A stretch of DNA of 36,981 bases from a virus. The first letter of the stretch is position 1. Each line of letters begins with the position of its first letter. A program made the position numbers and the translations under genes. Under the pieces are notes generated by a model. The model was not told the DNA's origin. It was given only the letters and a program-made list of their open reading frames with translations, and did no database searches. Where the stretch lies: IMG/VR virus record IMGVR_UViG_3300046454_000464, positions 1 through 36,981 of that record; one strand, written 5' to 3'. This document shows positions 1 through 36,981 of this stretch, one piece after another.

Positions 1-1455
1 GACTGCGGGGACATTGACGACCGTTCCCCCGAAGAGCGGGCCCTTGGGGATCTGCACCTTCCTCGCGCCGCCGAGCGCGACCGTGAGGATCTGGTTCCCG
101 GGGGTCACCACGCTCCGCTGCGGCCGGTACTTAACCACCAGCGCCACCCAGTGGATGCTCGCCTTGTTGGCGGCGCCGGCGACGAAGTCCACACGGATGT
201 CCCACGTCGTGGCGCCTCCGCCGAACTGCCACGTCTGGTCGTAGTAGTTGGTCGGCCAGGTCACGGTCTGGACGACCGGCGTCGTCCCCGTCGCGGCCCA
301 TGTGGCGGGAGCGAATCCGCCGGCGCCGACTCCCGGCGTGAACGCATTGACGCGCATGTTGTTCGCGTTCGCGGCGTTCCCGGTGTAGGCGACCAGCGCC
401 TGCACCGACTCGATGTGTCCCAACTGGGAGAGGTTCGGGAGGATCAGCTGGAGGATGCCCGTGGTCGTCGCCTGATCCATGCTCGCGAAGGTCGTCTCAT
501 CGAACACGTCCATGGCCCGGCGGGGATTGGTCGCCGTGTTGGCGCCCGTCGCCCGCACGTCGATCGGGATCACCGCGGCGTAGGCGATGGCGTTCTCGTC
601 CGCGATCGAGAGGTAGGACTCCGAGGCCCCGAGCGTCTCGGTCACGCCGCCCGTGTCGAGCGGGTCCAACGTGCTCTCGCCCACCAAGAACGTGGACATG
701 CCGTTGGTCCGGTCGAGGAGCTTCGTCAGCGCGTGCGAGGCGCCCACCAGCTTGACCGATGCCGCCCCCACGCCGGCGTCCACGAGGATGAGCGGGACCA
801 CGCCGAGGCCCGCCCCCGAGTCCTCCTGCTTGCTCTTCGAGCCGTAGGACGAGGTCCACGGCGAACGCATCGGCGGCGAGAGGTGCGCGCCGTAGATCAC
901 GGGGATCGGCAGGCCCTGCGAGACGTCCGGCGAGTTCGGGTAGCTCGTCTTGTCCACCACGGTCGGCGGCGTCTGCTTGTTCCAGCTCTGATCCTGCAGC
1001 AGGTAGAAGCTGACGCCGGTGGCATCCTCCTCCGCCGGGCGCGAGACGACGCCCTGGAACACCTGGAGCGCGTCCGAGAAGGCGAGGGTGACGGGCATGC
1101 CCAGCCGCGCCTCGTCCACCCACAGGTAGATCGTGACGACGGCGTTCTGGAAGAGATACTGATGCAGCAGGTCGTGGATCGTGCCCGAGGATTGCGAGGC
1201 GTCGCGGCGCTTGGCGAGCCGCACCGTCGCGTCGGCCGGGGAGACGCCCGGGTCCAGGTAGTTGATCGCGTGCCGGAGCGGGTCGCATGAGAGCCCGAGC
1301 TGCCACGTGTTGCCATCCGGCGTATGCACCTCGGTCGTGCCATAGCGGAGCGTCAGGGACGAGGGCACCGTCAGGTCGAATCGCGCCAGCGTGCAGCGCG
1401 CGGCGGGGAACTGCCGCCATGCCGTGAGGAACGCCGCCGTCGCCGGGCTGCTCAC
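1..1455 (-). CDS. Distal tail / tail hub protein, 3' end beyond the left edge
   Basis: The frame is open from a GTG at 1455 to the window edge (485 codons, no stop), so the C-terminus is missing. The GTG shares a GTGA overlap with the stop of the preceding tail gene, which supports this start. The sequence is rich in beta-forming residues (for example VVTIYLWVDEARLG and GLPIPVIYGAHLSPP), has no signal peptide, and sits third after the tape measure, where siphophages encode distal tail and hub proteins. It assembles, by inference, at the tail tip. I do not recognise a specific family. If the genome is circular it would run into the partial gene at the right edge, although the two frames are off by one base at a direct join. 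Confidence 0.8.
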   Translation of the reverse strand, partial: MSSPATAAFLTAWRQFPAARCTLARFDLTVPSSLTLRYGTTEVHTPDGNTWQLGLSCDPLRHAINYLDPGVSPADATVRLAKRRDASQSSGTIHDLLHQYLFQNAVVTIYLWVDEARLGMPVTLAFSDALQVFQGVVSRPAEEDATGVSFYLLQDQSWNKQTPPTVVDKTSYPNSPDVSQGLPIPVIYGAHLSPPMRSPWTSSYGSKSKQEDSGAGLGVVPLILVDAGVGAASVKLVGASHALTKLLDRTNGMSTFLVGESTLDPLDTGGVTETLGASESYLSIADENAIAYAAVIPIDVRATGANTATNPRRAMDVFDETTFASMDQATTTGILQLILPNLSQLGHIESVQALVAYTGNAANANNMRVNAFTPGVGAGGFAPATWAATGTTPVVQTVTWPTNYYDQTWQFGGGATTWDIRVDFVAGAANKASIHWVALVVKYRPQRSVVTPGNQILTVALGGARKVQIPKGPLFGGTVVNVPAV

Positions 1456-2252
1456 GGCATCCTCGAGAGTTCGATGTTGGCGCTGAAGAGGGTCGAGAAG
1501 TCGCGCTGCGTCTGGACGCGGCCGCCCTTGGCGTAGACCTCGAAGAAGTTGCCGTCCGCGTCCACCAGCAGGAACGAGCCGGCAGCAGACTGCATCGTCA
1601 GGAGCTTGGTGCGCAGCGCCGTCTGGACCGATGGCCAGGGGAGCGTGAAGTCGGCGCCCGGGTCTCCGAGGTCGGCGAGCACGACCGCGCCCGACGGCAT
1701 CGGCGTCTCGAGGCGATTCCGGAACGGGGCATAGATTCCGCCCGGCCCGTGGACGTAGCCGAGATCGGTCGGATTGCCGACCCAGAGGTGGCCGACCGTG
1801 AAGAAATCACTCGGGTTCACGAACTCGAACCGCCAGTAGCGATGCGAGACCGACGCGATCACCGCTCCGATGTCGCGCACGGACGGGGCCACGATGGGCC
1901 CCGAGAGGGCGGACTGGAGCGTCCATGCACCCGGCGGGTAGCCGGAGGCGGACGCTGCCGAGTAGACGTTCAGCCCGGTGATGGACGAGCCGGCCGCGAG
2001 CCGGAGCCCAAGGATCGCCACCGCCGTCACCGTCTTGTTTGCGCTGAATGCGAGGTCATACTCGACCGTCCCCAGCCCGCCCGGGCCCTTCCAGAGCGTG
2101 TAGCGGTCCGAAGTGAGGGCGTTGGACATGGCGTAGGGCGAGATCTCGGCGAGGGCTGGCGCGCCGCCTCCGGTGCCGTTCTTCAGGGTCGCCGCCTCGA
2201 CGAGGTTGGCGCTCGCCCCGACGCTCGTGAGCCCGATCAGCGTGTTGCCCAT
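1452..2252 (-). CDS. Distal tail protein candidate (Dit-like position)
   Basis: A 266-aa protein whose ATG overlaps the tape measure stop by one base (TGATG). It has a jelly-roll/discoidin-like look in the middle (residues about 60-160: alternating hydrophobic strands, then RYWRFEFVNPSD) and a more compact C-terminal part ending in TLFSANIELSRMP. The place directly after the tape measure is where Dit-type baseplate hub proteins are encoded. The function is inferred mainly from position; the family is not recognised with certainty. Confidence 0.75.
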   Translation of the reverse strand: MGNTLIGLTSVGASANLVEAATLKNGTGGGAPALAEISPYAMSNALTSDRYTLWKGPGGLGTVEYDLAFSANKTVTAVAILGLRLAAGSSITGLNVYSAASASGYPPGAWTLQSALSGPIVAPSVRDIGAVIASVSHRYWRFEFVNPSDFFTVGHLWVGNPTDLGYVHGPGGIYAPFRNRLETPMPSGAVVLADLGDPGADFTLPWPSVQTALRTKLLTMQSAAGSFLLVDADGNFFEVYAKGGRVQTQRDFSTLFSANIELSRMP

Positions 2253-3823
2253 CAGCTCACCGCCGCGATCTCGGAGAGCCGCGAGTTGGCGCTCCGCATC
2301 TGCCCGCGCGGGTCGATCAGCGAGGAGAGGACGTCCTTCGCCGAGATCGTCTGGATGATGTAGGTGTTCCCGCCGCCGCCGGAGGTCGAGTTCGCGCCTG
2401 GCACGCCAACGGGCCCGCCGCCGCCCGGGAGAGCGCCGCCTGCGACTGCGAAGAACGGATTCCCCGTCACGCTCGAGAGCACGATGCCGAGGATCTTCAG
2501 GAACGCTCGCGTCACCGCGGCTGCGACGATCTCTCCGATCGCCTGCAGGATGCCGTCCCGGATGCCATCGAAGATGGTGACCATGGCGGTCCGGAACGTC
2601 TGCGCCCGGTTCGTCAGGTTCATGAACACGCCGAGGATGCTGTTCGAGAGCGACTGGCCGATCGTGTTGAACGCCTGGACGATGTCTCCGGCGACCCGAA
2701 GCATCAGTTCGCGGAAGGTCATCAGGTGCTCTTTCGCCTTGTCCGCCATCGGGCCGATCTGCATCATCAGCTGCCCGGGGCCCTGCCCGAGCGTGCCCTG
2801 GTTCGTGCCCCAGGTGCTGCCGCGGTTCTGCCAGCGGAGCGTGGCGCCGAGGTCGCCTGAGCTGGCCCCACCCGTGCCCCCCGCATCGCCCTGCCCGACG
2901 TTGGTGAAGAGCGCCGCGAATGCCTTCGCCGCCTTGATGTCGGCGTCCGCCTTCACCACCGCGGCGGCCATGGCCATGGCGTCCTGCTTGACCCGGTCCA
3001 TCGCCTCGTGCGACTTGGAGCCGGCGAAGGCGTTGTTGAACTTCTCGCTCAGGGCATCGAGCGTGTCGTTCAGGAGAGAGACGGTCGGCACCAGCAGTGC
3101 TACCCGGATGCGGATGGCCTCGACCACCTCGAAGAACTTGAGCATCAGAGGCACGATGAACGAGGCGAGCTGGAGCTTCATCGCCTCCATGGAGGCATTC
3201 AGCTGGTCGATCCGCTCGTGGAGCTGCAGGAACTTCTGCAACTGCGAGTCGCTCATCACGACGCCGAGATGCACCATCTCGTCCCGGAATGCGAGCAGCG
3301 CCTTCGAACCCTGCGAGAGGACGGCCACGAACCCGGAGCCGCCGCGACCGAAGGCGGCCGTCGCGAGCGCCGAGCGCTCGATCCCGGTCTTCGCCTTCTC
3401 CATGGCGTCGGCCACCTGCAGCATCGCGCCCCAGGTGTCCCTCGCCGTGATGTTGTGGGCCGCCAGCGCCGCCTTGTTGTTCTCGACCCCGACCGCGAGG
3501 CGCCGGAAGGCGAGGCCGACCTCTTCGGCGGAGCCGCCGGCATTCACGACCGCCCGCTGCATCGCCTGGATGTTGACCGTCGAGACGCCCGAGACATTGG
3601 ACACGTTCAGCACCTGCCGGGCAGTCTCGGAGTAGTGCTTCGCCAGTTCGGCGCCGGCGAGAGCGAGCGTGCCCATCCCGGCGGCCGCGGCGAGGGCGAT
3701 GCCGCCCGTGCCGCCGAACTGGGCGAGGGTTGCGTTCAGGCCGGACGCCTCTTTCGAGACGTTCGCCATGACCGCGGTCGCCTGGTCCTTCGCCTGGATC
3801 AGGATCTCGATGACGTTCGCCAC
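2252..3823 (-). CDS. Tail tape measure protein
   Basis: A 523-aa protein that sets tail length and is ejected with DNA. The start is a GTG at 3823 with a good GGGAGG site 7 nt upstream. Residues 1-25 (EILIQAKDQATAVMANV) are typical of tape measure N-termini. Hydrophobic Ala/Gly-rich segments lie near residues 40-62 and 430-470, with long helical stretches between them. The C-terminus carries Gly/Pro-rich linkers. It follows the tail chaperone pair, the usual order. At about 0.15 nm per residue the tail would be near 80 nm, short for a siphovirus. The protein is compact compared with typical tape measures of 600-1500 aa. Confidence 0.88.
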   Translation of the reverse strand: MANVIEILIQAKDQATAVMANVSKEASGLNATLAQFGGTGGIALAAAAGMGTLALAGAELAKHYSETARQVLNVSNVSGVSTVNIQAMQRAVVNAGGSAEEVGLAFRRLAVGVENNKAALAAHNITARDTWGAMLQVADAMEKAKTGIERSALATAAFGRGGSGFVAVLSQGSKALLAFRDEMVHLGVVMSDSQLQKFLQLHERIDQLNASMEAMKLQLASFIVPLMLKFFEVVEAIRIRVALLVPTVSLLNDTLDALSEKFNNAFAGSKSHEAMDRVKQDAMAMAAAVVKADADIKAAKAFAALFTNVGQGDAGGTGGASSGDLGATLRWQNRGSTWGTNQGTLGQGPGQLMMQIGPMADKAKEHLMTFRELMLRVAGDIVQAFNTIGQSLSNSILGVFMNLTNRAQTFRTAMVTIFDGIRDGILQAIGEIVAAAVTRAFLKILGIVLSSVTGNPFFAVAGGALPGGGGPVGVPGANSTSGGGGNTYIIQTISAKDVLSSLIDPRGQMRSANSRLSEIAAVS

Positions 3824-3827
3824 CCGA

Positions 3828-4097
3828 CTACCTCCCGACCTCGCCCACCCCGAGGAGCGCGATCACGCGCCCCACGCCCATTGGATCCTTGTCGCCGTCC
3901 ATCGACCGCAGGAGCTCCTCCACCTGGTGCTGCCGGAGCCTTCGGCGCGCCCTCAACACCTCGCGCGCGAGCTGGTACGCCTTGAATCTGGAGAGCGCCT
4001 CCAGGCCGGGGAGCACCTCGTGCGGCAACCTCGGCAGCCTGGCGATCTCCCAGAGCTCGTCGGCGAAGGCCGCCGCCCGCTGTCCCCCATATCCGTC
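3828..4097 (-). CDS. Tail assembly chaperone, T-like part read after a frameshift
   Basis: This open frame overlaps the end region of the preceding G-like gene and ends just before the tape measure. It encodes about 89 aa (DGYGGQRAAAFADELWEIAR onward), helical and charged, with clear coding character upstream of any ATG, GTG or TTG in its frame. The first usable codon is a TTG at 4028, which would cut the protein to 66 aa and lose the DELWEIARLP segment. The frame is +1 (or -2) relative to the upstream gene. Lambda-type G/GT chaperones are made by ribosomal frameshifting just here. The given end marks the upstream stop; the shift site is not identified. Confidence 0.65.
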   Translation of the reverse strand, partial: DGYGGQRAAAFADELWEIARLPRLPHEVLPGLEALSRFKAYQLAREVLRARRRLRQHQVEELLRSMDGDKDPMGVGRVIALLGVGEVGR

Positions 4098-4596
4098 ACT
4101 CCGGAGCCACGCCGCGAAACGTCTCGGCCGACGCCGTTGCCGCCTCCGCCGGCGTGGCTGGGGCGGTCGCTGCGGGCGCCGGCTTCTTCGAGAAGCCCGA
4201 GAAGTCCATGATCTCGGCGATCAGGGCGATCTGGTTGTCGCTGTGGAGGTTCCGCCACGGCGCCTTCCCCGCCTCGGGCGGCGTCTCGAACGTGAAGATG
4301 GGGTCGAGCACCGCGAGCGCCACGATCTTCCGCTGGGGCGCCTCCTGCTCGAGCAGGGTCTGGCGCATCGCCTCGAAGCTCTTCTCCGGCGTCGCCGTCC
4401 CCGAGAGGTCCGGGACCGCCGCCTGGTTCAACTCCGGCACTCCCTCCATGGCCGTGATGAGGTCGATCGGGGGAACGGTCCGGATCTGCACGGTCAGCAC
4501 CTTCCCGCCCGCCCCCGGGCGCGGGAGGTCGAAGAGCTTCGTCTCGGGCGCGGCGAAGTCGCTCGCCGGGCTCGTCTTGCCATCCGTGGCCGACAT
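4096..4596 (-). CDS. Tail assembly chaperone, G-like
   Basis: A 166-aa protein between the major tail tube gene and the tape measure, the place of lambda gpG. It starts with an acidic, Ser/Ala-rich region, has a folded core (about residues 35-130) and ends in an Ala/Pro-rich tail (APAATAPATPAEAATAS), a common linker before the frameshift to the T part. It is expected to bind the tape measure protein during tail assembly and not to remain in the virion. Recognition is by position, length and the overlapping downstream frame, not by a motif. Confidence 0.75.
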   Translation of the reverse strand: MSATDGKTSPASDFAAPETKLFDLPRPGAGGKVLTVQIRTVPPIDLITAMEGVPELNQAAVPDLSGTATPEKSFEAMRQTLLEQEAPQRKIVALAVLDPIFTFETPPEAGKAPWRNLHSDNQIALIAEIMDFSGFSKKPAPAATAPATPAEAATASAETFRGVAPE

Positions 4597-4605
4597 GCTG
4601 CCCTC

Positions 4606-5595
4606 CTAGGTGGTGATGGTGGCCTGAATGTTCTTGATCGCCGGCACACAGCCGTGGCTGCCACCGGAGACGTTCTCGATCGACTCCAGCTCGACGTCCT
4701 CGTAGAGGATGCCGAACCCGTTGACGTCGCTCTTCGCCTTCTTCACCACGGCGCTGTCGATCTTGAAATCCAGCTCATAGTTCGAATCGCGCACGAGGTT
4801 GAGGATCGGCGTCCGGAGCGTGCCCGCGATGTAGTCGTCCATCGCCGACTTGGTGCGGAACTCCTTGTTGACCTTGATGGTGGCCTTGGAGACGCCGGTC
4901 CGGATGGGCTCCAGGATGTAATAGCTGGAGCAGTCGAAGCGGCTGTCGTCGAGTCCCGCCTCGATCGTGTATTCGAAATGCTTGATGACGATGTCCGAGG
5001 CGGCGTCCGTCGCGCTGCCATCGGTCATGCTCACGCCGTGCGAGGTGAGGGCGAGGATCGGCGCCTGGGCCGAGAGCGCGCCGGTCGGGGTCTGGTTCGT
5101 CTGCATCTTCTGCCCGACAAAGTCGATCTTGACCTTGACGATTCCGCCAGCGTCGCCGGAGACGGTTATCATCTTGACCTTGGCGCCGAGGACGCGCTGG
5201 CACTTACTCGAGGGGATGTTGCCCTCGATCAGTTCCAGCGTGAACGAGTTGTAGAACTCCTTCTCGGTCGCCCACGTGTGCGTGTAAGGATTGGCGCCCG
5301 TGTCCACGCCGCCGTTCGAGCCATAGGTCGCGGTGCCCATCACACCGTCCCAGAACATCATCAGCTCGTTGTAGGTCATGTAGGCTTCAACCGAGCCGAT
5401 GCACTTCTCCGCCACGTTGATGATGCCGCGCTGGATGATCGCGCCCGTGAGCGTCGCATCCGGCACCTGCGTCACCACCTGCTCGAAGTTCTGGCTCAGG
5501 ATGCCGATGCGCTTGGTCGCAGCCGCAACGGTGGCCCACGTGACCTCGCGGCCCCACTGCAGGTAGCTCTTGGCGCCAATCCCTGGCGATGCCAT
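4606..5595 (-). CDS. Major tail tube protein
   Basis: A 329-aa protein starting MASPGIGAKSYLQWGREVTW, a beginning common among siphophage tube proteins. It is rich in beta strands, with a long central immunoglobulin-like or loop region (residues about 150-210) and no membrane segment. It lies between the tail terminator and the chaperone pair, matching the standard head-to-tail order. It should polymerise into hexameric rings around the tape measure. It is longer than the lambda gpV type (about 250 aa), so extra surface loops or a C-terminal domain are likely. Confidence 0.85.
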   Translation of the reverse strand: MASPGIGAKSYLQWGREVTWATVAAATKRIGILSQNFEQVVTQVPDATLTGAIIQRGIINVAEKCIGSVEAYMTYNELMMFWDGVMGTATYGSNGGVDTGANPYTHTWATEKEFYNSFTLELIEGNIPSSKCQRVLGAKVKMITVSGDAGGIVKVKIDFVGQKMQTNQTPTGALSAQAPILALTSHGVSMTDGSATDAASDIVIKHFEYTIEAGLDDSRFDCSSYYILEPIRTGVSKATIKVNKEFRTKSAMDDYIAGTLRTPILNLVRDSNYELDFKIDSAVVKKAKSDVNGFGILYEDVELESIENVSGGSHGCVPAIKNIQATITT

Positions 5596-5633
5596 GTTCT
5601 ACTCCTCCCCGCGGCGAGCGCCGCGCTCATTGC

Positions 5634-6122
5634 CTACGGGTTCGTCGTGTCCCAGAGCCATGTGGCCAGCACATCCACCGAGGCGACCGACCACGAGTTG
5701 TTCGACAGCTCGACCTGCGGCTGGTAGCCCGTGACCGTCAGGTAGCCGCTCTCCAGGAGCGTGCCGAGCTGGTAGTCGAGGTAGACCGCGTTGATGACGT
5801 CCGAGGCGAGGTTGTTCAGTCGCTGCTCGGCTTCGCGGTTCAGCATCGGGCTGTCGATCACGCAGAGGACCGTGAACTTCGCCTCGACGCGCGCCGTCAA
5901 GTTCCCGCCGATCAGCATGATCGGCTCGTTCGGGCCCCAGCCCTGCGAGAGCAGGAAGATGCCCGGCTTCGCCAGCGCCGCGAGATCGACCGAGAAGCCG
6001 CGCTGCGCGGTCTTCGGCGAGGTGAGCCACGAGAGCGTGGCGCTCGGGTTCCCGATCGCCTGCAGGTTCACGAGCAGAGCGTCCCCGACCCGGTTCATCA
6101 TCGCCTGGTTGCGCGCGGTCAC
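5634..6122 (-). CDS. Tail terminator / tail completion protein
   Basis: A 162-aa protein whose GTG start overlaps the previous stop (GTGA). Short helices at the N-terminus (NQAMMNRVGDALLVNLQAIG) are followed by beta strands. This matches the length and position of gpU/gp17-type tail terminators, which cap the tube at the head-proximal end. The assignment rests on the ordered neighbourhood: gp10-like protein before it and tube protein after it. Confidence 0.68.
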   Translation of the reverse strand: MTARNQAMMNRVGDALLVNLQAIGNPSATLSWLTSPKTAQRGFSVDLAALAKPGIFLLSQGWGPNEPIMLIGGNLTARVEAKFTVLCVIDSPMLNREAEQRLNNLASDVINAVYLDYQLGTLLESGYLTVTGYQPQVELSNNSWSVASVDVLATWLWDTTNP

Positions 6123-6763
6123 GTGTTCGCCTTCCGGACGATCGCCGAGATCGTCTCGTCCGTGATCTTCACGACCTCGGGCTGCGCCTGGTCGCGCACG
6201 CGGGCGAAGATGTGCCGGGGCCTCAAGGTCGCCGACTTCTTCAGGAGATAGAGGAGCGTCAAGGCGCCCCGCTTCCCGTTCCGGAGTGCGATCCAGAGAT
6301 TGCCGGTCTTGCTCTTCAAGATGAACGCGCCCGGGATGTCGCGAGCCGAGCGGCCGCTGTAGCGGTCCACCCCGGCCGGCGTCTGCGCCGCGGCGGTCGG
6401 GATGCGGAGGTAGCCCTTGGGGCTCGTCCCCGAGACGGTGGCGCCGTCCTCGTGGAGTTTGAGATGGGGCTCGGCCGAGCCGATGACGCCAACGACGGTC
6501 GTCCCCTCGCGGTAGACCCGCGTCCCGGGCGTCAGGCTCGCGCGCGTCTTCCCGCTCCGGACCGAGAGGCCCATGCTCTTGGAGCCGACCTTCCCCCAGA
6601 AGGGGTCGCGCGACTCGGGGCCAGTCAGCTCGAGCGTCAGGAGCTTTCGAACGAACAGCGTGGCCTCGCGCATGGCCGTCTCGCCCTGGCTCCGAACCTC
6701 GGCCACCGCCCGGTTCAAGTTCGCGAGCACCTTCTCCGCCCCGGATACCGCAACGCCGATCAC
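6119..6763 (-). CDS. Minor tail / head-closure protein (HK97 gp10-like)
   Basis: A 214-aa protein. The N-terminal part (MIGVAVSGAEKVLANLNRAV) is helical, followed by a stretch on residues such as LKLHEDGATV and RPRHIFARVRDQAQP that resembles HK97 gp10 and phage virion morphogenesis proteins, in which a conserved 'RPFL/RHIF' type motif precedes the last helix. Such proteins join head connector and tail. It lies directly after the connector protein, with the stop and next start nearly touching. Confidence 0.68.
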   Translation of the reverse strand: MIGVAVSGAEKVLANLNRAVAEVRSQGETAMREATLFVRKLLTLELTGPESRDPFWGKVGSKSMGLSVRSGKTRASLTPGTRVYREGTTVVGVIGSAEPHLKLHEDGATVSGTSPKGYLRIPTAAAQTPAGVDRYSGRSARDIPGAFILKSKTGNLWIALRNGKRGALTLLYLLKKSATLRPRHIFARVRDQAQPEVVKITDETISAIVRKANT

Positions 6764-6764
6764 G

Positions 6765-7610
6765 TCACCACCTCCGGCAGAACGGCGTGATCGCCGAGAT
6801 CAGGTCCGCCGGCATCGAGGCCGCACCGAAGCTCGCCGAGGCGCCGCCAGCGTTCAGGCTGTCCACCCGGCCGCGGATGTTGAGCGCGTCCATGAAGTAG
6901 ATCTCGGCCGCCCGGAACGCGATCGCCTCGAGCGAGTACCACGCATCGTTCCCGAGGTCGGTCGCGGTCGGCGGCGTGTAACCGGCCCGCACTTCCGCCT
7001 GGATCTCCTGCCGCCCGGAGGTGAAGATGTCGTGAGTCAGGATGATCCGGCCGGTCGCGTAGTCGAACCGCGCGCCGGTCGTATCGAGCGCCGTCCGGTT
7101 CCCGTCCAGGTCGAGCGAGTAGAGCCCGAACACGGTCACGAGCGGATGCTCCGGGAGCCAGATCTCCGACTGCCCGCGCACGTAGGGCGAGTAGGCTTCG
7201 AGGTTCCGCGAGACGTCGATTGAGAGCGGCTGCGAGCCGAACGTCAGGCTCCCGTTGCTGATCGCCGCCGTCGTGTTGCGCGTCGCCTCCAGGTGCGCAC
7301 TGTCGGTGATGCTCAAGACCTGCGAGCCGGGCGCGACCCCGACCCCGACCATGTCGTCACCCGCCCGCAGCGTCGCCGTCGCCACGTTGAACGTGGCATC
7401 GGCGCTCGAGGCAGACCCCGAGAGCGTGACGGCCGTCCGGTAGTTCCGCGCCCGGAGCCGCCTGCGCGTCGTCCGCTCCATCCAGTGGGTAGCAGCATTC
7501 ACCGCATCGAGTAGCCGCTGCTCGATGTCGTCCTCGGCGCCCTCCAGGCGCTTCATGCGCGCCATGAGTTGGGCCGTATCGATGAATGCGTGCGGGGTCT
7601 GGAAGAGCAT
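6765..7610 (-). CDS. Head-tail connector / adaptor protein
   Basis: A 281-aa protein located after the capsid gene. It begins with helices (residues 10-60) typical of gp6/gp15-like adaptors (LEGAEDDIEQRLLDAVNAAT). A long beta-rich insertion follows, with repeated Ser/Ala/Thr-rich strands at about residues 60-135, and then the adaptor C-terminus (YSLEAIAFRAAEIYFMDALN). The family is usually 100-200 aa, so the insertion makes it long. Role: ring between portal and tail. Confidence 0.7.
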   Translation of the reverse strand: MLFQTPHAFIDTAQLMARMKRLEGAEDDIEQRLLDAVNAATHWMERTTRRRLRARNYRTAVTLSGSASSADATFNVATATLRAGDDMVGVGVAPGSQVLSITDSAHLEATRNTTAAISNGSLTFGSQPLSIDVSRNLEAYSPYVRGQSEIWLPEHPLVTVFGLYSLDLDGNRTALDTTGARFDYATGRIILTHDIFTSGRQEIQAEVRAGYTPPTATDLGNDAWYSLEAIAFRAAEIYFMDALNIRGRVDSLNAGGASASFGAASMPADLISAITPFCRRW

Positions 7611-7613
7611 TCG

Positions 7614-7793
7614 CTACCGAGCGCCCCCGGCCGCAGCGGGCTTCTCGTCCACGACGCGCTCGAACTTCCCGGCCGTCTGCTCGTCGCAGAGGTACTTCGC
7701 CTGCTCTTCCTTCACCTCGACCACTTCCCCGGGCTCCACGAACAGCTTCCCGTCCGCGTAAATCCCGTGGCTCACGTTCCGCACCTTCGCCAT
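7614..7793 (-). CDS. Small head-region protein, 59 aa
   Basis: An ATG at 7793 opens 59 codons ending two bases before the connector start. The protein (MAKVRNVSHGIYADGKLFVE at its start) has a small beta fold with a run of acidic residues (PGEVVEVKEEQAKYL) and one Cys. Short proteins of this kind lie between capsid and connector in many siphophages and resemble head fibre or connector accessory proteins. No specific function is recognised. Confidence 0.72.
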   Translation of the reverse strand: MAKVRNVSHGIYADGKLFVEPGEVVEVKEEQAKYLCDEQTAGKFERVVDEKPAAAGGAR

Positions 7794-7879
7794 GATTCGC
7801 CCTCCGATTCCTGTGGGAACCGCTTCGGGCGAGCCCGGCGCCCATGCCGCGCCGAACCCGCCCTCTGCGATCTACTGGC

Positions 7880-9442
7880 CTAGAGGCCGACTCCGGCGAT
7901 CACGAACGGCTTCGCGGCGGACGGCACGAGCAGCGACTTGAAAGCCACGCGCTGCTTCGAGCGGATGCCCACCTGGTCGTAGGAGAACCGCTCGCTGCGG
8001 TCCACATCGACCTCGATGCCGAGCCGGTTGCCACCGATCCACGGGCGGGTGTTGACGAGCAGGATCCCCGTCTTCGTGGTCACCGAGCCGTCGATGATTC
8101 CGCTCGCGTTCATGTTGCCCGGGTAGACGCCGGCGATGACGAGCGGGTAGCCCATGAGAACGCCGACCGTGCCGGTGAAGAGCGTCGCCGCCTCACCCGC
8201 GTGCTCCCTCGTCAGGTAGACGAGGTTGCCGTTGCCGTCCTTGAGGACGAGTGCCTTCGCCAGGCCCACGTACCCGGTCACGTACTTGCAGTCGCGCGGG
8301 TTCGCGTACTTGCCCATCGCCTGGATCATGGCCGCGAGCTTGTCGGGCGTGAGACCGGCCGAGAGGTCGACCTGGCCGCCCACCTGCTGCGCCGCCCAGC
8401 GGAGCCCGTCGAAGTTGCCGGCCGGATCCGTCGAGGCCGGGACTGCGCCGGTGTCGATCGTGGACGTCAGCTGCCCGTTCAGGACCGCCTGGTCCAACCC
8501 GACCGCCTGGGCGTAGTTCTGCTCCTCGTCGTAGGTCGGGAGCAGCGGGATGATGCTGTCCTGCTCCTCTTCGGGCGAGAAGTAGGAGATCGTGGCGAGC
8601 TTCTTCGCCGTGATCGTCCGGTTGGCCGTGGTGAAGTCGCTCGCCGTGAAGATCGTGTTCGAGGCGAGCGTGTTGTTGTTGGCCTCGGGGATCACGTATG
8701 CCTTCATGAACCCGATCAACGTCGGCAGGACGTAGGGGTTCATGGGCATCGGGATCCAGCGGAAGTTGTTCGCGAGCTCCAAGAGGTCGCGGACGTCATC
8801 GAACTTCTCCGCCGAATACCCGGTCGGGATCCACTCGGCGCCCGTCGCGGCACCGCCCGTCGAGAGCGCACGAGCGCCCTGCTTGTAGCACTCCTGGAGC
8901 GCGCCCCAGAGCGGCAGGCCCTTGATGCCGCCTGCGCGGTTGTACGCCTCGCGGCGCTCGGGCTTCTCCTCGCAGAGGAGCGAGATGACATCGTGGGCCG
9001 AGCGCGCCATGTTGTTCAGGCGCCGGAACCGGATCGCCCACTCGAGCGCTTCGCCCGAGAGGTAGAGCTTCAGCTCCTTCCGGGACAGGGCCATCAGGTT
9101 GAAGCCCGGCGGCGTCATCTTGCCGCGGAAGTCCTCGTCCTTCTCGACCTTGTGGACAATCGGGAGCGAGCGCAGCTGGCGCTCGATCTTGTCGTCGCCA
9201 TGAACGCGGCCCGACTCGTGGAGAACCTTCACCATCTCCTCGAGCTCGTCGACGCGCTTGCGCGTCTTCTTCGCCTCGTCCACCGACTCGTAGCCGGCCT
9301 TCAGGTCCGAGGCCACGCGCTCGAGCGCCTCGTCCGTCGCCGTGCCGCCGGCCAGCACCGCCGAGCGGATGTCCTCGATGTGCTCGACCAGTTCCTGCTG
9401 ATTCTGAGGCTTGCCCGTGTGCTTGAACTCGACCTTCGGCAT
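7880..9442 (-). CDS. Major capsid protein (HK97 fold)
   Basis: A 520-aa protein. The ATG at 9442 is chosen because a GGAGG lies 10 nt upstream; an in-frame start further upstream has no better site. Residues 1-80 form a charged coiled coil (QQELVEHIEDIRSAVLAG, then VDEAKKTRKRVDELEEM), like the HK97 delta scaffold domain that the prohead protease removes. The rest has HK97-type core features: an N-arm, the long segment with ANRTITAKKLATISYFSPE, and the closing strands with VDRSERFSYDQVGIRSKQR. It follows the protease gene directly, as in HK97. The protein is longer than the usual 380-450 aa, mainly through the N-terminal part. Confidence 0.9.
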   Translation of the reverse strand: MPKVEFKHTGKPQNQQELVEHIEDIRSAVLAGGTATDEALERVASDLKAGYESVDEAKKTRKRVDELEEMVKVLHESGRVHGDDKIERQLRSLPIVHKVEKDEDFRGKMTPPGFNLMALSRKELKLYLSGEALEWAIRFRRLNNMARSAHDVISLLCEEKPERREAYNRAGGIKGLPLWGALQECYKQGARALSTGGAATGAEWIPTGYSAEKFDDVRDLLELANNFRWIPMPMNPYVLPTLIGFMKAYVIPEANNNTLASNTIFTASDFTTANRTITAKKLATISYFSPEEEQDSIIPLLPTYDEEQNYAQAVGLDQAVLNGQLTSTIDTGAVPASTDPAGNFDGLRWAAQQVGGQVDLSAGLTPDKLAAMIQAMGKYANPRDCKYVTGYVGLAKALVLKDGNGNLVYLTREHAGEAATLFTGTVGVLMGYPLVIAGVYPGNMNASGIIDGSVTTKTGILLVNTRPWIGGNRLGIEVDVDRSERFSYDQVGIRSKQRVAFKSLLVPSAAKPFVIAGVGL

Positions 9443-9592
9443 CTTTCCCACACCTCCGTGTGTGCTGGCCTTCGGGACATCCTGTCCCGCGCCCGCTAGC
9501 CCCACGCCCCAGACGGGGCGCACCTGTGCCGGTTTCTCTCCGGCTCTCGACTCCAGGCGCGGGGCATGACCGCACCACGGACTGCTACCGCT

Positions 9593-10342
9593 CTACGCTG
9601 CTCCCTCGATCCACAACGATCCCCACGCCTCGCGCGGATCGGGCAGCTTCGGCTGCTTCGCCCTCGCGCGCGCTGCGGAGACCAGCTCCAACACGTCCGG
9701 CATCCCGTCCTTCCGGTTCGCCGGGTTCATGCTCGTGTTCAACTGCCCACCGCGGGCGACTACCGAGAACTCGTTCACCTCGACCACGTCGTCCATGACG
9801 CCGACCACCGTCTGGCCGTCCGGCAGTTCCTGCCCGGCATAGCTCCCCGGCGTGTCGTCGAAGTCGGTCCCCGTGACCGAGTTCGTGAACGAGCGCATCC
9901 ACCAGGAGAGCGATACCTCGCGCCAGATCCCGAGCGCGATCTTCCGCCCCATCTCCTCGCCGCAGTCCGTGCCGCGCTCCCAGTAGAACTTGGCGCGCAC
10001 GTACCAGCCGTCCGCCTGCTGCACCAGCTCGGCCGCGTAGCAGCGGGCGATCGGCAGGTCATCGGAGGCGTACTCGTTGTGGTTCCGCATCACGTTGGCG
10101 CCCGGCAGCAGCTGCACGATCTGCTGGAGGGCCGTCAAGGTGAAGCGGGTCGAATAGCTGTCGATCAGGTCGTTACAGACGAGCGCCGAGGCGGTGTAGA
10201 CGTCGGCAGCGGTTGGCGCGGCGAAGCCGTCCGGAACCTGCTGGGCGATCAGCCCCAGGTCCACGTCCGAGACCTCGAGGTTCGCGCGCTTCTCGAACTT
10301 CCCGCCCGTCACGCGCCGGATCAGCTGCTTTTCCACCTTCAC
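9593..10342 (-). CDS. Prohead maturation protease candidate
   Basis: A 249-aa protein between portal/MuF and capsid. The GTG at 10342 overlaps the upstream TGA (GTGA), which decides the start. Features that fit a capsid maturation serine protease are an early beta region (KRANLEVSDVDLGL), a His in NVMRNHNEYASDD, a beta strand (WYVRAKFYWERG) and a Ser in GIWREVSLSWWMRS that could correspond to the catalytic Ser of the 'VSIGF' motif. The match is moderate: the SLSWW context is unusual and I cannot assign a full triad. Position and length support the call. It would cleave the capsid delta domain. Confidence 0.7.
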   Translation of the reverse strand: MKVEKQLIRRVTGGKFEKRANLEVSDVDLGLIAQQVPDGFAAPTAADVYTASALVCNDLIDSYSTRFTLTALQQIVQLLPGANVMRNHNEYASDDLPIARCYAAELVQQADGWYVRAKFYWERGTDCGEEMGRKIALGIWREVSLSWWMRSFTNSVTGTDFDDTPGSYAGQELPDGQTVVGVMDDVVEVNEFSVVARGGQLNTSMNPANRKDGMPDVLELVSAARARAKQPKLPDPREAWGSLWIEGAA

Positions 10343-10530
10343 GCCCTCCGAGTCCCGCGCAGGAGCGCGGTCTTGCCCCATGGCCAGTCGTTCCCGCAGT
10401 AGCTGCAATGCGCGCGGTCCGTGTTGAGGTTGACCACTACGTCCGCCTGGCACGCCATGTTCGGGCAGCGGATGAGCATGGTCCGCTTGCCGTCCTTCGC
10501 GAGGCGCGAGCCGCGCTCGAGCGTTCTCAT
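10339..10530 (-). CDS. Small zinc-ribbon protein, 63 aa
   Basis: A 63-aa protein with two Cys pairs, CPNMAC and CSYCGNDW, the pattern of a small zinc ribbon. The N-terminus is basic (RTLERGSRLAKDGK). ATGA-type overlaps on both sides tie it to the head operon. It may bind nucleic acid or support head assembly, but no function can be assigned. Confidence 0.78.
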   Translation of the reverse strand: MRTLERGSRLAKDGKRTMLIRCPNMACQADVVVNLNTDRAHCSYCGNDWPWGKTALLRGTRRA

Positions 10531-10892
10531 GGCAGGAGCTTCTCCACGCGCTCACAGACAGACTCGTTCGCCTCTACCATCTTCGCCTGCGAGATATATC
10601 GGGATGTGGCGGCGTCGTAGAGCGGGGCCAGCAGGAAGTGCGTGGCCTCGTGGCGAGCGGTCCATTTGATCTCCGCCACCGTTGGTTTGTTCTGCCATGT
10701 CCGGCTCATCCGGATAGCCGCGCCACGGCTCTCCTCACCGGATGCGAAACTCGCTTCGGGATGCCGATCCCCCTCGTGCAGGACGTGCAGCCGCCATTCG
10801 GTGATGCCCCAGCGCTTGACGCAGCGCTCGACCTCGCGCTTGAAGATCGCGAAATGGGCGGCCGTCGTCCGGTAGGTCTTCGCTCGGCTCAC
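10527..10892 (-). CDS. Putative zinc metalloprotease-like protein (HEATH motif)
   Basis: A 121-aa protein with an HExxH motif, ARHEATHFLLAPL, on a predicted helix at about residues 80-92, followed downstream by acidic residues (KMVEANESVCERVEKLL) that could supply the third ligand. The upstream TVAEIKWT matches the edge strand that precedes the helix in minimal metzincin-like folds. Small phage proteins with this architecture occur near head genes, and their substrate is unknown. It overlaps the portal stop (ATGA). Confidence 0.72.
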   Translation of the reverse strand: MSRAKTYRTTAAHFAIFKREVERCVKRWGITEWRLHVLHEGDRHPEASFASGEESRGAAIRMSRTWQNKPTVAEIKWTARHEATHFLLAPLYDAATSRYISQAKMVEANESVCERVEKLLP

Positions 10893-13114
10893 AGCACCCC
10901 CGCCAGCCGGTTCGTCGGCTTCGCGTGCCCGTTCTTGCTCGGGAAGTAGACCTCGAGCCCGCGGCGCCGCATGGCGCGCTCCGAGACGACCGGGATCGCA
11001 ACACAGCGGCAGTTGATGACGTTCTCGGGCGAGCCGTTCGGGTCACCCGGGTATTCGAGCGTCTCACCGTCCACGTCGAAGCCGTCGTTGATGCCGGCGA
11101 CCTCGCCGTCCGCATCGGCATGCGCCGGGCGCACCGCCTCATCCCTCGCGGAGAGCCATTCCAGTTCCTCGACGTCGCCCGATTGCCGCCACGCCTCGAC
11201 GCCGGCGAAGTTGTAAGCCGAGAGCGTCTCGGTGCGCGCGATCGTCAGCGCGCGGCCCTGCTCGGCCTCGTCCAGCTTCTCGGCCACGCGCGCGGTCAGT
11301 TGCGAGAGCGATTCGTTAAGCGTCACGCCCTCCGCCAGCGTCGCCCGCACTTCCTGCATGAGCGTATTCAGCGAGCCATCCAGCCCGTAGGACTCGCGGA
11401 CCTTGATGAACTGCTGGACGTTCTGCGTCTTCAGGTTGACTTCAAGCTCGAGCGCGATCTCGCGCGCAGCCTCCGCCCCGCGCTCGGCGATCAGGCTCTC
11501 GTAGATGGCGTGGATGTTCGCCTCGTCGTCCGGCTCGGGGGCGAACAGTTCCTCGAGGTCGATCGTGCGCTTGCCCTTCAGCGCCCGGAGCGCTCCCGCC
11601 TCGAGCCGCGAGAGGAGCTTCTTCTTCCGGTCGCGGATCAGCCCCACGAACGCCGCGGCGAACTTCCGCTCGTAGCGCTTCATCAGCTTGTCCTGCTTCC
11701 GCCAGCGCATGGTCCGCTCGGGCGTGTCGATCAGACGCTTGGCCTTCGAGCCCGGCTCGGGCGCTGGCTTCGTGTCGGCCGGCTTGGTCTTCGCGCCGTC
11801 GCCGGTCACCTCGCCGGTCTGGTCCTGCTGCCCGAACGGCGCCGCCGTCTTCTGCTCGGCCAACTCATCCGCGCTCGGGTCTTCGATCCGCGGCTGGCCC
11901 GAGAGCGTGCGGATCTCGTTCACCGTGAACACCGGCCGCCCGGTCAGCGCCACGATCTGCTGCGCCGAGTTCAGGAGCGGCTGGTTCAACGCCGGCACGT
12001 TCGCGAGGTCCGTCCGGAACCGGATGTTGTCCTCGTTGAACATCGGCCCCAGCTTCTCGGTCAGGAGGGCGTCGCGCATCTCCAGCTCGGTCCGGAGGTT
12101 CTGCCAGTAGCCGCGCTCTTCGGCCTGCGCCAGGTCGCCCGTGCGGCCGGTCCCGCTCGAGGTCTCGCGGATGTTGACGAGCCACGGCGGCACCCCCAGC
12201 GCGCGGCAGATGTCGGCATCCGCGATGCGCATGTTCTCGACGAACTGAAGCTCGGACATCGTCAGCCCCATCTTCTCGAAGTGCAGCATGTCGAGGATCG
12301 TCGGGACGTCGAACTTCTGGCGCATGAGCTTCAGCTGCTCGCCCACGGCCTTCTTCTCCTCCGCGGTCATCACGACCGGCACGCCGTTCGCCGGCTGCGG
12401 CACCGAGAAGTAGCCCGCGCCCACGCCACCGGCGCGGATCACCTTCTGGAAGAGCCGCATCAGGTCGTAGCGCGTCTCGTACTGGAGCTGGATCGAGTCG
12501 AGCGGCGACACACCGATCGGCTCGTCCTCGGGCTGGTAGTCGTGCCAGGGGATCACGTTCTCGGCCGGGATCGCGACGGCCATCGAGCCGAAGAGTCCGG
12601 AAGAGCCGCCGCCCGTGCTGCCGCCGCGGCTGAAGATGTAGGCCGCCGGCATCCGGCGCTCGCCCGGGATCACGCGCACCAGGTGGCTCGGCATGACCCA
12701 CAGTTCCTTCGGCACCTTAAAGCCGAACGTCTCCGCGACCATGTAGGCGTTGCCGTGGGTCAGGAAGTTGGCGTGGAAGTCGCGGATCACCTCGCGCCCG
12801 GTCTGGCGAGGGTTCCCGCCATGCCAGACGTCCATGATGTTGCCCTTGTCGCGCTTGACCGGCTCCCAGCCCGTCGAGGTCTCCTTCTCGATCACCACCG
12901 GCTGGGCGGCCATGTCGTTCGACTTCCGGAGGATGCAGGCGCGGATCGTGGAGACGAGCCGCACCGCCTTGGCGTGGTCCCAGATGATCGGGTCGAGGTA
13001 GTAGGGCTTCCCGATCAGCGTCGGCCGGAAGTTCGGCATGACGCCGCCGTCCGTCGACTTGGGGAATCCGAACAGCGTGCCGATGGCGGAGGAGAGGCGG
13101 GAGCCGAGGTTCAC
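10889..13114 (-). CDS. Portal protein fused to MuF-like head morphogenesis domain
   Basis: A 741-aa protein. GTG at 13114 overlaps the previous stop (GTGA). Residues about 40-430 are an HK97-type portal (PF04860 family): KAVRLVSTIRACILRKSNDM, the stretch FHANFLTHGNAYMVAETFGF, and ADICRALGVPPWLVNIRETS. A Pro/Thr/Lys-rich linker (about 450-490) follows. Residues about 490-741 look like phage Mu protein F: helical, then RTETLSAYNFAGVEAW and the closing NVINCRCVAIPV, whose CRC motif is diagnostic. The portal forms the dodecameric DNA gate; MuF domains act in head maturation or are ejected. Two proteins usually encoded separately are joined here. Confidence 0.93.
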   Translation of the reverse strand: MNLGSRLSSAIGTLFGFPKSTDGGVMPNFRPTLIGKPYYLDPIIWDHAKAVRLVSTIRACILRKSNDMAAQPVVIEKETSTGWEPVKRDKGNIMDVWHGGNPRQTGREVIRDFHANFLTHGNAYMVAETFGFKVPKELWVMPSHLVRVIPGERRMPAAYIFSRGGSTGGGSSGLFGSMAVAIPAENVIPWHDYQPEDEPIGVSPLDSIQLQYETRYDLMRLFQKVIRAGGVGAGYFSVPQPANGVPVVMTAEEKKAVGEQLKLMRQKFDVPTILDMLHFEKMGLTMSELQFVENMRIADADICRALGVPPWLVNIRETSSGTGRTGDLAQAEERGYWQNLRTELEMRDALLTEKLGPMFNEDNIRFRTDLANVPALNQPLLNSAQQIVALTGRPVFTVNEIRTLSGQPRIEDPSADELAEQKTAAPFGQQDQTGEVTGDGAKTKPADTKPAPEPGSKAKRLIDTPERTMRWRKQDKLMKRYERKFAAAFVGLIRDRKKKLLSRLEAGALRALKGKRTIDLEELFAPEPDDEANIHAIYESLIAERGAEAAREIALELEVNLKTQNVQQFIKVRESYGLDGSLNTLMQEVRATLAEGVTLNESLSQLTARVAEKLDEAEQGRALTIARTETLSAYNFAGVEAWRQSGDVEELEWLSARDEAVRPAHADADGEVAGINDGFDVDGETLEYPGDPNGSPENVINCRCVAIPVVSERAMRRRGLEVYFPSKNGHAKPTNRLAGVL

Positions 13115-14076
13115 TCATCCCCTCCGCGCTGGACTTCGTAGGCGCGGCCCATGGCGGCGACGAACGCCTCCGGGGCGCTGCCCGGGACGAGGCGCGGCAG
13201 GCGCGGGGCGAAGGTGGCGCGCTTCAGCGCCGCTGCCCACTCCCGCGGACCGGCGTCCTGCGGCACCAGCTCGGTCGCGACCGCGGCATGAACGCCTACG
13301 TCGGTCGCCACGACCGGTTTCCCCATGGCTGCGGCCTCGGCGGCCACCAGCCCGAAACTCTCATGCCGCGAGGGGCAGGCGACCACGTCAGCACTCCGGA
13401 GCCAGCCCATAGCGCCGCGGTGGTCGGTCGGCGGGACGAAGATGGCGTTCCCATTGACGAGCGACCGGAGCCCCCGCTCCTGCGAGCCCGCGCCGATGAA
13501 GTAGAACGTCGCGTCCTCGTGGTAGCGCGACGCGAGGGCGATCCGGTCGAAGCCCTTTTGGCCCTCGAGCCGGCCGACACATACGACGCGCGATGGGCCC
13601 GTGGGGCAGCCAAGATCCTGATAGCCCGTCACCACCGGGTTCGGGACTACCTCGACATGCCGACCGCCAGCGATCCGCGAGACCTCCGCGGCATGCCCCT
13701 CGCTCGGCGAGAGGATGCGGTCGCAGTCCTCGAGCACAGCCACCGCCAGCGGCAGGCGGCGGAGGCGCTCGGGGGGCGAGAGATGCTCATGGATGATGAG
13801 CGGCACATTCCAGTGGTGCGAGAGGTAATGCCCGGCGAGCCCGGCTGGCCACGCGCCGTAGGCATGAACTACCTCCGCCCAAGCCCCGACCCTGTGCGAC
13901 TTGGGTCCGCGGTAGAACGCGGCCTGCAGCATGGCACAGGCAACCACCCACCAGCGCGGGCCGGCCGTGACGGTAAGCCGGAGCACCCGGACGTCGTGAC
14001 CGGCCGCGCGCAGTAGGCCCAGCTGCACATCCACGAAGCCGCCCGACCAGGGCGTCACCGCGAGCACGCGCTTCAC
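13111..14076 (-). CDS. GT4-type glycosyltransferase
   Basis: A 321-aa GT-B fold glycosyltransferase. GTG at 14076 overlaps the upstream TGA (GTGA). The N-terminal Rossmann half begins KRVLAVTPWSGGFVDVQLGL. The interdomain stretch VVPNPVV, then RVVCVGRLEGQKGFDRIALA, and the nucleotide-sugar site SRHESFGLVAAEAAAMGKPV (with the ExxxxxxxE spacing of retaining GT4 enzymes) are clear. The gene lies in the head cassette between small proteins downstream of terminase and the portal. The sugar donor and acceptor are unknown; possible targets are virion proteins, DNA or host surface glycans. Family length is normally 350-400 aa, so it is slightly short. Confidence 0.88.
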   Translation of the reverse strand: MKRVLAVTPWSGGFVDVQLGLLRAAGHDVRVLRLTVTAGPRWWVVACAMLQAAFYRGPKSHRVGAWAEVVHAYGAWPAGLAGHYLSHHWNVPLIIHEHLSPPERLRRLPLAVAVLEDCDRILSPSEGHAAEVSRIAGGRHVEVVPNPVVTGYQDLGCPTGPSRVVCVGRLEGQKGFDRIALASRYHEDATFYFIGAGSQERGLRSLVNGNAIFVPPTDHRGAMGWLRSADVVACPSRHESFGLVAAEAAAMGKPVVATDVGVHAAVATELVPQDAGPREWAAALKRATFAPRLPRLVPGSAPEAFVAAMGRAYEVQRGGDE

Positions 14077-14372
14077 TCGTCGCCCCGTTTCACGTGGAAC
14101 GCGATGACGAGCGCCCGGACGCAGAGGAGCGTATCGGGCTCGGGGCAGGTCGGCGCCAGGGCCGCGGCATCCTCGGCCGACAGGCACGCGACTGGCTGGT
14201 CCCCGCAGACCATCAGCCGCACCGTGTCGGCGTCTGCCACCGCGATGGCCGCCGGCGCAGTCGCGCCCTTGTAGGACGAGCCGCAGCCGAACGCCGTGAG
14301 CGTCAGTGCGATGAGCACGACCATCGCCCAACTCATTGCGCAGGCGAGGATGGCATCCCCGATCCGGCTCAC
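14073..14372 (-). CDS. Membrane-anchored or lipoprotein-like exported protein, 99 aa
   Basis: A 99-aa protein with an N-terminal hydrophobic segment (SWAMVVLIALTLTAFGCGSS) ending in a Cys at residue 30. The -3 residue is Ala and -2 is Phe, so the lipobox is atypical and a plain signal anchor is also possible. The mature part holds four further Cys. It overlaps its neighbours by 4 bases at each end. Function unknown; it could act at the cell envelope together with the glycosyltransferase that follows. Confidence 0.7.
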   Translation of the reverse strand: MSRIGDAILACAMSWAMVVLIALTLTAFGCGSSYKGATAPAAIAVADADTVRLMVCGDQPVACLSAEDAAALAPTCPEPDTLLCVRALVIAFHVKRGDE

Positions 14373-14572
14373 GCGACCACCGTCCCGCTGCGCTCGTATT
14401 CATAGCGCGCCAGCCCGTCCGTTTCCTCGACCAGCCGGTAGTAGTCGCGCCGAAGCATCACCGCGCTCGGGAAGCTGATCGTCTCCGGCAGCTGCGTGGC
14501 CGCGGGAACGGCGATCTCGGCCCCATCCATCGGGCCGCGGTTGCAGCGAACGGTGCGGAGCATGACGCTCAC
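14369..14572 (-). CDS. Hypothetical protein, 67 aa
   Basis: GTG at 14572 overlaps the upstream TGA (GTGA). The protein begins VSVMLRTVRCNRGPMDGAEI; the 'GPxDG' type motif and short strands are similar to many small phage proteins of unknown function, including the product at 30133-30306 (HGGPLDGATL). The two may belong to one small family. It lies between a zinc-knuckle protein and the lipoprotein-like gene. Confidence 0.75.
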   Translation of the reverse strand: MSVMLRTVRCNRGPMDGAEIAVPAATQLPETISFPSAVMLRRDYYRLVEETDGLARYEYERSGTVVA

Positions 14573-14799
14573 TCGATACCCACGTCTTTCAGGTCGCCGA
14601 GGATGCGCGTGATCGTCGTCAGTTCGCGCTGGAGAGCGTCGCGACGCTGGATCAGCGACTCGGTCACGGTCATCGAGGAAACCGACTTCGCCTTGGCAGC
14701 CTTCTTCACCTTCGGCGCCTTGGCCGGAACAGCAGCGCCATCGCCCTTGCACGAGCGCGCGTTGTGCCCCTCGCCGCCGCACTTCCCGCACTTGCTCAT
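14569..14799 (-). CDS. CCHC zinc-knuckle protein, 76 aa
   Basis: ATG at 14799 with a GAGGGG site 9 nt upstream. Residues 4-17 give a perfect retroviral-type knuckle, C-x2-C-x4-H-x4-C (CGKCGGEGHNARSC). A Lys/Ala-rich linker (KAPKVKKAAKAK) and a C-terminal helix with coiled-coil character (SLIQRRDALQRELTTITRIL) follow. Such a knuckle normally binds single-stranded nucleic acid. The place next to the terminase suggests a role around DNA packaging, but this is only inference. Confidence 0.82.
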   Translation of the reverse strand: MSKCGKCGGEGHNARSCKGDGAAVPAKAPKVKKAAKAKSVSSMTVTESLIQRRDALQRELTTITRILGDLKDVGIE

Positions 14800-14939
14800 T
14801 CGATCGGCCCCCTCGCGCGAAGCTCCCGCACCCTTTGGCAGACCGGGCAATCGCAGCGGCGAAGGATGAGCGAGGCCCAGAACCATGCCGCGACGACGAC
14901 GAAGAGAACGACGGCAGGGCCGATGAAGAGTCGGCTCAC
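14796..14939 (-). CDS. Small membrane protein with CxCxxC tail, 47 aa
   Basis: GTG at 14939 overlaps the terminase stop (GTGA), and the TGA overlaps the next ATG, so the gene is coupled at both ends. It encodes one transmembrane helix (IGPAVVLFVVVAAWFWASLI) followed by a basic, Cys-containing tail (RRCDCPVCQRVREL). The function is unknown. Confidence 0.72.
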   Translation of the reverse strand: MSRLFIGPAVVLFVVVAAWFWASLILRRCDCPVCQRVRELRARGPIE

Positions 14940-16480
14940 GCCGCCACCCACACTGACGGCCGCGGCGTAACCGAGCGCGAATAGAGCGCGTAACGGAGCG
15001 CGTCGATCCTGTGGTTCATCGCGTCCACCGGCTTCTCCTTCGCGGCGTCATTCGGGTTGCGCGTCCTCTCGGCCAGCTTCTGGTAGGTGTAGCGCGACAG
15101 TTCCTTCGGGAGCGAGGTCGGGAGCTTGAGGCTCACCTCGAGCGCGTTCTCCGCGACGAGCGAGCCCTGGACGATGCGGAACTTGTCGAGGTTCAGCGAC
15201 GCGATCACCGCCTTGATGCCGTTATCGATGTCCTTCCGCGCCGGGACCGTGCGCACCCCGTGACGCGCGAGTGTCGCAGCGTCCTCGGCGTCGTGGTCGG
15301 CGTAGCTGCCGCGCACGTTCAGTCCGTCGAGGTAGGGCTTCATCGCGAACGCCAGGTCCGCGTTGTCCGAGAGGGCGCGGCAATGCCGGAGCGCCTCCAG
15401 CTCCTCATGCTCGACCTGGCAGATCTTCCGCGCGTGGTCCTCGACCAGCATCTCGGAGCGCGACCATTCACGGTAGAGCCAGTCGGTCCCGTCCGGGCCA
15501 GTCGCGAGCCACAGGCAGACGAACGGGTTCCGATACCCGAAGTCGATCCCGCGCCAGCGCGGCCAGGCGGCCGGGGGATACCCGCCCCAGCCAGCCCAGT
15601 CAGCCGGCGCCGGCACCACGATCTTCGGGTCGTACATCGGGAACACGAGCCCCTCGGCGCGCGCCCATTTCCCCAGCACCAGGCGGTCATAGAAGACCGA
15701 GCCCTTCAGGGTCTCGAGGTCATCGTGGTAGCCCTCGGGCAGGTGCTGCGCGTTGTCGTTGAACGAGGACAGGATCACGTCACAGAGCGGGCGGCCCTTC
15801 TCGTCATTGACGATCCGCATGCCGGCGTCCGGGTCGAACGTGCGCGCGATCCAGTGCTCGCTGTCCTCCGGATTGCAGGCGAGCGACATCTGCCGCGGGT
15901 TCAGCCCCAGCTTCTCCGCGCGCTTGTTGACGCAGAGGTTGTTCTGCCGGAGCCGCGTCTTGGCGATCGTGTAGTGCGAGAGGTCCAGCTGCTCGGCCTG
16001 GTCGACCGCGATGCTCCCGAACTCGGCCGACAGCTGCCGGCCCGGATCCTTCCAGCCGAAGACGTGAATCTCCGACTGGTGGACGCGCGAGCAGACGTCG
16101 CACTGGGTGCGCGGGAATGTCAGCACCGACTTGGACTCGGACCAGCCGCGCTCCCAGAGACCAGGGACCGTCTCCATCACCAGCTCGCGGAAGCTCTGGA
16201 GCGTCGTCGTCTCCATGCTCGCGCGCTCGAGGCGTGTGAGCGCCGAGCGGAGCCCCGGGAGCTGCAGCGCCTTCACCAGTTCCGAGGCGCAGACCACCCA
16301 TGTCTTGCCGCGGCCGACGCGCGAGGACAGGAGCCGCACCGGGGCGGTCGAGAGCCAGAAGCGCTCCTGGGCATAGTTCCCGGGCTCCAGGACATGCGCG
16401 ATACGGATAGGCGGGGATGCGGCGTCACTGGCCATCGTGGCCATCACCACCAGCAGCATCCTTGCTGCGACATGCCACAC
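14936..16480 (-). CDS. Terminase large subunit
   Basis: A 514-aa packaging motor. The ATPase half has a Walker A-like SSRVGRGKTW (about residues 52-61) and a Walker B-like SIAVDQAEQL (about 156-165). A CxxC pair (CDVCSRVH) sits in an insertion. The nuclease half has the catalytic acids in GIDFGYRNPF (D313), YADHDAEDAA (about 394) and NHRIDALRYAL (D493). The first GTG is at 16480, but the start is uncertain: an AAGGA lies 8 nt before a GTG at codon 11 (16450), which may be the true start. The enzyme threads DNA into the prohead through the portal and cuts genome units. Confidence 0.92.
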   Translation of the reverse strand: MWHVAARMLLVVMATMASDAASPPIRIAHVLEPGNYAQERFWLSTAPVRLLSSRVGRGKTWVVCASELVKALQLPGLRSALTRLERASMETTTLQSFRELVMETVPGLWERGWSESKSVLTFPRTQCDVCSRVHQSEIHVFGWKDPGRQLSAEFGSIAVDQAEQLDLSHYTIAKTRLRQNNLCVNKRAEKLGLNPRQMSLACNPEDSEHWIARTFDPDAGMRIVNDEKGRPLCDVILSSFNDNAQHLPEGYHDDLETLKGSVFYDRLVLGKWARAEGLVFPMYDPKIVVPAPADWAGWGGYPPAAWPRWRGIDFGYRNPFVCLWLATGPDGTDWLYREWSRSEMLVEDHARKICQVEHEELEALRHCRALSDNADLAFAMKPYLDGLNVRGSYADHDAEDAATLARHGVRTVPARKDIDNGIKAVIASLNLDKFRIVQGSLVAENALEVSLKLPTSLPKELSRYTYQKLAERTRNPNDAAKEKPVDAMNHRIDALRYALYSRSVTPRPSVWVAA

Positions 16481-16498
16481 GCCGCACCCCGCTGTAGG

Positions 16499-16867
16499 CT
16501 ACGTGTCAGTCGGCCTTGCGTGCCCGACGATGTTCACCGTGATCTCCGGTACGCCTTCCGTCCCGGCTGCGACCTGCACGTCCGTCTGCCTCGGCATCCC
16601 GCCACCGCGATCGGCTGCGAACGTCATCGCCCACTGGAAGAGCTGCCTCGACTCGCTCATCTCGAACTCGCTCGACGCTTCGCGTGGCCTGTCCTTCTGG
16701 TTCGATGCCACCACCTGCGCCGGGCCGGCCTCGATGATCCGTTCGACCCAGCGGATGCCATGCCGCTGGAGCGCCACCGCGAGCCGCTTCTTCGCCTGAC
16801 GGACCCCGTCGAGCTGCTCCTTGCCGAGCAACCGCGTCTTCGGAGTCCCTGGACCGCCTCTGCCCAC
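16499..16867 (-). CDS. Terminase small subunit candidate
   Basis: A 122-aa protein just upstream of the large terminase. The GTG at 16867 has GAGGAG 7 nt upstream and is preferred over a TTG at 16882. It has a basic N-terminus (GRGGPGTPKTRLLG), a helical core (KKRLAVALQRHGIRWVERII) and a flexible, beta-forming C-terminus (TEGVPEITVNIVGHA). This fits small terminases, which recognise the packaging site. No HTH motif is certain; position is the main support. Confidence 0.7.
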   Translation of the reverse strand: MGRGGPGTPKTRLLGKEQLDGVRQAKKRLAVALQRHGIRWVERIIEAGPAQVVASNQKDRPREASSEFEMSESRQLFQWAMTFAADRGGGMPRQTDVQVAAGTEGVPEITVNIVGHARPTDT

Positions 16868-16882
16868 TTCGCTGCTCCTCAA

Positions 16883-17024
16883 GTCAAGTGCCGAGGGGCG
16901 CGGCCACTTGTGGCGCTGCCACCCTCACGACGCTCGGCCCGCCGTCTCGCGCGTGCGGTCACCAACCACCGAGGCGGGCCCCAAGGAGATCAACCCGCCG
17001 CCGCACGAGAGAAATGCGATGCCG
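16883..17024. other. Intergenic stretch with an 8-bp inverted repeat
   Basis: A GC-rich gap between the small terminase and the exported protein gene. It contains GGCCCGCC (16936-16943) and GGCGGGCC (16973-16980), which can pair across a 29-nt loop, and no T-run follows. It may be a weak terminator or the packaging (cos/pac) region, which often lies beside the small terminase gene. Nothing decisive is seen. Confidence 0.3.
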
Positions 17025-17822
17025 TTAAGGCTGTGCCGGGACCGCTCGGGCCGGCAGGTAGGGATTGGAGTCGGCCGAGGGGAACTCGAACACGCCGCGG
17101 ATGCCACCCGTCAAGCCAGCCGCGGCGTAGTCGCCAGGCGTCATGTGGATGCGGAAGCGGATGTAGTTGACGCCTTCCATGGCCAGCGCGGTGACGCCGC
17201 TCTTCGGGCCGAACGGGTAGACGTCCCATCCCATCCCGTAAACCGTCACGCTCCCCGAGGCGGGCATGATGACGCGCGTCGAGTCGAGCGTCTGGCTCTG
17301 CTGGAAGATCGGCGCGGTGTCCGAGATCACGTGGCCGGCGCACGAGTCGACCACCGTCCACGTGATCCCGTCGACGGACACGTCGCGCTGGATCGTGACC
17401 GTATCGATGGTGGAGGCGGTGCTCGTGAGCTTCAGCGTGCCGAAGAACGTCGAGTCGGCGAGATCGGCGACGAGCGGCGCCTGGAGATAGACCACGCGCG
17501 TCTTCAGCCAGTGCTCGCGCACGTCGATCGCCGCGGTCGTGTCCATCGTGCCGAGCGCGCCGATGCCGGTCGTGCCGGATGCGGCCGCACCGTGCCAGCC
17601 ATTCAGGATCGAGCTCGAGTAGGCCGTCTGCCCGGGATTGGTCGCGACGAAGGGATTGTCCGCGAGGTTCGAGTTGCGCGCGGCGACGAGCGGGACGCGC
17701 TTGATGTAGAAGGCCGCGCCACCCTGAGCCTGCGCGCTGCCCGGCGTCACGCCAGCGAAGAGCGCTGCGACTGCGGCGGTCAGAACCGCCCCAACGATCA
17801 GACCGCGAATGTTCCGCATCAT
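17025..17822 (-). CDS. Exported protein with signal peptide, 265 aa
   Basis: Tandem ATG codons follow a GGGAGG site (9 nt to the first, at 17822). A signal peptide is clear: MMRNIRG, then a hydrophobic core (LIVGAVLTAAVAALFAGV) and a cleavage site near AQAQGG. The mature protein is beta-rich with repeated Thr/Ser/Asp-rich strands and segments such as RDVSVDGITWTVVDSC, as in secreted or cell-surface beta proteins. It is the first gene left of the repeat-rich region and precedes the terminase. Function unknown; surface or virion-associated roles are possible. Confidence 0.75.
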   Translation of the reverse strand: MMRNIRGLIVGAVLTAAVAALFAGVTPGSAQAQGGAAFYIKRVPLVAARNSNLADNPFVATNPGQTAYSSSILNGWHGAAASGTTGIGALGTMDTTAAIDVREHWLKTRVVYLQAPLVADLADSTFFGTLKLTSTASTIDTVTIQRDVSVDGITWTVVDSCAGHVISDTAPIFQQSQTLDSTRVIMPASGSVTVYGMGWDVYPFGPKSGVTALAMEGVNYIRFRIHMTPGDYAAAGLTGGIRGVFEFPSADSNPYLPARAVPAQP

Positions 17823-18004
17823 CGCACCGCACCTCCCTGCGCGTTGACAGCTTCGCGGGCACTCCCTGTGCACCGCGGATCCCCGAGGGCGCTTGCTGCG
17901 CCGGCTCCCCCGACACATCGGGTTATTTTTCAGGATTGCAAGAGGAAAGTTACTGACCGGGTCGGCCCATGGAGGCGGGAGGTCGGCAGGTAGTCGCGGA
18001 CAGA

Positions 18005-18031
18005 CCCGGGGATGGCTACACCATCCCCGGG
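18005..18031. repeat. Perfect 11-bp hairpin inside the repeat region
   Basis: The arms CCCGGGGATGG (18005-18015) and CCATCCCCGGG (18021-18031) are perfect complements around the five-base loop CTACA. No T-tract follows on either strand, so it is not a standard intrinsic terminator. It lies between the outer iterons and could be part of the origin or a rho-independent-like stop for leftward helicase transcription. Confidence 0.75.
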
Positions 18032-18153
18032 CTGGCCGTGACTCCTGTCCGCGACTCCATTGGTGTCCGTGACTTCTGGCCGTGACTCAAGAGACGAGCC
18101 TCTATAACCTTGTGCCCCACAACACTAAGAGTTACGGACACCGAGTCACGGAC

Positions 18154-18188
18154 AGTCACGGACAGGAGAAAATCATCTGTCCGTGACT
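18154..18188. repeat. Perfect 12-bp inverted repeat formed by two opposed iterons
   Basis: The arms AGTCACGGACAG (18154-18165) and CTGTCCGTGACT (18177-18188) pair perfectly over an 11-nt A-rich loop. It is built from iterons in opposite orientation. This could be a cruciform or dimer-binding site in the presumed origin. Confidence 0.75.
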
Positions 18189-18251
18189 AAACACACAAAA
18201 CAGGTGTCCGTGACTCTGTCCGTGACTGTCCGCGAGTCCGTTACTGCCATG

Positions 18252-18279
18252 TTGGCATATCGCCCATGACAACTATTTT
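18252..18279 (+). promoter_or_regulatory. Possible rightward promoter
   Basis: TTGGCA (18252-18257) and TATTTT (18274-18279) are 16 nt apart. They lie in the AT-rich patch at the right end of the iterons, 80 nt upstream of the only plus-strand gene. The match to a sigma-70 consensus is partial. Confidence 0.35.
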
Positions 18280-18364
18280 GCTATCATAGGGCTTGACTCA
18301 CCGCGCACCGGAGGCGCGAAACGGCCCGCACGGAGGCGTTTCACGTTCCGCGGAGGGGATCCCG

Positions 18365-18490
18365 GTGACTCACAGGATGCGCACGATCGGCTGGGCGATG
18401 GTCGCTGCAGTCGCGATCGGACTGGCCTGGCGCAGCGGCTATCTCGAAGCCTACGCCACGTTCTTCTGGATCGCTCTGAGGGCGGGCTAG
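18365..18490 (+). CDS. Small membrane protein, 41 aa, the only plus-strand gene
   Basis: GTG at 18365 has GGAGG 8 nt upstream; an ATG at 18377 is an alternative. The product has one hydrophobic helix (IGWAMVAAVAIGLAWRSGYL). It runs against all other genes. Its TAG stop overlaps the stop of the helicase gene on the other strand through the four bases CTAG (18487-18490), so the two genes are tail to tail without a gap. It lies next to the iteron region. The function is unknown, and the gene should be regarded as probable. Confidence 0.55.
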   Translation: MTHRMRTIGWAMVAAVAIGLAWRSGYLEAYATFFWIALRAG

Positions 18491-19959
18491 TTCTCCGCCC
18501 GTTCCTCGACGCGATAGCTCCACGTGCGGAAGTCGACGCGGATGCGTTCGACACCACGTTCCTTCAGCCGCTCGAGGTGCCTGCGCACCGAGCGAACGGA
18601 CAGCTTCATGGTGCCAGCGATCTCCTCGGCGGTGATTGGCTCGGTGTGCGTGCGTATCGCCTGCCAGACTGCCTCGACGTTCTGATCGCCGCGCTTCTCA
18701 GGCGCCCGGACGAGCACGGAAGGACCGCCCTCGTCGGGGATCTCGTAGTGGATCGGGTCCGGCTCCCTCGCATAGTTCGCCTTGTCGAAGTAGATGGCGC
18801 GCAGCCCGGACGGCGTCTTGGAGCAGGTGAGCACGGTGTTGGCTGCAGCGGTCAACTTCGAGCCGCCGCGGATCATGGACAGCCGATCGGTCTTCGAGCG
18901 GTCTTCGACCTTACGCTCGTGGTGGATGAACTCGAGGGCGGCGCCGGTCGAGTAGCGGATGTCGTCGCAGTTCTCGATGAAGGGCCCGAACTCCTCGTTC
19001 GTCTCCTCGCGGTTCCCCATGCAGCGGGAGAGCGCGTCGCAGATGACGAGGTCCGGGGTCAAGGCATCGATCAGGTGTCGGAGGGCGAGCGCCCCGGCGG
19101 TGGACACGAGATCGAGCCCGCCGTCCAGCTGCTGGCGCGTGAGCCAGTGGAAGCAGCCGCCGGGCCCGGAGAGCGTCAGGTCGCGGTAGGCCCCGAGGAG
19201 CTCGGACGATTCGGCATGCACCGATCCATCGCCGAAGATCGACAGGCAGCGCTCGAGCCAGCGGTAGTTGGAGAACTCGAGCGCCAGGTAGCAGACGCGG
19301 AGGGGGCGGTCGGAAGTGGCGAGCCCCATCCACGACTCGCCCTTGGCCATGGCTACGGCCATCTCGAGCGATAGGCGCGACTTCCCGAGCCCCGGCTGGC
19401 CGGCGAAGATGACGAGGTCGCCGCGGCAGATGAGCCCGTCGCCGAGGAGCGAGACCGGGCGCGGGAGGTCGGCCGCGGTGAGCGCGGTGGACGCATGGAT
19501 GGCCTCCAGCAGCCCGGAGCGGGTCGAGCCGGCGGAGGAGAGATCGCGGAGCCGAGCTGAGAACTCCGAGGAGAGCGCGATCGGATCGTCGGTGGCGTGG
19601 GCCGCTTCGTCGAGCGAGCGCGTCAGGGCGATCAGTTCCCGCTGGCGCTCGAGGCGGACCAGGAGATCGCAGCGGCCCTCGAGGTTCTCCGGGGCGGACG
19701 CCCATTCGGTCAGGTGGGCGAGGTTCCCGAGATCGTCCGGGTCAGCCTTCACGCCGCGGCGAAGCAGCTCGTGGACGGTGACGATGTCGGCAGCCGGTGC
19801 GAGCGCCAGGATGGCGGCGTAGACGCGGGCGTGGAATGGGCCATAGAAGGAGCGTGCCGTGACGCCGCGGCGGGTGGCGCGTGCGATTAGGTCGGCCTTG
19901 GAGAGGAGCGTGCCGAGGATGGCGCGTTCGGCTTCGAGGTCGTGGGGGGCTGCGGTCAC
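18487..19959 (-). CDS. Replicative helicase, DnaB N-domain plus RepA/RecA-like ATPase and C-terminal HTH
   Basis: A 490-aa protein. GTG at 19959 overlaps the previous stop (GTGA). Residues 1-110 match the DnaB N-terminal domain (LEAERAILGTLLSKADLI, then FHARVYAAILAL). Residues about 175-420 are a RecA-fold ATPase with Walker A GQPGLGKS (187-194) and Walker B DLVICDALSR, similar to RepA-type (AAA_25) helicases. The C-terminus (about 430-490) has a winged-helix HTH (EEIAGTMKLSVRSVRRHLERL). It likely opens the origin or unwinds DNA. The gene ends at the edge of the iteron region, which fits an initiator/helicase role. Confidence 0.85.
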   Translation of the reverse strand: MTAAPHDLEAERAILGTLLSKADLIARATRRGVTARSFYGPFHARVYAAILALAPAADIVTVHELLRRGVKADPDDLGNLAHLTEWASAPENLEGRCDLLVRLERQRELIALTRSLDEAAHATDDPIALSSEFSARLRDLSSAGSTRSGLLEAIHASTALTAADLPRPVSLLGDGLICRGDLVIFAGQPGLGKSRLSLEMAVAMAKGESWMGLATSDRPLRVCYLALEFSNYRWLERCLSIFGDGSVHAESSELLGAYRDLTLSGPGGCFHWLTRQQLDGGLDLVSTAGALALRHLIDALTPDLVICDALSRCMGNREETNEEFGPFIENCDDIRYSTGAALEFIHHERKVEDRSKTDRLSMIRGGSKLTAAANTVLTCSKTPSGLRAIYFDKANYAREPDPIHYEIPDEGGPSVLVRAPEKRGDQNVEAVWQAIRTHTEPITAEEIAGTMKLSVRSVRRHLERLKERGVERIRVDFRTWSYRVEERAEN

Positions 19960-20390
19960 CCGATCCGCGCGCGCATCTGCGCGTCGCCCTCGGCGAGGGC
20001 GTTCAAGTTCGCGGCTGTCTGGAACGCCGCGGACTGGCGGGCTTCCGGGGCCGAGATGTTCCAGAGTAGCTGCAGGCGCAGGTAGTGCTCGAGCGTGAGG
20101 ATGGCCCGGAACGGCGTGGAGGTGCCCATGCGAGACTGGCGCGTGATGGCGATGGGCGTATCGGTTCCGGCGGCCCGGATGGCTTCCTCGAGTGCCGCGA
20201 GGGGCTGCGGTGCGCCGGTCTCCTTGACCTGCACACAGAGCCCTGGGGTGCCCTTCAAGTCCCGGCCTCGGATCGCGTCCTGGCTCTCCTCGCCCGAGCA
20301 GCGACGCGCGGCGTCCGGGTAGAGGAGTTGCAGGATCCGCGCAGCAGCCCGCTCGGCGTTCGCTCCCTTGTCCCGCGATCGCTTACCCAC
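19956..20390 (-). CDS. PD-(D/E)xK endonuclease-like protein
   Basis: A 144-aa protein starting MGKRSRDKGANAERAAARIL, the usual opening of Hjc-like and other phage PD-(D/E)xK nucleases. The core GRDLKGTPGLCVQVKETG supplies the Asp and the Lys of the fold; the usual Glu before xK is Gln here (QVK), a change also seen in some members. A helix with AALEEAIRAAG follows. It may resolve recombination intermediates or process DNA ends. It overlaps its neighbours at both ends and lies beside the helicase. Confidence 0.78.
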   Translation of the reverse strand: MGKRSRDKGANAERAAARILQLLYPDAARRCSGEESQDAIRGRDLKGTPGLCVQVKETGAPQPLAALEEAIRAAGTDTPIAITRQSRMGTSTPFRAILTLEHYLRLQLLWNISAPEARQSAAFQTAANLNALAEGDAQMRARIG

Positions 20391-20823
20391 GGGTGGCCTC
20401 GCCGTAGTAGGACCAGGAGGCGCGGATCTTCGCCTCGGTCGTCCGGATCAGGTGGCGCTTCGAGCGGAGGTGCACCAGGCAGTCGGCGACGCGGATGACC
20501 AGATATCGCCGGCCGAGCGGGTGCTGCCAGATCTGCTGCGGCTTGATCTCGCGGTGGTCGACCATGGTCGCAGCCTCGGCGTAGGACCAGCCGGGCGGGA
20601 TGATCCGCACCTTCAGGGGCCCGCGGTACTCGCCGTTCTGCGATGTCGTGACGGTCCCGAACGCGATGTCGTCTCGGTGGCGGCAGGATGCGGTGCTATG
20701 GAGCCGGCTGCCGCATGTCTCGCAGATCCCGAGCGTGCTCCGGAGCCCGGTGCGCTCGAGCGGTACCGGGCGATGGCCGTTCCTGCCGGCCGTGCCTTCC
20801 TCGAACCTCAGCTGCCTGGCCAT
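20383..20823 (-). CDS. Hypothetical protein with a CxxC...C..C site, 146 aa
   Basis: ATG at 20823. The middle has ICETCGSRLHSTASCRHRDD, a likely zinc-binding site. The C-terminal half is rich in Arg/His and ends with a charged basic segment (AKIRASWSYYGEATRG). The start overlaps nothing, and its end overlaps the nuclease gene by 8 bases. The family is not recognised; a DNA-binding role is possible. Confidence 0.7.
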   Translation of the reverse strand: MARQLRFEEGTAGRNGHRPVPLERTGLRSTLGICETCGSRLHSTASCRHRDDIAFGTVTTSQNGEYRGPLKVRIIPPGWSYAEAATMVDHREIKPQQIWQHPLGRRYLVIRVADCLVHLRSKRHLIRTTEAKIRASWSYYGEATRG

Positions 20824-20849
20824 CCGTGGCCTTTCGTGTTGCGCGGGAG

Positions 20850-21737
20850 TCAGCCGCGCGGGTGGTATCGCCTGATCTCGTCCGCGAGGCGGGCGGTATC
20901 GATGTGGGTGTAGATCTGCGTGGACCGGATCGAGGCGTGGCGCATGGCCTCCTGGATGACCCGGAGGTTGGCGCCGCGCTCCATCAAGTGGGTGGCGAAG
21001 CTGTGGCGCAGCATGTGGGGCGTGACACGGACGAGGCCGGCCTTCTTCCCGCGCTCTCGGACCATGCGGTGGAGGCCGGCGTAGCGGAGTGGGCCGCCGA
21101 AGCAGTTGATCCAGAGCCGGTCATGCGACTCGCGGGCGATGAGGGCTGGGCGGGCCGCTGCGAGGTAGCGGGCGAGCCAGAGGTGGGCGTGCTCGCCGTA
21201 CGGCACGATGGCGTCGACCGAGCCCTTGCCGGTGATGCGGAGGGTGCGGCCGCGTTCCGAGACGCCGGCGAGAGTGACGCCGAGGATCTCGGCGGAGCGG
21301 AGGCCGGTCGAGTAGAGGAGCTCGAGGAGTGCGCGGTCGCGGATGTCGAGCGGGGCCGCTCCTGCGACCGATTCGATGAGTGCGCGCATGCCGTCCTCGG
21401 AGAGCCAGCGCGGGAGCTTCCTCCCAGGGCGCAGGCGGAACCGTCGCTCCAATGGGTTCGGTCCGGTGGTCGGCACCCGGCTCGCGAAGAAGCCATGGAA
21501 GCGCTTGATCGCCGTCTGCTGGAGCGCGATGGTGGCCGATGACCTGCCACGCGCGCGGGTCCATTGCAGATACCGGCCGATGGAGTCGCGGGTGGCTTGA
21601 GCTGGGTCGTTGTCGTGGATGGCGAGGTTCTGTAGGTACATGCTCACGTGTGAGGCGTAGACGCGCACGGTCGATTCGCTGACCTGCTCGCTGCGCAGGT
21701 GGTGGATGAATGCTTCGAGGAGTCGGGGGATCTCCAT
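20850..21737 (-). CDS. Tyrosine recombinase / integrase (XerC/D type)
   Basis: A 295-aa protein with N-terminal SAM-like domain (about 1-95) and catalytic domain. The catalytic residues are visible: R147 (STGLRSAE), K171 (TGKGS), H241 and R244 (HMLRHSF), H267 (MRHASIRST) and Tyr 276 (QIYTH). It is closer to XerC/D than to large phage integrases. It likely integrates the phage genome or resolves dimers. No attP core could be identified nearby by eye. Confidence 0.92.
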   Translation of the reverse strand: MEIPRLLEAFIHHLRSEQVSESTVRVYASHVSMYLQNLAIHDNDPAQATRDSIGRYLQWTRARGRSSATIALQQTAIKRFHGFFASRVPTTGPNPLERRFRLRPGRKLPRWLSEDGMRALIESVAGAAPLDIRDRALLELLYSTGLRSAEILGVTLAGVSERGRTLRITGKGSVDAIVPYGEHAHLWLARYLAAARPALIARESHDRLWINCFGGPLRYAGLHRMVRERGKKAGLVRVTPHMLRHSFATHLMERGANLRVIQEAMRHASIRSTQIYTHIDTARLADEIRRYHPRG

Positions 21738-21811
21738 GGACCGCGGCCTTTCGGAGAATGGTCCCTCTCGTTTTCGGCCCTCCGTGGCTCGCGGTTGATG
21801 ATGCCGGGGTG

Positions 21812-22066
21812 TCAGAAGCTGTTACGCTGCCACTGGTTGACGATCTGGACCGCGACGGCGTGGTTGATGGTGACGATCTCGGGCGGCGAGGCGGCTACTG
21901 ACTGCCGTTCTGCGTGAGCCTTCTCATTTCGCTCTGCCGAGATGGCGAGCCTGCGACTGGCGCGGCAGTCCGGGCAGCGTCGGCATCCCCCGCGGCGCGT
22001 GATGACGAACCGGCGCGGGCAATCGCAGCAGCGAATGACGGAGGAGCCACGGGGGCGCGCGCTCAC
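21812..22066 (-). CDS. Small zinc-ribbon protein, 84 aa
   Basis: GTG at 22066 overlaps the upstream stop. Two Cys pairs occur in CCDCPRRFVITRRGGCRRCPDC (residues about 13-34), with Arg-rich surroundings. The C-terminus is hydrophobic with short strands (PPEIVTINHAVAVQIVNQW). It is a probable nucleic-acid binding protein. Confidence 0.72.
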   Translation of the reverse strand: MSARPRGSSVIRCCDCPRRFVITRRGGCRRCPDCRASRRLAISAERNEKAHAERQSVAASPPEIVTINHAVAVQIVNQWQRNSF

Positions 22067-22317
22067 TTGCCCTTCGCTCGCGTGCGGACGGGGAATAGGT
22101 TCCAGACCGTTACGCGGAACATGGTGCACTCGGGGCGCACGATGAGCGGCCGCACGCCGATGTTGCCGTTGCTGGTCGAATCGCCCGGCTGCGTTCCCTC
22201 CGCCAGCAGCACCGGGTAGTAACTGCCCGGGCCATATTCCTTCCATCCGAGCGTGAGAAGGGCGAGCGCCAGCATCGCCAGCACGATCCAGGCGCGCGTC
22301 CGCTGCTTGCGCGTCAT
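22063..22317 (-). CDS. Single-pass membrane protein, 84 aa
   Basis: ATG at 22317 follows the stop of the Acb2-like gene after two bases. A basic start (MTRKQRTRAW) and one transmembrane helix (IVLAMLALALLTLGW) precede a beta-rich, Pro/Gly-containing periplasmic part. A shortened near-copy of its first 20 bases occurs at 22619-22645. Function unknown. Confidence 0.68.
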   Translation of the reverse strand: MTRKQRTRAWIVLAMLALALLTLGWKEYGPGSYYPVLLAEGTQPGDSTSNGNIGVRPLIVRPECTMFRVTVWNLFPVRTRAKGK

Positions 22318-22319
22318 GG

Positions 22320-22586
22320 CTACCGATACGACGCGTTGTTGGTGGCGATACTCGCATTGGCCGTCATCACAGCCTCGCGGAGTTTGCGAATCGCGGTGGT
22401 GCGGTCCGGCCCGGGAGCGCAGCAACGGTCGATGATTCGGGCCAGCGAGAGCGCTCCGCCGCGAATCGCTCGGTAGTCCTCCTCTTGGCGCGGCGTGGCT
22501 GCGTGATAGGTGAACAACTCGGAGAGCGCGTCCTTCGGCGCCGGCGCGTCTACGGGAACGTGGGTGCTGCCGTCTGGTGCCTGCAT
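22320..22586 (-). CDS. Acb2/Tad1-like cyclic nucleotide sponge candidate
   Basis: An 88-aa protein. ATG at 22586 has GGAGG 7 nt upstream. It shows the hallmark of the Acb2 hairpin family: an N-terminal aromatic site (ELFTYHAATP), a first long helix with Tyr/Arg (DYRAIRGGALSLARIID) and a second helix ending REAVMTANASIAT. From memory of the T4/PaMx33 structures, Acb2 forms a hexamer that binds cyclic di- and trinucleotides, and a Tyr and Lys 15 residues apart contact the ligand; here Y27 and R42 have the same spacing. If active it would blunt CBASS or Thoeris-type immunity. Position among early genes fits. No search was made. Confidence 0.68.
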   Translation of the reverse strand: MQAPDGSTHVPVDAPAPKDALSELFTYHAATPRQEEDYRAIRGGALSLARIIDRCCAPGPDRTTAIRKLREAVMTANASIATNNASYR

Positions 22587-22618
22587 TGTGTGCCTCCATG
22601 CCCTCTCGGGCGGTTGTG

Positions 22619-22642
22619 CTACCTGCGCTGCTTGGGCGTCAT
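22619..22642 (-). CDS. Seven-codon mini-ORF
   Basis: ATG overlaps the stop of the preceding gene (ATGA). It encodes only MTPKQRR and then TAG. Its nucleotides resemble the start of the gene at 22317 (20 of 21 bases around the ATG). It may be a translational coupling element or a leftover of a duplication. Confidence 0.3.
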   Translation of the reverse strand: MTPKQRR

Positions 22643-22956
22643 GGCTTCGGCCACGGGGTGAAGTCGATGAACGGTAGTCCCGCCGCCCGCTCCATTGCTG
22701 TCGGTACCTTCGGGTATTCGTCGAAGTGCCATCGTCCCATCTTGCGTCCCTGTTCGTCGCGCCAGAACGAGTAAATCCTGCGACGCCCGCGCACGGCCAG
22801 TTCGACCGTGCCCGGCACCCCGCACAAAGCAGCGAGCCAAGACGGTGGGGTGTAGACGCGCAGCGGCAGTTCGCATCCTTCGCCGTAATAGTCGATCTCG
22901 ATGCGCTCTCCATTCGGGCCAAGTTGCTCGGGCAATGCAAACGGATTCGCGCTCAC
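22639..22956 (-). CDS. Hypothetical protein, 105 aa
   Basis: GTG at 22956 overlaps the preceding TGA (GTGA). Residues 20-70 form beta strands (IEIDYYGEGCELPLRVYTPP, then TVELAVRGRRRIYSFW), followed by DEQGRKMGRWHFDEYPKVP. It resembles small phage proteins of unknown function. The gene is part of the early operon. Confidence 0.75.
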   Translation of the reverse strand: MSANPFALPEQLGPNGERIEIDYYGEGCELPLRVYTPPSWLAALCGVPGTVELAVRGRRRIYSFWRDEQGRKMGRWHFDEYPKVPTAMERAAGLPFIDFTPWPKP

Positions 22957-23297
22957 GGCAGGCCTGCGGGCGGCGTGGACAGCGCTCGCTTGGCCCATTC
23001 CATGTCGGCTGCGGTGATTGGCTCGGTCGATGCGACGGCGTCCAGCATCTGCTGCCTGAGTTCCTTCCGAGTGAGTGGGCCGAGAGGCATCGTCAGCGCA
23101 TCGTGCCATCGCTTGATGTCCCCCCTCAGCTTCGCCGCCTCCGCGCGGGCTGCGCCAGCCAGCTTTGCACAGTGTTCGGCGGTAGACTCTGCCCGCCTAG
23201 CGCGGATCTCAGCCTCCGCGCACTCGCGTTGCGCCTCGTCGCGAGCGTGCATGAGGTCAACAATCTGCGCGGCGTTCTCGGCCAGTTTGGCGCGCAC
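22953..23297 (-). CDS. Coiled-coil protein, 114 aa, possibly the C-terminal part of a gene split by a stop codon
   Basis: GTG at 23297 is the first plausible start, but no good ribosome site precedes it. The same frame is open further upstream to a TAG at 23352, giving APRTEFWQDAAKSV, which looks like coding sequence. The protein is helical and Ala/Arg/Glu-rich (ARDEAQRECAEAEIRARRAE) and ends in a small globular part. See the entry for the gene at 23352. Confidence 0.6.
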   Translation of the reverse strand: MRAKLAENAAQIVDLMHARDEAQRECAEAEIRARRAESTAEHCAKLAGAARAEAAKLRGDIKRWHDALTMPLGPLTRKELRQQMLDAVASTEPITAADMEWAKRALSTPPAGLP

Positions 23298-23351
23298 CGA
23301 CTTTGCAGCGTCCTGCCAGAACTCGGTGCGCGGCGCGCCCCATACACACAG

Positions 23352-23555
23352 CTAGCAGAGAACCGTGCGCGTCTCGTCCCGCTCGCGTTGCGCCTGCTCA
23401 AGCTGGGAGCGCGTGGCGTCGAGTTCGGCGATAAGCTGATTCAGCCACTTTGGTGCCACTTTGTGCCCCGCGTATTCCTTGAGCGCGCGGATGTATGCCT
23501 CGCCATCGCGAGTCATGGTCAGCGGGCGTACTGGGTCGCTCTCAGAAGGGCACAT
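23352..23555 (-). CDS. Helical protein, 67 aa, ending in an in-frame TAG
   Basis: ATG at 23555 overlaps the stop of the upstream gene by 14 bases; an ATG at 23516 (TMTRDGEAYIRAL) is an alternative start. The product ends with coiled coil (LIAELDATRSQLEQAQRERD) and TAG at 23352. The frame continues unchanged through the TAG into the next coiled-coil gene. Confidence 0.6.
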   Translation of the reverse strand: MCPSESDPVRPLTMTRDGEAYIRALKEYAGHKVAPKWLNQLIAELDATRSQLEQAQRERDETRTVLC

Positions 23556-23760
23556 CGGCGTCCTCGCTTCTCGGCTTTGAGGGTAGGTCAGTGACGCGGG
23601 TCCACGGATTCTCTGTCGCGTAGGAGTCCACGCCCGCCGCCCACAGCGACCCATCATCGGCGAGCGCGAGAATGATCCCGTCTGTCTGCGTGGAGGACGT
23701 ATTAGCCACCCCAGCCACGGCGATCTGAACGATGCGGCGTGGGTCCATCGGTCGGCTCAT
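23542..23760 (-). CDS. Hypothetical protein, 72 aa
   Basis: ATG at 23760 overlaps the preceding stop (ATGA). Strands such as RRIVQIAVAGVANTSSTQTD and LALADDGSLWAAGVDS give a single blade-like beta fold, common in small phage proteins. Its C-terminus (SEDADVPF) is acidic and ends like SSB tails, but it has no OB fold. The function is unknown. Confidence 0.68.
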   Translation of the reverse strand: MSRPMDPRRIVQIAVAGVANTSSTQTDGIILALADDGSLWAAGVDSYATENPWTRVTDLPSKPRSEDADVPF

Positions 23761-24044
23761 GTGCGGTCCTCTCTCTCTGCGGTGCTCGTCTTGGCGCACG
23801 AGCAAGTGCAGCCGCAGGTGCACAGCTTGTCGATGCCAACGGCGGCTCGGAAGCAGGCAACGCAGACCGACGCCGCCCCGTGGTGGTGAGATAGCGGCGG
23901 AATCTCCGCCTTCTCCGTCTCGCCGCGACGACCGCAAGACGAGCCGCACGCAGGCGTCCCAGAGCACGTCGCCCGATGCCATTTGCCGCCGTAGCTCGCA
24001 GCGCGAATCCAGCCGTGCGGAGCGTTGAGCGTGGCGCGGCTCAT
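23757..24044 (-). CDS. Cys-rich protein, 95 aa
   Basis: ATG at 24044 overlaps the stop of a 14-codon mini-ORF. About 13 Cys residues are arranged in pairs and clusters (RATCSGTPACGSSCGRRG, SVCVACFRA, LCTCGCTCSCAK), so it should bind zinc or an iron-sulphur cluster. It has no recognisable family. The arrangement of Cys is unlike the common zinc ribbon. Confidence 0.65.
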   Translation of the reverse strand: MSRATLNAPHGWIRAASYGGKWHRATCSGTPACGSSCGRRGETEKAEIPPLSHHHGAASVCVACFRAAVGIDKLCTCGCTCSCAKTSTAEREDRT

Positions 24045-24085
24045 GTCGTCGGCTCGCTGGTGCTGCGAGCGCGTAGCGCGATCAT
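24041..24085 (-). CDS. Fourteen-codon mini-ORF bridging two genes
   Basis: ATG overlaps the methyltransferase stop (ATGA), and its TGA overlaps the next ATG (ATGA). It encodes MIALRARSTSEPTT. It may serve only to pass ribosomes from the methyltransferase to the Cys-rich gene. A protein product is not certain. Confidence 0.35.
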   Translation of the reverse strand: MIALRARSTSEPTT

Positions 24086-25686
24086 GCGACCTCGGCCACG
24101 GCTTGGAACTGCGCGCGGACGAGCGCAGCGGCGAGCGGAGGACATACCGAGTTCCCGCACATGCGAACCTGTGCTGTCTTCGAGAGCGGCTTTCCCTTCA
24201 CGGCCGGATCGATCACGTAGCTGTCGGGGAACCCCTGCGCGCGGAAGAGCTCCCGGGGCAGGAGCATCCGCATCCCGATGTCGGCGATGGCGTAGTCCGT
24301 GCCGTCGACCGTGACGAGCCCGAATCGGTCGTGTGTTGTCACCGAGCGAAGCGGTAGATCGAGCTGCTGCCCGGTTCCCTGACCGTAGTAGCTGACGAGG
24401 AACGCCCGGACCTCCGCGTAGTGATTCCCGCCGGCCTGCACGGTATGAAGCGGCTCGGTCAGGGATTGGCCGTCCGGGCTCGTACCCTTGAACTTCGTGA
24501 TATGCGATGTGACGAGCGCGTGGTGATCCTGCGTGGTCACTGTCGGGAGCGGGAGCGACATCTGCGTGCCGTCGTTCTCGTGGCCGCCGTAGTGGCGAGC
24601 CAGGAAGGCCGCGACGAGTGCGCCCTGACTGCCCTGCGCGGTCACGGTTCCGAGCGGGCGCCGAATGTCCCTCACTCGAGGCGCCTGTCCCTCGCGCTCG
24701 CCGTTGCGGGTCTCGATCAGCGTGGGCGCCACCAGGGCGAAATGGCCGCCCTTCACCTGCGCGCAGACGGTCCGCATTGGTTCGTCGATAGGGAGGTTCC
24801 GCTGGTTCGAGGCGTTCGCGTGCTCGGTGAGGAATGGCGCGACGAGGGCGTGCTCCCCGCGGTGGGCGCCCGTGACTGTCGGCATCGGGTCGTCGATCGA
24901 GTGCATTCGCGCGTCCCCCTGGTGGGCGACCGGCACGATGAAAGGCTGCGCCGCGTTGATGACGTAGCGCCAGACGCCACGCCCGATTCGCCGGAGCGTG
25001 TTCTCCGCGAGCGGGCGGCTGCGCTCGAATATAGACGGGCATCCGACCGACCATTCGATACATTCGGCGGCGACCCTGTGCGCGAACGACCGGCCCGGTC
25101 CGTGCGTGGGATCCGGCCAGACGATGGGCTGGCCGTCGCAGCGCGCGATCACGAACAGTCGCTTGCGAGACGTGGGCGCGCCGAAGTCGGAGGCCCGGAG
25201 CTCGCGAAGCTCGACCGCGTAGCCGCAGCGTTCGAGTGCCCGCTTCCAGCGAAGGAAGGTCAGCCCGCGCCGAACCGGACATGGCCGCCCGTCCGTGCCG
25301 AGCGGACCCCAGCCCTGGAACTCCTCCACGTTCTCGAGGCAGATGATCCGCGGTCGCACCGCCTTCGCCCAGCGGATCACGACCCATGCGAGCCCCCGGA
25401 TCTTCTTCTCGACCGGGCGGCCGCCCTTGGCTTTCGAGAAGTGCTTGCAGTCGGGCGAGAACCATGCGAGGCCGACCGGCCGTCCGGCGCACGCCTCTAC
25501 CGGGTCGACGTCCCACACTCTCTCGCAGTAGTGCCGGGTCGTAGGATGGTTCGCAGCGTGCATCGTGATTGCCTCGATGTCGTGATTGATCGCGATGTCC
25601 GGCGAGCGACCGAGCGCCAGCTCGATGCCGAGCGATGCGCCGCCGCCGCCAGCGAAGTTGTCCACGATCAGTTCGCAGCCATCCAT
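24082..25686 (-). CDS. C5-cytosine DNA methyltransferase with six-module target-domain repeat
   Basis: A 534-aa enzyme. Motif I FAGGGGASLG (11-20), motif IV SPDCKHFSKAKGG with catalytic C80, motif VI ENVEEF (118-123), motif VIII APTSRKRLFVIA and C-terminal motifs IX/X (LFRAQGFPDSY; VRMCGNSVCPP) are present. Motif IV has SPDC where most have PPC. Between about 262 and 460 lie six repeats with P[M/L]xTVTx...ALVxxFL character, at P267, P303, P344, P379, P412 and P445. This region should bear the target recognition domain. The enzyme likely protects phage DNA from host restriction. An AGGAG lies 10 nt upstream of ATG. Confidence 0.93.
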   Translation of the reverse strand: MDGCELIVDNFAGGGGASLGIELALGRSPDIAINHDIEAITMHAANHPTTRHYCERVWDVDPVEACAGRPVGLAWFSPDCKHFSKAKGGRPVEKKIRGLAWVVIRWAKAVRPRIICLENVEEFQGWGPLGTDGRPCPVRRGLTFLRWKRALERCGYAVELRELRASDFGAPTSRKRLFVIARCDGQPIVWPDPTHGPGRSFAHRVAAECIEWSVGCPSIFERSRPLAENTLRRIGRGVWRYVINAAQPFIVPVAHQGDARMHSIDDPMPTVTGAHRGEHALVAPFLTEHANASNQRNLPIDEPMRTVCAQVKGGHFALVAPTLIETRNGEREGQAPRVRDIRRPLGTVTAQGSQGALVAAFLARHYGGHENDGTQMSLPLPTVTTQDHHALVTSHITKFKGTSPDGQSLTEPLHTVQAGGNHYAEVRAFLVSYYGQGTGQQLDLPLRSVTTHDRFGLVTVDGTDYAIADIGMRMLLPRELFRAQGFPDSYVIDPAVKGKPLSKTAQVRMCGNSVCPPLAAALVRAQFQAVAEVA

Positions 25687-25716
25687 GAAGTTCGTTCTCC
25701 TCTCCGAAGTTGCGCC

Positions 25717-25768
25717 GGACCGGGAGCCCTCGGCGCCTTGTTGCGGGCCAGCGCCGCACTCCCGGTCC
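25717..25768. terminator. Large hairpin between SSB and the methyltransferase
   Basis: The arms GGACCGGGAG (25717-25726) and CTCCCGGTCC (25759-25768) are perfectly complementary, and an inner CGGCGC/GCGCCG pair extends it. It lies in the gap after the SSB stop. No T-tract follows in the leftward direction, so it could be an attenuator, a partial terminator or an RNA-processing stem. Confidence 0.5.
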
Positions 25769-25778
25769 TAGTTCGTGT

Positions 25779-26213
25779 TCAGAACGTCGGCACGTCGTCG
25801 TCGTCGCGCGGAGGTTCCGGCTTCCAATCGCCCGCCCCGCCAGGCGGTCCGAAGTCGTCAGCCGGAGCCTCGTCGCGCTTCGCCGGGGCCGAGAGGAAGT
25901 GAACGATGAGCGCGCGGATCTCGGTCGTGTAGCGCTTCTGGCCCTGCTTGTCCTGCCACTCCTTGGTCTCGATCTTCCCCTCGACGTAGACCTTCGATCC
26001 CTTGGAGAGGTACTTGGCGCACGCCTCCGCCTGCGCCTTCCAGACTGTGACGCGGTGCCACTCCGTGCGCTCCTGCTTCGCCCCGCTCGCGTCCTTCCAG
26101 CTCTCGGACGTCGCGACCGAGAGCGTGACGACGGCATCGCCAGCCTGCGTGTAGCGCTTCTCGGGATCCTTGCCGAGGTTCCCCAAGATGATCGCCTTGT
26201 TGACCGAGCTCAT
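25779..26213 (-). CDS. ssb: Single-stranded DNA-binding protein
   Basis: A 144-aa protein with a classical OB-fold: MSSVNKAIILGNLGKDPEKR, then TEWHRVTVWKAQAEACAKYL and SKVYVEGKIETKEWQDKQGQ. The disordered tail is acidic and ends DDDDVPTF, close to the DDDIPF tip that binds partner proteins in bacteria. It protects single-stranded DNA in replication and recombination. It lies next to a Sak4-like gene, a common pair in phages. Confidence 0.95.
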   Translation of the reverse strand: MSSVNKAIILGNLGKDPEKRYTQAGDAVVTLSVATSESWKDASGAKQERTEWHRVTVWKAQAEACAKYLSKGSKVYVEGKIETKEWQDKQGQKRYTTEIRALIVHFLSAPAKRDEAPADDFGPPGGAGDWKPEPPRDDDDVPTF

Positions 26214-26221
26214 CGCGGCGC

Positions 26222-27634
26222 CTACGTCGTGACCGGGCGCGTCAAGCGCTCGGCGATGCGGGTGAGTTCATCATCGGTCAGGTCCGAGGTCTCGCGGACC
26301 TCGCGGCCGGTCTCATCGGACAGGAACTGCGAGGGGCTCTCGTTCCGCTCGTGCATGCCGTTCCGGATGCTCCGGCGCAGTCGTTCGCGCGTGAGCATGT
26401 CCATGGGCTTCACGACCTCGACCTCGGCGCCGTCCGTGGCGGCCGAGGGTTCGGCGGGGGATTCCTTCGCCTTGGCGGGCTTGGCGGCAGGCGCCGCGGG
26501 CGTGGGGTCGGGATCGAGGTCTGCGGTCCGGCCCTCGATATCGGCCGTCTTCTTCTTGCTGCGCGCGGCCTCGACGATCTCTCGAACCAGTCTCAGGCCC
26601 GCGTCGAGCTTGTCGAGATCCATGACCGTCACCGCTCGCCAAGAAAGGGTGCCGAAGCAGTTCTCGAGGAGCGATTGGCGGAACTTCTTCTCTTCGGTGG
26701 TTTGCCCGGGCGCCGCCTTCTTGATGGTTTCTTCGACGGTCTCGAGCAGGATTTCCCGGCGGAGCTTCTTTTTCTCGGTCGCATCGTCGTCCTGGAAGAG
26801 CGATCGGTCGTTGCCCTCCGGTTCGTCGGCGACCACCGCGGCTGGGTTCGCGAGCAGGTAATCGAACACCGGAGCAAACTCGACCCCGGTCGGGTTCTTG
26901 AGCGTTTTCCCGTCGAGCAATCCGGAGCGGTCTTTCAAGATGGTGCAGGTGCGATAGACGACCTTGTCGTCCTCGAGTAGCTCCTCGATCCGGTCCATGT
27001 GAAGCACGATGTCCGGCTCATAGGCGGTCTCGCCGTCGATCTTCATCTTGACGCCTGACTTGTAGATCTCCAGTTTCTTCTTGCCGCTGTCGGTGACGGT
27101 TTCGTTCGTGTCGTATTCGTAACCAGCGCGCCCGGTAAACAGGATGTCGATCCGCGAGCGAACGAACCGCGCCGAGAAGGTGTCCTTCCACCGCGGCTTC
27201 AACACCCCCCAGTCGAACATCTCCAGGCGGTTGCGGTGCGCCTCGTTTTTGTAGGCTTGGACGAAGTTCTCGTATATGTGACTCATGGAATCGAGGAGCA
27301 GCACGGGGGCGTAGCCCGATTCGCAGAGATCCATCGCGGTCATGACATCTACGAGCGCCCGCGTCTCCTTCACTACCAACTCGATGCCGGCGGTCTCCAC
27401 GATACGGCGCAGGAATCCCGAGGACTTCTCGGTGTCGATCATCGCGATCCGCATCGGTGTCTTGGGGTCAAGCTTCTTCCGCTGCAGGACGAGCGCGATC
27501 GCGATCTTCATGAGCGTGAAGGTCTTGCCGGTGCCCGCGAACCCCTGCGCGGCGACCTTCAAGTATGGCTTGATATTGGCGGCTGGCGAGAAGAACGCGC
27601 TCCCCGCGGTGGTCGGTGCCTGCTCGATGCTCAT
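26222..27634 (-). CDS. Sak4-like RecA-fold recombinase/ATPase
   Basis: A 470-aa protein with Walker A GFAGTGKT (31-38) and Walker B VLLLDS (111-116), in the order of the Sak4/AAA_24 family of single-strand annealing ATPases. ARFVRSRIDILFTGRAGYEY fits the core after the Walker B. After about residue 285 there is a long charged extension of 190 aa with a Pro/Ala/Asp-rich linker (DLDPDPTPAAPAAKPAKAKE) and a helical end. Sak4 proteins work with the phage SSB in strand annealing, and the SSB gene follows directly. The extension exceeds the usual length of about 230-300 aa. GAGGAG precedes the start. Confidence 0.85.
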   Translation of the reverse strand: MSIEQAPTTAGSAFFSPAANIKPYLKVAAQGFAGTGKTFTLMKIAIALVLQRKKLDPKTPMRIAMIDTEKSSGFLRRIVETAGIELVVKETRALVDVMTAMDLCESGYAPVLLLDSMSHIYENFVQAYKNEAHRNRLEMFDWGVLKPRWKDTFSARFVRSRIDILFTGRAGYEYDTNETVTDSGKKKLEIYKSGVKMKIDGETAYEPDIVLHMDRIEELLEDDKVVYRTCTILKDRSGLLDGKTLKNPTGVEFAPVFDYLLANPAAVVADEPEGNDRSLFQDDDATEKKKLRREILLETVEETIKKAAPGQTTEEKKFRQSLLENCFGTLSWRAVTVMDLDKLDAGLRLVREIVEAARSKKKTADIEGRTADLDPDPTPAAPAAKPAKAKESPAEPSAATDGAEVEVVKPMDMLTRERLRRSIRNGMHERNESPSQFLSDETGREVRETSDLTDDELTRIAERLTRPVTT

Positions 27635-27717
27635 GTTCGCTTCTCCTCGGGTGGTGGCGCCTCGTGCGCCGGGTGGTTTGAAGGTGAGTCGGTGTCCGGA
27701 CGAGCCCGCGCCCCTTG

Positions 27718-28158
27718 CTAGTGGGCGGGCTCCCCGGCCGATACCGGGACGGCCGCTCCCGCGCCGGACACCGTTGCTGGATTGGCGATCGTCTTGGGGT
27801 CGACCACGATCAACAGATTCCCGCCGAACCCACTGCGAAAGACGCCCTGCGGCCCCGGCGCGGTGGCCGCCCTGACCGCGGGTACCGGCTGCATGTCCTC
27901 CATGCTCTTGGCCAGCGTCGCGAAGAGCGCAGCCATGGCGTAGAGCTGGGCCGGCGACTCGTACCGCATGGCGATGACCGCGTTCGGCTGGAACTCGGTG
28001 GGGTAGTTGCCGCCGACGCGGACGAACGCTCCGCCCGGTGCGCGCAGTTCCAATTGCGCGAGCGTGGGCGTGGCGAATGCTGCGAGGAACACGTTCCGTT
28101 CGGCCGGCGACGTCGGCGATGCGATCGCCTTCTCGACCTTCTCGATGACGGTGTTCAT
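27718..28158 (-). CDS. Hypothetical protein, 146 aa
   Basis: ATG at 28158 overlaps the preceding stop (ATGA). An acidic and Ala-rich N-terminus leads to strands (QLELRAPGGAFVRVGGNYP), a helix (SPAQLYAMAALFATLAKSME) and a Pro/Ala/Gly-rich C-terminus. It precedes the Sak4-like gene. No family recognised. Confidence 0.7.
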   Translation of the reverse strand: MNTVIEKVEKAIASPTSPAERNVFLAAFATPTLAQLELRAPGGAFVRVGGNYPTEFQPNAVIAMRYESPAQLYAMAALFATLAKSMEDMQPVPAVRAATAPGPQGVFRSGFGGNLLIVVDPKTIANPATVSGAGAAVPVSAGEPAH

Positions 28159-28241
28159 CCGATCCTCCAGTTGATGAATAGTGCGGCGAGCATGAGGATG
28201 CTCGCGACGATGAGTAGCTCGGAGCGCGCGGGGCGGTTCAT
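28155..28241 (-). CDS. Tiny membrane peptide, 28 aa
   Basis: ATG at 28241 overlaps the preceding stop and the TGA overlaps the next ATG (ATGA). The product (MNRPARSELLIVASILMLAA at its start) is a single transmembrane helix. Too short for a family call. Confidence 0.6.
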   Translation of the reverse strand: MNRPARSELLIVASILMLAALFINWRIG

Positions 28242-28399
28242 TCCTCGCTCCACCAGTAGCGTGGGCGGTCCATGTCGGCGAGGCGGCCCGCGAGGCTCTC
28301 GGCGAGGTCGCGCAGCTGGTGTGCGCGAAGGAGCGTTCGCGCCGAGAAGAAGCCGTGCATCGCGTTGAAGTAGGCGCGGATCAGGCGGGCGCGGCTCAT
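28238..28399 (-). CDS. Small helical protein, 53 aa
   Basis: ATG at 28399 overlaps the preceding stop (ATGA). The basic helix SRARLIRAYFNAMHGFF is followed by RAHQLRDLAESLAGRLA and a C-terminus rich in Trp (PRYWWSEE). Function unknown. Confidence 0.65.
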   Translation of the reverse strand: MSRARLIRAYFNAMHGFFSARTLLRAHQLRDLAESLAGRLADMDRPRYWWSEE

Positions 28400-28857
28400 G
28401 ACGTGCGCTCGGGGAGCATGAGCCGTCCGTTCTGGATCGCCTCGAGCTGCGGGATCAGCCGCTGGCCGAGCGTCGAGCCATCGGGGAGCACCACGTCAGA
28501 GAAGAACTCGCGCTCGAGCGTGGAGATTCCGCTGTGCACGGCCTCGAGCTTCGCCTTGATGACGAGCGCCAGGGACCGCCAGCGGCGACGCTCCTCGGCG
28601 CGGTAGGCTTCGTCGGCCGAGTCCTTGGTCCTGCGCCGCCCGGCCGGCGAGATCAGGAACTTGCTCGGATGCTCCATCGGGAGCGCGAGCATGATGCTCG
28701 TCGAGCCGTGCCGGAACGTGACGTGCGCGAACGCCTGACCGCCTTCGTTGGCCCAGCCGCTCCCGAACTGCGAGCAGCCGTAGCGGGTCAGGAGCCGCTC
28801 GATCTCGGCCTTGCTGCGGTCCACGGCGACGCCGGTGCCACTCGCGTAGCCGCTCAC
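28396..28857 (-). CDS. Conserved-type phage protein, 153 aa
   Basis: GTG at 28857 overlaps the preceding TGA (GTGA). The protein starts near VAVDRSKAEIERLLTRYGCS and has VTFRHGSTSIMLALPMEHPS, a basic linker (AGRRRTKDSADEAYRAEER), and RWRSLALVIKAKLEAVHSGI. This pattern recurs in phages of high-GC hosts, though I do not know an assigned function. Confidence 0.75.
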   Translation of the reverse strand: MSGYASGTGVAVDRSKAEIERLLTRYGCSQFGSGWANEGGQAFAHVTFRHGSTSIMLALPMEHPSKFLISPAGRRRTKDSADEAYRAEERRRWRSLALVIKAKLEAVHSGISTLEREFFSDVVLPDGSTLGQRLIPQLEAIQNGRLMLPERTS

Positions 28858-29081
28858 CACTTGCTCCCGTTGAACCACTTCAGGTGCATCTCCCCGAGCA
28901 GCATGGCGACCGCGACGCGCGCCTCCTGCGCGTGCTCGGGGACGTGCGAGACCGGCGCGACGTCCGCCGGGATGTACCACTCGGTGCATTCGGCGGTCCG
29001 CTGGGCGTCGTATTCCTCGCGCGTCTCGCGAACGATTTTCTCCAGCCACGCCTGGATCTTGAGCCATTGGCCGCGGCTCAT
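28854..29081 (-). CDS. Hypothetical protein, 75 aa
   Basis: ATG at 29081 overlaps the preceding stop (ATGA). The N-terminus is helical (WLKIQAWLEKIVRETREEYD), the C-terminus hydrophobic and Trp-rich (LLGEMHLKWFNGSKW). No family recognised. Confidence 0.68.
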   Translation of the reverse strand: MSRGQWLKIQAWLEKIVRETREEYDAQRTAECTEWYIPADVAPVSHVPEHAQEARVAVAMLLGEMHLKWFNGSKW

Positions 29082-29200
29082 CTGACGCCTCCGAGCGGCA
29101 GCGCCCGGCTCCCGACGAACAGGAACGCGGCGACAAACAGGATCGAGAAGGCGCCGAGCGAGAGTAGCGCGGCGGCGAGGACCAGCGTGCGGGCCTTCAT
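29078..29200 (-). CDS. Small membrane protein, 40 aa
   Basis: ATG at 29200 overlaps the stop of the Cys-rich gene (ATGA). It is almost entirely hydrophobic (MKARTLVLAAALLSLGAFSI at its start) and could be a signal anchor or a short membrane regulator. Confidence 0.62.
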   Translation of the reverse strand: MKARTLVLAAALLSLGAFSILFVAAFLFVGSRALPLGGVR

Positions 29201-29580
29201 GGCTGCACGCGCCAGTGCTCGCCCATCGCCTCGGCCTGGTCCATGGCGCGCTCGAGCATGCGGTCGCCGCAACTGAGGCAGTCGCGCCCCTGATCGCAGA
29301 ACTGGTTACCCGAATAGGGGCAGCCGGAGTCGGGCTTCAGTCCCTCGCCATGACAGACGCCGCACCGAAGTGCGACGTAATGGTCTCCCTGAAGATCGGC
29401 GTCGTCGTAGCCCGCCCCCCCGCAGTTCAGGCAGATCGAGCTGGCGAGCCTCTTCTTGCAGTCCTCACAGCACTGCCGGTCGCCGATCAGATCGGGAAGA
29501 AGAACGCCGATCGCGCTGCCGCAGAACTCGCACGGCACCCGGTAGCGCGGTTCCGGTGTTGCTCTCGTGGTATCGGCCAC
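29197..29580 (-). CDS. DnaJ-like zinc-finger protein, 127 aa
   Basis: GTG at 29580. Cys pairs occur in series: CEFCGS, CCEDCKK, CLNCGGAGYDD, CGVCHGEG, CPYSGNQFCDQ and CLSCGD. Two have the CxxCxGxG form of the DnaJ central domain. There is no J domain. It probably binds zinc and may be a chaperone-like or nucleic acid-binding protein. Its start is placed within a hairpin that could hide the ribosome site (29584-29610). Confidence 0.78.
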   Translation of the reverse strand: MADTTRATPEPRYRVPCEFCGSAIGVLLPDLIGDRQCCEDCKKRLASSICLNCGGAGYDDADLQGDHYVALRCGVCHGEGLKPDSGCPYSGNQFCDQGRDCLSCGDRMLERAMDQAEAMGEHWRVQP

Positions 29581-29583
29581 GGT

Positions 29584-29610
29584 CGCACTCCTTGGTTGCT
29601 GCGGAGTGCG
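29584..29610 (-). promoter_or_regulatory. Hairpin sequestering the ribosome binding site of the zinc-finger gene
   Basis: On the minus strand CGCACTCC (29610-29603) pairs perfectly with GGAGTGCG (29591-29584) around 11 nt. The AAGGAG SD of the gene beginning at 29580 lies in the second arm. In a free mRNA this would lower initiation, so translation may depend on unfolding. Confidence 0.55.
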
Positions 29611-29652
29611 GACTGCAATGTCGAGGGCGTAACCCTATGTGATATAGAGTCA

Positions 29653-29670
29653 AGTTACCTGACAGTAACT
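29653..29670. promoter_or_regulatory. Perfect palindrome, operator candidate
   Basis: AGTTAC (29653-29658), six-base spacer CTGACA and GTAACT (29665-29670) form a perfect 18-base inverted repeat in a 122-bp gap between two genes. A TTGACT motif overlaps its left end. It is a plausible site for the phage repressor, but no second copy was found by eye. Confidence 0.45.
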
Positions 29671-29702
29671 CGACCCCGGGACTCGCACAGGGTGTCTCGG
29701 CA

Positions 29703-30050
29703 CTAAGCAGCCCGCCTCCACAGAGTCAGCTGCGTGTTGCGCTTCATCAGCGTCTCCACTTCCTGCGGAGAGGGAAGCGAGCGAGCGAGGATCAGGCGGT
29801 TGCGGGCGATGAGCCGGGCCTCGGTCGAACGGTAGTGCGGTTGACCGCCGTCGTGGCGCTCGAGCACTTCCGTGGTCTCGTCCAGGGCATTGATGGCGTC
29901 GCGGGCGACCGCGAACTCGAACAGGCGGTGAATCATCCGGGGCTCGTCGTGGTCCCCCCACGCCACTGTCCCGTCCTCATCCATGAGCACGATGCGGCCT
30001 TCCGTCGCGCGCACCGTCAGCACGTCCTGCGGCCTGTTCGTGCTTCGCAT
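29703..30050 (-). CDS. Hypothetical protein, 115 aa, first gene of the early operon
   Basis: ATG at 30050 with AAGGAG upstream. The N-terminal strands (VLTVRATEGRIVLMDEDGTV) are followed by helices (RLFEFAVARDAINALDETTE, then TEARLIARNRLILARSLPSP). It follows a strong TTGACA promoter. Its position next to the repressor suggests a regulatory function such as an antirepressor, but that is only inference. Confidence 0.75.
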   Translation of the reverse strand: MRSTNRPQDVLTVRATEGRIVLMDEDGTVAWGDHDEPRMIHRLFEFAVARDAINALDETTEVLERHDGGQPHYRSTEARLIARNRLILARSLPSPQEVETLMKRNTQLTLWRRAA

Positions 30051-30094
30051 CTCGTCTCCTTACGCTGCGCGCGGTAGTTGGCCGCACGGGGTGG

Positions 30095-30123
30095 AACGTA
30101 GATCAGGGCTTTTCCGGTGTCAA
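30095..30123 (-). promoter_or_regulatory. Leftward promoter
   Basis: TTGACA (30123-30118) is a perfect -35 box. A -10-like TACGTT (30100-30095) lies 17 nt downstream, a poor match. An AAACGTTT palindrome adjoins the -35 box and could be an operator half site. It lies between the small gene at 30133 and the early gene at 30050. Confidence 0.55.
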
Positions 30124-30132
30124 ACGTTTATT

Positions 30133-30306
30133 TCAACGGCCCGCCTGCGCCGCCCTGCCGCCGTAGTGGGCATGAAGCATGCCGATGGTCGTGGCGTCGG
30201 GGATGTAGCGTAGCGTCGCCCCGGACCTATCTACAGCGTCCACGGCCACATAACGCCCGCGGGCCGCCGGAAGGGTTGCCCCGTCCAACGGCCCGCCATG
30301 CAGCAT
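30133..30306 (-). CDS. Hypothetical protein, 57 aa
   Basis: ATG at 30306 begins MLHGGPLDGATLPAARGRYV. The 'GGPLDG' start is a frequent feature of small phage proteins of unknown function. It follows the repressor by 11 bases and may share its transcript. Confidence 0.65.
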   Translation of the reverse strand: MLHGGPLDGATLPAARGRYVAVDAVDRSGATLRYIPDATTIGMLHAHYGGRAAQAGR

Positions 30307-30317
30307 GATCCAGCGCG

Positions 30318-30617
30318 TTATGCCGACTTCCGCCTTGCCGGGCGCACGCCGCCCCTGAGAGCCGTCAGGCGCTTCGCCACCTGCTCCGCCTCCGAGCGCA
30401 AGTAGCCCTTGCGCGTCTCCAGGTAGGCGAGCATGACCTCTTCCGCCGGGCGCTTCAAGACCTTCGCCAGCCGCTCGATGAAGTCGTCCGATACCGCGGT
30501 CCGGCCCGACTCTACGTTCATCAGGCTCTGGGCGATGACGCCGAGCTTCGCCGCCGCGTCCATCTGCTTCGGGCAGCCGGAGAGCCGTCTGAGCATCGCC
30601 AGCGGGGTCTTGACCAT
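30318..30617 (-). CDS. Xre-family repressor candidate
   Basis: A 99-aa protein. The HTH region (GVIAQSLMNVESGRTAVSDD) has the five-helix Xre fold with IERLAKVLKRPAEEVML as the last core helix. The C-terminus is basic (GGVRPARRKSA). It should be the phage immunity repressor or a cro-like regulator. A promoter with its -10 box just 7 bp upstream of the ATG means that the mRNA is probably leaderless, as for lambda cI. Confidence 0.82.
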   Translation of the reverse strand: MVKTPLAMLRRLSGCPKQMDAAAKLGVIAQSLMNVESGRTAVSDDFIERLAKVLKRPAEEVMLAYLETRKGYLRSEAEQVAKRLTALRGGVRPARRKSA

Positions 30618-30624
30618 GCGGGCC

Positions 30625-30652
30625 AGTATACACTTTTCCCTCCGCCGGACAA
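30625..30652 (-). promoter_or_regulatory. Promoter of the repressor, giving a leaderless transcript
   Basis: TATACT (30630-30625) is a strong -10 box and TTGTCC (30652-30647) the -35 box, 16 nt apart. The ATG of the repressor begins 7 bp after the -10, exactly where transcription should start. Confidence 0.72.
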
Positions 30653-30692
30653 CGCCACGGGCGCCGATTTCATGCTTCGGCAGCCCGTGGCG
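30653..30692 (-). terminator. Terminator-like hairpin after the lysis operon
   Basis: GCCACGGGC GCCGA (30654-30667) pairs with TCGGC plus GCCCGTGGC (30677-30681, 30683-30691) with one bulged base, and an outer C-G pair. This gives a stem of about 15 bp. It lies between the last gene of the right-hand operon and the repressor promoter. The T-run is weak, so it may rely on other factors. Confidence 0.6.
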
Positions 30693-30708
30693 CCTGCTTG
30701 AGCCCGGC

Positions 30709-30963
30709 CTAGATGGAGTCGCCGGCGTGGGGACGGGGATCGAGCTTCCCCTGAGCGATGTTCAGGAGCTCGCCGGGCACCGCCCCGCCGACCGCGGCGA
30801 GGTTTGCCGGGTCCACCGCCTGGTCGAGCTTGGCGATGATCGGGTTCAACACCCCCGCGAGGTCAGGGAGCTTCGCCACGGCCTCCAAGAGTGCGGCCTT
30901 GACGGCGGGGCCTTCCCCGGCGCCCAAGCCCAGCAGCTTCAGAATCCAGTCCAGAGCGTTCAT
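30709..30963 (-). CDS. Small protein of 84 aa
   Basis: ATG at 30963 with GGGAG 6 nt upstream. A hydrophobic, glycine-containing N-terminus (MNALDWILKLLGLGAGEGPA) resembles membrane-active helices. The remainder is an Ala/Leu-rich helical part (AALLEAVAKLPDLAGVLNPI). It follows the exported barrel-like gene and closes the lysis-side operon. The role is unknown. Confidence 0.65.
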   Translation of the reverse strand: MNALDWILKLLGLGAGEGPAVKAALLEAVAKLPDLAGVLNPIIAKLDQAVDPANLAAVGGAVPGELLNIAQGKLDPRPHAGDSI

Positions 30964-30993
30964 CGTGATCTCCCTGTGAGAGAAGCGTCTCGG

Positions 30994-31488
30994 CTACTTG
31001 AGCGGGAAGAGGTAGCGGACCGCGGCGACCGTCAGGACGTTCTTCGAGACCGCCCCCACGCTCGCATCCACGCCGACCACCACGTTCGGCCACGCCTTGT
31101 TGGGCACCCAGCCGAAGCCGGCGTCCGGAGCCCACTCGTTCGGGCCGACCTCGGCCTTCGAGCCGCCGCGGTAGACCGCCCCGAAGTAGGCGTTGAAGAG
31201 CGGGTCGTTGACGTCCGTCGCGGTGATGCGGCCGCCCACGTCCCAGCGCTGGTAGTCGTGGGAGAAGCCGTGGAACGCGCCCCCGACCGCCGAGATGTGC
31301 GGCGAGAGCGAGGCTGAGACCGTGCCGCCGGCCTCGACGTCCGCCGGTGCGCCGGTCGCATCGCCCGAGAGCCACGCCCCGTTGACGCCCACCGCGGCGC
31401 GGAACACGTTCGAAAGGTCGGCGCCGTAGGCCGACGCCGCCAGCGTCAGAAGCGACGCCGCGAGAATCCCTGCGAGGAATGCCTTCAC
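30994..31488 (-). CDS. Exported beta-barrel-like protein, 164 aa (outer membrane candidate)
   Basis: GTG at 31488 overlaps the stop of the holin candidate (GTGA). A signal peptide is plain: KAFLAGILAASLLTLAASAYG, then AD. The mature part has alternating-strand sequences (VGVNGAWLSGDATG, VEAGGTVSASLSP, WDVGGRITATDV, FNAYFGAVYRGG, VVVGVDASVGAV, VAAVRYLFPLK), like a small 8-strand barrel. Lambda Lom is a known phage member of such outer-membrane proteins. It might alter host surface or block superinfection. I cannot name a family. Confidence 0.7.
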   Translation of the reverse strand: MKAFLAGILAASLLTLAASAYGADLSNVFRAAVGVNGAWLSGDATGAPADVEAGGTVSASLSPHISAVGGAFHGFSHDYQRWDVGGRITATDVNDPLFNAYFGAVYRGGSKAEVGPNEWAPDAGFGWVPNKAWPNVVVGVDASVGAVSKNVLTVAAVRYLFPLK

Positions 31489-31835
31489 TTCGCAACCTCC
31501 TTGTTGAGTGAGTTCGTCGCCGGAGCGCCGCCGGTCAACCCGGATGCGCTCGCGGTCCCCAGGGCTGCGGCCGTCCAGAGGACGAGCCCGCCGACCCATG
31601 CGTTGCTCGGCGGCCAGCTGGTCGGCACGTGCCCGAGGACGAACACGTAGAGCACCGCCCCGCCCACCACGACCACCAGCGGAGCGACCCAGTCCGCCAC
31701 CTTGGCCGGAGCCTTCAACGCCCACTGGACGGCATAGCCGAGCGTCACGGCCGACCCGACCTCCACGCTCACCGCCCAGCTCGAGAGCACGGCGATCAAC
31801 CATGCCGGCAGCCCCACCTTTCTCAGACCATCCAC
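31485..31835 (-). CDS. Holin candidate with three membrane segments
   Basis: GTG at 31835 with GGGAGG 8 nt upstream. Three hydrophobic stretches (WLIAVLSSWAVSVEVGSAV, VAPLVVVVGGAVLYVFVLG, GGLVLWTAAALGTASASG) suit a class I holin, and the length of 116 aa is typical. It belongs to the same operon as the M15 endolysin but stands some genes apart. It would permeabilise the inner membrane. Confidence 0.65.
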   Translation of the reverse strand: MDGLRKVGLPAWLIAVLSSWAVSVEVGSAVTLGYAVQWALKAPAKVADWVAPLVVVVGGAVLYVFVLGHVPTSWPPSNAWVGGLVLWTAAALGTASASGLTGGAPATNSLNKEVAK

Positions 31836-31908
31836 TTGCGTGACCTCCCTGTCGTGCGCACGTGACTTCTCCCCGGGGAGCGCGCACCACGCCCCGGAGC
31901 CACAGCGG

Positions 31909-31989
31909 TCAGTCCGGGCGCTTGAGGAACGCCTCGCGGACGATCCAGAGCGCCCAGATCGCGAGCCCGACCCAGAGGAGCCACCTCAT
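31909..31989 (-). CDS. Tiny membrane protein, 26 aa
   Basis: ATG at 31989 overlaps the stop of the upstream gene (ATGA). It is one Trp-rich helix (MRWLLWVGLAIWALWIVREA) with a basic end. It is third of a row of tiny membrane genes. Confidence 0.6.
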   Translation of the reverse strand: MRWLLWVGLAIWALWIVREAFLKRPD

Positions 31990-32093
31990 CGCTCGCCCCG
32001 GAGCCAGTACCAGGCGGAGACGAACGGGGCCGCGATCCGGCAGGCGACGATGATGGCCGCGTGGAAGAGGAAGAGGCCGGCGTCCACGAACAT
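31986..32093 (-). CDS. Tiny membrane protein, 35 aa
   Basis: ATG at 32093 shares one base with the upstream TGA (TGATG). The product is a hydrophobic helix (FLFHAAIIVACRIAAPFVSA) with a basic end (YWLRGER). Confidence 0.6.
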   Translation of the reverse strand: MFVDAGLFLFHAAIIVACRIAAPFVSAWYWLRGER

Positions 32094-32182
32094 CAGAGCC
32101 GCCCCTTCCGCTTGGCGCTCCGGTAGGCCCACCACACGATCCCGCCCGCGCCCACTACCAGCCCCGCGAGGAATGTCCACAT
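32093..32182 (-). CDS. Tiny membrane protein, 29 aa
   Basis: ATG at 32182 begins MWTFLAGLVVGAGGIVWWAY followed by a basic tail (RSAKRKGRL). It is the first of three consecutive tiny membrane genes, coupled to the next by a single shared base. Confidence 0.6.
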   Translation of the reverse strand: MWTFLAGLVVGAGGIVWWAYRSAKRKGRL

Positions 32183-32194
32183 GCCGCGCCTCCG

Positions 32195-32440
32195 TCATTT
32201 CGGCTTCACGATCCGGTAGACCTCGGTGTTGTAGGTCCGTCCCCCGAGCGCGCGCATCGTCCGCTTCCCCTCGTGAAGCCAGCCCGCGGCGTAGGCCCTC
32301 CTGAGCATCGCGCGAGTGGTGTTGATTCCCTTGCCGATCTTGTCGGCCCACTCTTGCGCGGTGAAGCCCTCGTCGTTCTTCCGCGAGAGGGCGGCGAGCT
32401 CCTGTAGCCATTCGCTCTCCGTGATCTTCGTGCTCGCCAC
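32195..32440 (-). CDS. Winged-helix DNA-binding protein, 81 aa
   Basis: GTG at 32440 shares one base with the phosphoesterase stop (TAGTG). Its helix-turn-helix region (GFTAQEWADKIGKGINTTRA) is followed by a helix-wing (MLRRAYAAGWLHEGKRTMRA). It may regulate late transcription. Its position inside the lysis-side operon is unusual for a regulator. Confidence 0.72.
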   Translation of the reverse strand: MASTKITESEWLQELAALSRKNDEGFTAQEWADKIGKGINTTRAMLRRAYAAGWLHEGKRTMRALGGRTYNTEVYRIVKPK

Positions 32441-33279
32441 TACCCCTCCCTGGATCGCTCGAGCCGCCAGGTCTTGCGGCGCGTGTAGAGCTCCTCATCA
32501 CCCTTCCGTAGCAGGATCCCGCCGAACTGCGGCTGTGATAGCCGTGCCCCGGGGATCTTCCAGGCGAACGGTGTCTTCGCCTGCCAGCCCGGGGTCACGA
32601 CGGCCATGTAGTAGCCCTCGTCGCCGTCGATCTCGATCTTCAAGCCGCGATGCCGGTGCGAGCGGACGATCACCTGCGGCGGCTCATCGCCCCAGCGGCC
32701 GGCCTCGACGAAGCTCTCGGTCAGTTCCTTGTGCACCGCGGTCGCCTCGTAGGCTGCGCTCCCGGTGGTCCCGATGTGGTGCAGGAAGTGGCAGAGGTGC
32801 CCGCCGATCCGGAGCCAGAGTTCCCACCGCGCGAACTGGCCATCCTCGTTCGCCACCGCCCCGAGACGCTTCGCCAGCGCCTCCTCGTACTGGGCGGATG
32901 GCCCGACGTGCGCCTCGGTGCCGCGGACGTGGTAGTAGGCCTGCGCCTTCGCCACGATCGGGGCCAGTACCTGCTCGGCCCCGCGCACCTGGTCCTCCAT
33001 GTTGTGGCTGACCTGCGTCACCGCGTTGTGGTGGACGCCATCCATCGCATCGCCGTTGCAGACGACGAAGTAGGGCTCGCCCTTGGTCACGCGCGGCACC
33101 CACTCGTCCCAGAACTCGCGCCACATCGCCCACGTCTTCCGCTGGATGCGGCTCGGCTGGTAGCGGCCGCCATCGTCCAGCGCGAACCCCTCCGGGGGGC
33201 AGAGGCCCAGGCGGCAGAAGATGTGCGGATCCGAGAACACGATCGCCTGCTGGCAATGGTCAGGACGCCTGCGTTTCAA
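32440..33279 (-). CDS. Metallophosphoesterase
   Basis: A 279-aa protein. TTG at 33279 overlaps the upstream TGA (TTGA) and has AGGGGGA nearby; a later ATG would remove the first metal site. The motifs of calcineurin-like phosphoesterases are present in order: FSDPHI (D17, H19), CNGDAMDG (D77), RGTEAHVG (H124), FLHHIG (H157/H158) and RSHRHRG (H208/H210). The substrate is unknown; it may act on DNA ends, nucleotides or other phosphoesters. Such enzymes occur in many phages but seldom in the lysis-side operon. Confidence 0.88.
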   Translation of the reverse strand: MKRRRPDHCQQAIVFSDPHIFCRLGLCPPEGFALDDGGRYQPSRIQRKTWAMWREFWDEWVPRVTKGEPYFVVCNGDAMDGVHHNAVTQVSHNMEDQVRGAEQVLAPIVAKAQAYYHVRGTEAHVGPSAQYEEALAKRLGAVANEDGQFARWELWLRIGGHLCHFLHHIGTTGSAAYEATAVHKELTESFVEAGRWGDEPPQVIVRSHRHRGLKIEIDGDEGYYMAVVTPGWQAKTPFAWKIPGARLSQPQFGGILLRKGDEELYTRRKTWRLERSREG

Positions 33280-33632
33280 AGATCCCCCTTCACCAATCTC
33301 GCAGCGATCGCGCGACGCCACCACCACCAGCGCCGGCGACTCTTGCGAATCCGCTTCCAGACGACGCGCTCGGTCCCGAGCACGTCGCCTTCCTCCAACT
33401 GTCCGCGTCCCGCGAGCCGTTCGCGCTCGCAGTAGTGGATGAGCTCGTGCACAACCGCGACGATGAGGCCGCAGTTGTAGACATCCACCCAGAGAACGAG
33501 GATCCGGCCGCTGTCGACCTCCCACTCCATCCCGGCCGACTGCTTTCGCTTGGCGCGGAGCCTGATGCGCTTGATCTGAAGGAGCTGCCGCCGAAGACGG
33601 CGCTCGCACTTCTCGAGGGTGTCGGGCCCCAT
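33276..33632 (-). CDS. HExxH putative zinc peptidase, 118 aa
   Basis: ATG at 33632. The helical motif VVHELIHYCERERL (about residues 60-73) has HExxH. A downstream acidic stretch (QLEEGDVLGTERVVW) could hold the third ligand. The C-terminus is very basic and Trp-rich (RRRWWWWRR). It is a second small HExxH protein in the genome besides the one at 10527. Function unknown. Confidence 0.7.
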   Translation of the reverse strand: MGPDTLEKCERRLRRQLLQIKRIRLRAKRKQSAGMEWEVDSGRILVLWVDVYNCGLIVAVVHELIHYCERERLAGRGQLEEGDVLGTERVVWKRIRKSRRRWWWWRRAIAARLVKGDL

Positions 33633-33642
33633 CTCCCCGCCC

Positions 33643-33744
33643 TCAGCGGCGCACCGTGTAGGCGGCCACGTAGACCGCGACCATCAGCGCCAGCGTCACG
33701 AGCGCCACCACCTTTCGCGCTAGCACGAGCTGGGGGACGGTCAT
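33643..33744 (-). CDS. Tiny membrane protein, 33 aa
   Basis: ATG at 33744 overlaps the stop upstream (ATGA). A single transmembrane helix (VVALVTLALMVAVYVAAY) with basic ends. It lies in the lysis operon and could be a short lysis regulator. Confidence 0.62.
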   Translation of the reverse strand: MTVPQLVLARKVVALVTLALMVAVYVAAYTVRR

Positions 33745-33950
33745 GAGCGATCGCCGAGCCGGCCCTTCAGTTGCGATAGCTGCCGCGACAGTTCGTCGTG
33801 GTCCTTCCGGAGCTCGTCGTGTTCCTCCCGGAGCGCCACGAAGTCCTCGCGGTCCCGGCGCCGGAGCGCCACGCTGATCGCGAGCTGCGCGAGCACGCTC
33901 CCGACCCCCAACAGCAGCACCCCCACCGGCGCCCAGTCCCTGACGTTCAT
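33741..33950 (-). CDS. Membrane-anchored coiled-coil protein, 69 aa (spanin-like position)
   Basis: ATG at 33950 overlaps the endolysin stop (ATGA). An N-terminal helix (VGVLLLGVGSVLAQLAISVA) leads to a charged coiled coil (EEHDELRKDHDELSRQLSQL). This is the layout of an inner-membrane spanin or a holin accessory, directly after the endolysin. No partner lipoprotein is apparent next to it. Confidence 0.66.
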   Translation of the reverse strand: MNVRDWAPVGVLLLGVGSVLAQLAISVALRRRDREDFVALREEHDELRKDHDELSRQLSQLKGRLGDRS

Positions 33951-34453
33951 CCATTGCTCCCCCCGTAAACGATGTATTCGCCCGGCCAGGGCGAGATGAG
34001 CGCCGCGTTGACGTCGTCGTGGCCCGGGTGGTGCGCGGACGGGATCGCCGCGTGGATCCAGAACGACGATTCGTTCTTCTTCGCCTGTCGGTGGTCTTCC
34101 AGGATCAGCTGCCCGTAGCGACCCTTGAGCGCTGTCACCGCCCACCGGAAGAGCCGCATCGTGGAGACGGTCCAGAGTTCGCCCTCGACGCCCTGCACGT
34201 AGACGTCGGCGGCCCGGCCCGCCAGGTGGTCGCTGTGCGTGACGCCTCCGACCGCCGCGTTGTGGTCCGGGAGCCGCCATGCGTCGGTGACGTGCACCGG
34301 CACGCCGATATAGGCGCGCATCGGCTCCAGCAGCTGCTCGGCGAGCGTGATGACGTTCCCGAGCACCTCGGGCGGCACGGAGCCATCCCAGCCGAGCGGC
34401 AGGAACTCGTGGAGACGGAAGTTGGGCGACACGCTGGCGCCATCGTGGGTCAT
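33947..34453 (-). CDS. Endolysin, peptidase M15-like
   Basis: A 168-aa protein. ATG at 34453 overlaps the fibre-like gene stop (ATGA). The zinc-site signature is VTHSDHLAGRAADVYV (H76 and D83 as metal ligands), followed by a Trp-Ile-His (H134) in SSFWIHAAIP. The preceding TDAWRLPDHN supports VanY/D-Ala-D-Ala carboxypeptidase-like M15 enzymes (Peptidase_M15_3). It cuts the peptide part of peptidoglycan during lysis. No signal peptide is present, so a holin is needed. Confidence 0.88.
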   Translation of the reverse strand: MTHDGASVSPNFRLHEFLPLGWDGSVPPEVLGNVITLAEQLLEPMRAYIGVPVHVTDAWRLPDHNAAVGGVTHSDHLAGRAADVYVQGVEGELWTVSTMRLFRWAVTALKGRYGQLILEDHRQAKKNESSFWIHAAIPSAHHPGHDDVNAALISPWPGEYIVYGGSNG

Positions 34454-34812
34454 GGGTGCATGGCCACGGCGAAGCGGAAGGGGTCGGTCCAGGTGATGTT
34501 GCTGTCCGGATCGAGGTAACTGATACGCGCCTCGTAGAGGTCCGGCACGCCGTTTCCCCCTGGCTTGGGAATCGACGGCGTTATTCCAGTGACGAAGGGG
34601 CCGAAGGTGAGGAGTCCGATCGCGCCGTTGTCCACGCCGCCATTGGTGTCGATCGTTTGGTAGGCTTTCTCGGAACCATCGACCTGGCGTTCGAGATGGA
34701 GCACGACGCCGGTGCAGTTGGTCATGTCGACGATGACCCCGTCGCGGAGCACGGTGTATGCGAAGAGGGCCGCGGCGTCCCCGTAGACCCACGTGAAGAG
34801 GAGTTGGCTCAC
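34450..34812 (-). promoter_or_regulatory. Possible internal translation start for a free BppU-like domain
   Basis: GTG (34812-34810) in frame with the larger gene is preceded by GAAAGGAAGC (34824-34815). The preceding residues QAHHERKH look like a former intergenic stretch. The 120-aa product would start VSQLLFTWVYGD and end at 34450. An ATGTGA motif overlaps in another frame. Confidence 0.45.
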
Positions 34813-36162
34813 ATGCTTCCTTTCGTGATGGGCCTGAGTCGGAAAGTCGACGAGGAAGAGCGCGTCTTTGGAAACGACGCTGACCGACGTGGAGGTGGTC
34901 CCGTCATTGACCGTGGGGTTCACCACGCCTTTGATCTTTCGCCACCGCCTGCCGGTCGAGACGAGGTTGACGGTCGCCGTCGAGCCGGTCGTGTTGACGA
35001 TCGCCAGTCCGTGCTGGAAGCGGCGGACCCACGCACCGCTCGCATCGCGATAGGCCGCGGCGACCGGCGTGCCCATCCAGCCGGTATGCCCGCCGGACGT
35101 GTCCGCGTTCGCCGTGGCTGCGTTGACGCTGTATTCGTCGTAGTACCACTCGTGGTACGTGCGGCCGGTGGAGGACGGTGGCAGGTCACGCTGGTTCGTG
35201 TAGCTCGCGAACCCATCGCCGAGGCACGAGCAGCCGAGGCCGAAGCGCATCTGCTTGCAGTGCGCGGCGTCGTACTCGGTGAGATCGTCCGCGAGCGGAA
35301 CCGCCGGGACGCCTCCCGTGCCGGGATAGCTCGCGATCCATGCGTAGGGGCCGGCGTGCTCGTACTGGTTGAGCGCGTTGTCGATCGGGCTGATGGCATT
35401 GCACCAGTTCTCGAACATGATGCCGTCCCAGTTGGCCCGGGCGGTGACGGTGTCGACGATGCCGTTCCCGATGACGATCGGCGTCGCGCCGCTGCGGACC
35501 GGGACGGCATGCAGGCGCGCAGCGTTCGTGACCACGGCCGCAGTGCGTGCGTTGTCGAACGCGCTGTTCCCGCCGAAGCCGGCGCGCGCGACGTCCGGGT
35601 GGAATCCGGTGGCGCTGTTGAGTCCCGAGGAGAGCGCGTCATACGTGTCGAGGAACGCGCCGTTCCCCTTCGCCGGCGCGAGCACGGAGTTGGTCCATAC
35701 CGAATCGAGCGTGGTCGCCACGGTGGCGTTACCAAAGTTGGGCCACGGCGTACTGACGCCTGCGAAGAGCACGCCATCCGTGCCGTAGAGGAGCCCCTCG
35801 ATGCCGCCAACGGTACGGTTGGCGGCATCCCAGAGCGCCTTGTAGATGGTGCCCGGAGTCGCGTAGAAGAACGACTGCCCGTAGACGTCGTAGCCGACGA
35901 TCTTCAGGGACGGGTTGAGCATGTACAGCGTATCGAGGAGTCCCGGCCGGAGGTCGAAGGCCGGCGTCAGGTTCACGGTGATGAGGTTGAACTTGGCGAA
36001 CGCCCTCGCCTCGCCCATGTTGACCGAGCCATCGGCATTGACGAGCGGCCACCCTCCGCCCTTGATCCCGGCGTAGCAGGCGACGCCCGGGTAGTTGTGG
36101 GCTGCGCTCGCCCTCCCTGCGAGGAGACCAAGGGCGAGAATGATGGCTGCGACCCGCTTCAC
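34450..36162 (-). CDS. Exported glycosidase-like TIM-barrel protein with a C-terminal BppU-like domain
   Basis: GTG at 36162 overlaps the preceding stop (GTGA), followed by a signal peptide (KRVAAIILALGLLAGRASA). The body (residues about 20-440) looks like a hypothetical glycoside-hydrolase TIM barrel (GHL10/15 type), with FAKFNLITVNL, GVLFAGVSTPWPNF, TPIVIGNGIVDTV and NWDGIMFENW. A short C-terminal beta domain (about 452-570) from VSQLLFTWVYGDAAALFAY resembles BppU-like baseplate domains. At 34812 a GTG with an SD (AAAGGAAG, 5 nt away) lies in frame at the beginning of this domain, so it may also be made alone. Confidence 0.75.
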   Translation of the reverse strand: MKRVAAIILALGLLAGRASAAHNYPGVACYAGIKGGGWPLVNADGSVNMGEARAFAKFNLITVNLTPAFDLRPGLLDTLYMLNPSLKIVGYDVYGQSFFYATPGTIYKALWDAANRTVGGIEGLLYGTDGVLFAGVSTPWPNFGNATVATTLDSVWTNSVLAPAKGNGAFLDTYDALSSGLNSATGFHPDVARAGFGGNSAFDNARTAAVVTNAARLHAVPVRSGATPIVIGNGIVDTVTARANWDGIMFENWCNAISPIDNALNQYEHAGPYAWIASYPGTGGVPAVPLADDLTEYDAAHCKQMRFGLGCSCLGDGFASYTNQRDLPPSSTGRTYHEWYYDEYSVNAATANADTSGGHTGWMGTPVAAAYRDASGAWVRRFQHGLAIVNTTGSTATVNLVSTGRRWRKIKGVVNPTVNDGTTSTSVSVVSKDALFLVDFPTQAHHERKHVSQLLFTWVYGDAAALFAYTVLRDGVIVDMTNCTGVVLHLERQVDGSEKAYQTIDTNGGVDNGAIGLLTFGPFVTGITPSIPKPGGNGVPDLYEARISYLDPDSNITWTDPFRFAVAMHP

Positions 36163-36981
36163 GGCTGCACGTTCTCCGGGTAGTCCCATTGCACGAGCGT
36201 CTTCCCGAGCAGGGCATTACAGGCTTTCATCCAGTCGTTGATGCCCTTGATCTGGAGCCAGCCCGTTCGGGCCGGATCCGGCTGCCGGCCGGAGAGGTCC
36301 GAGCAGTCGAGGCGCATCACGCGGCAGTTCGCGTAGTGGGCGAACGCGCTGTAGCCGAAGACGGGATCCTGCACGTCCTCGAAGCGGTACTGGACGTCCC
36401 GCCACGGGTAGGTCTTCTGGAGTTCCGCTGCTCCCGGGTTCGGGTGCACGTCGCCGTCGTAGACCCCGACCATGTCCCACATCCCGCAGACGACGCGCGG
36501 GATCTCCACGCGACCGAAGGTGGAGGAATCGAACGGCGCGACGCTGTCGCGATCGCTCCATGCCCACGCCATGCCGCCGCTCAACTGATAGCCGGCATGG
36601 GCGAGCACCTTGACCTTGCTGCTGTCGACGGCGCTCTTATAGATCCCCGATTGCGTGAACCAGCCACGCGGGTTCGTGTTGTTGTTGCGCGCGGTGGCGT
36701 CGGTGTAGCGGCCATCGGTCTGCAGGCCGTGGAACCTCGCCTTGGTAATCGCGTAGAGGATGGAGTCCGAATAGGATGGCTTCCCCGCCGTCGCGCTCTG
36801 CCCCGCGCGCATCTGCTTTGGTGAGTAATCGTCCTCGGGGGCGATGACGAAGTCGGCGACGCGTCCCGGCCAGAGGGAGTCGGTTACGGTCCTCGCCTGG
36901 AGGAGCTTCGAGGCGATGGACGAGTCCTTCCCAGCTCCCGAGCCGTCGCCCACGAATGTGCGGTTGTTGAACCGGCCGAAG
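36159..36981 (-). CDS. Virion fibre / tail protein, 5' end beyond the right edge
   Basis: The frame is open through the right edge (FGRFNNRTFVGDGSGAG before the first internal GTG at 36953), so only about 274 codons of the C-terminus are present. Ser/Asp/Gly-rich and beta-forming sequence (RVEIPRVVCGMWDMVGVYDG, then YRFEDVQDPVFGYSAFAHYA) suggests a structural or receptor-related protein. It precedes the TIM-barrel protein, overlapping by four bases. Whether it is a fibre or a hydrolase is unclear. Confidence 0.68.
   Translation of the reverse strand, partial: FGRFNNRTFVGDGSGAGKDSSIASKLLQARTVTDSLWPGRVADFVIAPEDDYSPKQMRAGQSATAGKPSYSDSILYAITKARFHGLQTDGRYTDATARNNNTNPRGWFTQSGIYKSAVDSSKVKVLAHAGYQLSGGMAWAWSDRDSVAPFDSSTFGRVEIPRVVCGMWDMVGVYDGDVHPNPGAAELQKTYPWRDVQYRFEDVQDPVFGYSAFAHYANCRVMRLDCSDLSGRQPDPARTGWLQIKGINDWMKACNALLGKTLVQWDYPENVQP

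Follow-up and report, generated by a model that had tools for sequence, protein, structure and literature searches.

Phage tail chaperones are made with shifts of several kinds. In lambda, two products, G and GT, one an extension of the other, come from the pair of genes that precedes the tape measure gene, and the shift there, as in other chaperones of the -1 type, takes place on a slippery heptamer. All three types of shift, -1, -2 and +1, have been recorded for tail chaperones (PMC5009743), and those other than -1 in phage structural or tail genes include the +1 shift of a Listeria phage PSA tail gene at CCC_UGA, beside the stop codon, and the -2 shift of phage Mu. According to PMC10885494, no general motif has been identified for forward shifts. 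For the HF1-like haloviruses, TTT-CGC was put forward in 2020 as the site of a +1 shift (PMC7230728), and "an unusual +1 frameshift" was noted in the tail chaperone of Bacillus phage Moonbeam (PMC4299906). Outside the tailed viruses, mass spectrometry revealed a slip on UUU_C in PA-X of influenza A, where the site is UCC_UUU_CGU and the rationale given is the better pairing of Phe-tRNA (GAA) with UUC than with UUU (PMC3498833), and a +1 slip at UUU_CGN has been proposed in plant amalgaviruses (PMC5052127). Within the open-licence literature, and as far as these sources go, we found a UUU_CGN signal stated for PA-X, the amalgaviruses and the HF1-like haloviruses and no such statement for the Herelleviridae or for bacterial phages at large, which is not proof of absence. 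The kind of shift described below is thus known, if rarely recognised, having been proposed in HF1-like haloviruses, and the type of site is that of PA-X.

The locus described here lies in IMG/VR virus record IMGVR_UViG_3300046454_000464, the whole of which (36,981 bases) we call the window. The minus strand carries the structural genes, in the order portal, major capsid, connector, tail tube, a G-like gene, a T-like frame and tape measure. The tail tube protein (4606..5595, minus strand; PF18906, E 9.5e-17, and phrog_290) is followed by the G-like open reading frame (4096..4596, minus strand; 166 aa, with homologs), which has an SD-like GGAGG before its ATG and ends in the stop codon TGA (4096..4098, minus strand). 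The T frame is open from stop to stop over 3828..4220 (minus strand), displaced by +1, or equally -2, relative to G, and terminates at TAG (3830-3828); the tape measure protein (2252..3823, minus strand; phrog_8462, E 7.8e-13) begins with a GTG 4 nt past that stop. Elsewhere in the window, a single 741-residue open reading frame (10889-13114) encodes a portal protein and, fused to it, a head morphogenesis domain of the Mu F-like type, and an open reading frame for a GT4-type glycosyltransferase (13111-14403) lies directly upstream of the portal gene, inside the structural cluster. No tRNA gene was found in the window. Since it carries a tyrosine recombinase (phage integrase, 20850-21737), the virus may be temperate.

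The frame relation of the two genes, their conservation, the absence of starts and the uniqueness of one site, all observed below, lead us to infer a slippage, its direction and rate, and a chaperone function: G and GT are very probably the two tail assembly chaperones of an uncultivated tailed virus, GT being made by +1 slippage of Phe-tRNA from UUU to UUC. The putative shift site is ACG_TTT_CGC (4114..4122, minus strand), its three codons standing in the E, P and A sites. Most ribosomes would translate G (166 aa) through to the TGA, while a minority would stall with UUU (4119-4117) occupied by peptidyl-tRNA-Phe and CGC in a still vacant A site. That tRNA, whose anticodon is GAA, would then move one base forward, from UUU to UUC, gaining a Watson-Crick third pair, and the +1 frame would be read as GCG GCG TGG CTC (...SAETF-AAWLRSDGYGG...). 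The T-like part so added (3828..4115, minus strand; 95 codons from GCG) would yield a 255-residue GT fusion alongside the 166-residue G. As in lambda, the role of G would be to bind the tape measure protein, and that of the T part of GT to recruit tail tube subunits.

Searches that used G or T as the query returned ten IMG/VR contigs in all, nine of which cover the junction; the tenth (L017, one contig with L028 and L042) starts at T residue 36, without the junction, and was not counted. The nine carry nine IMG metagenome numbers and give, together with the window, seven distinct junction sequences that are related to each other and not independent, one of them (L014) compared as DNA only. The sequence-only reading had placed T +1 out of frame relative to G, and this layout is kept, together with the TTT_CGC motif, in 9/9 junction-covering contigs. 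The window and the nine contigs share the pattern NNN_TTT_CGC_GNN_GTG_GCT_NNN_NNN_stop, with TTT beginning 21 nt ahead of the stop. That G and T are truly one frame, broken by an assembly or sequencing error, might be suspected of genes known from metagenome contigs only, but independent contigs share the same frame relation (the window and nine others, from nine metagenome numbers and in divergent sequence), and we reject this explanation as practically impossible. Between the window and the deepest members of the group, identity is 46-53% in the tube protein and down to 27-31% over parts of the tape measure protein; T, at 60-63% against 39-45% for G, is therefore a coding frame.

How the T frame is entered is constrained by its starts. 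The first ATG, GTG or TTG of the frame in the window is a TTG 30 codons past the shift site, behind the segment DELWEIARLP, and in L003 the frame has no start before codon 72; the earlier observation that this segment lacks a usable start is borne out. T could in principle be a short protein with its own initiation and no fusion, from that TTG at T codon 30 or from the GTG at codon 34 that the window shares with several relatives. Such initiation would leave the conserved N-terminal 30 residues (FA.WL...ELW.IA.LPRLPH) untranslated, would lack any start before codon 72 in L003, and would not account for a rare codon held in the overlap by the T frame, so that we regard it as very unlikely. The codon in question is GCT, which accounts for 25 of the window's 439 Ala codons; it and the neighbouring GTG are fixed in 7/7 junctions, just as W and L in the T frame demand, and the T frame is therefore read within a few bases after TTT, before the G stop.

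The same two codons bear on where the shift occurs. Elsewhere +1 shifts are driven by pausing at a stop codon, as at CCC_UGA in Listeria phage PSA (PMC5009743), and a shift at the G stop itself, as in release-factor-2 genes, could be imagined here; the region of that stop, CCGGAGTGAC, had been the second of two places suggested for the signal. It did not hold up: the type of stop varies among the junctions (TGA, TAG or TAA), the codon ahead of it is GAG, CAG or CCG, none of which re-pairs in the +1 frame, and the stop lies 21 nt downstream, past T-frame codons that are already constrained, including those for the invariant W and L. The chance that the shift takes place at the stop is accordingly negligible. 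The other suggested place, ACGTTTCGC, contains the one invariant and re-pairable site, the TTT of ACG_TTT_CGC at 4119-4117.

Several lines of evidence point to this TTT_C, with UUU in the zero frame followed by C and the +1 frame open across it, as a site conserved beyond codon usage. Across ten window genes Phe is encoded 118 times, three of them by TTT, and the 3659 codons of these genes include a single in-frame TTT_C, the one at this junction; in the bodies of seven G genes TTT is 1/43 Phe codons and TTT_C is found in 0/966 codons, yet all seven junctions have TTT_C. The codons TTT, CGC, GTG and GCT are identical in 21/21 junction pairs, whereas across the deep split the fraction of conserved G-body residues encoded by identical codons drops to 0.47-0.67. 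A scan of every zero-frame codon from the upstream stop of the T frame to the G stop, a stretch whose open part upstream is only 36 nt in L014, found TTT_C to be the sole codon able to re-pair in +1 in 7/7 junctions. The TTT could instead be kept by a conserved Phe of the T frame, the shift lying upstream, but the upstream T-frame residues are unconserved and no common re-pairable site exists there.

The sequence-only reading had left the shift as "+1 (or -2)". A -2 shift as in phage Mu, which yields the same frame and would give the junction ...ASAETFFAAWLR, has in its favour five halovirus records annotated with a "putative programmed translational -2 frameshift". No -2 re-pairing position is common to the seven junctions, however, isolated ones being present in L004, L012, L013 and L016 and none in the window, L003 or L014, and the -2 model gives the conservation of TTT no role; we consider it very unlikely, and only the +1 half of the earlier statement stands. 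Nor is a lambda-type -1 slippery heptamer (X_XXY_YYZ) the signal for T, as had been noted, T being in the +1 and not the -1 frame. Taken from sequence comparison, a required and conserved shift into the +1 frame is supported, and the first reading appears to have had the direction right and the place very nearly so.

As to what might promote slippage on TTT_C, CGC occupies the A site in 7/7 distinct junctions and is the commonest Arg codon in the window (126/239), so a hungry-codon pause is not evident. No downstream RNA structure stood out in the seven junctions (z -1.0 to 1.5), and no SD-like stimulator upstream was consistent across them.

Wider searches added little to this group of contigs. 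No match to G, T or tube was obtained by tblastn against 50,697 phage records, two scans of genome contigs found no relatives, a final scan of viral contigs gave no contig beyond those already found, and a 30-base nucleotide query gave chance matches only. One more distant contig, L047, was located via the gene downstream of the tape measure gene (32% identity); there (2457-3153) G ends at 3011, the T frame is again +1, and the overlap holds UCC_UUU_UCU, with UCU as the A-site codon. Because three GGG sites are also possible in the overlap, L047 offers weaker support for a UUU_C site. Its T part is about 8 residues shorter ahead of the EL motif, and its G matched itself only in the scan and nothing in the phage collection by tblastn. 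In a further contig, L037 (5024-5640; tube 25%), T is at -1 with an A run in the overlap, a lambda-like arrangement, and the direction of the shift therefore differs among distant relatives within the broad tail module.

The suggestion that G and T form a tail chaperone pair fares well on layout and position and finds no counterpart in a sequence family. Two overlapping open reading frames lie between the tail tube and tape measure genes, in the order tube-G-T-tape measure; against PHROG and Pfam neither G nor T matched a chaperone family or any other profile. We accordingly infer that they are chaperone-like from gene position and layout, and place them in no sequence family. The structure model of G (pLDDT 47.8) is poor for a fold search, in which the HK97 chaperone 2ob9 ranked 23rd with an E of 6.9, which is not significant; the model of T has a pLDDT of 68.0. 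A profile of G (4096-4596) matches the CFA/I fimbrial subunit CfaB, chain 3f85 (E 4e-4, about 60 residues), probably by chance.

The HF1-group haloviruses, the Hafunaviridae, resemble the window in gene position, in the +1 frame, in TTT_CGC near the G stop and in the rarity of the TTT codon. They are archaeal viruses, and no similarity was detectable when the profiles of their G and of the window G were compared. We found 53 halovirus records and read eight (HF2, HRTV-7, HRTV-14, HRTV-15, HRTV-22, HRTV-27, HCTV-15 and Serpecor1); TTT_CGC is at the end of G in 8/8, including HRTV-27, whose G is 31% identical to that of HF2, and HRTV-7 and HCTV-15 have identical codons at the junction. The -2 annotation stands in 5/8 of these records (L059, L060, L062, L064 and L065), though the overlap holds the +1 re-pairing TTT_CGC. 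Two of the five were scanned for -2 re-pairing sites: HRTV-27 has none and HRTV-15 has only two, far upstream.

The members of the Herelleviridae read here, phages of Firmicutes, likewise have T at +1 and TTT_C near the G stop; they differ from the window in that no protein match to it was found and in an A-site codon that varies. Among 564 Herelleviridae-type records found, 12 were read, mostly taken from a spread listing (L067-L078, Moonbeam and 11 others), and in 12/12 the T frame is +1 and the overlap contains TTT_C in frame. In the Moonbeam record (KM236246) the annotated slippage falls on the last T of TTT within CGA_TTT_CAA. The codon after TTT is CGN in 9/12, CAA in two (Moonbeam and fHSPT3) and CTG in one (LPhi1ADMT15). 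Other sites are also present in some overlaps: a GGG site in LPhi1ADMT15, AAA and GGG sites further upstream in fHSPT3, a second TTT_C in PSU4 and a -2 position beside TTT_CGC in WIL-1. TTT starts 9 nt (three codons) before the stop in 11/12 and 21 nt before it in LPhi1ADMT15. The T frame of 6/12 (WIL-1, CF7, EFP01, phiSA012, BE09 and EF24C-P2) becomes open only 17 nt short of where the G stop ends, and the shift is therefore pinned to a few codons. Listeria phage WIL-1 has ACG_TTT_CGC, exactly the site of the window, and CF7 and phiSA012 have TCC_TTT_CGT, the PA-X site in every letter. As background, ten Herelleviridae G bodies (last five codons excluded; EF24C-P2 and LPhi1ADMT15, having no annotated G gene, left out) contain TTT_C four times and TTT_CG 0 times in 1469 codons. 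Of ten Herelleviridae with gene tables, only Moonbeam has G and T joined; the records of phiSA012 and SAC12B call the T gene "RNA polymerase beta subunit", and that of EFP01 lists it as "putative RNA polymerase".

Beyond the tailed viruses, the window shares with PA-X a +1 Phe-tRNA slip on UUU_C, in the window's case a predicted one, and with both PA-X and the amalgaviruses an A site occupied by an Arg codon of the form CGN (PMC3498833, PMC5052127), although those are eukaryotic RNA viruses, with eukaryotic ribosomes and other genes. We think it probable that UUU_C, usually UUU_CGN, is a general +1 signal in tail chaperone genes of bacterial and archaeal tailed viruses, reached independently in at least three unrelated families (that of the window, the Hafunaviridae and the Herelleviridae), that it is the signal eukaryotic RNA viruses use, and that it works by a property of Phe-tRNA and the ribosome common to all domains, with no structured stimulator; current annotations would split many such genes in two, describe them as -2 shifts or misname them. 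For the window this would narrow the shift to a single codon, for which the tRNA offers a clear rationale; of wider value is that UUU_C recurs at tail chaperone junctions unrelated to one another. It would supply a rule for finding and annotating the second chaperone, namely to look in the gene preceding the tape measure gene for an in-frame TTT_C close to its end, with the second frame at +1, and one site recurring in unrelated tail genes across two domains and matching a eukaryotic viral site would make a common ribosomal basis testable.
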